A DNA stretch of 64,000 nucleotides from Citrus sinensis. Taxonomy: Eukaryota; Streptophyta; Magnoliopsida; Sapindales; Rutaceae. This document shows, piece after piece, positions 1 through 64,000 of this stretch (the first letter of the stretch is position 1; every line of letters starts with the position of its first letter). The notes beneath the pieces are model-generated. The model was not told the origin of the DNA and did no database searches. It saw only the letters and a program-made list of their open reading frames with translations. The stretch lies in the NCBI RefSeq assembly GCF_022201045.2, contig NC_068558.1, positions 4,617,501 to 4,681,500 of the forward strand. The letters are read 5' to 3'. Made by a program: the position numbers and the translations under genes.

Positions 1-1
1 G

Positions 2-211
2 GCAGAATCGCATGTTGAGGAAACAGTATTTGAAGATCAACAGATTTGGTCTGCACCAGATTCATACCCCTGGGCTTGTCATATTTATCAAGTCCGAAGT
101 GAAGCTCTTCACTTTGCTGCGTTAAGACAGACCAAGGATGAATCTGACTGGAAGCCAATGAGAGTTCACGATGACCCGCAGCCTTCGTCCCAATCTGAAG
201 AAGCCAAGTAA
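2..211 (+). CDS. 3' end of an unrecognised protein-coding gene (partial)
   Basis: An open frame runs from the left edge (codons in register with base 2) to a TAA at 209-211, giving the last 69 residues of a protein. The peptide is hydrophilic, with a Trp/Tyr/His-rich middle (IWSAPDSYPWACHIYQVR) and a Ser/Gln/Glu-rich tail ending SSQSEEAK. Composition and codon use are those of a real terminal exon, and the AT-rich sequence after the stop fits a 3' UTR. I do not recognise the family. The start, upstream exons and domains lie outside the window. Confidence 0.6.
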   Translation, partial: AESHVEETVFEDQQIWSAPDSYPWACHIYQVRSEALHFAALRQTKDESDWKPMRVHDDPQPSSQSEEAK

Positions 212-638
212 AATTGTATGCTTATATTGTGATATACCCACTTTTAATTTTTTGGCCATAAATGTTGGCGATGCCAAGGACAAGGTGCTTGCAATGTTCT
301 CATGAACTTTGTACGGTTGATGGTAGCTCTCCCGCCCTGTTTTGTATTGAATTAATCCATGTTAGGCTTGAAATCCAATTTTATAGGAAAGGCGTTTGTT
401 TGTTCGTTAGGCCTGAAATCCAATTTTTGTGTTCGTTTATTCTGTATTCTAACATGTATTTTATCTAATTTGAAAAGAAAAGTTTTCTTAGGAGAATTGT
501 TTTTGTTCAAAGCTTACTTGGGCTAGACCTCCCTCTTATTCTATTCTTTATGGGAACTAATGGGTAGTGGCCACAGGCCACATGAATAATTTTGTATTAT
601 TACAAGATTACCTGATTTGTGCGACGAGCCTTTTGTAG
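212..638. other. 3' UTR and intergenic spacer
   Basis: AT-rich sequence after the TAA at 211. A GT-rich stretch around 340-460 contains a short direct repeat (the phrase GGC(T/C)TGAAATCCAATTTT appears near 365 and 410), as expected of a 3' UTR. No further coding signal is seen. Confidence 0.4.
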
Positions 639-1371
639 AGCGGGCGTTCGAAATTTAATCTAATTCGCTCAAATCATTTGATTTCGTAAGAATTTAATCG
701 GTAAAAATTTGATCTATAGATTAAATTGAATTGAAATTTTAAAATTTCTTAGTCAATAAATTAGATATGAATTTATTTCTTAAATTCGTAAATTTAAAAA
801 AAAATTAAAATATATTTAATTAAATAATAAATTTTATAAATGTAATACTATTATTATTAATAAATAAGTTAAAATGTAATTGCATTAATATTATATTATA
901 TCTTCTCTAAAAATAATAGAAAATAAAAAATAACTAAATAAATCTAGCTCTCAATTTCAACTTTTGTACAAATTTAGATTCATAATTTTAGTTAATTTTC
1001 ATATATTGATCTAATTAAATGAGATTTTTTTTATTTGATGTGTTATATTTTGAAACTTTGAATGTACTATTCTAGCTTTATTTAAAAAATTAATTTATTT
1101 TAATCTTATTCAATTTTGAATTTCATCGGCAATAATATTATTTTTATATTAGATTTTTTTTATTTTACTTAGTTTATGGATTGAACATAATTAAAAAAAA
1201 AACTATCATCAAACCAATCCCTAAAATAATGAATTAGATATGAATTGAATCAAATATGTATATGACATGCAAACATATGGATTGTATTTGAATTTTTCAC
1301 TAATTCGCGGATTAGATTTAATTGAAAATTTATAATTCACCAATCCGCAAAATCCGATCGGGACACCCACA
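639..1371. mobile_element. Old AT-rich DNA transposon relic (MITE-like)
   Basis: The block is bounded by an imperfect inverted end: AGCGGGCGTTCG on the left, and the complement of a right end reading CGGGACACCCACA. It is flanked by CTTTTGTAG (630-638) and CTTTTATAG (1372-1380), a 9-bp direct repeat with one mismatch. The interior is very AT-rich, with scattered ATTCGC/GCGGATT phrases near both ends in inverted arrangement. No transposase is present. A 9-bp duplication would suit a Mutator-type element, but ends and duplication are both degenerate. Confidence 0.4.
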
Positions 1372-2146
1372 CTTTTATAGGAGTACTAATGCTACACTAC
1401 GTATAATTACTCTTGCAGAAAAACTCCCTACTAGTGTAAATTGATTAATTTAATTAACAAGTTAAAAAATTTGTACTTGAACTTATAAATCCATGTGTCT
1501 TACTCCTCGAATTTTATTTACATTTGAAAGACAGGAAATATATCCTACTTTTCTTCTTGGGAAAAAAAAAAAAAAGAGAAACATTATTGTTTTAACTCCT
1601 ACTTAAAGAACTTTAATAATCCCATCCCATCCCATTCCATCCACCCTTTATTTTCTTTATTTTGAAATAGAGTACATAATTTGTGTTTCTTGTGGGGAAT
1701 TGACTATGGCAGCCTGGCAGGGCATTGGGCAACGAAGACGATGGTGGATGATCGTACTTAAAATTAAAGATATTCATTAATGTGACATCTATTAATTAGA
1801 CTATAAAAATTATAATTAAAAAATAAAATCAACTGATATTACAATAATGTTTATGATGATAATAAATGAAGGTGTATTATCATCAAATACGCTATAAGAA
1901 ATCTGTGGATAGAATTATTTTAGCGGAGGATATTTGTATTTGTGCATGCAAATCTGTCGGCAGCAAACTTAAGTAGTGGTCTGTTGTCTCACAGATCCAC
2001 TCTAATTTTATATATTTACACAAATTGCCATTACCCGCCATTCTCAACTTCATTCAACGAGCGCATGTAGCTTTTGTTATTACCTCACGTACTGTAAGAT
2101 CCTTAACTCTCACTTCGTTCACTCCCTCTCTCACTTTTACACAAAA
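1372..2146 (+). promoter_or_regulatory. Upstream region of the EndoU-like gene
   Basis: AT-rich spacer containing an A-tract at 1563-1575. It passes into a CT-rich leader (about 2100-2140, repeated TCTCAC/CTCTC) directly before the ATG at 2147. CT-rich leaders are common in plant 5' UTRs. TATATATTTA at about 2010 is a possible TATA element. No coding signal. Confidence 0.35.
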
Positions 2147-5100
2147 ATGGAGGGTCTGATCAAGGGCTTAGTCGACGTGGCACTCGGTGGTGGCCGCGAT
2201 CGCGACGACAGAGAGGAAGAACAACGGTCCCGAGATGAACGGTCCAGATCCAGTTGGGCGGAGGTTAGTTAACGCCTGTTTGTTGAACCTTTTCATCTCT
2301 CTTCGATGATCAGGATGTATGATGAGTGTTGGAATGGTACATGCTAAAATGCGCAGGTGGTGTCGGGAGATCAGGATCGAGACGCTCAAGAAAGACGCCG
2401 CCACAGTCAGCATAATAATCAGTGGAGCGTTCAGGTCTGTCTTTAGATTCATTTGATTTGATTTGATTTATTTAATTAAAAAGATATCTCGATTAAAAGT
2501 TGTAAGAGATTTAAGATGTGATGCGAAAGCAGGAGGAAAGTCAAGTCTGGCAGGACGAAGGTTCGAGACCTTCAAGGCGACCTCAGAAGGTAAATTTTGA
2601 ATTTTCGCTTGTGAATTGTCTCATCATCACAGTCATCATTCGTCGAGCTTAAGTAATGGCTCTCCCTTTAAATATATTAAATTTAAAAGAGAAAAAGTTT
2701 CTGACTCTAATTTGTCACTTATTAGTTGTTTCATCACTCCGGATTTTTGAATTGTGATCATTTTAATTAGGCCTTTTCTCTTGAAGGGAATTTTAGAGGA
2801 GAAATATGTATTTGTTACGGTGTTTTGCGTCTACTAAGTTATTGTATTTTATATTAAGAGTTACTTAATTATGCCACAGATTGTTACTGTGGCAGATATC
2901 AAATGCACAATTTTGGCACCCACAAATGTGACATGGGTTTGTCGATAGTGATTTTAAGGAGAGAATATTTGCATCACTATTTCCAGTTTGAGACTTAACT
3001 CCTGGGGATTAATAATGCATTACTAATGAAGTGGAAGGCCTTTATTTTACATGTACGTTATATGATATACGCGTAGAGCACCTTGCAGAGAGAATTTATG
3101 TCGCCCCTCACACACACACACACATGAGTTTTTATGTGTGTATTTTGTCAGAAATAACAACTTAACGAAAAGATGGTTCCACCTTAAGATAAGTCTCTTA
3201 ATAAAAGAAATGTAAATGACTTTCAGAACCGTTAAAATCTGTACACGACAAAAATTGAACCCTCAGAAATAACATCAATTATTAATTTATGAATTTTGCT
3301 TTCAATGTTATACTATTATAACTTTCCTGTCTTCATGTGCAGTTATTTGGATTTTCTTTTTCTTTTTTTTGGGGCATTGGCTCAATGAGGTGTGTGCTCT
3401 TCAATGTCTGTAATACAGGCTGTAGATGAAGGGCACGAGAAGAATGAAGGTTTTAATTGGAACCAGAACAACTGGAACAGAGAGGTCGGTTACTGAGTTT
3501 TATTTTATGCTCTGAAAGTCTGAATTCCTATCATATAATTTATTTTGTGGAACTTTCAATGTTGTTTTGACTTTTTATACAGGAGAAAAGAGAGGATAAC
3601 AATGATGGCTGGGAGACTGTTGGCAGGAAGCCTCCAAGGCGACAACACAAGGTAGGTATTTTTGCTCAAATTTATCGTGCACACTTCAGTATGGCCTGAA
3701 TATTAGTTATAGTCCATACCTTAGATATATTACTATTTATCTCATATGTGCATTTAATCAACTTTGAGGAAATTGTCTGTGGAGGATGTAATTGTTAATG
3801 AACTCACCGATTGGATTAAGTTGAATTGTCGATTTTTGAAACTCAGTTCATCTGAATTCTACATTCTTATTAGATATATTACTTTGTTACTTTCTTATTC
3901 TGCTAGATCGGAATGTCATAATTATACCGAGAACATGAAATACCTTGGATCATTTTCTGATGGTTAATTCTTAAAGCATTCTGGCTTTCTTCTTAATAGT
4001 CATTATTTGATTGATACTGTACAAACATTGGTTGAACAGATTCAGAAGGAACAATGGAATGGGTACAAAAAGCCTCCTAATGAGCAAGAGTACTCTAATG
4101 ACGTTCAAATTGATGATACCTTAGAACCCTCAGAAGAAGAGCTTGCTGACCTGTCACAAGGCTGCTATAGGCTCTGGGAACTTGATTCAAATCGTCTGGT
4201 ACCTGGCAAGGACTATGAGATTGACTGTGGTGACGGGAAGAAGGCTTACCAAAAGGATGATATGGCACAAGGAAGCCTGTTCAGTTGGCTTAGTGATGAC
4301 GTATTCAGGAAGCCTACTTATTCTCGGTTCTGTTCACTTTTAGATAATTACAATCCAAATGCAGGACACAAAGAAGTTGTCACATCTGAAGAGAAGCAGG
4401 AGCAAGCTGCTTTCATTGAAGAAATCAGTAGAACTGCACCAATTAAATATCTTCATAAGTATCTCTCAGCCAAGGGCATTGTATCTGGGAATTATCAAGA
4501 TTTTAAAAGAACAATCAGCAGTCTCTGGTTTGATCTTTATGGCCGAGGTGGTACATCCAGTTGCTCTTCTGCTTTTGAGCATGTTTTTGTTGGGGAAATC
4601 AAACAAGCTGGTGAACAAGAAGTTTCTGGCTTCCATAACTGGCTTCAGGTCTATAATTATTTTCTTTTTCTCTTATGTTTATTATTCATTATTAAGTTAA
4701 TGTGAGTTGGAATTCAAATGATTTGCATTAATTATATATGTTTACAAGTTTTGAGAAATGTTAAAAAGCTACTGAATTATTTTACAATTTATTTTTTTAT
4801 ATTTGATGGAGAAGACTAAAGAAGTTCAAGATAATGCATCTTGTAGTTAGTGATTGTTGTTGAAGAAGAAGGCACTCTTGATTCACTGTAACGTATGCTT
4901 GGAACTGGTGGAACAGATGCATTATCCCTTTAAATAAATGTGACAATTAGGTTTGTAGTCATTCTGGAGAATTATTGTCAGGGTTGGTCATCATGGGCAC
5001 CCTAAATATTTTGTTATTTGTAGATACTGAATTTATCACAATAGCAAAACTTACTCAGAAATTTTAAATCTTTGTAATTTTTATGGTTAATAATTTTCTT

Positions 5101-6130
5101 TTCATCCTCATTTCTCTTTTCATTTTTTTTGCAATTAGAGAGTCTATCATAAATTATAACAGCTGAATATTGTGTTTACATCTGTTGTTTTCTCCAGTTT
5201 TGCCTTGAAGAAGCAAAAGGAAATGTTGATTACCAAGGATATATATTCCCCCGACGTCGCGGACAAGTCGTAAGTGTCTTTATCTTATGTTCACTTTGGG
5301 TTATGTGTTGACGAAACTGATGGTTGAGCTTGAAATCACAGGAATAGAATGTTTAACCCACTTTTTTTCCTTTTTATTTTTGGAACTCTTTCTTCAGTTA
5401 TCTATTGCTAACTGGGGCTTCATGTAAATATGTTAGTATCATTTCTAACATGCATTTTATGCAATGAAAGGATATCTTCTATTCTCTGACTTCCAGGCTG
5501 TGCAGGTTCTGTATCATTTTTCTGCTGTGGAGTTTAAATAGTAGTCTTCTAAAAGATCTTCATATACAACCTTAAACTGTTTCTCACTTATGATTCTTTT
5601 AACTAATCATGTTTAGGGAAATAAGCCGAATGATAAATTGGAGAAATTGCATTACTAAAATTGGATCTGTCCAATTAAATTGTTATATCACTTGTATATA
5701 TATCAAAAACAGGTTTTCCCATAAGGGAAGCATCCAACCACAATTGGCTTTGTTACAAGATTTTAGCTACTACTGCATCAGTGGAAACCAGATTTACTAT
5801 ATGTTATGATATCAAGAACAGGTGGTTTTCCTTCATCCATTTTAACCACCACAGCTTTTGTATTTTTAATCCCTCTGTTTCTTTGTTCTCTTGCAGCCGG
5901 ACTCTGAAACGCAGTTGCTAACAGTTCAGTTTGAATGGAACGGCATTCTCAAATCTGTATCAACCACTTTGGTTGGAGTGAGTCCGGAGTTTGAAATTGC
6001 TTTGTACACCCTATGTTTCTTCGTTGGTGGAGAAGATAACTATGTACAGCTGGGTCCATACCCTGTTAATATCAAGTGCTACCGATTCGGAGACAGAATT
6101 GGTTCCGTCTTTCCTATTGCAGAGAATTGA
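2147..6130 (+). CDS. Plant EndoU (XendoU-family) endoribonuclease
   Basis: Predicted exons are 2147-2263, 2357-2434, 2533-2589, 3419-3484, 3583-3651, 4040-4648, 5198-5269 and 5897-6130. All junctions are GT-AG in phase 0, giving about 433 residues. Residues 1-129 are a charged extension rich in Arg, Asp, Glu and Gln, encoded by five small exons, with WETVGRKPPRR near its end. The rest is the EndoU domain. The expected catalytic triad is visible: His310 in FEHVFVGE, His328 in GFHNWLQ and Lys375 in EWNGILK. The His-to-Lys spacing (47) agrees with Xenopus EndoU (46, from memory). The family cleaves RNA on the 3' side of uridines using metal. Here it is probably a nuclear or cytoplasmic RNA-processing enzyme; the substrate is unknown. 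The start is the first ATG after the CT-rich leader. In Arabidopsis the homologous gene neighbours BAM3, as here. Confidence 0.88.
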
Positions 6131-9100
6131 ATTTCTGGTTCTTGGTGAAGCCTTGGAGTCTTACTCAAAAAAGTTACTATGTCTAAAAAAGTAGAAATTG
6201 TGAGACCATGTAAAATTATGTGCTAGAAACTGAGGAAAGTTAATAAGTAAACTGTTGTTTTAGGATTTTGCCATCTAAGGCTGTAAAATAAAACATGCAG
6301 AAACTTACTGTCATATATGATGATTGTTATGCTCAGCAGCCCTTTTATATTTCACTTATGATGCTTACTGACTGTCAAGATGCTAACATACGTTCTTCTG
6401 CATCAACTGCCCCACAAAGAAGCACTATTTTATCAATAGCAAGTGATGTTTCTGTGGGCGGAGTGATTCAACATAATGCAGATCTTACTTGTAATCTTTG
6501 GGCGTCATCTTTATTGCCTTCTTGTGATGACAATGTTATTCATCTGTCCATTGTCACTCGCAGTTTTTCAAATTTTGAGTTGGTCAGTTGGCTTAACGGG
6601 AACCTCTTGAGAAAGAAACAGACACGAGACATCTGAAAAGGATACATAAAGAAATATCATAAGAGGATTCTGCATCTTCAAAATATCGATTCCTTCAGAA
6701 ACCTCCATCCAGATGCAAAGGGTCCGGAAGCAAGTCAAGCAACCATTAGTAGATTAAAATGAAAATATCTTGAAAGTTTATCTGATTACATGGAGATAGA
6801 TCCCTGGCTGAAATACACAAGGACAGTATGATTACAGATATACACATTCTCTTATCCGCTACCACCACTTGCGCTTATCATAGACGAATTGTACTTTTAT
6901 CAAGTGAATGGAACCACCATTTGTGCGGATGGATATGCAGGAGTCCGACCATTTGTTGTCAGCATTAGCAGGATGAAGATATTTCAAGCTCAGCCAATCT
7001 TTCAGGTTCAGTATCTAGCTGTATACTACTATTAACGACGAAGCACCTTATAGAAAACAGCTAAGTTGCTGGCGGCTTCAAATTGCCACTTTGCCTAATG
7101 AATTAAACCTGCTAATTCCAGCAATTCTGATTAATCAAATGTCCCAAGCCATTGGTTTGCCAGCTAATTAGTTTGTGCTAGGTTTCTATATATATACACT
7201 TTGACTGTAGCTTCGTTTGAAATGAAAGAACTTAATTAGAATCGAGACCATTTCCAATCTTCAGATTGAAATTTCCGTGCGGCACCAGAATAGTATTGTC
7301 ATAATTGTCATTCTGAAGGATAATACGAAGAAATGGGATCAATGTGATCATATCTACAGGACAACATTATATATTTTTCTACAAGCGGAAAGTACACAAC
7401 AAAACACAATGCCTAATGAAGTCTTATATGTCCACTGTATGTGTTAGGCAACGAGCTTTGAAACTATGCGTTCATTTTCTGCAGTCTCTTCACATTCTGT
7501 AGTCTATACGGCACGCAAAGACTTGGAGCTGCCTAATGCGTGTACTTTGCTACACACTTGAGTTGATTGATACTGGAAATTGCTTAATTACATGCAGAAA
7601 AGAGTCATGCCCATGGCCCCTCGTAATTCTATTTATATTGAAGGAATGCTCATGGCCACGCAATGACTAATATGTGTTTATGTGGATTCTGAAACGCATA
7701 CGTTTCAGCAATGGAGAACCGCAAGCAAAGAAATTAAACCAAATGGCACCAACAATAAATGGAAGATATAATTGTGTTGGAGGACCATATTAATTACACT
7801 TTTGTTGCTAAACTACAAGACAATAACCAAGTGTGAAAACGTTAACCAAAATGTGGTCTCTTTCCTGCCTGTCCAAATTCAACACTAAATTCAGCTTCCT
7901 TGGAATTATAGTAGGTTACCAAATTTTCATGGTAATGAAACTAGATTCCCCAAGGGGGAAAGAAACTGAAGAAAGGGTAACAGTAAAATTTATAAAAAGA
8001 AAAAAATAGGTACTGAAAATTTATTTAACATCTTATTTATAATAGATTTATGTATATAATTATAATGAAAAAAAAAAAAAAGGGAAAAAGCAGTATGGGT
8101 ATTAATTATCACCAAAGCATACAAAAATGAGCTAGTGAAATATTATATCAGTAGTAAGGAAACGTAGAAGAATGATGCATGATTAATTTCCGACCCACCA
8201 TACAATCTGGGACGTATATAACCATTGATTACACATGCCTTATGATTAATCATTAATTTGTCAGCTTTTTATATACCATATACAGAGCGGCCATTTCACT
8301 TTGAAAATATGTAACAAAATAACACAAGAGTCTCAACCTTTAATTTAACTTGATTCTATCTCAGACCCGTTAATCTATGCATGAATTGAATAAACCTCTT
8401 TCACTTTTGCTTTGTATGAAAGTGAGTTCGAAGAGATAAGGGTCGACTATGAATATATATCATCCGCAAAACCATGTAATGGCTGACATGAAAACTGAGA
8501 ACTACTTGATGACTTGCTGAACAACTAAGCTCAAATAGACCTCACTTGACTAAAGACCAATCCATCGATTTCAATGGGGTTTCTAAAGATTCGAAATTAT
8601 CTTTTATCTAAATTATTAGGACCCGCTAGCTTAGTTCTTTGTTATACATCAAAATCGAAATTACCAGCATTTTATAAAATGAAAATGCTCAAAACCCCTC
8701 GGGCATGCACATCATATGCATGAACCAAAGTGGTATATACTTCATCAAAAAATAATTTCACACTAAAGATTTATTAAAAATGTGATAGAGCCCTCAATTT
8801 ATTGAAACAAATTCAAACACATGCAATAAAATATGGTGGATCAGTGAAGCTATCATAGTTGGTCTTTTGATAAATCATCATAGCACAAAACGAAAACTCC
8901 AAGAGAAGAAAGCGCGAAGGCCTAATTACAACGACATGAGCAGTAACCCCACTTAAAAGAGCCACCGGCTCTTCTTATCCTAAGCAAACCAAAACCAAGA
9001 AAATTTTGCAATGAATCAAAAAATTTCAGCCACATAAAAATTTCAGTGACTAGAGGTGAATGTGGGGTTTGCTAGGTACTTGTAGGAAAACAAAACCACC

Positions 9101-9599
9101 CATTGCTTATCATGAAACCAAAAACGATGTCGTTGAAAGTTTGAGTACTCGAGTTGATTCAAAATAGCAAAGAGGTTGTATCATCATTTCAAAGATACTT
9201 CATTTTCTGTGCTGGCCTGCCTGCACAAATTTGAGGTAATTAAATTGATATTAACAAAACGCACATGCAAAATATATAAACTTTTACATCAATAGGGTGA
9301 TCACAGATTCGCAGATATACCCTTTGTGCCAACAGCCCCCAATAGTGGATAAGAATATAAAAAAGTGCAGCCACGTAAGGTGAATACGACTAGAAAAAGT
9401 GAGCTGACAAATTTGATCTTCTGCACTTTTTCTTTCGTAAACTAGAGCCCACACAAACGTCATCGTTGTCCTCTTCAAAAAACATCAACTTGGAGTTGAG
9501 AGTTTTTCGTTTTATAAATAAACACAGAAACCCGCCTTCAAAATATTCCTTATTGGCCATTGCTCTTCATTTCCAAAGGAAAAAGAAAAATATAGTGCT
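6131..9599. other. 3' UTR and long spacer; BAM3 promoter at its end
   Basis: No gene could be supported. Two stretches are less AT-rich and look faintly coding. One is an open frame at about 6295-6636 (113 codons). The other, about 6640-7030, has short protein-like pieces interrupted by stops. Neither resembles a family I know. From 7100 onward the sequence is AT-rich spacer with an A-run near 8069-8081. The last part is the BAM3 promoter, with TATAAATA at 9513-9520, about 80 bases before the ATG. Confidence 0.4.
9513..9520 (+). promoter_or_regulatory. TATA box of BAM3
   Basis: TATAAATA lies 80 bases before the BAM3 ATG at 9600. The usual 25-35 base spacing would place the transcript start near 9545-9550 and give a leader of about 50 bases. 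Assigned by position and match only. Confidence 0.55.
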
Positions 9600-12006
<2,407 letters not shown>

Positions 12007-13103
12007 AATGTATTTTGATGTTTTAGTATAACACCACATTCTATCATAAATCATAATGATGACAAGAAAGGAAAAATAGTACAAAAACATTGTAGTAGAT
12101 GTACAGCATGACACTGGCATCAAACATGGGAAGTTCTTACTTAGATAGCCCAAGTCTAAGAACAATAACAACTGCACCCCATCACCAATTTATTAATGGA
12201 GAATAGTTTTTACAAGGTAATACTTTTGTCAGTCCAGATTATGGGGATATGATAAGCAGTTGGAATGGATTCATTGTGTTTTGAATAGTGTGTTCAATCA
12301 AATTCGTTCGTTCCTCACAAAATTTTTTTACCAAAAGGCACCTGTGGTTTCTACTAATTCCCATTTCTTATGTAATTTCGAGAAAGTGGCGATGCTCAAA
12401 TGCTACTTAAAAGCCAAGTGCACTACTGATAACCATGCTTTTAAGTAATAAGTGCTACCGTTATTTATAGTCAAGAATCAATAAATTCCCAGCACTGACT
12501 ATTGCAAACTTACTGTCAAAAAAGATTAATATAATGAAAGGCCAATAGGGTCTGTACTGACATCCATTTTCACTCAAAAGAAGAGTCTTGAGGTGAACAA
12601 ATTACAAACCTTTTCCGGAAAATGAGAGGAAATCTGCACCAAAACTAACATGCCAATCCCATTGGTTCCTAATTATCCTCTACAACAGCACACATTCCTC
12701 ACAGACAACGCAAGAAGCCACGAAACATATGCTTCCAGAGAGGGCCACCTGGGTAGCACTTTTCAACCAATGTCTGAAACCTAATGGGTCGTCCTTCTTT
12801 CCCAATTTTCATCCTTAATCATACTGATGACTACTCAATTCCTAACAAACAACCTAAAACCAGTCACCTGAATTTTCCCAACCACAAAGAAAAATCCACA
12901 CTTCAGATGAGCATCAAATTCAAAATTTTGATCAATTGCCAAACAATAACTAATAAATAAAAATAAAAAAACTCTTAGAACTGCAGATGTGGATATTCTT
13001 TCAGCTAAGATTCAGTTAAATAAGTTATCATTGTATGATTCCACAGGACAGAAGAAACGGAGTAAATGAAAATAAAGATGAAAAAAAAATACTCACATAC
13101 CGA
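12007..13103. other. 3' flanks of two convergent genes
   Basis: Contains the 3' UTR of BAM3 on the plus strand and probably that of the small minus-strand gene to its right. A good splice donor (GTATGTGAGT on the minus strand, about 13091-13100) lies just after the stop of the small gene, so its 3' UTR may be spliced and continue toward about 12.5-12.7 kb. No coding signal of its own. Confidence 0.4.
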
Positions 13104-13347
13104 TCAGGAATGAGGAGGAGGCGAATTTCCTCGTTTAAGATCTTCGATTAAGTGCTCCAGGTCCTTGCGAGCGGATTCTCTTCCAAACATGAATCCGTAC
13201 CTGACAACACAACCAACATCAAATTTCAAATAAAACAAAGTTTACTTCTCGTAACAGTGTGACAAATTACGAGAATTACCATGCCGTAACAGCGGAAAAC
13301 GCAGCTGCAGTGGCAATCGTTTGAATCAGACTGAACCTTTTTTCCAT
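13104..13347 (-). CDS. Small single-pass membrane protein, 54 aa
   Basis: Two exons on the minus strand, 13280-13347 and 13104-13200, join at a GT-AG intron within a Trp codon to give 54 residues. The N-terminus (MEKRFSLIQTIATAAAFSAV) is followed by WYGFMFGRESARKDL and a charged tail ending SPPPHS. Residues about 6-28 form one hydrophobic helix, with positive charge on either side. The GxxxGRE-like segment after the helix resembles very small plant membrane proteins, perhaps of mitochondria or ER, but I cannot name the family. The intron, clean phase and compact start argue for a real gene although it is too short for most ORF callers. The ATG lies just below a T/A-rich leader. Confidence 0.65.
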
Positions 13348-14123
13348 TTTTCTTTTTTGTTTTGTATTTTATTTTGATTTTGGAATTTGATAGCAGATTT
13401 GGGTTTTTTTTTTTTCTTTCTCCCCCAGGGTTTTGTTCTGAAAGTTGTGACTGTTAAATTTGGGCCGCCTTGGGCCGGTAGCTTACGGGCTGAACGAATC
13501 AGGTCTTTGTACTTGTTAGTCTCGTCGTAATTTCTGAAGTTCCCATTTTCTCTTAAATAAACTCGATAAGTCTTTGAGAACTTATGGTGATTTTCATAAT
13601 CTTTCAGGATCTCCCTGCCTTCTATTATCATTTACCTTGGAAATGGTTAATTATGAACACAAGTACATTAATTGTGTGACAAGTGTCCCCATCAGCAGTC
13701 CCGTAAAGTAACCAAAAAACCAAAAAAAAAAAAAAAGTCAATTGTTTTCATGAAAATTGGTAATAAACATGGCATTTAAACTTAATATTAGAAAGCTACA
13801 ATCGCCTCAATATGAGTTTTCTATCCTAATTTACACGCATTTTATATCTAATATGACTTCCTCTTCACTGCCTCTCTATGTAATGAATGAATACAGTAGT
13901 AAAATGTAGAAAATCAGAAATAAAAATAAAAATAAACATGCAGGATCAAGGCTTTGCTTATTTACTACTAGTTGAATCAAGCATGTAAAGCCAACAAAAT
14001 TGTATGTTTCCAATGACTTTGGGATGAATTTTGTATAAGAAATAAGCCCTTCCCGTTTACACTTGGACCTGCCAAGAAAATAAGAATCAAAAGTTAGTCA
14101 GCATTAAGATTTTAAGCATCTGG
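13348..14123. other. Spacer between the small membrane protein and the kinase gene
   Basis: Holds the leader and promoter of the minus-strand small gene (poly-A/T tracts 13325-13420) and the 3' UTR of the kinase gene. On the minus strand an acceptor (TTGGCAG, about 14071-14077) is followed by GTCCAAGTGTAA. If the kinase transcript used a donor just after the RRSKR codons (about 14158), it would end at this alternative stop. Confidence 0.35.
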
Positions 14124-17100
14124 TTATAAATCACAAATATCCATATTTATACAAACCCTCTTTGATCTTCGGTCAACTAATCTCGATGAAGAAGTAACAG
14201 GAGTCTTGGCAGCGGTAGTGGTGCTGGAGCTTCCCTGCTCTGATTCTTGTACTGCTAGCTTCAAGCTTTCTACCACCTGATTCATTGTCGGTCGCTCTTC
14301 AGGATTCTTCTTCAGACAGTTGTCTGCCAATTTAGCAACCCTCCGAGCTGCATTGATGGAGTACTGGTTTCTTAGTCGCGGGTCTATCATCATGCTGAAC
14401 TTTTTACCATCGGCTGGGAATTGCTTTACCCACTCAAGAAGTTTCTGTTCCATTGTTGGGCGGTTTCTTTCTAGCACCCGCCTGCCAGTAAGGATCTCAT
14501 ACAGCACCACACCGAAACTCCATATATCACTCTGAGATTTGAGATGGCCTGTTTCAATATATTCTGGGGCAGCATATCCGTACGTCCCAACAACCTGATG
14601 CCAAACATAAAACATATACTCTGATTCATCAAGGCCAGAGCAAAGTTATAAATCGTTAATGCAAACAAGCATTCCATGCATTCTTCTTGCCAAAGAATTT
14701 TGAAGAAATCAATCTATAGCTAATGTTTGAATGAGAGAGCTATCCAAGTAAAAGGAAGGGATCATTTTGGCTTTGAAAAGAACAACGATGCTGGTAAAAT
14801 CCCCCGCAAAGGAAAATAATGGCTAATCAGAGCAATGTTGCTTAACTCATGGCTGTTTTAGAGGCAAACAGAAGAAATTAAAATTAATTCATCATAGCTA
14901 CCCAATGGGAAGCACTTAAGATGGTTTTTGTAAAATTATACAGATACGGCCACTGAAAGTGCCAGACATATGCATTTCTAACACCAACTTACCGCGGTTG
15001 AAACATGAGTATGGTCACCCGTTGGCCCTTCCCTAGCAAGCCCAAAGTCTGAGAGCTTTGGCTTAAAGTTCCCATCCAAAAGCACATTTGAGGTCTTGAA
15101 ATCTCGATATATCACCTAAAGAATCAACACAAGCAACAATGGATCAAGAACATGCAGATAATAAAGTAGTCTTCTAACAAATTAAAAGTAATTAATGAAA
15201 TTTGAATAAAGATGACAGGCAAGTACGACTGTGGGAGTTAGTTAACAGCAGAATTTAAAGGTCATATGAGCATTTGACCCCAATAGGCGGCAAGAAACCA
15301 AGAATGTGCACACAGAATCTTTACGACGATAATGTATTACAGGTCTTTATTTTCCCCACAATTCACTAAAAAAAAGCATATGATGTATCTCTGATTTTAT
15401 CCCCAAGCTTTCATCAATTTCCAAATTCAAAAGCTTTAAAATGAAAATGAAAATCAATTATTTTAGATTGAGCTAACAATTATTTAAGACCTTGCTCCGT
15501 AGGGTTTAATAATAATATAATGTCCGCAAAGTACAGATACTCCAAATTGACAGATTTGAACTCTTCTTAATGATGGAGCTACCTCACCAATATCAAAAGT
15601 TGAAAACCCCATAAATTTCCAACTTGTGGGATGGTAAAGATGGGCCAACTTTAAAATAAAAACACTAGAGCAAAACTGCACAATGACATTCATTAAGTTT
15701 CCCTGGTATAACAGAAAACTGACGAGAATAAAGCAGCACCACATGTTTCTGTTTTCCAACAATCAAAAGCCACAAGCTAGATCATAAAAGATATCAACTA
15801 AAGTTTGTATAGCCTAGTGAAACAAGTTGAGGTTGAAGCCTCATATTCATGAATTGTTAAATGTCTAATTCCAAGAACATTGATACACAATCATACGGTC
15901 AACTGAAGTTTGCTGGAACAAAGCAAATTTACCTGGATTTCCAATCCTTCATGTAAGTACGCCAATCCTTCAGCCGCACCAAGGATAATCTCTAATCTTG
16001 TCTTCCAAGGTAGCGTGGGCTGAGCCCTGCTAAAAAGGCGATCTTCTAAGCTTCTATTAGGCATATATTCATACACCAAAAGCCTTTGAATTCCTCTTTC
16101 ATCCTCTGTGGAGCAATATCCTAAAAGTTTCACCAAGTTTGGGTGACTAACAACCCCAAGAAATTGAACTTCTGCGAGCCATTGCTTATGACCCTACAGG
16201 AAAAGACATTATAAATAACATGAATTATACATATAATGAAGTGCAAATACGATAATGATTTTGTTAATTCAGGGAAAAAAAAAGAAGAAGAAAGTCGCAA
16301 ACACAAAAGCCATTCATTAAATATTTTCCGTATCTTTTGATTTTTCATCTCCCTTCCGCTGTACAATGGAGAAAAGATGAACTTTTCTTCCCCATACCCA
16401 ATATTCTTTCAAGCACGTCCTATATTTTCAATACTTGATGAATTTCAAAATCAAAATTTGCCACCGGTATGAAAATAAGATTACCCAGAATTTGTAAACC
16501 ATCTAGAACCAAAAAGCGATGAGCTTTTTCACCCTTTAATGTAAACAAGTGTTGGGCTGTAATGCCGATCCCTGTCTAATTCAAGCCATATTTTCTCTCA
16601 ATTCCCAAATTTTATTGATTCAAGCACAACATAATCCAAATTTCGACGCAGCAACAAAAAGTAAGATTCACATTTCGTTGCAAACTAAATCCATGCTTTC
16701 ACAAGATAAGCCGCTTGATAAAGATCGAACTGATTCTACCAGGAAAGCACAAATTGACTACAGCAGAAGCCAGTCCAAAAAAAGCAACATCTGAATAACA
16801 ATTAAAAAAAAAACGTATTGCAGTAATTGAAAAATTATGACCTTGTACCTGCAAACCATGGTTGTTGAGCTTTTTGACGGCAACAACAAGAGGCTCACCC
16901 CTACCATCGAGAGGCCTAATGGTGCCCTTATACACGCTCCCAAAACCACCTTCTCCAATCTTTAACATCCTGTTGAAACCATTGGTTGCCTCTCTCAGCT
17001 CTTGCATATCGAAGACTCTCAAATGGTGTTCCTTCTCCTTGTACAACTCTGGTATGCTCCTTGGTGATGGTAATGATCTTGCTGTACGGTTTAAAGCAGA

Positions 17101-17196
17101 ATTATTATCAAGTCTATTTTGGTTTCTGGGTTCTGGGGCAGAGTTTGAACCTTTTTTGGGCTTGAATTTGTCCTTGAAAATGTAGAAACACTTCAT
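14124..17196 (-). CDS. PBL19/PBL20: Receptor-like cytoplasmic kinase, PBL19/PBL20 type (RLCK VII)
   Basis: Minus-strand exons 16849-17196, 15933-16193, 14993-15115 and 14124-14594 give about 400 residues. The Ser/Thr kinase acts at the plasma membrane, relaying signals from immune or other receptor kinases. The N-terminus MKCF carries a cysteine that could be S-acylated; a basic and Ser-rich linker follows. Kinase marks: glycine loop GEGGFG at 81-86, ATP lysine K108 in [16 protein letters not shown] in the C-helix, catalytic loop [10 protein letters not shown] with D208, DFG at about 226, and APEY plus SDIWSFGV. The catalytic loop has Tyr instead of His before Arg-Asp, usual for this subgroup. 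[10 protein letters not shown] and the LPWK..LEI phrase favour PBL19/PBL20 over PCRK1. The C-terminal ~45 residues are Ser/Thr-rich; a small alternative last exon is possible (see the spacer to the left). Synteny with PBL20 (At4g17660) fits. Confidence 0.88.
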
Positions 17197-17912
17197 TTTT
17201 TTATCCTTTCAATATGAACTTTCTTCGGTCTTTAAGCTTTTTGAAAGAGAAAAGCCATAAGCAATCACCAACTTAAAAAACACAAAATTTATAGAAAAAG
17301 AAACAAATAAACAGTGTGAACTGAGAAAAGAAAGCCAGATAAAAAATTTAGAAGGAAAACGAGTGGGAATAATTGAAAAGCCGTGAAGTTGAAGATATAA
17401 TTTATTTGGCTTCTAGTACTATACACAGGATATGATCATATGAGCAACAAATATGAAGACGGGAAAGAGAAGGAGAATACACAGTTGAAATGTGGAAAAT
17501 CTTGAATGCCCACGTAGTATGAGAGAGAAACCGGTGCCGCGTTTGGACTATTGAAAAAAATAAATAAACAAATAGAAAAAGAAAAAGGACAAGGGGAGTG
17601 ACGGAGACAGGACTATGCAGCAACTAGATGACCAGTCCATATGATCAAAAGTCCGAGAAGACCCTTCTCTCAATCTCCCTCTCATTTATTGGATTTTTCA
17701 TTTTTGTGTCTGTCGTTTAACAAATTGTAAAGACTTTTGACCTTGTTTTATAAATATAAATAAATTAGCTCAATATTCAGTCTCTGTCTTTGATTGTTAG
17801 TCTTCAAGAATCAAAGACCGCGCCAGCTTCAGTTGAGTCTAAAGGTTGGTGACGCAATGCATGTCGAAGCGGTAGCTTCACAGCCAAAATTTGGGGGCGG
17901 GGGGAAGTTTTC
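17197..17912. promoter_or_regulatory. Upstream region of the PBL-type kinase
   Basis: A-rich leader immediately above the kinase ATG (minus strand) and then mixed spacer. No coding sequence. Its minus-strand pyrimidine-rich stretch (about 17560-17700) may be a leader or promoter; no single TATA box is convincing. Confidence 0.3.
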
Positions 17913-18396
17913 AATACAATAAAATCTCCATAAATTAATAAAGTTGGAATCATATAAAATTTATTAATTTATAGAGCTATTTATATTTCAATTAACGTAC
18001 ATTAACAACACTTCATAATTTCTTATTACAATTTAAGAAATCAACTCCGGAATTTTTATATACAATAAGAAAAATAAGATATAAAATCCAACTAAATTTA
18101 AATTTTAATATAAATAGGTAATAATAAATTTATATTTTATGTATATAAGTAACAATAGAATCTTATTTTATGTAATTAAAATAACAATAGAGTCGCCATT
18201 TGTAATTTCAGTAAATTATTAATTTATAATTTGAATGGGACTACAAAATTATATAAGATTTAAAAAAAACATTATTATATTATTATATCAAAATTATTAA
18301 TTTAGTTTATTAACTCAAGTCGGAATCGTGAAAATTTATTATACAATAAAAATTATTAATTTATCAAATATTAATTTATAGAGATTTTATTATATT
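17913..18396. mobile_element. AT-rich MITE with 28-bp terminal inverted repeats
   Basis: The left end at 17913-17940 (AATACAATAAAATCTCCATA...) is the reverse complement of the right end at 18369-18396, with two mismatches over 28 bases. The element is 484 bp, strongly AT-rich, has no open frame of note, and repeats TTTATA/TTATTAATTT phrases. Flanking bases (GTTTTC on the left, ACGTCTC on the right) do not show a clear target duplication, so the superfamily cannot be given. Confidence 0.7.
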
Positions 18397-20992
18397 ACGT
18401 CTCCATTTCAGTTCAAAGAAAAAGGTTAGCCGACTCATAATTTCGTTCATAATCGGTCGTATGATTACAATAAAGTGGGAAAAAGTAGTTGTAATCGGGC
18501 TTAGTGTGGGAGGGAGCCTCGTACTAGGTAGCGTTGCATTATCAAAGATCATGATTTCGTTGAAGTGGAAAACGACTGTCAGTGTGTTCTGTGTAGAGAA
18601 TATTATTATATCAATTTTTTATTGTTGCCCGCGTTACGCCCGGCTTTAAATTATTGTATCAAGAGCAGCATGGTTTGGCATATTAAAAACAACATGAATA
18701 AGGAGGAGGAATATGAATAGTACTTAAAAATGTCAGTTAACAGTCCATGCTACCAAACAACATATTAAAAAAAAAAAAAACTCTAAATAATCTATAAGAG
18801 TAAAAATTATTCCTTGGTGCAAATGTGCATTACCTTATTATATTGAAACTCGGTGGGGGGTTGTTTCGAAACAGGGGAGTTAAAAAAAGGCAAAACAATG
18901 ATAGGTTCATAAATTACAACAGCTGGAGTGCTTCTTTCGGCAGTGTGAACAACGATACTGAACTTTGAAATTGAATGTTACGGACTAAAAAGCATTAGGA
19001 AAGAAAGAGAGCTTTCAATTGACATTTTTTTGACTCGACAGATAGGATAACAGTTTCACGGACCCATTTGAGCTCTTTCATTTATCTTTTCTCTTTGTGA
19101 GAAATTTTAAAATAATTCTTTGCGAATCGCCTGAGTTTGACTGTGACTGCGACTCTTTTATTTTGTAACATAGTATGGACAGAGAGGCAGAGATGCTTCT
19201 GTTTTTCTTCTTCACTTTATGGGAGTTCTTTTGGGTACGTGGACGGAGTAACACATGACTGTCAAAATCGGCGACCCATGTTCCCTAATAACTAGAGATA
19301 TGTGTACAAAGCATTAAAAAAAATGGATTAATTATGCTGTGAGAATTGAGATGATGCTACTTCATTCACAACTTGATTAAATGAAAAATCAAAAGATTCG
19401 AGTTTTTATTTTTTAATTTTTATGTGCCATAATATTGAAAGTATTTCATTTATTAATTTAAAAGCAAACAATAGGGACAGTCAAGTTAATAATAAGGGAT
19501 TGTCAAATTTAAAAATAAATCATGTATCAGCGTGAGTTAATTTTATTTCAAATATTTGAAAATACATCACTTTTTCTAAACTGGGGTATTCAAACTACAT
19601 TCTTATTCTTCGAAAAGAAAAAAATTCAAAAAAGTATTCAAACTACACCTTAAGAAATTGTAAATTTCTAAATATGAATACTAATTTAGATAAACACAAA
19701 AAGTCATTGACGCGTGGGGTATTGCCTCCACCTAAAAGTTAAACTTGATATCGACTTCCCTGCTTTCAAATATGACAAGAAGTAGTTGTCTTTCCAATTA
19801 CCACATAAAATATTTGCGAGTCAATCTAATTCTAACCACGTAACTTTTGGTATTAGTGATAATCCGTGTTTAATAACAGTTTGACAAGTAAAAGCGGTCT
19901 CCATAAAATAATAAAAATATGATACAACATTAAATTATGACTGCTGTTTCCACGGGACTTTTGAGTCCGGCTGCGGTACCGTGTAACTATTGCATCTAAT
20001 CTTTAAATTTATTTATATAAATAAATTTATGGTGATCCAACGGCTGAATACAATGATATCCACAATTTTCTCCGGGACTTTCGTATTGGATTTGACATAA
20101 TCCCAGCAATTACCCAGACAAAAGAGCGATGAAGGCTACGGCTCTCATGGTGGGGAGTTGGGACGATATATGTCTGCGTCATTTGTATAGTCTCGTAGGA
20201 CTTGACTAGCTTACAGAATCTGTAAGCTACAGACTGCAGCATCAGCCGTTGGATGTGGTTGGATGTGGAGTGAGAAACTAAACAATAGAAAATCGGATGG
20301 TGGGATGACGGGAGATGTTTGTTACAGAATCTGTACCATAGACAGGTCCAGTCTCGTATTGTATTTTCATTTTTCCGCGTCGTTGAAGTCAAATCATAGA
20401 TGTCGCAGGTTCTTCCTTCCCTCTTCCTAAAGGTTACATATTTCTTGACTGGCAACAGCGACTGCCCATCTACCCACATAAAAACAGGGCAGCAAGCAAG
20501 CATTGGAAAGTGGAAACAATTCAGGAAGAGGAAAATGGATTAGTCGACTAGGATTACAACTTCCATCCAAGACCCGACATTGACTATGTCCGTGACCGTT
20601 TAAAGTGAAAAGTAAAGGAACAAATCTTCAAAACAAAAAACAAATTGGCAAGTGAAAGTGATACAACTGTGATTATACAGGATATGAACCGATACAATCT
20701 CAAATACACATACTATGGTACGGTTTCTCCCTGGATTGGAGGATGATTTTCACCAAATGTCGGAAAAATAACCATAAACTCCTCGAATGATTGAAGCTAC
20801 CAATAAGCTGCGATAACAAATTGGGGAAGCCTGGAAATCTCTCCATCGTAGTACCAATAATTAAAACAATTCTACAACAGATGCATTCTGCAACACTGGG
20901 AAGGGCCAACTGGCACACAAGCTATGCTAATGATAGTTGCAATCAGACTGCAGATCACCCTAGAACTCTCATGAGATGTCAGATGTAACAAT
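18397..20992. other. Intergenic spacer upstream and downstream of neighbouring minus-strand genes
   Basis: No gene supported. Around 20170-20350 there is a cluster of short near-palindromes (ACAGAATCTGTA occurs at about 20214 and 20325), and a 158-codon minus-strand frame there shows no recognisable protein. The last ~100 bases are the 3' UTR of the SNARE gene. Confidence 0.35.
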
Positions 20993-23900
20993 TTATCTAG
21001 GATTCGAAAGTAATCTTCGAGCCATTGCAGGTGGAGCTAATCCTGGAATATCCCGGATGTCTTTGTTGTTCGGGTTCACAAGCTGCAATATCAAGTTAAA
21101 AATGATGAGGCAAGTGCATGAACACCGGAAATATGCAGACAAGAGGATGTGTGGGGCAACCTGCACTGGCAGCATTTGGCAGAATGGCTTCTAAACGGTG
21201 AAAATTTTCTGAGGAGTTGACGAGGTAATCTAGTTTTTCTTTTTTCATTTTTATTTTAGGGGATAAGGAATCATAACCTTGATTGATTAAAAGACTGAAA
21301 AAGTAAATGATACTTTCTGGGAATATACCCTTCCCAGCAACAGATTCATCATATGCTAAAGCAAATTTAGCTAATCTAGTTGATTTATAGAATACTGTGC
21401 CGATAAGGATGTTAGGTAATAGTGCTTCAATATGTTCTTAAAAGGGAACAGATCCAAGTGCTTTTCCCCAAAATTATCAAAACTCTAATATTCTAGGTCG
21501 AATCAGGTACTTTCATGATCAAGCCATTTGTCCTCTGGCTAAGCTAAAACAAAGATCCTAACTTAACGCATACGTTAACCAGTTTTTTCATTGATCGACT
21601 TCAGTAAGTGTTCTGCAACAAGTTTTATCAACCTCACTGGCATTAAACAATAGATCACAAAGAAATTCTCGTATCAATTTCCAATTAAGCAGTGGCAAAT
21701 ATTTGTGGAGTTAGCTATTGTGAAAGCACGAAACATTTAAACTAGTACACTCTCAGAAAGACCTAATAACATAGCCAATCAAGTCTAGACAAAGGCAAAT
21801 CTGATGCTCTTGTGTAAAAGAAAGGTTTTGTGGTGAATGAAATGGTGATCGCATTGCCCATTGAATGACTAGAACAATCTCCATTTCAACGGGAAATACC
21901 AATCTCCATTTAATGAACAAGTATAAATAGATTTCATACCTTCACTATTATAATGGCTATGACTCCAACGACAATAAGGAAGAGCATTGCCATAATGCAC
22001 TTATCAGTAGCAACCTGATGAAATATAATGAAGTGAGTAACATAATTACACTGAACCTATTATACAAAAGAAAAGGAAGTGGATAATTCAGAGATTGACC
22101 TGCCTACCAATTTCCCTGACCAGTTGAGAAGCCTTCTTGATTGAAAAATGGATAGAGTCTAGCTCATTAACAATCCTACTCATTTGTTCGGTCTGAATAT
22201 GAGACATAAAAATGTTCAGCTCCCAAAGCCACATTTAGTCTCGTACAATGAAAAGAAAGTAGCCAAAAAGATAAATTGAAACTCAAAATTGCCAAAGTCC
22301 ATAAAATTCAAATTCTTCGAATGCTGTCGAAATTGCAAACCTGAGCCTTGAGCACTGCGGCTGTCTCTGTTCCAACGTTAATAGTTTCATGAACAACCTA
22401 TCATAAGTAAGCAGAGGGGACAATTACTTCTTTATTTTGTGAACTACAGAACTTACAACCAAACTTTGGAACTGGAAACTGTAGTCTTCCTCTGAACACA
22501 CACTAACCTGTTTTGATCTCTCAATGGCTTGATCAGTCTCATCCATCATTCGATTTCCACTATCCATTAGTTGTTGATTTGTCATGGCTGCAAAATAAAT
22601 AGTCTCAACCTTAGAAATGCTTTGGTTGGAAGAAAACAACTCCTAGAGTTAGATTAACTGCAAATATGTCAAAGTTCAATTGTGTTATACGTGGGAAGCG
22701 TGGTCTAATGCAACAGCATTTAATGGTGTACAAGAACATTACAAAAACAACAAAGTTGTGAAATTTCACAACTGTACAGATACCATGGAGTGAATAATCC
22801 AATTATTTCCGAATTCCTTAGAGAAAATACGCATTTTAGCAGTGAATGTATATTCTTGCAATGTTTTATACCCAAATTTCCAACTATTATTTATAACACT
22901 TGAACCTCTATGTAGACAGAGCTATGAAAAATCATGCTCAAGAATAGGCTATATTCTTACATGAAGCTAGCAAAACATTGTCTTCAGCAAACCCTTCGTT
23001 TGGCCCGTCAAAGAGATCAACTCGTTTGTTGTTTTCAAGATTGGTTTGATGTCTGAAAGCCAACATCAAAATAAGTGCAATTCAGGGATCAGAAGCATGA
23101 CTGAAAATTATTTAACAGTCAATAGAAAACAATAACTACCACAATTACGGCACTGTATACATAATTAATGCAAGAATGCAAGAGCTTTAATTATTAACAT
23201 TTTGCCACTTCATGACAAAAATAGAGTGGAAAAGAGAAAGTATGGAACTGTATACAGATTGGCAACGAAAGGATCAACCCCACAAGAGAAGAAAAAATAA
23301 TTAAAAAAAATCTAAACTTAATGAAATTAATCCAATCAACGGTTTGAGCATCATATACTTCCAGAGGAAAAAAAAAAAGTTTCACTGAAACTCAGTAACT
23401 ATACAAGGTTGAACAGGAATCATAAACCATAAGAGAACACAAAAGAAATATGATATTCAAAACATTCAGATGCAATGTACATGAATAAAACTGCTCTTGA
23501 AGCTACAACCTACAAGAAGCAAAATAGTGGTAATTTTGAACATATGCAAACTTACTGCTTTTTTAGAGCCACATATGAGTTCAACTCTTTGACCTGCAGA
23601 GAAAATGCAGACAGCATCAAGCAAACTTGAGATATAAATTGACAAAAAAATACAACAATTTAGAGCGTCAAATTATCAATAAAATTTAGAGATTGAAGCA
23701 CACCATTGACTGTTTTTTCTCACTTAGCATCTTGTTGGTTTCTGGATCATTTCTACCCTCTATATCCTTAACTTCTCTGTCAAACTCTTTGATAAGCCTG
23801 AAATGACAGGAAGACATTGCTCTGTTTCAAACTAGAGAGAAAGCATATTGAAAACATCACCAGCAGCATATTGGCCGACCAATCTAGACAGCAGTCTTTG

Positions 23901-24589
23901 TGAGATATCTAGAAGTTCAAGCCTAGCATCTAGAGATTGACAAACTAGAGTTCCCAAATTGTTTGGCAGCTTCCACTGAATCACACAACTTCAATCTCAT
24001 TGAATTTGAACGGTCAATCACTACACAGTAGCAAGTACAGGGTCGACGTCACGAATTTTGTAAATCTAGGAACGTCCTAATCTAATATTCATTTGTACTT
24101 CATTTCATAGCCAATGTTCTTCAAGGAAGTACGTTACACATATGGTATACTAGTTCAAAAATGTAAAAATTGCAAACGATGATAGTCACTGTCTATGATT
24201 GCTCTACTAACTAACAACAATTAGTTCAGGAAACGAACTAAATTATTGAGCAAAGTGCGTATTAGATTCATCTTGGAGCTAGAAAAGGGAAAAAAGGGCT
24301 AATAATAAGAACAGTACATATGTTAAATACCTTTTACATTCCCGCATCTTATCCGTAAGCTCCTCCAACTGCCTACTCTGCCTATTAACATCCTTGATCT
24401 TCTCCAATTTCTGGAATCCATTTCTGCAACAAAACACATAAATTTACAAATGTTTATATATGTGTATGTGTGTGTGCGTGTGTGTGTGTGTATTTGTGTT
24501 TTATGTATTTCTTACGATAAAGCACGGAAAATGTCAGTGATTTGTCCATTGATCTCCGCTAAATCGTCGCTGATCGATGATAGATCCAT
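20993..24589 (-). CDS. NPSN11: Novel plant SNARE 11 (Qb-SNARE)
   Basis: Ten minus-strand exons join in phase to 261 residues: 24516-24589, 24331-24423, 23704-23797, 23556-23593, 22961-23052, 22508-22587, 22341-22397, 22100-22192, 21940-22014 and 20993-21082. NPSN11 is a Qb-SNARE of plasma membrane and cell plate that pairs with KNOLLE and VAMP721/722 in cytokinesis in Arabidopsis. The N-terminal part (MDLSSISDDLAEINGQI..., LEELTDKMRECKR) is the regulatory helical region. KRVDLFDGP is diagnostic of NPSN11 against NPSN12/13. The SNARE motif covers about residues 145-207, with the central Gln in the LKAQTEQM segment. The transmembrane segment is about 213-234 (AMLFLIVVGVIAIII). The cytosol-distal tail NPNNKDIRDIPGLAPPA is the conserved NPSN ending. 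Length matches the Arabidopsis protein (265). Start: only ATG in exon 1, fixed by homology. Confidence 0.93.
24464..24491. repeat. TG microsatellite in NPSN11 intron 1
   Basis: An imperfect (TG)n run interrupted by C and A, lying in intron 1 of the minus-strand SNARE gene, close to the exon 1 donor at 24515. Likely polymorphic. Confidence 0.7.
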
Positions 24590-25909
24590 CTCTCAAAAAA
24601 AAATTCAGAATGCAGCTCGAAACTTTATAAAGCTTATACCGCCAAATTAATCATCACCAAAAAAAACTAACGAATGAAGCTCCTAATTAAAAAAAGAATA
24701 GAAAAGAAAAAAATGAAAACTCGAAAATCTACTATTCAAAATCAGATCCGCTGAGTCTCAATGGAAAATCGGCAATTTCAAATTCGGATTCGATCCGCAC
24801 AATGTAGGTGGCTGTATCGATCGGGGAGACCAAAACGAGGACTTACAATGTCGCCCGATCTAAACAGCATAAACAAACAATGTGTTGTCGTGATTGACAG
24901 AATATGATTTGGGTGGGTTTATTTTTGTAATTTAATTTTGTTTTACTGTGTTCGTTATTATTATTATTATTATTGAGCTGATTGAATTGTCATTGGTTAG
25001 TTTTGGAGGTTTCGGCTCCGAGAGTGAAAGGTTTGAAAAATAATTTAATTTTGTTTTATTGTTAGCGATAATTTTGGCCGCATTTTCGGCTAGTTTTTAA
25101 AAAGAAACTGTAGCTGTGGGGCCCGTCAAGCACGCGGTGTCTTGTGCGCTCTGCCTACTTATTAAGTGGTTTGGCCAACTGGTGGGGTCCACTGCTAGCA
25201 TACCGTATCGTCGAACCCTGCTGACCGTCTGATTTGAAGATTTTTCGTGACGTCTACGGAATTCCCGTGGGAGGATCTTTCACCCCGTTGAAAAATGATT
25301 TGTCCTTTTTTCTGTTTTTTTAAGTAGGAAAAAAAGTTAGCTAATAACTTCACAATAACTACTCATAATAGGCAATCCGGGGATCCCTCGTAATAATATC
25401 AACTCTACATATATTATCTCATGTAAACACCTTCATTCTTTTCATAATAGAGTTAGTACAGATATATTATTAAATTACACAAACATATTACTAAATCATA
25501 CATTTTTATGGTGAATTAGATATTGATCTTTTTTAAATTATATGATTTAATAATGTGTCCGTCTTTTAAAAACATGAAAATACCTCATATATATATATAT
25601 GTATGTATGTGTGTGTATTCTTTTTTTTTCTTTTTTTTCAAGTTTTTATAGTCTAAGATAAATACAATCCAGAATTTATTAGTATTATTGGCATACCGAG
25701 CATTAGAAGCCCTTGCAAGTTCTAAGAGCATGAAGCCATGAACAACTTTAGTTATCGCTCATTAATAGAAATTTAGTTAGGTCCATTTTTTTTACTATAA
25801 ATATCTGAATGGTTATTGTTTTAATATTTTTAATAATATATTATAATATGCATCCATTAGGTACAATAGAGATTTTTTTTAAATAATAAGTTATCGCTTT
25901 TGAGCATTC
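24590..25909. other. NPSN11 leader/promoter and spacer
   Basis: A-rich leader next to the ATG, then a GC-richer stretch to about 25300 and AT-rich spacer after it. Includes (ATT)7 at about 24955-24976 and an AT/GT microsatellite near 25585-25616. No coding signal. Confidence 0.35.
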
Positions 25910-25925
25910 AACTGAGTGAACAGCT

Positions 25926-26283
25926 AGCCACTTGGGCCCCTCCCTCACATTTGTGAGGGAAGGAGTTCGAGTCTCCGCAGACGCATTGTAGGAGTTTAAT
26001 TTAAATATCCTTCTTTGGAGCCCTTGAGCTCGAGTGAAGGCAGTCTTTCTCTCAGATTGAGAGTTTGGCGTTCCTCGAATATTTGAGAGGGTTAAAAATC
26101 TGAGCGGTGCCATATCAACATTAATGTTAACAAGGCTCAGTATAAATATATGATTGTACATATCAATTATACTATCATGTAATATGAGTTGTAATTTGAA
26201 CTGTAATTTGAGTAATAGTCTCATGTAATCAAAAAAAAAATTGAACTGTAATTTGAGCAATAGTCTCATGTAATTAAAAAAAA
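25926..26283 (+). mobile_element. tRNA-derived SINE with perfect 16-bp target duplication
   Basis: The body begins AGCCACTTGGGC and is followed about 45 bases later by AGTTCGAGTCTCC, a good pol III B box (GGTTCGANTCC). The TAGCCACTTGGG at the start is an imperfect A box. The 3' end is a duplicated ~45-bp unit (TTGAACTGTAATTTGAG(T/C)AATAG... then TCATGTAAT), each copy closed by an A-run. The body is flanked by AACTGAGTGAACAGCT at 25910-25925 and again at 26284-26299, a perfect 16-bp direct repeat as left by LINE-driven retrotransposition. Length is about 358 bp. Confidence 0.88.
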
Positions 26284-26299
26284 AACTGAGTGAACAGCT

Positions 26300-28716
26300 G
26301 AACAAGTACGTTAGAAATTCACTTCTTTTATAGATTTGAAATGACAATCTGGATACTGAGCTTCACTAAAATTAAAAGTTAAATTAAATGTATTAATATT
26401 ATGGGTTGTGTAATAATAATAATAAGGTCTAATTTCCAAGAAGACATAATTCTCCCAAAAAATTGAAGGATTACTTATTTTGTATTTGTAATATCACTTG
26501 AAAGGAAAACAAAAACAATATAAAAAAGGTGATAATAATAAGATCCTTATCTTCACTATGTTATTATTCATGAGCATCACCAAATGATTCTTCTAATTTA
26601 ACTCTTCAAATACTTATTTACTTATTTATCTTACAGATAGAAAAGTGAAAAAATAAGTTATCTTCCAAAATACTTTTCAAATAAAAATAAGTATATATTA
26701 TTTTAATCAAACTTTTTTTTCAAAAGTCATGAATTATGAGAAAAATAATATAATATTAAATTAAAGACTCCAAAAAACTCTTCAAATATGATTTTTCAAA
26801 TGAAATAATATTTTTCTATTTTCAATATTGAAAAGAGAGAAATATCATCTCATTTGAAGAGTTTTTATCTTTTATTTTTTTAGTTGATATGGCTCTTCAA
26901 TTAAGTGGTAAACTCTCATTTGAAAATACTTTTTATGTTGCTCTAATCATAACACAAATTGTGAATAATAAAGGACATTATCACAATTTATCTTATTTTA
27001 TTTATTTCATTGCTTTTAATTTATATTTTTTCAGTCACACCATCCCATATTAATGTTTATTTGTAATAGTATTCAAGACGAAAAAAAAAACCTCATGTAA
27101 TAAACAATAATAAAAGATGTAATAATAACAATTTAATTCTTATCTTTGATCTTTCAATCAAATAGTGCACACATTAATTTATATTAATAAGTTTACATTA
27201 GTAGTTTATATATGTATAATGTATATTGTGAAAAAAGAAAATGGAATAATGTTTTTGAGATAAAAATTTTATAATATATCAAATATAATAAAACTAATTG
27301 ATGCATGCATGACATATGTAATTAAATTTAATGTAACTACAATGGTCTTTTAAAATAAATACACACATATTATAATATAATTTACTTATTTTATACATGT
27401 CATGATATCTTTGCGATGCCCCATTATATTCTTCAATCTAATTATTTTTTTTGTTGGAGGGAGTATATTCCTCAATTTAATTTAATTTAATTTAATTTAT
27501 TATTAGATATATTCCTGAATCTTAACTGCGCATTTATTTTTGCTTCTTCAACTGCAGCATTAGTTACAAATACAAATAGAAAGGAAAGGAAAATAGCCAT
27601 TCCCCATCTGCCAGTTCCCAGTTGCGATGCTGGTGGCAAAGGTAAATAAAGATCCATAAAGTGGTGTACCAGACTTGAAATTAACAGCAGTCAATGAGCT
27701 AAAATTTACTCGAAATTCAACATCACAAGAACATATGACTTGCATTATCAAAAATAACAATAATATATTACATTATATGTCGCTCTTATTTATAAGTTAT
27801 AACCAACCGATAATTTTTTTTCTAATTTTTATTTTAATTTTCGAAAATGTGTTTTGTAAATGAGAACGGGGAAAATGGGTGAAGAAATCTGAAAAGCGGC
27901 AGCGGTCCTTGATATTTGAGTCCAGAACATTTGACCATGCGAATCGCGCGTACAGGCTGATATGAGATCTTCTATTCCTCCATTTAGGAAAGGAACGTAG
28001 AATCAGCAGAACATGGTGGAACTCTCAGATAGTCAGATTATCAGACTCAGATATCTACTTTGAGTGTACTGCTGTGCTGGCAGGTAGCCAGTCTGGTTGC
28101 CATTGCTGTTCATTTTAACTACGTAAAACGCCATTGCAATCTGCTACAGCCAATGTACTCTCGCGCCATTTAAAGCAGCCTATGGGCTATGGTAATCATG
28201 AGCTTAAATGACTAGTCATGTCATGCCCAACCAATCAAATTTTAAATACTCAAAATTATTAAGTAAAGATTTATTCCTACTCTCGAGATAAATATTTGAT
28301 TAGTGCAAACGCCGGTGATGTGATCGCCTGATCGGTGCATTTGAAACAGAAAGATCTGGGCGTTGCTCTTTTAAAGCTATGTCCAACTTTCAAATAGATA
28401 TTAAAAAATTTGGGAAATTATCTTTCAACCAACCTTTAATTATTGTAAATTTTTCTATAATTAAAATTAAGATTTATTTGTTATATTAAGTATTTTATGG
28501 ATATTCTTATAATTATAATGTTTTTATTTTTAAACTTTTATAGAATAAAATAATTGTTTAATTCATCTAAGAATAAACTAACTAGTTATTATTATTAAAA
28601 TGATTGATTAATATAAATTTAAAAATAAAAATTGTATAAATAAAAATTATTTATTATTATTAAAATTTTATAGTTCCATTTATTATGGTCACTGCTCTTG
28701 AATCTTGATTCTTGAT
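26300..28716. other. AT-rich intergenic spacer
   Basis: Very AT-rich, many short A/T tracts, with (AATTT)n at about 27476-27500. Sequence between 27880 and 28380 is closer to average composition but has no open frame resembling a gene. Nothing else can be supported. Confidence 0.35.
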
Positions 28717-28866
28717 TTAAAGTTCAATGTTGATGCTGCCACCAATTTAAACAGTAATTTTGCAGGATTAGGAGCTTTGGTTAGAAAGTCAAATGGTGAG
28801 GTCTTTACTATTGCAGATCCAAATAAAGTTGCTTTATCTATCAATTTTATATTAATATCTAAAGAA
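28717..28866 (+). pseudogene. Retroelement RNase H-like fragment
   Basis: An open frame of 50 codons reads LKFNVDAATNLNS, then GLGALVRKSNGEV, before a TAA at 28867. This is the opening of the RNase H-like domain seen in plant non-LTR retroelements and related orphan proteins (pattern K.NVDAA....G.GA..R...G). Only the first strand pair and turn are present; the rest of the domain and any reverse transcriptase are missing. It is a short relic, not a gene. Confidence 0.65.
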
Positions 28867-28869
28867 TAA

Positions 28870-29735
28870 TAATATATATACAAATTCTTGTATAATTATT
28901 TTTTTTTGTATAAACTGATATGGCATGATTTAACTGATTGAGTTATATATCTTCTGATCGACATGATTTATTTTTATTATTTTATATTTTTTTTAAACCA
29001 ATGAGTTAATGTCAAATTAGTTTGTACAAAATAAATTCGTAGTTGTATCATCACTCTTAAATTTAAACGTTTTACTTGCAATCGATCGACTTGGCTAGTT
29101 CATATCTACACCGACGTGTCTATTTTTTGACCCTTAGATCTCTTCACCCCAAAACAAACTACAGATTTACTAAAAAAACAGAATTCAGGATACTTAACTC
29201 TCTAGAGTTGGTCATTAATGATGTGTCATCCATTAATTCAAAAGTTACATGTTTATAACTTATAAAATTTCATATTTAACCATTTTACTGAGATGAAATT
29301 TTTAGATATTCAAATGCATAAATGCGGCACTGCTCAAGTTTAAAAGGAGCTAATCACCAATTTGAGAAAATAACATAAATCAGTGAAAATTGGGGGGAGG
29401 GGGGATGTTTTACCCTAGTTTAATTATTATTGTTGTAAGTATAACCATGTAGACGCGTGCGTGTGTGATAACTTTATGATTTTTAATTAAATTAATCTAA
29501 TACTAATGAACACTAATGTTATATGTGGTTAGGATAATCTAAGGGGAGAGGAAGATTCCTTTAGTCGAATAATACCTTACGGAATTTAAATTCATTATTA
29601 AGTATTGTGTAGCTTGAATTGCATTTAAAATTTTAAATATATATTTTTAACTCTTTTATTTTTTTATGAAATAACGTCTATATGGAGAGGGAGCTCAATA
29701 GATAAACAAATCAGAGATTTTGGTGTTGATGGGGG
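28870..29735. other. AT-rich spacer
   Basis: No coding or RNA gene seen. Contains a G-run (about 29392-29405) and short microsatellite-like AT tracts. Confidence 0.3.
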
Positions 29736-29887
29736 CAGTGGCAAAGCTAAAGGTTGCAGCCCGGGTTAGCTTTTTAATAATAATAATAATTAATTATAAT
29801 TTATGAATTTGTCTTTATTTATATTTATAAAAAAATAAAAATAAATTTAATAGTCCACCCCAAAATATGGTGTTAGCTTCGCCACTG
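29736..29887. mobile_element. Short hAT-type MITE with perfect 8-bp target duplication
   Basis: The ends CAGTGGCAAAGCTAA (left) and TTAGCTTCGCCACTG (right) are inverted repeats with one mismatch over 15 bases. GATGGGGG precedes the left end (29728-29735) and follows the right end (29888-29895). An 8-bp duplication and CAGTGGC ends are typical of hAT elements. The 152-bp interior is AT-rich and non-coding. Confidence 0.9.
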
Positions 29888-29895
29888 GATGGGGG

Positions 29896-30584
29896 AATGT
29901 AATGTGATCCACGAACTAGAAAATATTGCTTCTATAATGTTTATGAAAACTTGTGGATTGTTGTTTGACATTAAAAAAGAAAAAAAATACTAAATATTTA
30001 GTTTTTAAGTATTTTCCAACATAAAAATTTAATGAAATACTAGATTTATTTATTAGTTCAAAGATATATTTGTTCTTCCTTAAGTAATTATAATTTATAA
30101 AATAGTTCCGGATAATTTTATGAAATTATATATATATAACTTTTTTTTTCAAATACCCACAAAATCTTTTTCCTAACTCGTCAGTGACTCTTCATTCTCC
30201 TTTTATCCGCTCGTTCCGCTTCTCCATTCTGCTTTGTTATTATTGTTTTCCTTTTTATTATTAATTTATTTTAAAACCCAATCGATTCGAGGAAAGCAAG
30301 TCCTGTAAAAGTCAACTCACACGCAAACTCAGTGCTCGCATAGCACTCTACGAAAACCCATTATTGTCCTTGAAGGGATCGGTACTCATGTTTGAATAGG
30401 GGTAATTCGGACATCTAACAAAATCCGTAGCACTGCTGGAGGACTTTTGGGGGAGAGAAAGAGCAAAACAAAAACAAAGGCAACAGCTTTGGCCATAAAC
30501 TCGCCGTGTTTGTCCTTCCATGCATTCCCGCCCATTCACACCCTTTGAAGCTTTCTGAAAAATCTTTACGTGTTCAAATCTCTG
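29896..30584 (+). promoter_or_regulatory. Promoter and 5' UTR exon of the CLASSY-type gene
   Basis: AT-rich up to about 30170, with TATATATATAA at about 30129-30140, then a GC-richer leader. A donor (CTCTG|GTGAG) at 30584/30585 pairs well with the acceptor TTTTTGCAG ending at 30320+1000 (31320), so 30.3-30.58 kb is probably a non-coding first exon. Confidence 0.5.
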
Positions 30585-31320
30585 GTGAGTTTTCTCTTTC
30601 ATTTATGTATTTTTTTTCTGCGTTTTATGTTCGGCCCTCTGCGTTTTAGTTTTGGTTGCATAAACTTTTGTTTTCAAGCATTGCAACGTACAGAGCTCAT
30701 AAAGTTTCCTCCTTTACTCGCCGTTAGACTAGAACGTTGCCGTAAGTTTCCTCTCTTTTCTCGCCGTTAGACTAGAATGTTGCCATAAGTTTCCTCTTTT
30801 TCTTGGTGCATAAACTTTATGTTTTCAAGCGTTGTAATGCAAGAGAGTTTATAAAGTTTGCTCCTTTCCTCGCCGTTAGACCAGAACGCCGCTGTCAGTT
30901 TTCTCTTTTTCTCGCCGTTGGTTGTTACCTTTTTTAGTATCACCATCTGTCGCTTTCATTCTATTTTCATGCTTACTTTTGTATAATCAATGAGTTATCT
31001 GCAGTCTGCAGCGTGCCTTCTTTTTTTTTCCCTCCCCTCTTTGTGTTTTTGTTTCTGTAGCATTCTCCTCTCTTCTTTTTCCTCGCCGGAGACCTAAAAA
31101 TTTTTCTGTAGCATTCTTCTCTCTTCTTTTGCTGTTTGTTTTTGTTTCTGTTTGTTTTGTGTTTTTGTTCTCTCTTCGTTTGTGTCTGTGTTTTCGTAAA
31201 CTTTCTTTTGTTGTTGTTCTGTTGTGTGTATGTAGTAAATGTGTTTTATATTTTGTGTGTAGATATTGATGTCTTATTTTTCTTTGAATTTGTGACAGTG
31301 GGAAAACTGAATTTTTGCAG
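30585..31320 (+). other. Intron in the 5' UTR of the CLASSY-type gene, with internal repeats
   Basis: Starts GTGAGT and ends TTTTTGCAG directly before the ATG. It is T-rich and contains a repeated module: GCATAAACTTT, then TGTTTTCAAGC, TTTATAAAGTTT and CTCGCCGTTAGAC, at about 30658 and again at about 30809, with the CTCGCCGTTAGACTAGAA phrase present three times. Long leader introns often raise expression in plants; that is inference here. Confidence 0.6.
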
Positions 31321-34300
31321 ATGAAGAGGCAACCGATAGCAAAAAGAACCCGTTCTCAAACAAATCGCATGATTGAGGAGAAGTATAAAAAACTTAAGGA
31401 AAACAAAGGACAAGAAAAATATGGGGCTGAATCGTCTAGTTCTAAGGTTAATGAATCATCCAGTTCTAAGGATGATGAATGTGTCAAAGGATTTGAAATG
31501 GACAATGTGAGTGACAAGGAGGAGAAGGAGGAGGGGACTAGATCAAAACAAGTTGATGATGATTGTGGTGGTTTTTTGTCAGAATCAGAAAGTGACAATG
31601 ATGGAAGTGATCCTTTAAGGCCAATTATAGTGGATTGTTGTCCTGAAGAAGATTTGGATTTAGATGCTGAGAATAGTAGTTTGGGGTCAAAGACAACTGA
31701 TGAGTATGTAATTAATGATGATTACGTGGATGATGATGGTGATGATGACGGTGAGAAGGAGGAGGAGGAGGAGAGGGAAACTGATGATGAAAGTTTACTG
31801 GAAGCACGTACGAAAAATAAGGGGAAATTAAAAAAGTCAACCAAGGGAAAGCACAACCGTGAGCTGAAACATGATCATGTTGAAAGAATTATTTTGAAAT
31901 CCATTTTGAATACGGAAGAAACTCCCTCAGAAGATTATCCATCTTCCAGCAGAGAGGTTTTAAGAGATGAGATGAGTCAATCATTCAATGATGATGAGGA
32001 GTCAACTCCATCAGAGAAATCAGAGTGTGATGATGGCTTGGGTTATCTCTGGGCTGAGATGGACTTTGCTCGCAAAGTCAGCGAGCTGCATTCCACTAAC
32101 TCTTCCATCGTATGTCGAGTTTGTAATTTGATTGAGCACAAAAGCATTACATTAGGATTGTTTTTATTGATTTAAGTTTTTATATTCTTTCTTAGATTGC
32201 ATTGTAACCTATTATTGTTTCCTGTTGGCTGCCTGACAATGTTATTCATAAATTACTCTGTGAACAAGTATTGGCAATTAGATTTTAAGCAATGCCATTA
32301 TCATCCATATTGTAATTAAAAAGTAAAAAACAGGCTTACTCTTTTTTCTTTTTCAGGTGTAGGCTTTAGTTTAAAGGATATACATGTTGATTTAATAGAT
32401 TTAATTGAGGTTCCAACTTCAAATTTGCATGCTGTAGACAGAAGTGAAATTGCTCTGTAGTAATTAGTATACCTATTGCTCTTTATTCTTTAAATTACTT
32501 CTAAGTTTTATGAACTTCTATTTTACATCAGAGGCTTATGGAATAAATTGATGATGCAAGGGTCAAATGCATGACTTTGTTGCTGTACTATATTATATTG
32601 ATTCATATTCTTAATTGTGATCATTTAGCATGAAAATATGTTTGTTGAACTGATGAGGCATATGCTATAGTTAACAAATTTATGATTGTTTTAGCTAATC
32701 AAATTCATTATATTTTTGTTTATTGTTATTTGCATTTATGACAAAGATGCTTGACTTTGTTGCTGCCCTAAATTATCTTTATTCATATTCTTAAATGTGA
32801 TTTTTAGTGATAAAAATATGTTTGTTGTACCGTTAAGGTATATATGTTCATGATTAGTGTTAACAAATTTATGATTGTTTTAGCTGATTAAGTCTATTAT
32901 ATATTGTGTATTGTTATTTGCATTTGTGATTAAAGATGCTTGGTTTTGTTGCTGTTCTAAATAATTTTGGTTCATTTTTTAATTGTGATCTTATAGCATG
33001 AAATATGTTTGTTGAACTGATTAGATATATATGTGTTCATGATTGGTGTTAACAAATTTATGATTGTTTGCTTATCAAATCTATTATATTTTGTTTACTG
33101 GTATTTGCATTTATGAACGAAGAATGTGGTAAACAGAAGTTGTTCCTTTTTAATTAGCTGGCTGAAAATGAAGCTGCTTCATCTAATGAGGTTGAAACTG
33201 CGAAAACTCGTTGTCAACGAGGGGATCATGATCTCATCCTTAATGAGGAATACGGTCTTTATTGCACAGTCTGCTCTTATATGAAGTCAATTAAAGATAT
33301 TGATCCACCTTTTGTAAGTAATGACTTTTATGTTTTTCTTTATGTTGATTATTAGTTAAATTGCTTATGTGATGTACTTTGCATAGAGATGAGTGTTTCC
33401 CGAGTAGGAAATTACTTATTAAAAGATGTATATTGCACATTGTTTGTTATGGATTTAAATTATATTCATGAGCTGAATGCTTACTAAGATTTCAATTGCT
33501 AATCTGGAATTGGAACCAAAACATAGTAGATTATGTTAATTTGATTGATTTATGACAGAAGCTCAGTTTTTAATTCTTTTTGACTCTCATATCTCTCTCT
33601 TTTAATTTTTTAAAGAATAAATTAAGCATAACTTATCTGATTTTTTGAACTTTGTTTGGGATGTCGCAGGCTACATCTCCTAGTAGAAGAGCAGAATGGA
33701 GGGAGTACAACAATGTGGATCCTTCATTTCTTGACGACCTTAACAGCCGTGACTCTGGTTTTGACTCCCAGTCAGGCTGTGATCCCTTTACTCATGCCCA
33801 AGGCACAGTTTGGGAGCTTGTTCCTAGAGATGTTAGGAAAAAAATGTTTCCACATCAGCATGAAGGTTTTGAATTTATCTGGAAGAATATTGCTGGAGGA
33901 ATAGACCTTGATGAGCTGAAAAACTCAACTAGTACTGGTGGTGGAAATGGATGTATCATATCGCATGCTCCGGGGACTGGGAAAACCGGTCTGACCCTTG
34001 TATTTCTGCAAGCATATATGAAATTGCATCCAAGATGCAGGCCTGTCATCATTGCTCCCCGCAGCATGCTGCTTACTTGGGAAGAAGAGTTTAAAAAGTG
34101 GGGAATTGACATTCCCTTTTACAACTTGAACAAGCCAGAGTTGTCTGGAAAAGAAAACAATGGTGCTGTGGCTTTAATGGACAACAGGAAACGTGGACGA
34201 GGGAAAGTGGGCCTTATACGGTATGTGAAGCTCTATTCGTGGAAAATGGGGACAGGGATTTTGGGACTTAGTTACAGGTTATTTGAAAAGCTTGTTAGTG

Positions 34301-35544
34301 GTGATGAATTAAGTGGAATCCTTCTTGACCTTCCTGGTCTTTTTGTCTTTGATGAAGGACACACTCCTCGAAATGATGACACTTGCATGTTTAAGGCTCT
34401 GAGCCGCATTAAAACAAGACGGCGTATCATCCTCTCAGGGACTCCCTTCCAGAATAATTTTCAGGAGCTGGAAAATACTTTAAGTTTGGTGCGGCAAGAG
34501 TTTGGAGAGGTGCTACGTACTGTTAGAAAGAGTGGGCACGAGAAAAGTAAAGCAAAACATGCCTCTCTGATCAGTTCCATTGGTAGATGTGCCAACCACA
34601 GAGATGATGAGAAACTGAAAGAGCTCAAAGAGAAGATTGCCCCATTTGTGAATGTACATAAAGGTACAGTGTTACAAGAAAGTCTTCCTGGACTGAGGCA
34701 CTCTGTGGTTATTTTACAGCCAGACGAGTTTCAGAAGAGGCTCTGTAAGGCTGTTGAAGGAGTAAAGAGCTTTGTTGAATTGAATTATTGTGTCTCTTTA
34801 ATCTCTGTGCATCCTTCTCTCTTACCTCAGCAATTCTTTGAGAGTTTTGATGTTGACAGTGCCAAATTAGCAAGGCTTAAATTGGATCCAGAGGCTGGAA
34901 TTAAGACAAGGTTTCTTTTGATCCTCCTTGAGCTTAGTACTAATGAAAAAGTTTTAGTTTTCAGTCAATACATAGAGCCTTTAACCCTGATAATGGAGCA
35001 GCTGAGACATAGATTCAACTGGAGAGAAGGGCAGGAGGTATTATATATGGATGGCAAACAAGACGTGAAAAAGCGGCAGTCATCCATTAATGTTCTCAAT
35101 GATCCATCCAGTCAAGCAAGGATAATGCTTGCCTCGACAAAGGCTTGTTGTGAGGGAATAAATCTTGTAGGGGCTTCTAGAGTAGTGCTGCTTGATGTTG
35201 TATGGAACCCATTTGTGGAGAGACAAGCTATAAGCCGAGCGTATAGGCTTGGTCAGAAAAGAGTTGTGCATGTTTACCATCTGATTACATCTGAGACATT
35301 GGAATGGGATAAATTACGTCGACAGGCTAGGAAAGTCTGGTGGTCTAATATGGTGTTCCCTTCTTCGGATGGAGGTGGTAATGATCAGACAACTGCATCT
35401 GAACCATTGGAGGATAAAATTTTAGAGGAGATGGCTCAACTTTACAACAATCCATCTGAAACATTGATTAATGCTATAATCCCTCAGCCCAAAGAAACTG
35501 AGTTGATTGAGACTTTTGGCGAGTTTCTGAATAAGAGCTCTTGA
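31321..35544 (+). CDS. CLSY3/4: SNF2 domain protein of the CLASSY family (CLSY3/4-like)
   Basis: Coding exons 31321-32109, 33158-33313 and 33670-35544 give about 939 residues. CLSY proteins guide RNA polymerase IV to chromatin for 24-nt siRNA production and RNA-directed DNA methylation. Residues 1-263 are a disordered acidic region with a basic start (KRQPIAKRTRSQ) and long Asp/Glu runs. Exon 2 encodes a Cys/His cluster (C..GDH...YGLYCTVC) as in the family. The SNF2 ATPase follows: Walker A HAPGTGKT with K420, motif II DEGH (543-546) followed by TPRN, motif III SGTPFQNN, and in the second lobe VLVFSQYIEPL, the ACCEGINLVGASRVV block and QAISRAYRLGQKR. DEGH in place of DEAH is typical of CLSY/DRD1. 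The protein is shorter than Arabidopsis CLSY4 (about 1130) or CLSY3 (about 1400), mostly in the N-terminal part. The ATG sits exactly at an intron acceptor. Confidence 0.9.
32556..33126 (+). repeat. Three-copy tandem repeat of ~180-190 bp in CLSY intron
   Basis: The phrase TGACTTTGTTGCTG starts a unit at 32572, again at 32752, and in altered form (TGGTTTTGTTGCTG) at 32941. Each unit contains AATATGTTTGTTG, TTAACAAATTTATGATTGTTT and TATTTGCATTTATGA in the same order. The periods are about 180 and 189 bases. The copies have diverged and no open frame runs through them. Confidence 0.85.
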
Positions 35545-36447
35545 TGGTATGTTCAACAATCTTCTTAAAGATGGTTGTTTAATCAGTAAATTATGCGAGT
35601 CATATTGCAAAATGTTATGTCTCATTAAATAATTTGGTATTGTATACCAAACATGCTGGCATGGTGTGCAGGCCCTAGGATACCAGATATTGTTTAAAGA
35701 AAGATGCCTAGTCCCTAGTATGTATTTATCTCCAAGCTGTTGTGTTGCACAGAAAATGCTTGTTCTTGCACTGCTCTGCTGTATTCTTCAAGGTATCTGG
35801 GAGCTAAGTTGTTCTGTCATGAACTTATGCTGCCATGGCTTTTTTTTTTTTGGGTTGTGTGCTTGGGAGTAACAAAAAAGATATCTGAGGATGAGGACAA
35901 CACAGCGGCCGCCTAACAGAAAGGGGATTTTGATGTTTTGTAATTTGTGTGGAAACTTTTAGTGATTATACCGTGTTAAGCTATATTGACATCCCCTTTT
36001 TATACAAATTCTTTTGGAATTAAATATTTCTTTCTCCGTTTTTTTTAAGAACATATTTATCTTATTTGATGATTCTACTCTGTGCTTATGTCTTATGTCG
36101 CCTCTACATACATGCCTTTTTGAGTTGTGATTATATTAAATAATTCTGGAAATATTCCTCCTTTGGCTTTTTTGTGGAATTGGTTTATCAGGATGTTAAA
36201 GAGTTGTCTCTGTAAAATTGTATGCGACGGTGAATTGTACTAAACAAGAGATTATGTTGTTTTTGGTCCTATCATGGCTGTTGTTGACTTGCTGAAAAGG
36301 AAGGTTTTAGTCTTTGAGGATATATGACAGGGCAGTGGGTATGCTAGAATCTTTCAAATCCGTGCATCAACATATGGGTTTTAGTCACTAGGGTATTATG
36401 AATAGTCCTATCAATGTGGCTTCCCCGAGGCTTCATGGTAAAAGATG
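35545..36447. other. CLSY 3' UTR and spacer
   Basis: T-rich 3' flank of the CLASSY-type gene. No additional gene is supported, though 36400-36446 joins in frame with sequence beyond the next element (see the split ORF). Confidence 0.35.
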
Positions 36448-37458
36448 AGTGTGCACCCGGCCCGGACCCGGACGAACCCGGAAAATCCGGGCCGGGTTGA
36501 ACCCGTACCGGAGTGTAAAAAATCCGGTATCCGAAATGAATTTTAATGACCCGGATGTTTCAGGTTGGAGGTAACCTGTATATCCGGAACCTGGATCCGG
36601 ATATCTTATTTTAATATTATTTTTTAATTATATTTATTAATTAATATAAATACAAACATAACTTTCCAAAAAAAATATAAATACAAACAAAAAGGATCCC
36701 TAATTTTATCATATTGAAGTTGAAGCTGCCGCCTACTGCAGGCAAATTGCCCGCTGCCAAACAACGATCCAGGTTGCTACCGTCGCAAGTTCGCCACCAT
36801 CTCAAGTTCGCCACCGTCCCAAACTTGGGTTCGCGCCACCGTCGTAAGCTTGGGTTCGCGCCACCGTTGCAACTCATACCCTTGGATTCACGGTGAATTG
36901 TTCACCACCGTCGCAGCCTCGCAGGTCACAACTCGTACTCTCGGATTCACGGTGAATCGTTCACCACCGTCGCAGCCTCGCAGGCTTGCAGCTCCTCTAT
37001 TCATCATCGGCTGCCCTTTTTTGAGCTGTAACAACGCACCTTCATCATCATTTGCCGTTATTGCTCAGAAATTTATATTGTTGATGAGTGATTTACAATC
37101 TGGATGTGTTGTTGCTGGAAATGTATTAATATTTCATTTTTACAATTTTTAAAATTGATTTATTGATCCGGGTTTAAAACCCGGAATTCGGAAATCCGAA
37201 TTTTTCCGGGTTTGAACCCGGACCGGACCCGGGTGAAGAAAATCCGGGTTTTAATCCGGGTCCGGAAGAAAGAAAATGGCATCCGGGTCCGGAACCGGAA
37301 AGGCTAAACCCAGACCCGGACCCGGATTTTGCCATCCCTAGATGCAGGTGTAAATTCTAGGGCAGTTTTGGCTGGTCTCGGTGCAACTGGAGAGTCTGTT
37401 GAAGCCTTTATCAATTCACGAAGACTGGAAGCTGGCCTCGGATGCATAATAAACTAGT
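36416..37458 (+). pseudogene. Small ORF split by the CCGG-rich element
   Basis: Right of the element, 37341-37458 encodes DAGVNSRAVLAGLG, ATGESVEAF and RRLEAGLG before a TAG. Left of it, codons from an ATG at about 36416 give MWLPRGFMVK. The frame is continuous if one GATG is counted once. Together they would be a peptide of about 48 residues of ordinary protein composition. I recognise no family. It may be a remnant exon cut by the insertion, or chance. Confidence 0.3.
36448..37340. mobile_element. CCGG-rich non-autonomous element (hAT-like right end)
   Basis: Both arms (about 36455-36600 and 37160-37335) are arrays of CCCGG/CCGGGT/GGACCC phrases in opposite orientation. The right end reads TTTTGCCATCCCTA, the complement of TAGGGATGGCAAAA, a hAT-type end. 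The left end is degenerate. GATG flanks both sides (about 36446 and 37341), but no full 8-bp duplication can be shown. The middle (36710-37020) has CGCCACCGT phrases and a ~60-bp tandem duplication containing GGATTCACGGTGAAT (36884 and 36943). It resembles the larger element at 41.5 kb. Confidence 0.6.
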
Positions 37459-38870
37459 AATCTGCCATGTACTTCTGTAGTTTCTAATCCCATACAAAAT
37501 CTTGAAGTCCTGGTCTGTAGTTTTGTTCAAAGTACTGTGTTCAGCACACTGAGGATCCTAATACGGCCTTGTTTAGAGATGCACGGACATGTCTAATCCA
37601 AAGGAACAAGTAATTTGCAGAAGAATTTGCTGTGATGGAGAAATCAAAACTTGTCATATAGTTTCAAATTTTCAGCTAGTCTGGCAATGATTAATTACAC
37701 CATGAAATGATTAATTAGGTTAAAACTGTGAAAGCAGATGTTAATTAATTATTATGCTACATTATTATTAACAATAGAAGATGTTAAATAAAGAATTAGA
37801 GAATACTGTGAGGACTTGTATGATTGTTTAAAATTCTTATAACGTCTTTTATGCTTCTTTTGTTTTTTCATAATTAAGATAATTACATCCTAAAGTTGGT
37901 ATTTCATACATGCGTTCACACTTTTTTTTTTAAATTATAATTTTATTTGACTCTCATGTTTTCTTCTTTACAGTATGTAATAATTAATTTGGTCTGTTAG
38001 AAAGGGTATTTTCTAGGAGAGCATAGAGTAAATCTTTTGAATTGAATCTTTTGTTATTAGGTTATATTTTTCGAAATCATATTGTGGGCAATGGAACTGT
38101 CCACCAATCACTTGGCTTGTTAGATGGCCAGGGAAATTTTGTTGCAACAAGTGGAGGTTTGAACTTATGAAACTTTAGTATTATCTTATGTTGGCTATTA
38201 TAATTTTAGATTACCTTCTCTTTAATTGACAATCTTCAAATTATTACTTTTTACTTTTGAAAACTACAAGTTACTCTATTTTTATTTCAAAGATACGAAA
38301 AAAAAGAGAGAGTGGATTGATGATTTTTTTTTTTTAATCTTCTTAATAAAAAAATATGAGTAGTCTAAAATTAAAAGAAATAATGAAGTAATTTAAAAAT
38401 AGTGAATGGGGGAAAATCCAAAATAAACCTATGCAAATACATTTTATCTTATAGAATCAGTGATATGCAAATACATTTTACTTTTTCTTTTTAACTTTCA
38501 TATTAATGTAATTTTATGAACTGAGATGGCAGAAAGTAAAAATGAAAATCCCAGTCTTCAAAACTGGAATAAGATACGAAAGCAAATAAGCAATTATGCT
38601 ATTTTAACTCAATAAATAAAACGACATGGGGCCTGGGCTTCGTTATGGGACATGAATTGCCTTTGACTAAAGTCATATGATGTGTTGCTTTTGGGCTTTC
38701 ATAGTTTCATTCTCATTCTCATCTCGGCTCGATTAAACGTGATAGTAGGACTCAGGCTGCCCGCTGGGGGCTGGGCTTACTCGTTCGTTCTTCTTTAAGT
38801 TGACCCGCTCCATTCTAGGAGAAAGTTATCCAATCCACTTGACCCGGTTTTTTAACCCGACTCGACATTC
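37459..38870. other. AT-rich spacer
   Basis: No gene seen. The last 250 bases are the promoter side of the ribosomal protein gene. Confidence 0.35.
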
Positions 38871-38920
38871 CACCGCTATATAAAATCCGAACAAAATGCA
38901 TGCGCTGGGGTTAGGGTTTC
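38634..38920 (+). promoter_or_regulatory. Promoter of the eL43/L37a gene: site II motifs, TATA box, telo-box
   Basis: TGGGCT (site II type) occurs at 38634, 38692 and 38772. TATATAAAA lies at 38877-38885 and TTAGGGTTT (telo-box, the AAACCCTAA motif) at 38911-38919. Site II plus telo-box is the usual promoter combination of plant ribosomal protein genes and links expression to cell growth; assigned by motif match and position. Confidence 0.7.
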
Positions 38921-38989
38921 TTTTGTCGCTCTACGTCTCAAACAGCCGCTGCTTGTTGAAGAGCTACAGACCTTCGCTCCAACGCCACA

Positions 38990-40114
<1,125 letters not shown>

Positions 40115-40282
40115 GCTTGCCACCATTGGCTTACTCCCGTGTCTTAGGTCGTTTGATCTTTAGTTTCGGATACAACCTTAAATCATTTTTGATGTTGCTT
40201 TATTTCTAGATGCAAAACAATTGGTTGTTGGAACATGAAACTTTTGGCTGTGTTTTGACTCTTGAGATGTTCATTCGCTATT

Positions 40283-40342
40283 TTTCCTATGAAATTATGT
40301 TATCTAGTGGGTTTTCCTATGAAATTATGTTATCTAGTGGGT
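40283..40342 (+). repeat. 30-bp tandem duplication after the ribosomal protein gene
   Basis: TTTTCCTATGAAATTATGTT plus TATCTAGTGG is present twice in direct succession (period 30: GAAATTATGT at 40291 and 40321). The copies are identical, so the duplication is recent. It lies in or just after the 3' UTR. Confidence 0.85.
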
Positions 40343-41500
40343 TGATTAAATTGTTTTATAATACCGTTATGCCTTGTGCTGCTGTTCTGCTGCAACCAAC
40401 CAATAATTATATTTTTATGCTCTGCAAAGTTAATTTATACGCATCAGACACCTCATTTGAAACTCTAAACCAGTTTATTCCCGTCTCAAATTGTTTGGAT
40501 ACATTTGAGACCTTACGATACAAACAAGTTGTTATCATATATCTGGACGTGCTTTCATATGTTACAACCATGAACACAAAGGATTTGCATTAGATACAAG
40601 TAAGGGAATTTCCTTTCAAATCAGATTCTGATTTTGGAGGAAAAATGTGATTCCCTTTCCACGGTACACCTTCGTTCCTATTACTGGAGAGTTCCACAAG
40701 TGAAAAGAAGCATGGGATGGGTGGGGAATCTAAATGGTGAATACAAATCAATGAATGAGCGAGAGTTGTCTCTACAAACAGTTCATTTAGTACTGTTATT
40801 TTTAGTAAGAAGCCAAGTTATGGATGCAACTCTTTCCATTAGTTCCAAGCCACAGAAACCTAGGCTCCTACGTCGAGCCATCTTTCTGATATGTCAAGGT
40901 ATGCTGGATTAAAGCACTCCATCAACAACTCAATTTGATAGAAATGGTGATTCAAGTGGATAGGATTCAAACTGACATCCATCTTTTATTATAAATGACG
41001 CGGTCATCCGTCTGCACCACCAAGCCAACTCTAATCTATCACCACTGCTATCTACATCTCAATAGCCATATTGTTCTCTTAAATTCAAGATTGATTTTTT
41101 GTTTCTCGATCTTCGTTTTTCTGGGGTTTGGGCTTGAGTTTGAGGAGTTGACTTTTTCGGTGATCGAAGTTTTATAAGCTAGTAAAAATAACTTGATCTG
41201 CCAATGCTTTTAATGCCAATATCACAAAATCACCAGGTGCACACTGAGATACCCATCTTCGATGGGTTTCTTCATCTTCTGATTCTACCAGATATAATTT
41301 CTCCAGATTTTTTAACTCCTATAAGTCCTCCACGCGGCATACGAGCCACTGGCTGAAGGACAGTTGGATTGGCATACATATCGGCGCTGAACTCACAAAC
41401 CATTATCCTAAAAAAATCAATGGCACGAAACTTATTTTTGTGATAAAACAACATCGCAGAACTCCCGAGTCGTCGGTGGTGGAGGGGTGGGGTGCAATGT
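40343..41500. other. Spacer with a possible minus-strand terminal exon
   Basis: No gene is established. On the minus strand an acceptor-like TTATAG at about 41315 precedes a frame of 48 codons (41172-41315) that reads ELKNLEKLYLVESEDEE, HRRWVSQCAPGDF, LALKALAD and ends at a TAA. This looks like a terminal exon but matches no family I know. The upstream part would lie across the transposon at 41509, so it may be broken. The remainder is ordinary spacer. Confidence 0.3.
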
Positions 41501-41508
41501 GATCCAAG

Positions 41509-43198
41509 TAGAGATGGCAGAAAAGCCCGCCCGGACCGGATCCGGACCGGACCCGGCACATGCGGTCCGGGTAAAATCCGGCCCGCATGCATGAAAAAGG
41601 CGGATCCGGGCATTGATTTTCAATGCCCGGCTGTTTCCGGGCACGGGTCCGGTCACAGCACCAAGAACCCGGAACCCGGACCCGTGCCCGCTTTTTTATT
41701 AAGTAAAATATATATATATATATATATATAAAATGAAAATTGCATTTTTTCTTTACCCAATTTCCCCCAAACCCAACCGGCCAACCAACCCTAAATCGCC
41801 AATTCGGGACAAGTCTCAGAAATCAGAATCGGCACCTCCTCCCTCCGTCTCTCCACCAATACTGGAATAGCCGAATGGGAATGAGACGGGGCAGATAAAG
41901 AAAATGACTAGCACGCGTCGACTCCCAAGTGTCGGCAAACAGCAGTCTGGCGGTGAGCTAAATTGATCGTCATAACTTAACGGAGATGACTGGAGCGAGC
42001 GAGTGATGCTTGCAGCATTTAGTTCATCTCTGGATCTTTGGTGTATAAAATTATTCTTTTCTTCTCATTTTTAGAAGTAATAAATCTTCACGGTTCACAC
42101 AAATTTTATTTGCACAAAATATTTTCTGATGTTTCACAGGCACTACAAAGATGTATGAAAAAAGACCAAAGCCGAAACAAAACTACAAAACCGCTTCCCA
42201 CAGACATCTGAACTCTCCCGGCCCAAGCATGGTTCAGCATGCACCAGAATGCTCCTCCAAGTGAAGATGAATTCATCAGGCTTATTTCAACAATTTTCCT
42301 GTTCGTATCAAATGATTCCAGCACAAATTCTTATCCCTCTCCATGCCACATGCTTTCCTTCCACAACAAAAATATTAGCAGTGGAACTTGGAAGAGAGAA
42401 TACCTTTTGAGCCCTTGTTCCATCCCAACACATGGTGCGTCGCAATCAATAACACATCCTACTATTATTGAACAGCCACACTACTGTCCTCTGTGCGAGG
42501 AGGCCTCCATTTTTTATTAAAGAAATCCCTTTCAACTACATTTGGAGACTTTTGCTAATCGTCCAGTGTCTTCAGCCTTTCATCAATAATTTCCAGCAGC
42601 TCTTGCAAGCCAACTCCCGTCCTGGCAGATATTTTGACATCTGGGGCATGCTGGTCTTGAGATTGGGAATCTTTTTCCATCACACAGACATCTTTAGTAG
42701 ACTCAGGTTGTTGGTCCTCCGCAGCCTTCCAGAACTCTTCTTCAACGTTGTCTTGTTCATCTCCCGATAGTAACCAGCCATGAGAGTAGTCATTGTGGTT
42801 TTTATTCATGCTCTCTCCAAGATCCTCAGACACAAAGCCATCATTGTTTTCAGCATCATCACCACCATAATTATCAATGCATTCTACATCTACTTGCAAG
42901 TTGGGTTTGCAAGTGGGAAAAAGGCTTTTAATGAATCCTCATTTCAATATCTTTAATCAGTGAATTTCGAAGCTATATGTAATATGTGCGTTTCTGATTT
43001 TGTCCCATATATTATGACCACTCAAATTCATCAGTTATCACCACTCAAATCCGGGTAGAGAAAACCCGGAAAAAACCCGTGCCCGGCCCGCATAAAAAAA
43101 TTCCGGGCACGGTGCGGGTCCGGGTAGCTACATTTGATATCCGGGTCGGTCCCGGGCAGCTCTAAACCCGGACCCGACCCGGACTTTTGCCATCTCTA
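41509..43198. mobile_element. Pack-type hAT-like element carrying a GTPase gene fragment
   Basis: The ends TAGAGATGGCAGAAAAG and CTTTTGCCATCTCTA are inverted repeats. GATCCAAG is present immediately outside both ends (41501-41508 and 43199-43206), a perfect 8-bp duplication. The arms (41523-41700 and 43049-43190) are arrays of CCCGG, GGACC and CCGGGT phrases. Between them lies non-repetitive sequence of gene-like composition, including the GTPase fragment on the minus strand. An (AT)n run lies at 41709-41730. No transposase is encoded, so movement must have depended on an autonomous hAT element. Confidence 0.85.
42468..42941 (-). pseudogene. C-terminal fragment of an HflX-type GTPase-like gene, captured by a transposon
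   Basis: The minus-strand frame from about 42941 reads LFPTCKPNLQVDVECIDNYG, an acidic stretch with NVEEEFWKAAEDQQ, then VKISARTGVGLQELLEIIDE and RLKTLDD before a TAG at 42552-42554. SARTG followed by GLQELL is a G5-type motif of GTPases. After the TAG the same frame continues for 29 codons with KKWRPPR before a double stop, which suggests the TAG is a mutation. Arabidopsis chloroplast HflX-type GTPases (At3g49725-like) have a similar acidic insertion; I make that assignment from memory at moderate confidence. The P-loop and other G motifs are absent. AATAAAA (minus strand) near 42100 may be the captured poly(A) signal. Confidence 0.6.
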
Positions 43199-43207
43199 GA
43201 TCCAAGA

Positions 43208-43919
43208 TAGGGGTGGGCAAATTCGGTTTGGATCGGTTTGGGACATATTCTCAAACCGATCCAAACTAATTGGTTTGAAATATTTTCAAACCGATATCAA
43301 CCTAAAATTTTTTCAAACCGAACCGATCCAAACCGATTGGATCGGTTTGGATCCAGTTTGAACTTATTAGCTAAAATTCCACTTCTTTTATATTATTTTA
43401 CCTAAATTATTTGTTATTTTTTTGTGTCCGTAATCCAAATTGATACCTCTTTTATATTATTCATATCTACTTTGATATCTACATAACAATTCAAAGATAC
43501 ATCCATACAAGTTTACAGCATAATACATCCTAATAAACAAGTTCTTAACATGTTTATTCAAAACAAACTCACAAAATTAAAATAAACTTGAACAACTTTT
43601 GACAATTAAAATATTGTGCATCTTGTCCGTCAAAATTTATGGCCCAATTACTTTTGATTTGTCAAAATCTGCATAAAATGATAAATATAATTAGTTAGAT
43701 TGCTTAACTTAGAATATAATGTAATTATATAATATTTCTGGATTGGATCGGTTTGAATCGGTTTGGAATCCTTCCAAACCGAAATCCAAACTGAGTGATG
43801 TCGGTTTGCAATCCAATAAATCGAAACCAGTTTTTTTACTAATGAAACCGATCCAAACCGATCCAAATGGTTGGTTTGGATCGATTTAGATCGGTTCAGT
43901 TAAAATATACCCACCCCTA
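43208..43919. mobile_element. hAT-like non-autonomous element with GGTTTGGATCGG arms
   Basis: The left end TAGGGGTGGGCA and right end TACCCACCCCTA are inverted repeats. ATCCAAGA flanks both sides (43200-43207 and 43920-43927), a perfect 8-bp duplication. The arms are arrays of GGTTTGGATCGG/CCGATCCAAACC-type units in both orientations; the middle (43390-43730) is AT-rich. Length 712 bp, non-coding. Confidence 0.88.
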
Positions 43920-43982
43920 ATCCAAGATTTAAAACCTGGTCTAAAATAAGCCAATAATTTACCTGTACTACCATAAATAGTG

Positions 43983-44629
43983 GGGTAAAAGCTTGTTTAG
44001 TCCCTATATTATGAGGTTAGTGTCCATTTAGTCCCTGTATTTTTAAAAACACCTCAAAACGTCCCTGCTACTAAATATTGACACTTATGCCATTATTTTT
44101 TATTATTTTTAACTTGCTTTTACAATATTACATTTTTACAATAATGTTTCTTTTTTGGATATTAATAAAAAATTAAATTATCAAATTAAACTCAAAAATA
44201 AAATAAAAACAAAAAAGGTAAATATTAATTTTTGTGGAAGCTCACGTATGTCTAAAAAATTAATATCGTAAAAAATTACATTATCAATTTTTGTAGAAAA
44301 ATTAATATTTTAACTCAAGAGTGTGTTCCACAAAAATTAATATATATTTATTTATTTTATTTTATTTTTTGGTGTTAAACTGGTAATTTATTTTTTTCTT
44401 TTTAATAATGTCTAAAAAAATTATTATAATAGGGTTATTTTTTTCTTTTTAATAATGTCTAAAAAATTATTATAATAGGGCAATATTATAAAAATAAGTT
44501 AAAAGGAACAAAAGATAATGGCAAAAGTGTCAATAATTTAATGGTATGGATGATTTGAGGTATTTTTAAAAATATAGGGACTAAACGGGCACTAACTTCA
44601 AAATATAGGGACTAAACGAGCTTTTACCC
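43983..44629. mobile_element. Mutator-like MITE, copy 1 (long terminal inverted repeats)
   Basis: Ends GGGTAAAAGC and GCTTTTACCC; the inverted similarity continues for over 100 bases (TTTAGTCCCTATAT, then TAGTG(C/T)CC(A/G)TTTAGTCCC and TTGACACTT(A/T)TGCC). TAAATAGTG flanks both sides (43974-43982 and 44630-44638), a perfect 9-bp duplication, as in Mutator-like elements. Non-coding, 647 bp. Confidence 0.9.
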
Positions 44630-44698
44630 TAAATAGTGTCATCAAAACACAATCTTTTTTCTGATGTCAATAACCAACAACTCGATAATGACAAAATA

Positions 44699-45292
44699 GG
44701 GTAAAAGCTCGTTTAGTCCCTATATTTTGAAGTTAGTGCCCGTTTAGTCCCTATATTTTTAAAAATACCTCAAACCATCCCTACCATTAAATTATTGACA
44801 CTTTTGCCATTATCTTTTGTTCCTTTTAACTTATTTTTATAATATTGCCATATTATAATAATTTTTAGACATTATTAAAAAGAAAAAAATAAATTACCAG
44901 TTTAACACAAAAAAAAAATAATAAAATAAAATATATTAATTTTTGTGGAACACACTCTTGAGTTAAAATATTAATTTTTCTAAAAAAATTGATAATTTAA
45001 TTTTTTACGATATTAATTTTTTAGACATACGTGACCTTTCACAAAAATTAATATATACATTTTTTGTTTTTATTTTATTTTTGAGTTTAATTTGATAATT
45101 TGATTTTTTATTAATATCCACAAAAGAAACATTATTGTAAAAATGTAATATTGTAAAAGCAAGTTAAAATAAAAGAAAATAATGGCATAAGTGTCAATAT
45201 TTAGTAGTAGGGATGTTTTGAGGTGTTTTTAAAAATACAGGGACTAAATGGACACTAACTTCATAATATAAAGACTAAACAAGCTTTTACCC
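44699..45292. mobile_element. Mutator-like MITE, copy 2, opposite orientation
   Basis: The same family as the element at 43983, but reversed: its left arm matches the reverse complement of that element's right arm, and vice versa. GACAAAATA flanks both sides (44690-44698 and 45293-45301), a perfect 9-bp duplication. Non-coding, 594 bp. The two copies are 69 bases apart and form a large inverted repeat. Confidence 0.9.
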
Positions 45293-45301
45293 GACAAAAT
45301 A

Positions 45302-45872
45302 ATCTGGTGATAAAAAGAAGGTCGCCATCGAGTTTTGACCAATTCGCCATTTATAATTGAGAACGAGATAGAGATCCGAAAAAGCATTTTTCTTCTGAAA
45401 GAACAGAATTTTGATGACAATCTCTGAAGACGGACGCAAGTCTATCCAGCACAACGGGTTTCTGACTGCTAACAATAATTAGTTTTAAAACATGTGTAAT
45501 GACTTTTTTAAAATTTTATTTTTTTCAAAAAAAAATTATCTCCCATCAATCTCAAAATAGCAAGTGTATGTGCCGTCGCCACAAGTTTCTGATTAAAATT
45601 AATCCTAAAATTACGAGCAGAAACTGTAAAACAATTTCATGCCATCAGAATGCAATCAAGCGACATGGTCGAGCAAATCCTCCAACAATCGGAATCAATG
45701 TGGGCAATCTTCACATCCAAACTTCCACAGAGCGTGCTTCAACCTATTATTGTGCTTACGGAATCCAAATGCATCGCAGCCCTTGTTGCAAGAAAAGCGG
45801 ATCTCCTTCTTGCGACGATTGGTTCTTTTATTAATTAATGTTTTTTTGATATCTGAATGAATACAAATTTAG

Positions 45873-45915
<43 letters not shown>

Positions 45916-46638
45916 AAAGTACAATTTTTACAATAGAAAATGAATGTATTAACTGGGGGCATTATTAAAATTAATAATTAAAATTCTATTTTAAAGTTTT
46001 GCCATTCATTTAAAAGTTATAATATTTAATTTTCTCATTTAAAATTATACATCTTATAATTGGACAAAAGTTATAATAACGTACAACCCCTAGTGAGGTA
46101 ATGTTTGAAATTACGATGGGCGTAGAAATTTCGATGTTTAGATTTTTGATATGAGCGTTGAAGTAAAACATATTAAATACTAATGTGTTTAATTAGATTT
46201 CTTGCGTTTATTAAGTTCGATGATGAAACAAATACAAGACAGCACGCATAATGCCGCTTGAATCCAATAACAGAGGGTTACTCCGCTGTGTGGGTGCTTG
46301 AAATGTGAGGGCAACAAACACAAAAAAAGTCGTCAATCAAAGTGGCAGTTACGAACAAAGAATTAAAGGCATGATGGAAGACGACACTACGTGGCAAGTA
46401 AAGAACTTAACTCCACCAAAAAGAACCCAAGTTGCAGAGAAGCTTAGGCCGCTAAAATTGAAAACAAATAATCGCTTCACATGCTGGTGAAATTTGCTTA
46501 TGATACTATTCAAAATATATAAGAAAAGGAAGCCTACATTGTTATAATAACGAAGACTACCAAAAGCATACTTCCAAATGGAAGCCAAGTGATACACAAT
46601 TTGGCTGAAGACTCTTGAGCTTTTCCCATTTCAGCATA
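45302..46638. other. Spacer with an AT microsatellite
   Basis: (AT)n at 45876-45910. A short stretch of raised GC (about 45600-45835) is open in all three forward frames for about 60 codons but matches nothing I know. The right end is the 3' UTR of the CK2 beta gene. Confidence 0.35.
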
Positions 46639-49746
<3,108 letters not shown>

Positions 49747-51557
49747 CTTGTATCCTCCTTCGCCGATGACGATTTTTTTTAATTAAAGGCTACACGATTA
49801 CCACCGACACATGGCGCGAGAAATTACCACACTAACCCTGCCTAGGGTTTTTGATGGGAAGCAGTTTGTGTGTGTGTTTTTTTTTTTATATATATATATA
49901 TATAAGGCTTAGCGGCTCAGCCCATGCTGTCTCTTGCTAGAGATTATTATTGAGTTAAAAAAACAGGGCAAAGAGAATGACAGATTTAGAGAGGAAGAGA
50001 GAGGGATAGTGGGATAAAATCGGAAGAATAATATATATATTTTTTTTCGTAAGGTTCCGGCGAGGAGGCCGATAAATCGGCGGGGACAGTTTGGTTCCTT
50101 TACTTTATAGTTGAGGGGGGTTTTGATGCGGTTAGTGAGATATTTTATAGGGGAATATGTGGGGACACGTGGCGTGTGATTAGAAAATTGTGGTCCCACC
50201 AGGAATTGGGGGTACCCGATGGGTGGGAAATGTCATTGATCGAAGATCTTAACGTCGTTTGATAATGAAGTGGTGAGCGGTGATGGTAGGGTTTTGTAGC
50301 AGAGATTTTTTTTGTTTGCGAATAAAGCCAATTTAAGTGGAAAAAATGGAAGGACGTCGTCAGCTTAGCTTAAAAGGGTTACCGGCACGATATCCATGAC
50401 TTGTATGCATAGTTCTGTCTGGCTCAAGAAACATTCCCCGCCTCACGTGCCAAAGTATTGAAACCGCAAAGAGAATGCCCACCAAAGGGTTATGATAATT
50501 GCTATATTTGCAAGGTCAATACATAAAAATTTATACCTATTAATGTGATATTTAAGCTGATAGTATCATAAATTGTCATATGTCCTTTAGTTTTTATTTT
50601 GTTTATTTCATTATATTGCCAAATGGTGAATTGTATAAGAGCTTACGCACATTAGAATATGCGTTGATCAGTGAAGCAAACGCTTTTGTAGTTGCTCTTT
50701 GTCCTATCCTTTTTGCTGATTTCGACTCAAGGGAATGAGAATTATGTGCAGCAATTGACTTCATGCAAATTAACAAAATAAAGTATATTCGTTGCAAAGT
50801 GGAACCGTCGAATCTGTTAGTCCATCGAGACCAACTACTCAGCTTGTCATTTATTTATTTATTTATTTTACTTGTCCAAAACTGACTCTCCCAGAACGAT
50901 CATAAAAACTGTGAAAACAATTTGCCTTTAGTCAAATCTCTCGATAACCTCTTCAAACAGTACGTGGAAACACCACGACCCTTCACCACCACAACTACCC
51001 TATTGTCTACTCTTATACAAACAGGAGACTTTGCTAAATCCTTCGCCAACCCTTCGCTAAAATCGAATTATCTCGTCATCTTCTCATTCCATTAAGCCAT
51101 CCATTTTACCCAAAGCACACTGAAGATAATGCCAAAAAAAAAAAAATCCAACAATGGCCTTTTCATCCAAGATTTATTTTGATCATAGACTTGATTCAAG
51201 TATAATGCTCGGCTGTAACCTATGCCCAATACCGACTTGGACAGATTTCCAGTGCAGCACCTTGACTGCCTTCAATTTGTCTACTTTCTCCCACTTGTTT
51301 TTCACATTTTCTTAAAATCAATTTACTAGCTTCGAACACCAAGCAAAGAATCAGAATCAGAATCAGAATTGACAAGGAACAATGCCATTCCAGCTTTATG
51401 GGGGCCTACTTGGTTAAAGGAACAAACATGTGATCACACATCATTTACACAAAACAAAATCTGGCATATAATTACAGTAATTAGTTTCTAAAACCGTAAA
51501 CAAGAAGTATGCACCAGGTCAAAGAAGCAGCAACAAGATAATGGGCTGCCATTCTTC
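49747..51557. other. CK2 beta promoter and spacer
   Basis: Includes a T-run followed by (TA)n at about 49880-49903, AGGGTTT (telo-box type) near 49845, and GC-richer sequence to 50500 that is probably promoter and leader of the minus-strand CK2 beta gene. From 50500 to 51557 no gene is seen; the last part is 3' UTR of the CCDC97-like gene. Confidence 0.4.
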
Positions 51558-53596
51558 TTAATCTTCGGCAAAATACTTCTCCTCTGCATCCTGACTCACT
51601 TCTCTGAGCCAGTGATCATCCAGTGTCTCATCAGTATCTATTTTAGAGTAATCAAAATGCTGATGATCTTCACCTGACAGAAACTTCTGCTGCATGATGT
51701 AGGTGAACTGTTCCATCAAATCTTGAGTCTCTTCTACAGATGGTGCTACCTCCTGATTGTGCTCTGCTGGGGAGTGGGCACTGTTGCTTGCAGCAGAATG
51801 ATTAACAACCATCTAAAGGTCACAAGTGTCAAAAACAACCTTTGATCATTTTGAGGTAACTAAAAATGACTAATAACCAAGCTTCAGAAACAAAAGAGAA
51901 GGCAAATGCAGATACATCAAAATTATAACTCGAGAAGCAAAAATCATGAGCTCAAATCACAGATTTTGAATCATAATCTACAGGAACGTTATGTTATTCA
52001 TTTGAGAACCACCTTGAAAAACATGGTAATGGTCGACCTTAACCTTCTTTTGTTAGCATGCTCTTTGTCTCATTACTGCTTCAACATGAGAGAAAACAAG
52101 GCAAGCAAAGCATCCAATTTGATAATTAATATACTTTCTGCTTGCCTTCAATTCTATTCAAATCAACAAAATAAAGATAAAGGACATAGCCCCAACCCCC
52201 AATATTACCTCTGTTCCTCCTGGTTTTGAGGAGACTAACAAAGTAACTCATTATCTCTCTCATCATCAAAGAAGATAGACAAGACCAACAAAATAATGGC
52301 ACACAATAATATCCATATTGACTCACCCTAGTGAAATAGGCATCATTGTAAGGTGAGATTTAATCAGAAACAGACTAAGCTGCTATGCAGTTAAATTCTA
52401 TCCTTCTTCATAATGTATTATATCCTTGTTCCAAATAGGTCAGTTTTCAGCATAATCTATTTATACTAAACCCATTGAATTTCAATAGGAAGTCTTTTGT
52501 AATATCTTCTTATCATCAAAGAAACCTAAACAAGGTGGAGAATCTTTGAATATGTGTGGCAGCAATCATATGTTTGCTGAAGGGCATCCCTTCATAATTC
52601 ATAACACAATTCGTAATGTCTCCTTAGTTAGCGTGTGCACCTACTTCATGCTCTACTGTAGATCTTCACAATTATAGATGACTAAATAACAACTAGCAGG
52701 TTATGCAACATCTTTAAAGAAACAACACAGAAAATGACTATGGAACTGAAAATTTTCAAGGGAAGAATAAATTACCTCAGTGGAGTGTGCAACCCAACTT
52801 GCATTTTTCACTGCTTCATCCTCGTCCTCATCATCGTCCTCTTCTTCGTCGTCCTCGTCCTCCTCTTCTTCTTCTTGTTGGTTTCTTTCGTTACCAATCC
52901 ATTCCCTTTCAGCCACACCCAACCTCTGCTGCTCCTCCCTAATCTTTGCAATCAAAACTGCTTCCTCCGATCTCCTCATCAAAGTCTCAGACCAGCGCTC
53001 CCCTGGCCTTGCCATATCCCGTTCACTCAAATCCCGAAACTTCCCCACATACTCATGATGCAAATAGGGCTCCCTCTCCCTCATAGCGTCCTCGGAGAAG
53101 TAGTGCCCATCATGTATCAGTCTATTAAGGTACGCAAGCCTCCGGTTCTTCACCGCGACAGACCTCGACCGCAAGTCCTCTGAAGTTGGATTCATCTTGC
53201 TCCTAAGATTCTTTAAGTGCCAATTTATCTCATAGTCATTATTCAGTGGATCAAACTCACCAAGCTCATCAGAAGTCAATTCCGATCCATATCTTTCTGA
53301 AATAAAAATATAAAACTAAATCAGACTGTTAACAAACATATTTAAAGCTTTCTTAAAAATAATGACAATAATAATAATAAAGAAAAAGAGAGATAAAATT
53401 ATCAGGAATATGGTAAGACAACGGCAATACCTAGGAAAACGGCGGCGTCTCTGGAGAGGAGGTCGAGGAGGATTGATTTGCGTTGAGAGGGAGTGGCGGC
53501 GTTGGATTGTAGGGCACGAGGAAAGTAGAGGTGATCCAGACACGAAAGTCTCGACGTTATGCTTTCCATTGATTCCTCCTTCACTTTTCTCTCCAT
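51558..53596 (-). CDS. CCDC97-like acidic coiled-coil protein
   Basis: Minus-strand exons 53431-53596, 52776-53296 and 51558-51812 join in phase to about 313 residues. The protein matches the CCDC97 family, whose human member associates with the SF3B part of the U2 snRNP; function in plants is not established. Order: an N-terminal helix (SRLSCLDHLYFPRAL), FDPLNNDYEINWHL, the family block LAYLNRLIHDGHYFSEDAMR and REREPYLHHEYVGKF, then a helix rich in Arg/Glu (SEEAVLIAKIREEQQRLGVA) and a run of about 25 Asp/Glu residues near position 190-215. The last exon carries EETQDLMEQFTYIMQQKFLS and ends EEKYFAED. The first ATG of exon 1 is at 53596; a second in-frame ATG at 53569 (MESITSRL) could be the true start, as homology begins there. 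Confidence 0.85.
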
Positions 53597-54059
53597 TCTC
53601 TCCCACCAGCGCAACAACAATAATACAACAAAAGCCTGATTATTTCGCTCCTTTTTAGTTGCTTGTTTGTTTCCTTCGTATTATACTGTTGTACAGACAA
53701 GTATCTTTTCCCGTCACTCCCTCCATGGCGGCGATGTATAAATAAAAGTATATTGGATGGGCGCCGATGGCGTCGTTGTATCTTTTCAGCCGTCGCGGAA
53801 CTGGTGGCTTGTGAGAATCACGTGACATTGGATTTTCTTCATATTTCACTTCAAGCATTTTCTTTTTTAATTTTATGCAGCAAAAATAATAAATAGCATT
53901 TATTATTCATACATGATATGTTACGTTACATCCGGAATTAAAATTTTATAATTTTTGTTAAATAAATACTTTATTTCTGTCTTTAAAAAAATTTCAAATA
54001 AATTTTTACGTGAGAAAATACTTTTATGAATAAATGTAAAATTTTGTCATGAAAAACAT
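53597..54059. other. Promoter side of the CCDC97-like gene and spacer
   Basis: The first ~250 bases above the ATG are GC-richer and probably promoter and leader; the rest is AT-rich spacer. No coding sequence. Confidence 0.3.
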
Positions 54060-54693
54060 TGTGGATGACAAAATGTCGGGTTCGGATTGGGCTTAGCAAA
54101 GTCTGAGCCTCGCCCTAGTATGCCTTTTGTCGGATTAATTTTTTTTTTTTTGGACTTCGCCAAACAACCTAAATGTTCAAATTTTACATTATATGTTTTT
54201 TTTTAAAAAAAATTATTTATTATGCTTTACAACTTTATAATTTATAAATTTTGATTTTTTTTCCTTTTTTGTTGGATGTGGTATTGCCATTCATTAAATA
54301 AATTTTGATTTGGTTAAATGATTCACAACTTTAAGAGTAGTGATAAATAGTTTATTCTAAATGATGTACCATTTATTAAATAATTAATTTTTAATAAGAT
54401 TTAAATAAATTAATTATAATATTTCACTAACTAATTAATGAATGTTTCATCGTTTAGAAAATTTTTTAAGATAAAAACTTAAAATGTGTAACACTATTAA
54501 CACTTTAGATATATGTATGAAAGGGGTAAATATATTTAAAAATTATATTTTACTTAAAATAATATATATATTTTTAAGTTTTTTAATTTTTTTGTGCTTT
54601 GGATTCGAGTTCAGATTTTTTAAGAGAAGTCCGGACTCGGCCCAAACATTTAGAGTACATGCTCGGGTCGGACCAGATTTTCTATCATCCCTA
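54060..54693. mobile_element. Degenerate hAT-like element with CGGGTCGG arms
   Basis: The left end TGTGGATGACAAAATGTCGGG and the complement of the right end (TAGGGATGATAGAAAATCTGG) are recognisably inverted repeats. The arms contain GGGTTCGGATTGGGC on the left and CTCGGGTCGGACC on the right. The flanks AAAAACAT and AAAGACAC agree at six of eight positions, which could be a worn 8-bp duplication. The interior is AT-rich and non-coding. Confidence 0.5.
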
Positions 54694-55080
54694 AAAGACA
54701 CCTTCCTTCTAAGTACTTGAACTGGAAAGGCACGCTAGACTGAACAATCGATTACAATCAGAAGAATGGATCTTTGTTTCATTCATAAAATAATTTACAA
54801 AGATCCAGATGATCCTGTTAAGAGAAACAAGAATTCCCCACTCAATTGTGGTGTCAATTGCACCCCCAACCTATTTTTGGGGTAAGCTACTAAGCTTGGC
54901 TTGGCATATATGTAATTTCGCAAGTGCACAGTTCTTTTATCTCAAAATTACAACAGCTTTTTGAAGCAAATATCCTGATACCACCAATATTTAAACTACC
55001 CTCCTTTCATTCCTGTATTTCAATTATAACTCCCCTCGTATCTTGTATTTCAATTATTGAAGTATCATCAAGTCAAGTAT
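54694..55080. other. 3' UTR of DXO1 and short spacer
   Basis: AT-rich 3' flank of the minus-strand DXO1 gene. On the minus strand AATAAA-like sequence lies near 54790, a possible poly(A) signal. No coding signal. Confidence 0.35.
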
Positions 55081-58000
55081 CTAAATATTTTGTAATTGCT
55101 CGACGTGGCAAGTAATTGACTCTGGGCAAGAAGAGGCTTGTAGAAGCTCCAGTCGGTTGGATGGTGGATTAAAATGCAATGTGTAATCTTCATCTGAAAG
55201 TAACACAATCACAACAGTTGCATTTTATTATCGTAAAATTATTCGATCCAAGACAAAGCATTGCTACAAAGGAAGATAACAGATTTTCTGAGATGAAGGT
55301 CAGAGTCTCACTTTCTTTTACTGTTCCATAGAGCCAGCATAATACCTCATCAGCAAATGCCAAACAAACTCCACCCTGAACAACCAATTTTCAGTCAGGA
55401 AAATGGCGCAAGCAAAATCCAACATTTACACTAGAAAATATTGACTGAAACAAGACATAAGAAGATGGAAACAGCTTGATTTTTTTACCCAAAAAGAGTT
55501 TTTTAAAAAAAAAAACGAACATTAATACACCATTTCGGGCAAAAGAAGTAAGAGTTAAACTAACAATAAATTCATCAAAGGTAGAGGAATCACTGGTAAG
55601 CAACCATGAAGCAAGAGGATTAATTCACATGCAATTCACGCAAATTCACCTGCCAATAATTCTTCATTTTCACTCTGTGAGTAATATCTTTGGTTCTTAG
55701 TCTCTCTGTACGAACAAGTCGACCTGCATCATCCCTGCGTCAACATTGATATAATATTACAAATTTTTAACTCAGGCTGAGGATAACAAAATGCTTCGAT
55801 ACCAAATGATTCATGAAACTGAACATAGTAAGCACATATGCTTTAAGACAGAGGAGGGAGAGAACAGGCCACAATCATATTTTTCTGCTGGCAACCCACT
55901 GGATGGAAAAGCACACTTGTGCTACTTTTTTCAACACATTCATTCTTAACGTTTCCGATTGAAAGTTGATGTAGTGTTTCTTGCAAGAAGGCTGAGGAGT
56001 CTTCAGTGAAGACTGGAAGCAGTAAAGGTGAAAGTTACCTAAATCCAACAACGATAAATGGAACACCAGCCAGGAAAGATTGAATCTGAAACAAGAGATA
56101 ACAAAAATGAGTATCATCACTTCTAACAAGACAATGGAAGAAAACTGCATTTAAGAACAAGAGAAAATTCTGGACTAAGATATTATGTCCAGCAATTTAC
56201 AACAACAAAGTTATATCCCTGAAGAAATATATAGTGCCATTATATAACATTTGAAATATTGATTTATGATGCCAGAAATATCATTGGTTTTATTCATATC
56301 CTGTTAAATACTAGAGCTTTCCCCCATTTGCATTATTAAAGGATCTGCTGAGAATGAGTGATGGGGTATGGACAGACATTTTAAGAATTGAAACCTATCT
56401 CCTTGAGATTGGAAATAAATGTCTGAAACCTCAATGTATTTCTGGAACTTTGCCCTCGGGAAATTGTGCGACTTCTTCATTTTTGTGCCTGTGGTGCTTA
56501 ATTAGCAAATGAGATGCTGACTCTCATTTGTAGATTTGTTGAACTTTGTAATTAGAAAGATTTTGTTCTTGAAAGACGGATTGTGAAGTCAAATGATCGA
56601 AATGCCTATCGTACATGGATATAATATAAGATTTAATCTACAAATATGTAATTGTACATGACAACATAAGGACATCTACGACTATGTTATTATACATGCC
56701 AATCTTCCAACAAACTCCTAGCAACTAATACAATTATACCAAATAAAAGAAAAGAAACATAAATTCAAAGCCAGTATAGGAATCAAATGTACCCAAAACT
56801 TGAGCAGTTTCTCTCTCTCAAATCTTTCTTCAGTATGATAATCCAGCTGCAATATGAGAAAGATGATTACAATGTTACCAGCAAACTGGTAATGTTCCAA
56901 AATGGAAAACCCAATAAGGAAACAAAATGAGCCATAAGTCTGAAACAATACAAGCATGTGCACCAACCTCACGACTTGTCTTTAACTCCACATAAAACCT
57001 CCTTCCATCATCAGTTGAGTCACAGCAATCCATTTCAGCACCCATCAAAAGACGATGAGCCCCTAATTTGGTTTTCATCACAGCACAGAATTCAACATTG
57101 GCATCAATATGATGTATCCCTTCTCCGTCAGCTCTTCTAGGATCTTCAGTGGCAAGGCTCTCGAAACAATAACCCCAGTAACATCTAAACAAACAATTCA
57201 AAACTAGAATGAAACATGATTCAATTGAATCCATACTAGAAGTGACAAAAGAAATAATGGCCAACTACAGTTAGTTTTATCAAGAAATACCGAACCAACC
57301 AGATGGGGTGCAACTAATCACCATTATTATATTAAAGATCCCCCAAACTTTCAGTCCTAAGGCATTTATTTCAGAGTAAATCACTGAAGTCTAGTACCTT
57401 CGGCGATCCAACTCACTTTTTGGCCTTTCTTGTACTTTGTGCACATCAAGATAGACGACCCCATTCCTTTTATGGACTCCCATTGCCCAAGCCTCATTTC
57501 GGATATAAGCAGTAGCTAGTATCTGCAGAAAAACAAGAAAGAAGTCATTCGTCAACCAAAAGAGCTCGTGGAAAGAAACCAGCATAAGTTAGCTAGCTGA
57601 TGCTAGAATGATAGGCTGACAAAACTTTTATTATATTTCAATTTATTAAAACAAACAGGGGATACAATTTCAGTCTATCTAATCATATGTCGGACATTAA
57701 TCCCCTAAGAATAAAGTCTATAAAGCCAAATTCATATTTATGTGTTAGTGCTGCAAACTTTTTATCCATACCATAAGCATCTCATAAAAACAATCATTCA
57801 ACTGTCCTCTAAAGATTCGTTAACAATTTCAGTAAAGAGAATTAAAAACGCTGACTGAACCAGGAACTAAAAGTTCAAGATCCGTTTAAGATAGTCATTG
57901 AGAATGTCAAAGAATATTAAACTAATTGTAATCAATTATCCAGAGGCAGCAATTACCTTGTTAAGATTGTTACGGAAAGTCTGCAAAGAAAACAGGAGGA

Positions 58001-59650
58001 GAAGGCATATATTAATTTTAAGACTTTTATAAAAGCATGGTAGGAATATGAGAGCTAAAGCTATTAACCACTCTTTATACCACAAAATGCATGTTCTGAA
58101 GCGGGATATTTCTGTTTCTTATGCAAGAAAGCAAGTCGCCAAATCCCTCAGAGCCCAACTCTGGTTAAAAGAAGAGAAGTAAAAACAGTGTTAGTCAAAT
58201 GCATTACCCCTCATAGCATAAACCCAAAGATATACATATAGAAGGAAATATAATTGATAATATATTATCCCAATGCTAAAAGGCAGTGATTGCAACATTG
58301 CCAACAACACGCAATACCTTTTTTCTCAATAAAAGTATCAAAACCTTCATTTAGATCAGCTCCAACATCCTCAGAAATGAGACGTTTGAAAAGCCTCTAG
58401 AAGTATGAAACGAAAAGCACAGGAAAGAGCTTACAATCAGCACAAATAATCACACGTAAAAGGACCCTACAAAAAGTAATTTAGTAAACCTCTTTGAGAA
58501 CAGGTTCCTGAAAGCTTACCAAGCTGCGATCATCGAAGTAGACATCACCACCTTCTACTCGACTATATTGTGCAAGCTCACATGGCTATTGGATTGAATA
58601 GACCAATACAGCAAAAGAAAAGCAATGAAAAACAACAAACTCAATAGACAAATACATAAATAAAAGAAGAGGAACTTGGATCACCTCTTGAAAAGCAACA
58701 ACTTTTCTAGACAAAGTTTCTTCACTCCTTGAAAGCTTAAATTCAGAAACAAATCGTTCATCCTGGCGACCATTTGAGAATCTTGAGCCATGGCCATAAC
58801 CTCCCTGCCTTGGAGGATATCCAGGTCGAGGAAGAATGCCCACACCTCCTCTATCATTTGGCCATCGACCACGTCCAAAACCCCCTCGTCCACCATGGTT
58901 GTTATTATTGCGTACAACAGGCAATACTGTGAATGAAATTTTTGAGTAAAACGAAATTTTGTTACAACACTAATGGTACAAAATACTAGACTGTTTAACC
59001 CAGAATGTTTTAAACTACTGGAAAATAGCAAAACAAAATAATTAGTAAGGTGCAAAACCAGCACACACTGCAAATTTACAAATAAAAGAAATCAACAAAA
59101 TTGAGAAAAAAAAAACCTAATAAAGATGAAGGCAAATAGCTCAAAATCCAGTAATAAACCTAAAAGAATAGATAAAAAGTTAGTAATTACCAGGGATAGG
59201 GTAAGGGCTAATGGCAGAGGTTCTACAGTAAGCTTCGTTATCAGAACCGAACAGATCTTTATCATCTTCTTCGACTACTACTACTTCGTCGTCGTCGTCG
59301 TCATCACCAAAAAGGTCCCTAGTATGATTATAATTATAATCTTCGTAATTTTTGCTATTCAAATTAAGAGTATTCTCTACTTCCTCTCCACTCTCTTCTT
59401 CTCCTCCTCCTTCTACTCCTAATCCAGCAGCTCCTCCTCCGCTGCTTGCGCTTCCACTGGCGCTGCTGGACTCTCCCCCACCACTGCCGTTTGAAGAAGA
59501 CGACGCCGATGATGACGACGATCGTGATGATGAGGTAGAGGAGGATGAAGACGATGAGGAAGCCGACGACTCGTGGGTTCCGCCTTCTAGTTCGTGGTTG
59601 TTTCCGTATTCCTCCCCGAAAACATCCACGTCTTGGTCCGGGAAATCCAT
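55081..59650 (-). CDS. DXO1: DXO1 decapping/deNADding nuclease homologue
   Basis: Thirteen minus-strand exons join in phase to about 551 residues (Arabidopsis DXO1 about 544): 59191-59650, 58685-58926, 58520-58585, 58318-58396, 58081-58160, 57957-57980, 57398-57522, 56968-57184, 56793-56846, 56039-56085, 55650-55734, 55312-55375 and 55081-55193. DXO enzymes remove incomplete or NAD caps from RNA. Residues 1-160 are a plant-specific extension with a long Ser run, acidic stretches and DLFGDDD. A Gly/Arg-rich stretch follows ([17 protein letters not shown]), probably RNA-binding. Metal-site motifs of the fold are present: FESLATED (about E367), [10 protein letters not shown] (about E409 and D411) and YVELKTSRE (about E425 and K427). 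[14 protein letters not shown] and CWLYGTVKE follow. The plant DXO1 acts in plastid-linked growth and in mRNA cap methylation through its N-terminus (Arabidopsis knowledge). Start: the ATG at 59650, [12 protein letters not shown]. Confidence 0.93.
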
Positions 59651-60648
59651 TGAGGTTTTTGGGTGAACGATTGAGAGATTGTTCTGAGTTTTACTTTTTA
59701 CGAATTTACGGGTGCCGGAGTCGAGTCTTGCCTTGTTGATGCCGATGGCGAAGCAGTATGCGGACTCGGATAGTACGATCCGATTAGGTATATGAATATA
59801 TCTTTTGGGCCTTGAGCGGCTCAATAAATTGATTATTGAGTTTTCAGAGTAACCCTTTCTATATAAAAAATTCATCACAAAACTTCTTTCTTATTGAAAT
59901 TACTTAAATAATAAAAAAAACAAATTAATTTAGTTTTTATTTTGAATAAAAATTTAATTAAATAGATTTTTTTAATAAAGTTTTTACACCCTCTTTATCA
60001 TATGATTTATATTTATATTTAAATCTTAAATGAAAAATATTCTTTTTAAGAAAATTATAAGAGTTTTGAGTTGCGGAGATACAAATAATGTAATGAGTAG
60101 AAAATAATTAAAGAATTTAGGATTGATATGTATTTACAATAAAAGTTTAAAAGAGATAATTTTTTATTAGTGGTGAAATTTTGTGGGAAGATAGTTAATT
60201 TTTTTATAATAAGTTAAATTTGGGAGTGTTATAAGAAGGAAAATTCTAGAGGGGTATTAAAAACTCCACTCTTTTCTTTATTGGATGTCGTTATAAACGC
60301 TCAATTTACATCCCAATTACATCGGCCATTGGCAGAAAGCAATGAATTAATCATATTATTATTCTGCTTGCATTGAATTGGTGAAATTCATTCCTTAAAA
60401 AGGTGATCGAAATTGAAGAAAGCATAGTTAAATGAATAAAACCCCCTCATACATAAAACAAAACAAAACAAAGAGAGCAGTCAGGTAAAGAAGATTTATT
60501 TATTTATTTTATAATCAGAAGCTGATGGGATGAGAACAGATGAAACACAAGCATATATTCGCTTACTGTTCTGATCCTAAAGACATATATACACACATAC
60601 ACACATTTTTCGTGTACTGTTTTTTACCATTTTAATAACTAAGAACAG

Positions 60649-60654
<6 letters not shown>
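59651..60654. other. DXO1 promoter and spacer
   Basis: The 200 bases next to the ATG are GC-richer leader/promoter; then AT-rich spacer. CA-rich phrases at about 60590-60605 face the TG microsatellite to the right. No coding signal. Confidence 0.35.
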
Positions 60655-60690
<36 letters not shown>

Positions 60691-60708
60691 TGCGTGTGCG
60701 TGTGTGTG
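60655..60708. repeat. TG/CG microsatellite
   Basis: An almost pure (TG)n run of about 54 bases, with a few CG steps (GCGCGTGCGTGTGCG), suited to Z-DNA formation and length polymorphism. Confidence 0.9.
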
Positions 60709-60736
60709 AAATAGGTACAAGCTGATTCTTGCCAAA

Positions 60737-61413
60737 TAGGGGTGGGCAAAAAAACCGTAGTGTTAAAAAAATCGAACCGAACCGACGGTTTTTTTTAATT
60801 TGGTTCGGTTTTTATTTTTTAAAAAAACCGAATATACCGTTTGTAAAAAAAATCGAAATGTCGGTTCGGTATTCGGTTCACTTAACTGAACCGAAAAACC
60901 GAACCGAAAAACCGAATTATTTTTTGATTTTATTCAAATCAGACATGATTTTATTCAAATCAAACATGTGTTATTTCTCTTTATAATATTATGATTATGT
61001 TTATATAGATGGAGTATTGGAGTTTGGTTATGTATTTTGAAATTTTAATATTTCATATTTTGGGAGTATCTTATTAATAGTTAGTAAGATATTAGTGATA
61101 AAATGTGTTTTGAATACTTTGTATTTATTGTTAATATTTGTAATAAAATTAGGAAAAATTAATTGTTGAAAAAAATTATTACATTCATGAGGCCCAATGG
61201 GCTAAAAAATTAAAAATTAAAAATTAAAAATAGACCCAATAGGCCCAGAACCAAAAAAACCGAACCGAACCGAACCGATCCGAAAAGAACCGTTTGAGTT
61301 CGGTTCTTATTGAGTTCGGTTCTTATTCGGTTCTTTTTATAAAATAACCGATTTAAATCGGTTCTACTTAATTTCAAACCGAACCGAACCGAACCGAACC
61401 GTGCCCACCCCTA
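60737..61413. mobile_element. Non-autonomous element with GGTTCGGTT arms
   Basis: The left end TAGGGGTGGGCA is the reverse complement of the right end TGCCCACCCCTA, the same terminal type as the element at 43208. Arms are arrays of CCGAACCGAA/GGTTCGGTT in both orientations; the middle (60940-61200) is AT-rich. The flanking 8-mers (TTGCCAAA and GTAGGCTG) do not match, so no target duplication is seen. Non-coding, about 677 bp. Confidence 0.75.
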
Positions 61414-63019
61414 GTAGGCTGCATTGATAAGAGGAGAATGAAGCAGCGAAAGAAACATTTGAGCGCATTAAAAAGTATTCCATGCGAAGGAGTTGTGATT
61501 ATGCCAATGAGGTACACAAACCAGAAGGGTGATGGGGGGAAAAGAATAGAGGCTAACATCAAGAAAAAGCAACAGAAACTGAGATATTATTCCAAGCGGG
61601 GAGTTGAAATGAAGTTTGGTTGAACTGAAAATGAGGATTATGCAAAGAACCATCAGCACAATGGGGATGAGAAGCACTTGGTCGTTTATTCGAGGTGTTA
61701 AGAACTCAAGCATGAGGTTAATCAAAGAGGGCTTTCAATTTGTGCAGTACAATTACAAAGGCTTGGGTTGGAAAGAATGAGATCGGATGTTTATTTATAT
61801 ATGCAGGGACGTGTGCCTTCTAACTCGTTTGAGAGTGATTCAATATGTTAAAAGAAGAGCTGAGAATAAAAGATGAATCAAAAGTGGCCAAGTGGGCACT
61901 GGCGAGTGGGCTTTCATGTTTTGTGGTAGGAAAATGCTAAGTAGCGAGAGGGACGAGAGAAAGACGACAGAAACGGCAATCTTTCCTGTCGTTTCTCCTC
62001 TCATTTCCTCTCACTCTTTAAACATAAAAAAATAAAAAAAATGATCAAATGAATAAATAAATGGCGTTGGAATGCTTTGCTCCCTCTTTCACTTTTTCAC
62101 TTTCCCCACGATTTCACTTTCTTCTCTCCTTGACTTTTTCACTTTCCCCCACATGAAACTCTCCTCCCTCCTTCACTTTCATTTTCCTCCATTTTCGTCA
62201 GTTCTCACGCAGCTTCACTTTCAGGCTTCTTCTCACGTAGCTTCACGACCTCCTCCCTCTTCCCCTCTCTCGGCTCTCTCGGCAAAGATTAAGTGAGCAG
62301 TGACTTTTTTCAGCTTGTTCTTTTTGTTTTAATTTTTTGTTATGTGAAAGATCTGGCGTGGAATTTAAGTGTATTGTGGAAGTTAAGTTTGTTTTTTTTT
62401 TTTTTGGTGTTGTTGCTGGATCTTGTTGTAATCTAAGCTTCTAGCATTTAAACAATGTAAATTTTATTGCGGGTTATGAAGACAACAATCGCCGCAATTG
62501 ATGTTTGATTTATATTTGTTTCGATTATTTTCATTATTATTTCAGTTAGATTTATCTTTGAATTGTCAGAATTGAGATTTAAGTTAGAAAAAGTGGCAAA
62601 TTAAAAAAATCATTTCAAATGTTCGGCTATTGTGTTGTTTTTGTTTGTTGGAATTAAGATTTTGGTAAATATTACAATTATACAAATTATCCACAAACGA
62701 GAGGAGATAAAGAATATAAAACTAAAGAGACTCCATTTAGCAACGCCACTTGCGAACAAATGAAGTCTTGCCATGAAATAAGAATTAGTAGCCAAAAGAA
62801 AGATGATCAAGACTTTACATCCTGTTCCACATACATAATTGCAAGCTACCATTAACGAGAAATAATTTTTATGTGTGTGTATACTCTATATACTATGAAC
62901 TGAATGCAAGCACGGAACAAACTCGAAAGAAAAATGTTCAATCAAAACAGAGGGCTGCTTGACTGCAAATTTGAAATTATATCCAAGAAGAACGTATGCA
63001 GAAAAAAAATAAAACGTAT
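61414..63019. other. Spacer, with a TTCACTTTC-rich stretch
   Basis: 61414-62040 is ordinary spacer. 62080-62230 consists largely of repeated CTTTTTCACTTTCC/CTCCTTCACTTTC phrases, resembling a pyrimidine-rich leader or a degenerate repeat. A TGA/AAG-rich stretch follows. No gene is supported. Sequence at 62600-62860 might be eroded downstream parts of the S28 protease relic but I could not match it. Confidence 0.35.
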
Positions 63020-63378
63020 GGCCAAGTCAAAGAGTGCCTGCTTAGATGAAAGATATTTCAAATTTTCTGTCGATAATGATTTAAATGGTGAGCTCTTCCC
63101 ATAGTAATGATGTTCAAGTGAAACCACAGCTGCTCCAAACTTCTTTGCCAGAACCTGCCCAATGATACATGTGTCCAAATATTCCTCAAACTATCCCAGC
63201 CACTCAACAATAACCATGAATGTTCTTTTTTTTTTTTAATTATATTAGTAAAGGATACAATTAAAACTTACACCAAGATAATCATTTGGTATGCCATCGC
63301 AAGTATATTCACCACAAATCCTCAAAAAAATAGGTCCATCCGGAGATCGAAAGTGGTCAAGTAATTCATAATATCCAG
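63020..63378 (-). pseudogene. Serine carboxypeptidase S28 relic
   Basis: Two exon-like pieces on the minus strand. 63272-63378 encodes YYELLDHFRSPDGPIFLRIC and then DGIPNDYLG, up to a good donor. 63020-63154 follows an acceptor (GGGCAG) and encodes [20 protein letters not shown] then [14 protein letters not shown]. The match is to the N-terminal third of plant lysosomal Pro-X carboxypeptidase-like proteins (EDA2 type, family S28). The sequence above the first piece has stops and no acceptor. Below the second piece no exon with the catalytic Ser motif (GGSYSG-type) is found within the next kilobase. It is therefore a truncated copy, or a gene whose other exons have been lost. Confidence 0.75.
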
Positions 63379-63660
63379 TAATTCAACATATTCAGAGATA
63401 CATACATAGAAAAAAAAATGAGGAAGAAAAGAGAAAAATGGAATTTAGGAAATATGAATAACTTTAGAGGAATAAGGAGAGAGAGGGGCCGGTTACATAA
63501 GGTGAGAAATGATCGAGAGAATGTCTTTGCTAGTGCAAAGCCGAGAAAAAAAACTACTAGTGCAAAGCCTTCCCCTTCGTTAAAGAACTTTAGCCGAGAA
63601 AAAAAAAATTACTAGTGCAAAGCCTTCCCTTTTTGTACGAAGCAAAGGTAATCAAGAACT
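63379..63660. repeat. Spacer with a duplicated CTAGTGCAAAGCC phrase
   Basis: (A/G)CTAGTGCAAAGCC occurs near 63527, 63557 and 63613. The piece TAAAGAACTTTAGCCGAGAA recurs in altered form (ATCAAGAACTTTAGCCGTGA) just before the minisatellite, so this is an imperfect tandem duplication of about 60-80 bases. No coding signal. Confidence 0.5.
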
Positions 63661-63667
63661 TTAGCCG

Positions 63668-63900
63668 TGAGGGATCTGGAAGCGTGAGGCACACCGGAAG
63701 CCATGAGGGAGCTTCTGGAAGCGTGAGGCACGCCGGAAGGAAGCCGTGAGGGATCTGGAAGCGTGAGTCACGCTGGAAGGAAGTTGTGAGGGATCTGGAA
63801 GCGTGAGGCACGCCAGAAGGAAGCCGTGAGGGATCTGGAAGCGTGAGGCACGCCGGAAGGAATCCGTGACGGAGCTTCTGGAAGCGTGAGGGAGAGAAGC
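63668..63900. repeat. 40-bp minisatellite
   Basis: GGATCTGGAAGCGTGAG starts units at 63751, 63791 and 63831, exactly 40 bases apart, each containing GGCACGC(C/T)GGAAGGAAGC. A further copy at 63672 and two variant units with an inserted GAGCTTCT extend the array to both sides, for about six copies. Open frames through it on the minus strand are artefacts of the 40-bp period, which shifts frame each unit. Confidence 0.88.
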
Positions 63901-64000
63901 TGGTGAGGGAGAGAGGAAAGTGAGGGCTGGAGACAAAATGTTAAAATTTTCCTCTGTACGAAGTGATAAAAGCAGTCTTTCTTTATTATTATTTATTCAT

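Follow-up and report, generated by a model that had tools for sequence, protein, structure and literature searches.

A Pack-type hAT element in Citrus sinensis carrying the 3' end of an HflX-type GTPase gene

Element anatomy and copies in the genome

The window (the whole stretch analysed, 64,000 nucleotides of Citrus sinensis DNA) contains a non-autonomous hAT element of 1,690 bp at positions 41509-43198. Its terminal inverted repeats are TAGAGATGGCAG on the left and, inverted, CTTTTGCCATCTCTA on the right, with TAGAGATGGCA present at both ends, and it is flanked by the perfect 8-bp target-site duplication GATCCAAG (41501-41508 and 43199-43206, 8/8 match). The original prediction had placed a hAT-like element with these inverted ends and this duplication at exactly these positions. 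Terminal inverted repeats of the hAT type are short and start with TA-G. The 11-base end occurs twice per strand in the 64-kb window when up to one mismatch is allowed; exact matches were found solely at the two ends of this element.

The left arm (41509-41858, plus strand) is common to transposase-bearing relatives and aligns with 92.9% identity to L009 and 92.4% to L010. The right arm (42894-43198, plus strand) begins at the switch point CTAC/TTGCAAG. Both arms are rich in CCGG, as had been predicted from the sequence: the left arm holds 14 occurrences against 1.5 in mononucleotide shuffles and the right arm nine against 0.8 (0/1000 shuffles reached 14 or 9, respectively), and the middle of the element holds one against 1.9.

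The genome (299.7 Mb, 11 contigs) was searched with the 1,690-bp element. At least 75 matches were obtained with the best 40 of 223 candidates scored. Among the matches listed, three are full length, namely the window element, C3:47703630-47705337 and C4:9913446-9915154. The C3 and C4 copies are each 98% identical to the window element, contain the same fusion and are flanked by perfect 8-bp duplications of their own (GACCAAGA and ATCCCAAC, respectively). Both junctions are common to all three copies, and the HflX-bearing element has moved after capture, giving three separate insertions. A further 70 listed matches are confined to the arms (query 1-354 or from 1386 onwards). Related elements both with and without the HflX insert, which the original prediction had proposed to look for, are present in the genome.

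The same arms are found in L009, L010 and L063. In L009 (4,897 bp) and L010 (4,601 bp) the frames for the zf-BED, hAT-like RNase-H and Dimer_Tnp_hAT domains are broken, and L063 (4,907 bp, duplication CCCGTGGC) encodes all three hAT domains in open frames of 263 and 488 aa. The window element has only positions 1-354 and 1450-1690 in common with L009; the transposase part is therefore absent from it.

Between 43078 and 43079 the window copy is without 22 bp of the right arm that are present in both sister copies. Over this stretch L009 aligns gap-free to the window copy and L010 to the sisters. Recurrent slippage is likely here, since GTGCC(C/T)GG repeats lie at the edges.

A second, different hAT-like element is located 9 bp rightward, at 43208-43919, with the ends TAGGGGTGGGCAAA ... 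CCCACCCCTA. Its duplication ATCCAAGA (43200-43207 and 43920-43927) overlaps that of the HflX-bearing element by 7 bp, and the two are separate insertions with targets one base apart. A relative starts at 60737. Elsewhere in the window, a 631-aa plus-strand frame at 33649-35544 resembles what we take to be an SNF2-type (CLASSY-like) remodeller.

The HflX block and its source locus

The arms enclose a block of host DNA at 41858-42893 (minus strand, antisense relative to the element), consisting of the 3' end of an HflX-type GTPase gene and 608 bp past the parent's stop codon (the parent's MITE not counted), which may be 3' UTR in part or in whole. The captured range had been predicted as 42100-42941. 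The limits were corrected to 41858-42893, as 42894-42941 is already transposon arm.

A search of the same genome for a parental locus, as had been suggested, located it at C7:4693198-4694445. Among the matches listed this is the one other place with the interior, and it is free of the arms. The matches are C7:4693198-4694196 (query 388-1385) and 4694399-4694445 (query 350-396), and with the parent's MITE left out the block shows 17 differences in 1036 aligned bases plus one 1-bp gap. In element coordinates the parent covers 350-1385, while the family arms stop at 351-354 and resume at 1386. Upstream at C7 lies the remainder of the gene, in eight or more exon pieces. The protein obtained by joining these exons by eye scored 289.5 bits against the GTPase HflX model TIGR03156 (cut-off 216.75) and matched solved HflX chains with a best E value of 4.7e-45, which bears out the original assignment to an HflX-type GTPase. 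The parent's last exon is a 196-aa open frame with the SARTG motif. The HflX name was obtained only from the joined exons, since neither Pfam nor the solved structures gave a significant match with the 127-aa frame of the element by itself (best 0.085 and 0.73, respectively) and the single HflX exons, which are short, gave no significant Pfam match (best 0.018).

C7 is the source and the window holds the copy. The opposite arrangement, in which the window would be the original gene end and the arms unrelated insertions, has nothing in its favour and is refuted: the remainder of the gene is at C7, and both junctions are common to three copies, each with its own duplication. A parental locus thus exists and is distinct from the window, and the reading of the interior as a captured gene piece is supported by the sequence comparison.

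The coding part of the block (42555-42893, minus strand) comprises 112 open codons with the SARTG motif (G5) and ends at a TAG at 42555-42557. It belongs to the minus-strand frame 42555-42938, for which the predicted SARTG motif, stop and coding-like stretch after the stop were all recovered. Following LKTLDD, all three copies have TAG where the parent has AAG, and the parent runs on with KQKSPNVVERDFFNKKWRPPRTEDSSVAVQ to its own stop over 30 codons, counting the changed codon as the first. The stretch beyond the stop resembles coding sequence because of these 30 parental codons; in the element the nonsense codon, the 29 further codons and the gene's own stop are located at 42465-42557 (minus strand). 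The block had been described as an exon plus UTR from the 3' end of a gene. It does contain the last exon and the gene's 3' end; the TAG is a nonsense change, with the gene's own stop further on.

In the coding part, the window and C3 copies differ from the parent at five codons, none synonymous and five non-synonymous (one nonsense), and the C4 copy differs at seven, all non-synonymous. These numbers are small; they give no sign of coding selection and could fit an unselected copy. The piece might still be kept for a function, e.g. antisense or small-RNA control of HflX, which would be compatible with capture, and a stretch of 1 kb nearly identical to the parent would permit pairing. We consider such retention unlikely in view of the codon differences, few as they are; the copies differ from one another by two to eight of 1036 bases, too few for judging non-coding constraint. 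The block varies at 24 alignment columns. Of these, 16 set the copies jointly apart from the parent (a 1-bp gap and 15 substitutions, unpolarised between copy and parent), six are private to C4 and two to the window.

The parent contains 202 bp that are absent from the element. They are a common MITE (40 places scored of 1379 candidates) flanked by TAAAGAAAA and TAAAAAAAA, and the element has TAAAGAAAA once (41896-41904) as the undisturbed target. The MITE therefore entered the parent after the capture, or the capture was made from a MITE-free allele, and in both cases the captured DNA was one contiguous block. The MITE and its flanking repeats rule out that the 202-bp gap arose by splicing or template switching. 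The source of another capture, that of the L026 type, likewise contains a MITE of 966 bp (40 scored of 945 candidates) with TTCACAAA on both sides, which is single in the element; splicing and template switching were ruled out for this gap on the same grounds.

Other captures and the capture step

A source elsewhere in the genome was found for nine of nine subfamily interiors tested (HflX and eight more, one representative each); the share of the inner DNA that matched a separate locus ranged from about half to the whole. Eight of the nine captures are present in two or more copies, the exception being L010. The L026 type matches C7:4812832-4814358 (96% and 88%, 19-582 of 583), the L013 type C9:31157708-31157958 (97%, 177-426 of 476) and the L020 type C3:4283354-4283709 (96%, 42-397 of 411). 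The source of the L023 type is C4:27968571-27968931 (89%, 14-362 of 382), in an RNase T2 gene, where it spans an intron. The L024 type corresponds to three pieces of C4:27929427-27929948 (89-100%, together ~360 of 541), 3' of a ZF-HD gene. L010 matches C8:1661154-1661655 (96%, 25-525 of 548), beside and over exons of a class II tRNA synthetase gene (31.0 bits for the exon next to the block and 22.9 for the exon inside it, cut-off 25). The L017/L019/L063 type matches C2:25495317-25495803 (91%, 11-512 of 521) and the L078 type C7:303953-304465 (91%, 85-582 of 582). The L013, L026 and L024 sources are ~0.4 to 1.8 kb from a gene, and some captures come from DNA without a recognised gene.

In the loci covered, both ends within one mismatch were present in 28 elements; one-ended or end-damaged elements (e.g. 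L022 and L028) are outside this count. The duplication matched 8/8 in 25 of them and 7/8 in three. By subfamily, 25 of the 28 contain a source-matched fragment, their interiors matching the representative, and L061 keeps part of one; the interior searches leave out L009 and L062. The sample is biased because it was drawn with the window element, and the capture counts are lower bounds from it.

Two pairs of sources lie on the same contig, C4:27929427-27929948 and C4:27968571-27968931 being ~39 kb apart, and C7:4693198-4694445 and C7:4812832-4814358 ~118 kb apart. In the L024 element (450-611; L068 1815-1855) a source piece of 17-41 bp is present three times, as if the template had slipped. Near the L026 source, L051 373-1779 holds a frame resembling what is presumably the end of a Ty1-copia-type polyprotein.

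Two transposase-bearing lineages, L010 and L063, also hold captures; unlike the window element, both keep transposase sequence. L063 contains a 501-bp patch where L009, L013, L018 and L027 have ~8 bp, with an overlap of 0 bp at the left join and 1 bp at the right and no flanking duplication of the patch. A nested transposable element was ruled out as the origin of the patch, given the missing duplication and its occurrence at only three places in the genome. In L010 the patch replaces ~760 bp resembling L009, and short stretches at the two joins are unassigned.

The HflX joins are CCACCA/ATACTGG, with an exact overlap of 1 bp, and CTAC/TTGCAAG, with none. The joins of the other captures vary, with an overlap of 4 bp at one extreme and ~85 bp of filler at the other. 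Clean joins are thus not general, as filler of 3 to ~85 bp is present at one join or more in L010, L020, L023, L026, L013, L024 and L078. These joins, together with the interior patch of L063, fit repair of an internal break by copying a template elsewhere, followed by joining.

The window element is very probably a Pack-type non-autonomous hAT element that acquired DNA of the HflX locus by gap repair and was moved by the transposase of its relatives. A break or gap would have arisen inside an older transposase-bearing element and been repaired by copying ~1.04 kb from the HflX locus, which at present lies on contig C7, so that the copied DNA replaced the transposase part. The chimeric element would have kept both ends and hence remained movable by a relative's hAT transposase, and would in this way have reached its three present sites. 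That the capture proceeded by gap repair from a copied template is inferred from the joins and the patch.

The same arrangement of conserved arms around a unique middle would also result if two related hAT insertions had once flanked the HflX block and their outer ends had moved as one unit. Fusion of neighbouring insertions has been proposed as a model for Pack-CACTA and other Pack-TYPE elements, with one maize Pack-PIF and one rice Pack-Mariner example, and hAT has similar examples according to the same authors (PMC8903248). In present-day C7 sequence no exact element end was found in 14.5 kb (L029 plus L011) and none with up to one mismatch in the 8.5 kb of L011 around the block. Ends with one mismatch were absent up to a distance of 7 kb from the block in one direction and 4 kb in the other; two such matches (L029 999 and 2005) are 7-8 kb away. 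One edge of the block is inside the parent's last exon with the frame intact there, which speaks against former insertions at this point. In L063 the stretches on either side of the patch are almost contiguous in a single family sequence, so that fusion would require, by coincidence, that two elements had been cut at nearly identical points. We regard fusion as improbable for the window element.

The element-end scan was extended to the sources of L026 (L051), L023 (L052), L013 (L053), L024 (L068 and L069), L020 (L073) and L010 (L077). No end with up to one mismatch was found in L053, L068, L069, L073 or L077. The two end matches in L051 are the later MITE, and L052 has two single matches with one mismatch, both outside the block. 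The sources of L063 and L078 (L079 and L080) show no arm match in ~100 bp of flank.

Reverse transcription of an HflX mRNA into the element would account for a piece that is the 3' end of the gene without any parental intron, and 3' UTR could then make up the 608 bp beyond the stop codon; the block itself does not separate an origin from DNA from one from mRNA. No poly(A) tract is present at the switch point, and the captures that include DNA without a recognised gene also tell against an mRNA intermediate. A DNA origin is favoured by the L023 sister capture, which retains exon-intron-exon of the RNase T2 gene. A retrocopy is accordingly given a very low probability, and the capture was most probably made from DNA.

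It is conceivable, if doubtful, that the CCGG-rich, self-complementary arms give rise to internal breaks or stalled forks. Capture of host DNA from elsewhere would then be something that this family, transposase-bearing members included, does repeatedly and because of its sequence, and would not be a series of rare accidents.

Comparison with known capture systems

Pack-MULEs have target-site duplications of 9-11 bp, and Helitrons have neither target-site duplications nor terminal inverted repeats. The window element was thus excluded from the Pack-MULEs by its 8-bp duplication, and from the Helitrons by this duplication together with the inverted ends. The length of the duplication, the short terminal inverted repeats and the hAT transposase encoded by L009, L010 and L063 are those of the hAT superfamily. 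A host gene fragment is enclosed between the ends, its parent is located elsewhere, transposase is absent and several copies exist; the element belongs to the known Pack-hAT kind.

DNA transposons that capture host genes can give rise to new gene combinations. How cut-and-paste elements capture genes is still debated, and for unlinked fragments a 2026 review (PMC13317346) allows for a mechanism yet to be discovered. The citrus family adds nine sources placed within a single genome. At two of them the order of events can be read from later MITE insertions, and a patch in a full-length element helps to separate template-copy repair from fusion of neighbours. Together they make the mechanism testable by comparing related plant genomes. 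Among the titles listed, none dealt with hAT capture in citrus. Capture by non-autonomous hAT elements had been called less often described; capture by hAT elements, which the original prediction thus took to be less documented, is better documented than that (PMC2528002, PMC3260210, PMC8903248 and PMC8277862).

In the grapevine Hatvine-6 family, common terminal inverted repeats and transposase go with variable parts that often correspond to host DNA, genic as well as non-genic (Benjak et al., 2008, PMC2528002). The citrus family is alike in being hAT, in its common ends and transposase and in its variable, host-matching interiors, a likeness of organization. The citrus family differs in its nine placed sources, with the copies of each capture, later insertions in two sources and a patch defined at base resolution.

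The Pack-hAT elements of maize and rice have hAT ends, an 8-bp duplication, a gene piece and several copies (Gisby & Catoni, 2022, PMC8903248), as has the window element. That work favours fusion of neighbouring insertions, whereas the L063 patch fits template-copy repair better.

In maize, gene fragments are present in two Ds2 and nine Ds-l4 elements with introns retained, and the donor genes of the cited examples lie on other chromosomes (Du et al., 2011, PMC3260210). The citrus captures resemble these in their hAT ends with filler and, in the L023 type, a retained intron. They differ in that donors are reported for some of the maize elements only, whereas each of the nine citrus interiors tested has at least a partial source.

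Among the animal Pack-TIRs, 208 of 370 are hAT (Tan et al., 2021, PMC8277862). Gap filling was proposed there for single-copy cases, with microhomology (median 2 bp) at a breakpoint in 67.6%, and Pack-hAT-N8_XT is a multicopy animal hAT case. Only four multicopy cases are given in that account, whereas eight of the nine citrus captures are present in two or more copies.
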